Program-made: the position numbers and the translations under genes
Assembly: GCA_040757115.1 (NCBI GenBank)
Contig: JBFLYA010000199.1
Location: 1 to 6,831 of the forward strand
Direction of reading: 5' to 3'
Length of the DNA stretch: 6,831 bases
Source: a bacterium
GTDB taxonomy: Bacteria; UBA9089; CG2-30-40-21; SBAY01
Part shown: one piece after another, positions 1 through 6,831 of the stretch
How the letters are laid out: the number at the start of each line of letters is the position of its first letter
How positions within the stretch are numbered: position 1 is the first letter of the stretch
Notes under the pieces: model-generated
Told to the model about the DNA's origin: nothing
Database searches by the model: none
The model's input: the letters and a program-made list of their open reading frames with translations, nothing else

Positions 1-18
1 AGAGCAAAATGCAAAAAG

Positions 19-181
19 CAAATATAAAAATTACATATCAAAATGTAAAATTATCTCTTTCCTTTCAGCGTTAAAATACTTGAAGCAAAGATATTACCAA
101 ATTCCTCCAACTCTTTGAGAAATCCTGCTACTTCCTCTTTGAAATTTGATTTGTAATTTTGCATTTTGATATTTATATTTG
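19..181. repeat. Imperfect inverted repeat enclosing a small ORF
   Basis: Bases 35-53 and 154-172 are inverted copies of each other with one mismatch in 19. The pairing continues outward from the left arm to base 19 and from the right arm to base 181 if a 7-nt insertion in the left arm is allowed. The enclosed ~100 bp is less AT-rich than the arms. A related direct repeat (CAAAATGCAAAA-like) lies at 5-17 and 39-50. The arrangement, AT-rich arms around a non-repetitive core, resembles a small mobile or palindromic cassette, but I see no terminal duplication and do not assign a family. Confidence 0.6.
51..164 (-). CDS. Possible small or remnant ORF, 37 aa, unrecognised
   Basis: An ATG at 164-162 opens a 37-codon frame ending in TAA at 53-51. 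The peptide (starts MQNYKSNFKEEV, ends LTLKGKR) looks like one amphipathic helix rich in Glu, Lys, Phe and Leu, followed by a basic tail; it has no signal peptide or membrane segment. The start lies in the right arm and the stop in the left arm of the surrounding inverted repeat, so the frame fills the cassette. The composition looks more protein-like than random AT-rich spacer, which suggests either a tiny gene or the end of a decayed larger one. No Shine-Dalgarno sequence precedes it; upstream is a GATATTT tandem repeat. I do not recognise the family, and it may not be expressed. Confidence 0.25.
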   Translation of the reverse strand: MQNYKSNFKEEVAGFLKELEEFGNIFASSILTLKGKR

Positions 182-215
182 ATATTTAATATTTGATATT
201 TGATATTTGATATTT
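168..215. repeat. 7-bp tandem repeat, GATATTT unit
   Basis: About seven head-to-tail copies of GATATTT fill this stretch. One copy lacks its first base (175-180) and one has A for G (188-194); the last three (195-215) are perfect. It overlaps the right arm of the inverted repeat and lies directly upstream of the small minus-strand ORF. Such a tract is prone to slippage and could vary between strains. Confidence 0.85.
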
Positions 216-254
216 ATTTGTTGTCTCCCTCAAATCCTATTTTGCAGAACCCTA

Positions 255-293
255 TACACTATTTTAACCTTTATGCTAGATTAAGACACCACC
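255..293 (+). repeat. 39-bp copy of the right end of the 3' inner element
   Basis: These 39 bases match 6641-6679 at 38 positions; the only difference is T at 265 against C at 6651. The match ends at base 293 with GACACCACC, exactly where the inner element in the 3' repeat region ends (6679), and the flanks on both sides are unrelated. It therefore looks like a truncated relic or solo end of the same mobile repeat. No GGTGGTGTCT left end is visible in bases 1-254. Confidence 0.85.
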
Positions 294-300
294 AGATTCT

Positions 301-356
301 GTAACTGTTCACCGCAGAGACGCAGGCGTCTCTGTGTCTCTGCGGTGAACGGTTAC
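301..356. repeat. 56-bp palindromic repeat at the dgt 3' end
   Basis: The arms 307-321 and 336-350 (GTTCACCGCAGAGAC / GTCTCTGCGGTGAAC) are perfect complements. Pairing extends through a U-G wobble (306/351) to GTAAC/GTTAC (301-305/352-356), giving a 21-bp stem with a 14-nt loop. A competing 8-bp hairpin (315-322 with 327-334, loop CAGG) is also possible. Its GC content is well above the surroundings. The outer end TGAACGGTTAC (346-356) is identical to the right terminus of the element at 6804-6814. The dgt stop codon (355-353) lies in the right arm. There is no T-run on the dgt-downstream side, so it is not a standard intrinsic terminator, though the hairpin could stabilise the mRNA end. Confidence 0.85.
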
Positions 357-1390
357 CTTCCTTCTATCCATGGTTTGGGTAAAAAGACATCTTCATATAA
401 CAATAGTGCCTCTCGGTCGCTTAATCCAGCAAGGAAATCAGTAATTATTCGTAATAAAGGGGTATCTTGAGCTAAAAAGTTCATCTTCTTCAAGACATAA
501 TCAGGATTTTTCATAAAATGTTCAAACAACTCGTTTAAAACCCTGGTAGCTTTATTCGTCTCCTGCATAATCTTTGGATGAGGATAGACATTTTCATAAA
601 GATAGTTGCGGAGTGTATTTGTTGCCTCTAAAATCTCATCACCCATCGTGATAGCATTTTTATCCTGACTATTGAATATTATATCTGCCACCATAGTATT
701 AATCCTTGAAGAATGCTTATTACCTAAAATACGAATAGGAGAGGAAGGTAAATCTTTAAATCTTATTACTTTTGATAAAATCGCATCTTCAATATCATGG
801 TTGACATAGGCAATACTATCAGCTAATCTAACTATTTCTCCTTCTAATGTTATAGGTTTTGAATCCTGCGGATTAACAAATAGGCTTGTTGCTCCTCGAG
901 AATGTTTTAAGATTCCATCTTTTGTTTCAAAGGTTAAATTTAGCCCCTGACCTCCTTTTTCCAGGATTTCAACCACCCGAATACTTTGTTCGTTATGTCT
1001 AAATCCACCAGGGCATATTTCATCTAACGCCTTTTCTCCGGCATGACCAAAAGGTGGATGTCCTAAATCATGTCCTAATGAAATGGCCTCAACCAGATCT
1101 TCATTTAACCGTAATGCTCTGGCAATTGTTCGGGCAATCTGAGAAACCTCGATGGTGTGGGTTAATCTTGTCCTCAATGCCTCATGGGTGGGGATTAGAA
1201 ATACCTGCGTTTTATATTTCAACTGTCTAAATGATTTAGAATGAATAATTCTATCCCGGTCCCGTTGATATGCGGTTCGGATTTTACAATCTTCTTCTTT
1301 TTTACTTCTTCCACGGGTTTTGGAAGAAAGTGCCGCATAAGGTGACAATCTTCTAACTTCTTCTTCTTCAGCTAATTGACGAATAAGCAT
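353..1390 (-). CDS. dgt: HD-domain dNTP triphosphohydrolase (dGTPase-like)
   Basis: The 345-aa product belongs to the dGTP triphosphohydrolase-like family, cytosolic metal enzymes that split dNTPs into deoxynucleoside and tripolyphosphate and help set dNTP pools. The N-terminal region has the family block RDRDRIIHSKSFRQLKYKTQVF (split here: RDRDRIIHS at about 43-51, then KTQVF at 60-64). The HD metal ligands are visible: His78 in RLTHT, His107-Asp108 in GHDLGH, and Asp191 in RLADSIAY; His111 and His116 of HPPFGH are also conserved. The C-terminus ends in LYEDVFLPKPW, the usual ending of this family, so the protein is full length. The ATG at 1390 is supported by GAGGGA 8 nt upstream. It lies 109 bp downstream of lysS, possibly in the same transcript. 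The TAA stop lies within the arm of the palindrome at 301-356. Substrate preference (dGTP or other dNTPs) cannot be read from sequence. Confidence 0.95.
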   Translation of the reverse strand: MLIRQLAEEEEVRRLSPYAALSSKTRGRSKKEEDCKIRTAYQRDRDRIIHSKSFRQLKYKTQVFLIPTHEALRTRLTHTIEVSQIARTIARALRLNEDLVEAISLGHDLGHPPFGHAGEKALDEICPGGFRHNEQSIRVVEILEKGGQGLNLTFETKDGILKHSRGATSLFVNPQDSKPITLEGEIVRLADSIAYVNHDIEDAILSKVIRFKDLPSSPIRILGNKHSSRINTMVADIIFNSQDKNAITMGDEILEATNTLRNYLYENVYPHPKIMQETNKATRVLNELFEHFMKNPDYVLKKMNFLAQDTPLLRIITDFLAGLSDREALLLYEDVFLPKPWIEGR

Positions 1391-1398
1391 ATCTATAG

Positions 1399-1404
1399 TC
1401 CCTC
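1399..1404 (-). promoter_or_regulatory. Ribosome-binding site of dgt
   Basis: On the minus strand GAGGGA ends 8 nt before the ATG at 1390. This is a normal spacing, it decides the start, and it contrasts with der and the oxidoreductase gene, which have no such site. Confidence 0.7.
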
Positions 1405-1454
1405 TTTTGTTATTTCAGTTAGCAATAGCAATAGAGTTTGTAGAGTTAAGAGAG

Positions 1455-1468
1455 ATTGTAATTACAAT
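1455..1468. repeat. Perfect 14-bp palindrome in the lysS-dgt gap
   Basis: ATTGTAATTACAAT is its own reverse complement. It lies about 65 bp upstream of the dgt start and 32 bp past the lysS stop. Without a loop it is a poor RNA hairpin, so a dimeric DNA-binding protein site is a possible reading. A chance AT-rich palindrome cannot be excluded. Otherwise the 109-bp gap shows no convincing promoter or terminator. Confidence 0.4.
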
Positions 1469-1484
1469 AACTCCCTAAAGTCTA

Positions 1485-1499
1485 TGAAACGGTTACCTT
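1485..1499. repeat. Element-end-like motif at the lysS 3' end
   Basis: The 12 bases AACGGTTACCTT at 1488-1499 are identical to 348-359 at the dgt 3' end. TGAAACGGTTAC at 1485-1496 differs from the element terminus TGAACGGTTAC (6804-6814) by one extra A. It sits 3 nt downstream of the lysS stop codon. No partner GTAA end or flanking duplication is visible, so it would be a solo or decayed end at most. Confidence 0.45.
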
Positions 1500-2873
1500 T
1501 CATTTTGGCCTTAATTGGGGAAATAACACTACCTCCCGAATAGACGGGATGTTCGTCAAAAACATAACCAATCTATCTATCCCTATCCCCAACCCTCCGC
1601 ACGGCGGCAGACCATATTCTAATGCCTGGATGTAGTCTTCATCTATTTTATCAGGATTTTGTTCTAAAAATCGTTTTCTTTGTTCTATTGGGTCATTTAG
1701 TTCGGAATAGGCATTACCAAGTTCTTCTCCATTGATGAAAAACTCAAATCGTTCAACTAATTCTGGGTTGTTTTGTTTCTGTCTGGCTAAAGGAGAAAGA
1801 ACGGTTGGATAATCCAGGAGAAATGTTGGCTGGATTAAATTTGGCTCAACCTTTTTATCTAAAATCTCTTTTAATATCTCAGCACAACTTTTATCTTTCT
1901 CGTCAGTTATCTTTCGCACATCCTCTAATTTTTCAATTTGGGCACCTGTCCATTTTGAAATTGCCTCATAAACCGTTATTCTTTGAAATGGTGGTGTCAG
2001 TTTTATTCCTTCCATTTTTAAAGATAGGTTATTTGCCAGATAAGATATAAGTTCTTCGATTAATTTCATCATATCGGTGTAATCTGCGTAAGCCTGATAA
2101 ACCTCTAACATTGTAAATTCAGGATTATGACGGGTAGAGACGCCTTCATTTCTAAAATTGCGGTTAAGTTCATAAACCCGCTCTAATCCTCCAACAACTA
2201 ATCTTTTAAGATAAAGCTCCGGGGCAATACGCAGGTATAAATCAATCCCTAAGGCATTATGATGAGTAACAAACGGCTTTGCCTCTGCCCCACCCGGGAT
2301 AGATTGCATCATTGGAGTTTCCACTTCTAAAAAATTATGATTATCAAGGAATTCTCTTATTAGTTTAACAATTTTACTTCGAGTAATGAATATTTCTTGA
2401 ACTTCATCATTTACGATTAAATCCACATATCTTTGTCTATGTCGAGATTCAATGTCCTTTAACCCAAACCATTCTTTGGGTAGCGGTCTTAATGATTTAG
2501 TTAAGAATGTCCATTGTTCAATCAGAATGGTTATCTCGCCGGTGTGAGTTTTAAATACAGGTCCTTTGATACCAATAAAATCACCCGTATCAACCTCTTT
2601 AAAAAGTGCGAAGTTGTCATCCCCAAGTGTGTCTTTTCTGGCATAAATTTGAATTTTACCTCTGGCATCTTTAATGTGGGCGAAGATACTTTTCCCATGT
2701 TCTCGAATAGCCATTAATCTACCCGCACAACTTACTCGTTCTTCACTGCCTTCTTTAAATCCTTCAATAATCTGCCTTGTTGTGTGGGTAACATCATATC
2801 TTTCTCCAAACGGCTTTTCCCAGAATGTTAATTTCTGTCGTCTAATCTCAAGTAATTCACTAATCTCTTCCAT
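1500..2873 (-). CDS. lysS: Lysyl-tRNA synthetase, class II
   Basis: The 457-aa product charges tRNA-Lys with lysine in the cytosol. The N-terminal OB-fold anticodon-binding domain covers about residues 45-125 ([22 protein letters not shown]). The catalytic domain has the class II motifs: motif 1 around [21 protein letters not shown] (181-201), motif 2 around [13 protein letters not shown] with [11 protein letters not shown] (232-257), and motif 3 [14 protein letters not shown] (427-440). ELNDP (391-395) and the C-terminal [12 protein letters not shown] are typical of bacterial LysS. It is shorter than the usual ~490-500 residues, mainly from a compact N-terminus and a short segment between motifs 2 and 3, with no core motif missing. 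The ATG at 2873 has an AGGAAAGGA site upstream and a promoter in the 65-bp gap after der. Confidence 0.97.
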
Positions 2874-2883
2874 TCTTTAAATT

Positions 2884-2892
2884 TCCTTTCCT
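2884..2892 (-). promoter_or_regulatory. Ribosome-binding site of lysS
   Basis: On the minus strand AGGAAAGGA lies about 10 nt before the ATG at 2873. It falls inside the short leader predicted from the promoter just upstream and fixes the start. Confidence 0.7.
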
Positions 2893-2900
2893 GTGGATTA

Positions 2901-2929
2901 AATATAACATAAATAAAGAAGATAGTCAA
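2901..2929 (-). promoter_or_regulatory. Sigma70-type promoter of lysS
   Basis: Minus-strand TTGACT (2929-2924) and TATATT (2906-2901) are separated by exactly 17 nt, each matching the consensus at five of six positions. Transcription would start near 2894, giving a leader of about 21 nt that contains the ribosome-binding site. lysS can therefore be transcribed independently of der. Confidence 0.7.
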
Positions 2930-2938
2930 GGGAAATTA

Positions 2939-4255
2939 TCAATGCGGTCTTTTTTTAAACTTAAGATGAATAGGGGTTGCTTTCAAATCAAGTCTCTGGC
3001 GAATTTGAGTTTGTAAATATCTCAAATACGCCGGTGAAACTAATCCGGGATGATTGACAAATAAGATAAAGGTTGGTGGTGAGGTGGCAATCTGGGTAGC
3101 GTAATAAATCTTTAATGTTTTACCTTTTAAACTCGGTGGATTACTTTGAGCATAGGTTAAATTAATAATGTTATTTAATGTCGAAGTGCTAAACCATTTT
3201 TTATGCTCCTGACCTACCTGTTCTATTAACATCAGTAATTTACTTATCCCTTGCCTGGTAATAGCCGAAGTAAATATCGACGGGAGATGAGAGAGATAAG
3301 GTATCTTCTTTTGAACATATTTTTTATATTCATCCATTTTGGGACGAGTTTTATCTATGGCTAAGTCCCATTTATTGATAACGATAATTCCCGAACAGCC
3401 AACCGATTCCATCTCGGTAGTAATCTTTTTATCCTGTGTCGAAACCCCTTCTATGGCATCAATCACAAGCAAGACGACATCTGCCCTTTTAATGCTTTTA
3501 ATCGCCCGCACAACGCTATAATATTCTAATTCCTGTCGGACCTTACTTTTCTTCCGAATTCCAGCTGTATCGATAAACAAAAAAGGTATATTTCCTTTTT
3601 TAAATAAGGTATCAATGGCATCCCTTGTTGTGCCAGGGACATCATCAACAATTGCCCTTTCCTGTCCTAAAATAGCATTTAAAATAGAAGATTTACCTAC
3701 ATTTGGCTTACCGATAATAGCAACTGATACAGGTTGGGTTTTTTCCACTTCCCGCTGGTAAGGTAAAAGATAGGTTATTATTTTATCTAATAATGTATTG
3801 ATATTTTTACCGTGCAAGGCAGAAATAGGAATAGGTTCACCCAGCCCTAATCTATAAAAATCGGCTAACAAGACCTCATTCAAATTATCTAATTTATTTA
3901 TAACTAAGAGGGTATTTTTTTGTGTTTTTAATAACAGGTGGGAAATTGTGGTGTCCTGCCAGATAAGTCCATCTTTTGCATCACATAGAAATAATATCAA
4001 ATCCGCCTCAGCAATCGCCACATCTACTTGTTTTTTTATTAATGTCTGGAATTTTTCTTCTAATGGCGAGCCAATGCCACCAGTATCAATTAGTGTCCAT
4101 TCAATTCCTTCCCAATCGACATTGCCATAATTTCTATCTCTGGTAACCCCGGGGGTGGCGTCAACTATTGCTTTTTTTTGCTGAATTAATCGATTAAAAA
4201 GGGTTGATTTCCCGACATTAGGTCTGCCAACAATTGCTACGACTGGTTTATTCAT
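2939..4255 (-). CDS. der: Ribosome-assembly GTPase Der (EngA)
   Basis: The 438-aa product is the double-GTPase Der, which associates with the 50S subunit and is needed for its maturation. Domain 1 shows GRPNVGKS (10-17), DTGG (57-60), NKLD (120-123) and SAL (145-147). Domain 2 shows GKPNVGKS (182-189), DTAG (229-232), NKWD (294-297) and SAI (330-332). A KH-like C-terminal domain (about 350-438) ends in HLKFKKRPH. Length and order are those of the family and all G motifs are intact. The ATG at 4255 is the natural N-terminus (MNKPVVAIVGRPNVGKS). No Shine-Dalgarno sequence precedes it; the promoter spacing predicts a leader of only about 3 nt. It is divergent from the oxidoreductase gene and 65 bp upstream of lysS. 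Confidence 0.98.
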   Translation of the reverse strand: MNKPVVAIVGRPNVGKSTLFNRLIQQKKAIVDATPGVTRDRNYGNVDWEGIEWTLIDTGGIGSPLEEKFQTLIKKQVDVAIAEADLILFLCDAKDGLIWQDTTISHLLLKTQKNTLLVINKLDNLNEVLLADFYRLGLGEPIPISALHGKNINTLLDKIITYLLPYQREVEKTQPVSVAIIGKPNVGKSSILNAILGQERAIVDDVPGTTRDAIDTLFKKGNIPFLFIDTAGIRKKSKVRQELEYYSVVRAIKSIKRADVVLLVIDAIEGVSTQDKKITTEMESVGCSGIIVINKWDLAIDKTRPKMDEYKKYVQKKIPYLSHLPSIFTSAITRQGISKLLMLIEQVGQEHKKWFSTSTLNNIINLTYAQSNPPSLKGKTLKIYYATQIATSPPTFILFVNHPGLVSPAYLRYLQTQIRQRLDLKATPIHLKFKKRPH

Positions 4256-4264
4256 AACACGGTA

Positions 4265-4293
4265 ATGATACTACATTATTTTCTGCTTGTCAA
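4265..4293 (-). promoter_or_regulatory. Sigma70-type promoter of der, near-leaderless
   Basis: Minus-strand TTGACA (4293-4288) and TATCAT (4270-4265) are 17 nt apart; the -35 is perfect and the -10 matches five of six. The expected start is near 4258, three bases before the ATG at 4255. This agrees with the absence of a Shine-Dalgarno sequence. The start site itself is inferred. Confidence 0.7.
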
Positions 4294-4312
4294 CAAAATT
4301 TCCAATTGACAA
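4287..4312. promoter_or_regulatory. Inverted repeat formed by two back-to-back -35 boxes
   Basis: TTGTCAA (4287-4293) and TTGACAA (4306-4312) are perfect inverted copies separated by 12 bp. Each half contains the -35 hexamer of one divergent promoter. Two polymerases could hardly bind at once, and a dimeric regulator binding here would block both. Whether the symmetry is an operator or only a consequence of two divergent -35 boxes cannot be told from sequence. Confidence 0.55.
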
Positions 4313-4334
4313 TATTTCTTAAATATGATATTCT
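4306..4334 (+). promoter_or_regulatory. Sigma70-type promoter of the oxidoreductase-cobD operon
   Basis: TTGACA (4306-4311) and TATTCT (4329-4334) are 17 nt apart; the -35 is perfect and the -10 matches four of six. The expected start is near 4341, two bases before the ATG at 4343, so the mRNA would be essentially leaderless. No Shine-Dalgarno sequence is present upstream of that ATG. Confidence 0.6.
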
Positions 4335-4342
4335 GATTAACA

Positions 4343-5299
4343 ATGGATAAGAGATTAAAAGTCGGTGTAGTTGGTAGTGGGCATATGGGTAGTTACCATG
4401 TGCGACTTTATAGTGAGTTATTAAATGTTGAGTTAGTGGGGGTTGCGGATATTAATGAAAAGCAGGTTAATCAAGTCGCCAGCCAGTATAATACTACACC
4501 GTTCACTGATTATACAAAATTATATGACAAAGTTGAGGCAGTAAGCATTGCTGTGCCAACAAGTGCTCATTATCGAGTTGGGAAGGATTTTTTAGAAGCA
4601 GGAATCCCTGTCCTCATCGAAAAACCTATCACTAATAATCTAACAGAGGCTAAGGAATTGATAGAATTAGCCAGAGAAAAAAACATAATTCTCCAGGTAG
4701 GGCATGTAGAACGATTTAATACCGCAGTTTTGGAATTGAAGAAGATTGTTAAAGACCCAATTTTTATAGAATGTAGGCGGCTTGGACCTTATAACAGACG
4801 AATAAATGACACGGGCGTAGTCTTAGATTTGCTTATTCACGATATTGATATTGTCCTGGGTTTAGTTAATTCACCAATTAATGAAATAAATCTTGCGGCT
4901 AAATCTATCTATTCTGAATATGAAGACATTGCTAATGTTCAAATTATCTTTGACAATGGTTGTATTGCTACCTTAACGGCCTCAAGGGTAACTGAAGATA
5001 AGATTAGAACATTAGCCGTCACTCAACCAGATGCTTATGTTGTCTTAGATTATGCCGAGCAAGAGCTGGATATTTATCGCCAGGGAACTTCAGAATACAT
5101 CATTACCCGAGAAGCGGTTGGCTATAAACAAGAATCATTTATTGAGAAAATCTTTGTCCATAAGGATAACCCATTAAAATTAGAATTGGTACATTTTGTT
5201 GATTGTGTATTAGACAAAACCGTGCCGATGACCCCTTTAGATGCCGAATTAAAGGCATTAGAGGTAACTTTACAAATTCAGGATAAATTAAAATTATAA
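4343..5299 (+). CDS. Gfo/Idh/MocA family NAD(P)-dependent oxidoreductase
   Basis: The 318-aa product has an N-terminal Rossmann fold with GSGHMG (11-16), the acidic VADINEKQ strand end (about 34-41), the family motif EKP (93-95), and a C-terminal alpha/beta domain. VGHVERFN (119-126), RRLGPYNRR (145-153) and DLLIHDIDIVL (162-172, with Asp162 and His166 at the usual catalytic positions) most resemble the oxidoreductases found within lipid A (lpx) gene clusters and the GnnA-type UDP-GlcNAc 3-dehydrogenases. A nucleotide-sugar substrate is therefore plausible but not proven. No lpx gene is nearby; its neighbour is cobD, 2 nt downstream. The start is the first ATG after the promoter and gives the expected N-terminus. 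Length is typical and nothing is missing. Confidence 0.9.
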   Translation: MDKRLKVGVVGSGHMGSYHVRLYSELLNVELVGVADINEKQVNQVASQYNTTPFTDYTKLYDKVEAVSIAVPTSAHYRVGKDFLEAGIPVLIEKPITNNLTEAKELIELAREKNIILQVGHVERFNTAVLELKKIVKDPIFIECRRLGPYNRRINDTGVVLDLLIHDIDIVLGLVNSPINEINLAAKSIYSEYEDIANVQIIFDNGCIATLTASRVTEDKIRTLAVTQPDAYVVLDYAEQELDIYRQGTSEYIITREAVGYKQESFIEKIFVHKDNPLKLELVHFVDCVLDKTVPMTPLDAELKALEVTLQIQDKLKL

Positions 5300-5301
5300 C
5301 G

Positions 5302-6363
5302 ATGGAAATAACCTATTCTCCATTCTCTCACGGTGGAAATATCTATAGATTTGGGAAAGATGTAATTGACTTTAGTGCTAATATCAATCCTTGTGGATTC
5401 TCATCTCAAGTAAAAAAGACGATTTATAAGAATCTGGATAAAATCATTCACTATCCTGATACAGAGGCAAAGATTACCACCCAAAAGATTGCCAGATTCT
5501 GGCAGATAAAGGAAGATAATATCCTTGTGGGAAATGGCTCAGTTGAACTTATTTATCTTATTGCCTTAACCTATAAACCAAAAACCGCTATTATCCCTCA
5601 ACCCACTTTTTGTGAGTATGAACGAGCATTAAAAACGGTCAATTCTAATATTAGATTTGACCAACTTCAAGAAAAAGAAGGATTTAGGCTGAATTTATCC
5701 TCTCTGTCTGAGGCAGAGATTCTTTTTGTTTGCAATCCGAATAACCCAACCGGGAATCTTGTTCTAAAAAACCGCCAGCAAATTGAGAAACTGACGATTA
5801 ACAAATTAGTTGTTGTGGACGAATCCTTTATGGATTTTTTAGCCGATGAAAAAAAACACACCTTAATCTACGAGGCAGTAAAATCCAGGCAAATTATTGT
5901 CCTGCGGACTTTTACCAAATTTTTTGGAATACCAGGCTTGAGAATTGGGTATTTAGTGGCTCACCCAGAAACAGTTTCTACCTTAAAAGAATATCAGATG
6001 CCCTGGAATACTAACTTGCTGGCTCAATTAGCCACTGAGGTAATATTGGATGACTCTGCATTTATAAAAAAGACATACCAACTCATAGAGAAAGAAAGGG
6101 AGTTTCTGTTTAATGAACTGACCAAAATTAAAGGTTTGTTCCCTTATCCTTCAGTTACCAACTTTCTGTTGATTAGAATAGAAAAGGATAGTGTTACTTC
6201 TTCAAATTTAGTCAATGACCTGATAAAAAAAGGGATTTTGGTAAGAGATTGTAGTAATTTCAGGTATTTAGACAATAAATATATTCGTTGTGCCATCCGC
6301 GAGCATAAAGATAATATTAAACTTATTGAGGCATTAAAGGAAATTTTTCCCAATGAAGTATAA
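5302..6363 (+). CDS. cobD: Threonine-phosphate decarboxylase, CobD type (PLP)
   Basis: The 353-aa product is a class I/II-fold PLP enzyme. The CobD features are HGGNIYRFG (10-18), DFSANINPCG (23-32), HYPD (50-53), GNGSVELIYLIA (77-88), CNPNNPTG (144-151), VVDESFMDF (171-179, Asp173 pairing with the PLP ring), TFTKFFGIPGLRIGY (203-217, with Lys206 as the Schiff-base lysine), and GILVRDCSNF (311-320). The last block together with the HGG start separates it from the related HisC. CobD decarboxylates L-threonine phosphate to (R)-1-amino-2-propanol phosphate for the cobalamin nucleotide loop. The ATG is 2 nt after the preceding TAA with no clear ribosome-binding site, so translational coupling is likely. 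No other cobalamin gene is visible. The TAA stop (6361-6363) touches the direct repeat of the downstream element. HisC or another aminotransferase is the alternative, less likely. Confidence 0.87.
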   Translation: MEITYSPFSHGGNIYRFGKDVIDFSANINPCGFSSQVKKTIYKNLDKIIHYPDTEAKITTQKIARFWQIKEDNILVGNGSVELIYLIALTYKPKTAIIPQPTFCEYERALKTVNSNIRFDQLQEKEGFRLNLSSLSEAEILFVCNPNNPTGNLVLKNRQQIEKLTINKLVVVDESFMDFLADEKKHTLIYEAVKSRQIIVLRTFTKFFGIPGLRIGYLVAHPETVSTLKEYQMPWNTNLLAQLATEVILDDSAFIKKTYQLIEKEREFLFNELTKIKGLFPYPSVTNFLLIRIEKDSVTSSNLVNDLIKKGILVRDCSNFRYLDNKYIRCAIREHKDNIKLIEALKEIFPNEV

Positions 6364-6369
6364 AAGTAG
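6362..6369 (+). repeat. Left target-site duplication of the outer element
   Basis: AAAAGTAG occurs here and again at 6815-6822, directly outside the two terminal inverted repeats. The match is exactly 8 bp and breaks on both sides. It overlaps the last two bases of the cobD stop codon, so insertion took place at the very end of that gene without altering the protein. Confidence 0.75.
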
Positions 6370-6471
6370 GTAAGCGTTCAGGTGGTGTAACAAAAGGAGA
6401 TGTGGAGATTAAGGAGATAGGGAGATATTATTAAAAAAATTGAAATTAATAGAAACTAATAGAAATTTATG

Positions 6472-6479
6472 GAAATTTG
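6472..6479 (+). repeat. Left target-site duplication of the inner element
   Basis: GAAATTTG here and at 6680-6687 bracket the inner element exactly, and the identity stops at 8 bp on both sides. The motif is AT-rich, so chance is somewhat more likely than for the outer duplication. Confidence 0.65.
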
Positions 6480-6679
6480 GGTGGTGTCTGAAAATAACGC
6501 TAATAGTGAAATCTATGCAGATTTGGTGTAAAAAAGGGGATAAGGAGATAAAGGGAGATATGGAGATTATTCATTGTAATTTGCAAAATTTTAGAATGAA
6601 TTTATCTCCTAATCTCCATAATCCCCATATCTCCTTTTCTTACACTATTTCAACCTTTATGCTAGATTAAGACACCACC
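6480..6679. mobile_element. Inner 200-bp non-autonomous element
   Basis: The ends GGTGGTGTCT (6480-6489) and AGACACCACC (6670-6679) are perfect 10-bp inverted repeats, flanked by the 8-bp repeat GAAATTTG. A second inverted pair inside, GTGTAA (6526-6531) with TTACAC (6640-6645), continues through GGAGAT-rich tracts (6537-6568 with about 6603-6635) to ATTCATT/AATGAAT (6569-6575/6595-6601) around the centre. The right end recurs at 255-293, which independently confirms the boundary at 6679. There is no coding capacity. An 8-bp duplication fits several IS families (for example IS256 or ISL3), and I cannot choose between them. Confidence 0.7.
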
Positions 6680-6687
6680 GAAATTTG
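6680..6687 (+). repeat. Right target-site duplication of the inner element
   Basis: Second copy of GAAATTTG, directly after the inner element's CACCACC end. Joining 6479 to 6688 restores an apex loop in which TGGAAA (6470-6475) faces TTTCCA (6692-6697), as expected if the inner element entered a pre-existing palindrome. Confidence 0.65.
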
Positions 6688-6814
6688 TTGTTTTCCACAA
6701 TCAGTTTCTACCTATTTCTATAAATTTCAATCTATTTCTATTATCTTATCTCCATATCGCCCTTATCTCCTTATCCCCTTTCTTACACTTTTGATATATA
6801 GCCTGAACGGTTAC

Positions 6815-6822
6815 AAAAGTAG
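6815..6822 (+). repeat. Right target-site duplication of the outer element
   Basis: Second copy of AAAAGTAG. The original locus would have read from the cobD stop codon through one AAAAGTAG directly into ACACCTCTG (6823-6831), where the window ends. Confidence 0.75.
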
Positions 6823-6831
6823 ACACCTCTG

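Follow-up and report, generated by a model that had tools for sequence, protein, structure and literature searches.

The DNA behind an aminotransferase gene at the end of a bacterial contig raises the question of whether it carries a single long repeat or two mobile elements, one inserted into the other. The window, i.e., the whole stretch of DNA that was analysed (6,831 bp), is one entire contig (C199) of a 4.3-Mb genome assembled in 462 contigs. The gene codes for a class I/II aminotransferase (positions 5302-6363, on the forward strand, as are the parts of the elements given in this paragraph; open reading frame with PF00155, E = 9.7e-42), and its TAA stop codon contains the first two bases of the 8-bp sequence AAAAGTAG (6362-6369), which recurs exactly at 6815-6822, 9 bp before the end of the contig. 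These two copies enclose an outer element (6370-6814), of which the IS66-type left end GTAAGCGTTCAGG (6370-6382) and the right end CCTGAACGGTTAC (6802-6814) are identical at 12 of 13 positions (GTAAGCGTTCAGG versus GTAACCGTTCAGG). Its left half (6370-6479) and right half (6688-6814), both recognised by their match to solo copies elsewhere in the genome, are separated by an inner element of 200 bp (6480-6679). The IS1-type left end of the latter (6480-6489) and its right end AGACACCACC (6670-6679) both correspond to GGTGGTGTCT, with 10 of 10 positions identical, and the element is flanked by exact 8-bp copies of GAAATTTG (6472-6479 and 6680-6687), the left one lying, according to sequence and fold, within the apex of the outer element.

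Removal of the inner element together with one copy of GAAATTTG restores an outer element of 237 bp that folds into a single long hairpin (z = -9.7 versus shuffled sequences). The apex of this hairpin reads TGGAAA-TTTGTTGT-TTTCCA, and it is in its 8-nt loop that the inner element sits; the whole composite folds with z = -13.2. No transposase open reading frame occurred within either element in the list of open reading frames of the window, and an Rfam search gave no match. The sequence-only reading had proposed these boundaries, which proved exact base for base, together with the terminal repeats of 13 and 10 bp, both 8-bp duplications, the restored palindrome with its TGGAAA/TTTCCA apex, and the lack of a transposase in both parts, all of which were confirmed. 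Very probably, one non-autonomous transposon is nested in another here, namely an IS1-type MITE inside an IS66-type MITE.

This explanation is carried by the solo copies of both parts. By itself, the 237-bp outer element was found at least 40 times at full length in this genome, and most of these copies are 99% identical to the joined sequence of the window. This count was obtained by scoring 40 of 418 first-look candidates, so that the true number may be higher. The restored outer element of the window matched these copies over the full length with three substitutions. Twelve of 14 sampled copies were mutually identical, indicating that the burst of the outer element was recent, and solo outer elements were shared at 100% identity with the sister species G001. 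Of the solo inner element of 200 bp, about 25 copies were present that are complete or almost so, at 93-100% identity over most of its length. Copies of each part alone, which had been suggested as a check, thus occur many times, and they stop at the bases proposed as boundaries, so that neither of the two outcomes named beforehand as fatal to the nested reading was observed. Because the solo outer elements run uninterrupted through the insertion point at GAAATTTG, the outer element existed first and the inner element entered it, in agreement with the order of insertion that had been read from the window.

The target duplications were assessed across the genome. An exact 8-bp duplication was found at 15 of the 39 distinct full-length outer elements with both flanks available, as well as at many solo inner elements. 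When all paired ends in the fetched loci were considered, exact duplications flanked 34 of 134 IS66-type and 13 of 21 IS1-type pairs (counts that include a few loci twice), versus 0.4% and 4%, respectively, upon random pairing of the same flanks. Furthermore, the end motif GTAASCGTTCAGG occurred 509 times in the 4.3-Mb genome versus once for its reversed control. The earlier claim that two such duplications at independently defined boundaries are hard to ascribe to chance is borne out by these figures. A matching duplication was absent from 23 of the 39 distinct full-length outer elements, which could be due to recombination between copies or to misassembly at identical 237-bp repeats. A search for swapped duplications among these elements yielded two partner pairs only, not clearly above chance. 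Unequal flanking 8-mers were seen, among others, at loci L002-L005, L011, L014, L018, L041, L111, L112, and L116.

Full-length elements with the ends of both MITEs, as had also been suggested for a search, were retrieved from the same genome. Contig C277 contains an IS66-family element of 1,563 bp, with a transposase frame between GTAACCGTTCAGG and CCTGAACGGTTAC, the latter identical to the right end of the outer element; this frame matches the IS66 models PF03050 (Pfam) and NF033517 (NCBIfam), between ends identical to those of the outer element. The IS66 family generates 8-bp direct repeats (PMC3281130, PMC10017437). The C277 element has two in-frame stops and is the sole full-length IS66 element with these ends that was found in the genome; none was found in G001, both assemblies being fragmented at repeats. 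A current transposase source for the outer element may thus be missing. Other families of the phylum contain IS66 relatives with related ends, such as GTAACCGTTCACA or GTAACTATTCAGC, and one such relative possesses an intact frame of 476 codons. Similarly, contig C232 contains an IS1-family element of 1,270 bp that has GGTGGTGTCTGAAA as its end on either side, is flanked by the exact 8-bp duplication CAATATTT, and comprises two overlapping, insA/insB-like frames; the left 17 bases of the inner element equal the end of this IS1 element. Its domain scores are weak, with the DDE domain just at the curated cut-off for PF03400 (E = 4.7e-5) and the remainder below it (NF033558, E = 1.8e-4), and no relevant match emerged when the IS1-type ORF A was compared with solved structures. 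An IS1595 transposase was considered as parent of the inner element too, and none was present in the genome. The ends in common with the C277 and C232 elements identify the outer element as an IS66-type MITE and the inner element as an IS1-type MITE, so that the two belong to different transposase families, a point added to the sequence-only reading. Each MITE would owe its mobility to a transposase acting in trans, that of the full-length relative with which it shares the ends only, and these particular IS66 and IS1 transposases are the presumed movers.

The proposed course of events starts with the outer element, a 237-bp hairpin MITE with IS66-family ends, which would have landed at the stop codon of the aminotransferase gene and duplicated AAAAGTAG. 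The inner element, a 200-bp MITE with IS1-family ends, would then have entered the 8-nt hairpin loop and duplicated GAAATTTG. In the entire outer element, no other site matches the IS1-type target preference as well; GAAATTTG ranked first among the 230 8-mers of the outer element on an IS1-type target matrix that was built without GAAATTTG itself.

If the parts always travelled together as one composite repeat, the boundary of the inner element would be a mere internal repeat, and a GGAGAT-rich hairpin segment common to both parts does create internal repeats. The solo-copy searches refute this, as the parts are nested at only two places in the genome, namely in the window and on contig C103, while the other copies found are solo; hence, a single repeat is extremely improbable. 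The joining of two repeats by the assembler would be conceivable in a genome of 462 contigs, with the contig end close after the element and with about half of the outer copies lacking duplications. A random join is, however, not expected to yield the exact 8-bp duplications that occur at both levels in both composites, nor would it account for the exact empty site of the C103 composite in G001, making an assembly artefact very unlikely. In the C103 composite, the inner element occupies the same base in the same orientation as in the window, and the outer duplications are AGAAATTT. At the corresponding place, G001 has a contiguous empty site with a single AGAAATTT, in DNA that is about 96-97% identical. 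The search for empty sites was thus successful for this sister composite only, and its absence from G001 indicates that the C103 composite is probably recent. Downstream of the aminotransferase gene, G001 differs from the window in carrying a more diverged outer element in opposite orientation and without inner element (G001 contig C21, L079 from 2623 onward). A third composite, suggested by a length of 437 bp on contig C17 of G001, was rejected, as the outer element there holds a different element.

A nested pair at the same base in two places may also reflect a composite that was formed once and then moved as a 445-bp unit by the ends of the outer element, in which case the window copy arrived nested. 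The identical base and orientation of both inner elements, combined with different outer duplications (AAAAGTAG and AGAAATTT), speak for such a single origin, as does the probably recent appearance of the C103 composite. It is opposed by the inner element of the window, which differs at one position from the solo inner element L019 and at five from the C103 inner element, and by the two outer elements, which are of different haplotypes and differ in a deletion as well as at several haplotype positions. Moreover, the top rank of GAAATTTG as a target makes independent hits on one base plausible. A single origin has somewhat less than an even chance. Recurrent insertion at GAAATTTG and movement of the whole composite may each account for the two composites; at the window locus, we infer that the inner element came after the outer one rather than the composite arriving whole.

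Nesting is not confined to this pair. A 242-bp IS66-type MITE with a CACAGAG core lies inside an inner-type element at L039 (451-899), with the duplication AGGGAGAG, and a second IS66-type MITE with this core lies inside an inner-type element at L104 (167-614). In addition, a 284-bp IS66-type MITE with a CACCGCAGAG core is inserted in a relative of the outer element (L060, 5359-5889; duplication TAACTTTC), and an unrelated, CTAG-flanked element is located inside a solo outer element of G001 (L092, 1964-2400). These further cases in the genome and in G001 indicate that nesting occurs commonly, which is to be expected where the intergenic space is filled by such elements.

Other elements of this kind were seen in the window itself. 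Positions 1-290 represent the right part of a longer IS1-type MITE, with the end AGACACCACC at position 290, and match a family of 343-503 bp that is whole in L049, L053, L054, and L059, three of these four with exact 8-bp duplications. Positions 301-356 form a near-perfect palindrome of 56 bp with IS66-type ends (GTAACTGTTCACCGCAGAG...CTCTGCGGTGAACGGTTAC) and without duplication, and represent the CACCGCAGAG MITE in minimal form. Elsewhere, in different surroundings, the duplication AAAAGTAG also flanks an IS66-type MITE that is unrelated and has a different core (L057, 1411-1568).

In other genomes, a first version of the end pattern gave no match among the named genomes, and a pattern scan of viral contigs retrieved none. 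The end pattern of the outer element was found among the named genomes in JASEHO (MAG contigs of bacterium isolate Yes70-25) as well as in one contig filed under Gammaproteobacteria. In the latter, Modern_marine.mb.36, the right-end sequence of the outer element is located at the contig edge (L088, 5068-5099), which reflects either a binning error or transfer. The only named relatives with this end sequence are unclassified or doubtfully filed MAGs.

Both elements are short, dispersed in multiple copies, and devoid of a transposase gene, and they have terminal inverted repeats, target duplications, and the ends of full-length IS elements of the same genome, as is typical of MITEs. The pair differs from a composite transposon in that there is no flanking pair of IS elements, one element being located inside the other. 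Type I MITEs that share their ends with a resident IS element have been described, such as RUP with IS630-Spn1 (PMC2229807) and Chunjie (PMC10969869), and a MITE of ISHwa6 in H. walsbyi measures 165 bp and has 8-bp repeats (PMC3852290). The elements of the window resemble type I MITEs in their size of 100-400 bp, the lack of a transposase, the ends of a full-length IS element, the target duplications, the high copy number, the mostly intergenic location, and the hairpin. They differ in having ends of the IS66 and IS1 types; in the MITE literature compared, an incomplete survey, neither IS66 nor IS1 was named as parent of a described MITE. The ends of the outer element start with GTAA, a feature shared with the C277 element and the IS66 family, and, again as in that family, there are 8-bp duplications; unlike in that family, only the ends are retained, without tnp genes. 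The inner element shares GGTGGTG ends and an 8-bp duplication with the IS1 family, as on the C232 element, but retains the ends only, and its C232 parent, at 1,270 bp, is long and, by HMM score, a distant member of that family.

Insertion of the BOX, RUP, and SPRITE repeats of Streptococcus pneumoniae into one another has been reported (PMC3049150). In contrast to these pneumococcal repeats, exact 8-bp duplications are kept at both levels in the window and both parent IS types have been identified. The pair also resembles TIME and TIME-COMP mosaics, in which non-autonomous elements build larger mobile mosaics (PMC4133298), although these mosaics are of the Tn3 type, with two copies that flank a core, whereas here one element is nested in the other. 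Nested MITEs are thus already known from bacteria, and the window pair is an unusually clean further case, with two selfish elements that depend on different enzymes, as their ends suggest, stacked at one bacterial site. Solo copies, parents, and, in the case of C103, the empty site are all available. Furthermore, the presence of hundreds of such ends in the genome helps to explain why its assembly is broken at repeats.

More unusual than nesting is the sharing of modules by MITEs with unrelated ends, and the occurrence of hybrids with mixed ends. An internal hairpin module, GTGTAA-AAAAGGAGAT...GGAGATA, lies directly inside the ends of both IS66-type and IS1-type MITEs, and the GGAGAT module recurs in a third type of element, which has TTCGACCTGTG ends. 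IS66-type ends, in turn, enclose several unrelated cores, among which GGAGAT, CACCGCAGAG, and CACAGAG. One hybrid has IS1 ends on the core of the outer element (L040, 501-776). An IS66 end and an IS1 end are joined within the GGAGAT module in three others (L103, 472-642; L105, 469-724; and L106, 291-579), and probably likewise in L108 (1-192). None of these five hybrids has a clear duplication. They could have arisen by recombination through the shared module or by nesting followed by deletion, or they may be assembly errors. It is tentatively suggested, with rather more doubt than confidence, that MITEs of different transposases trade ends and cores via the shared hairpin module, for which nested insertions like that of the window could provide the raw material. 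The present elements offer material for asking whether such an exchange takes place between MITEs of unrelated transposases. As to the third element type with the GGAGAT module, copies with TTCGACCTGTGAAATAGG ends were seen at L109 (1-360), L036 (460-640), and L105 (120-330); it carries an apparent gene fragment that may be of the GxxExxY type.
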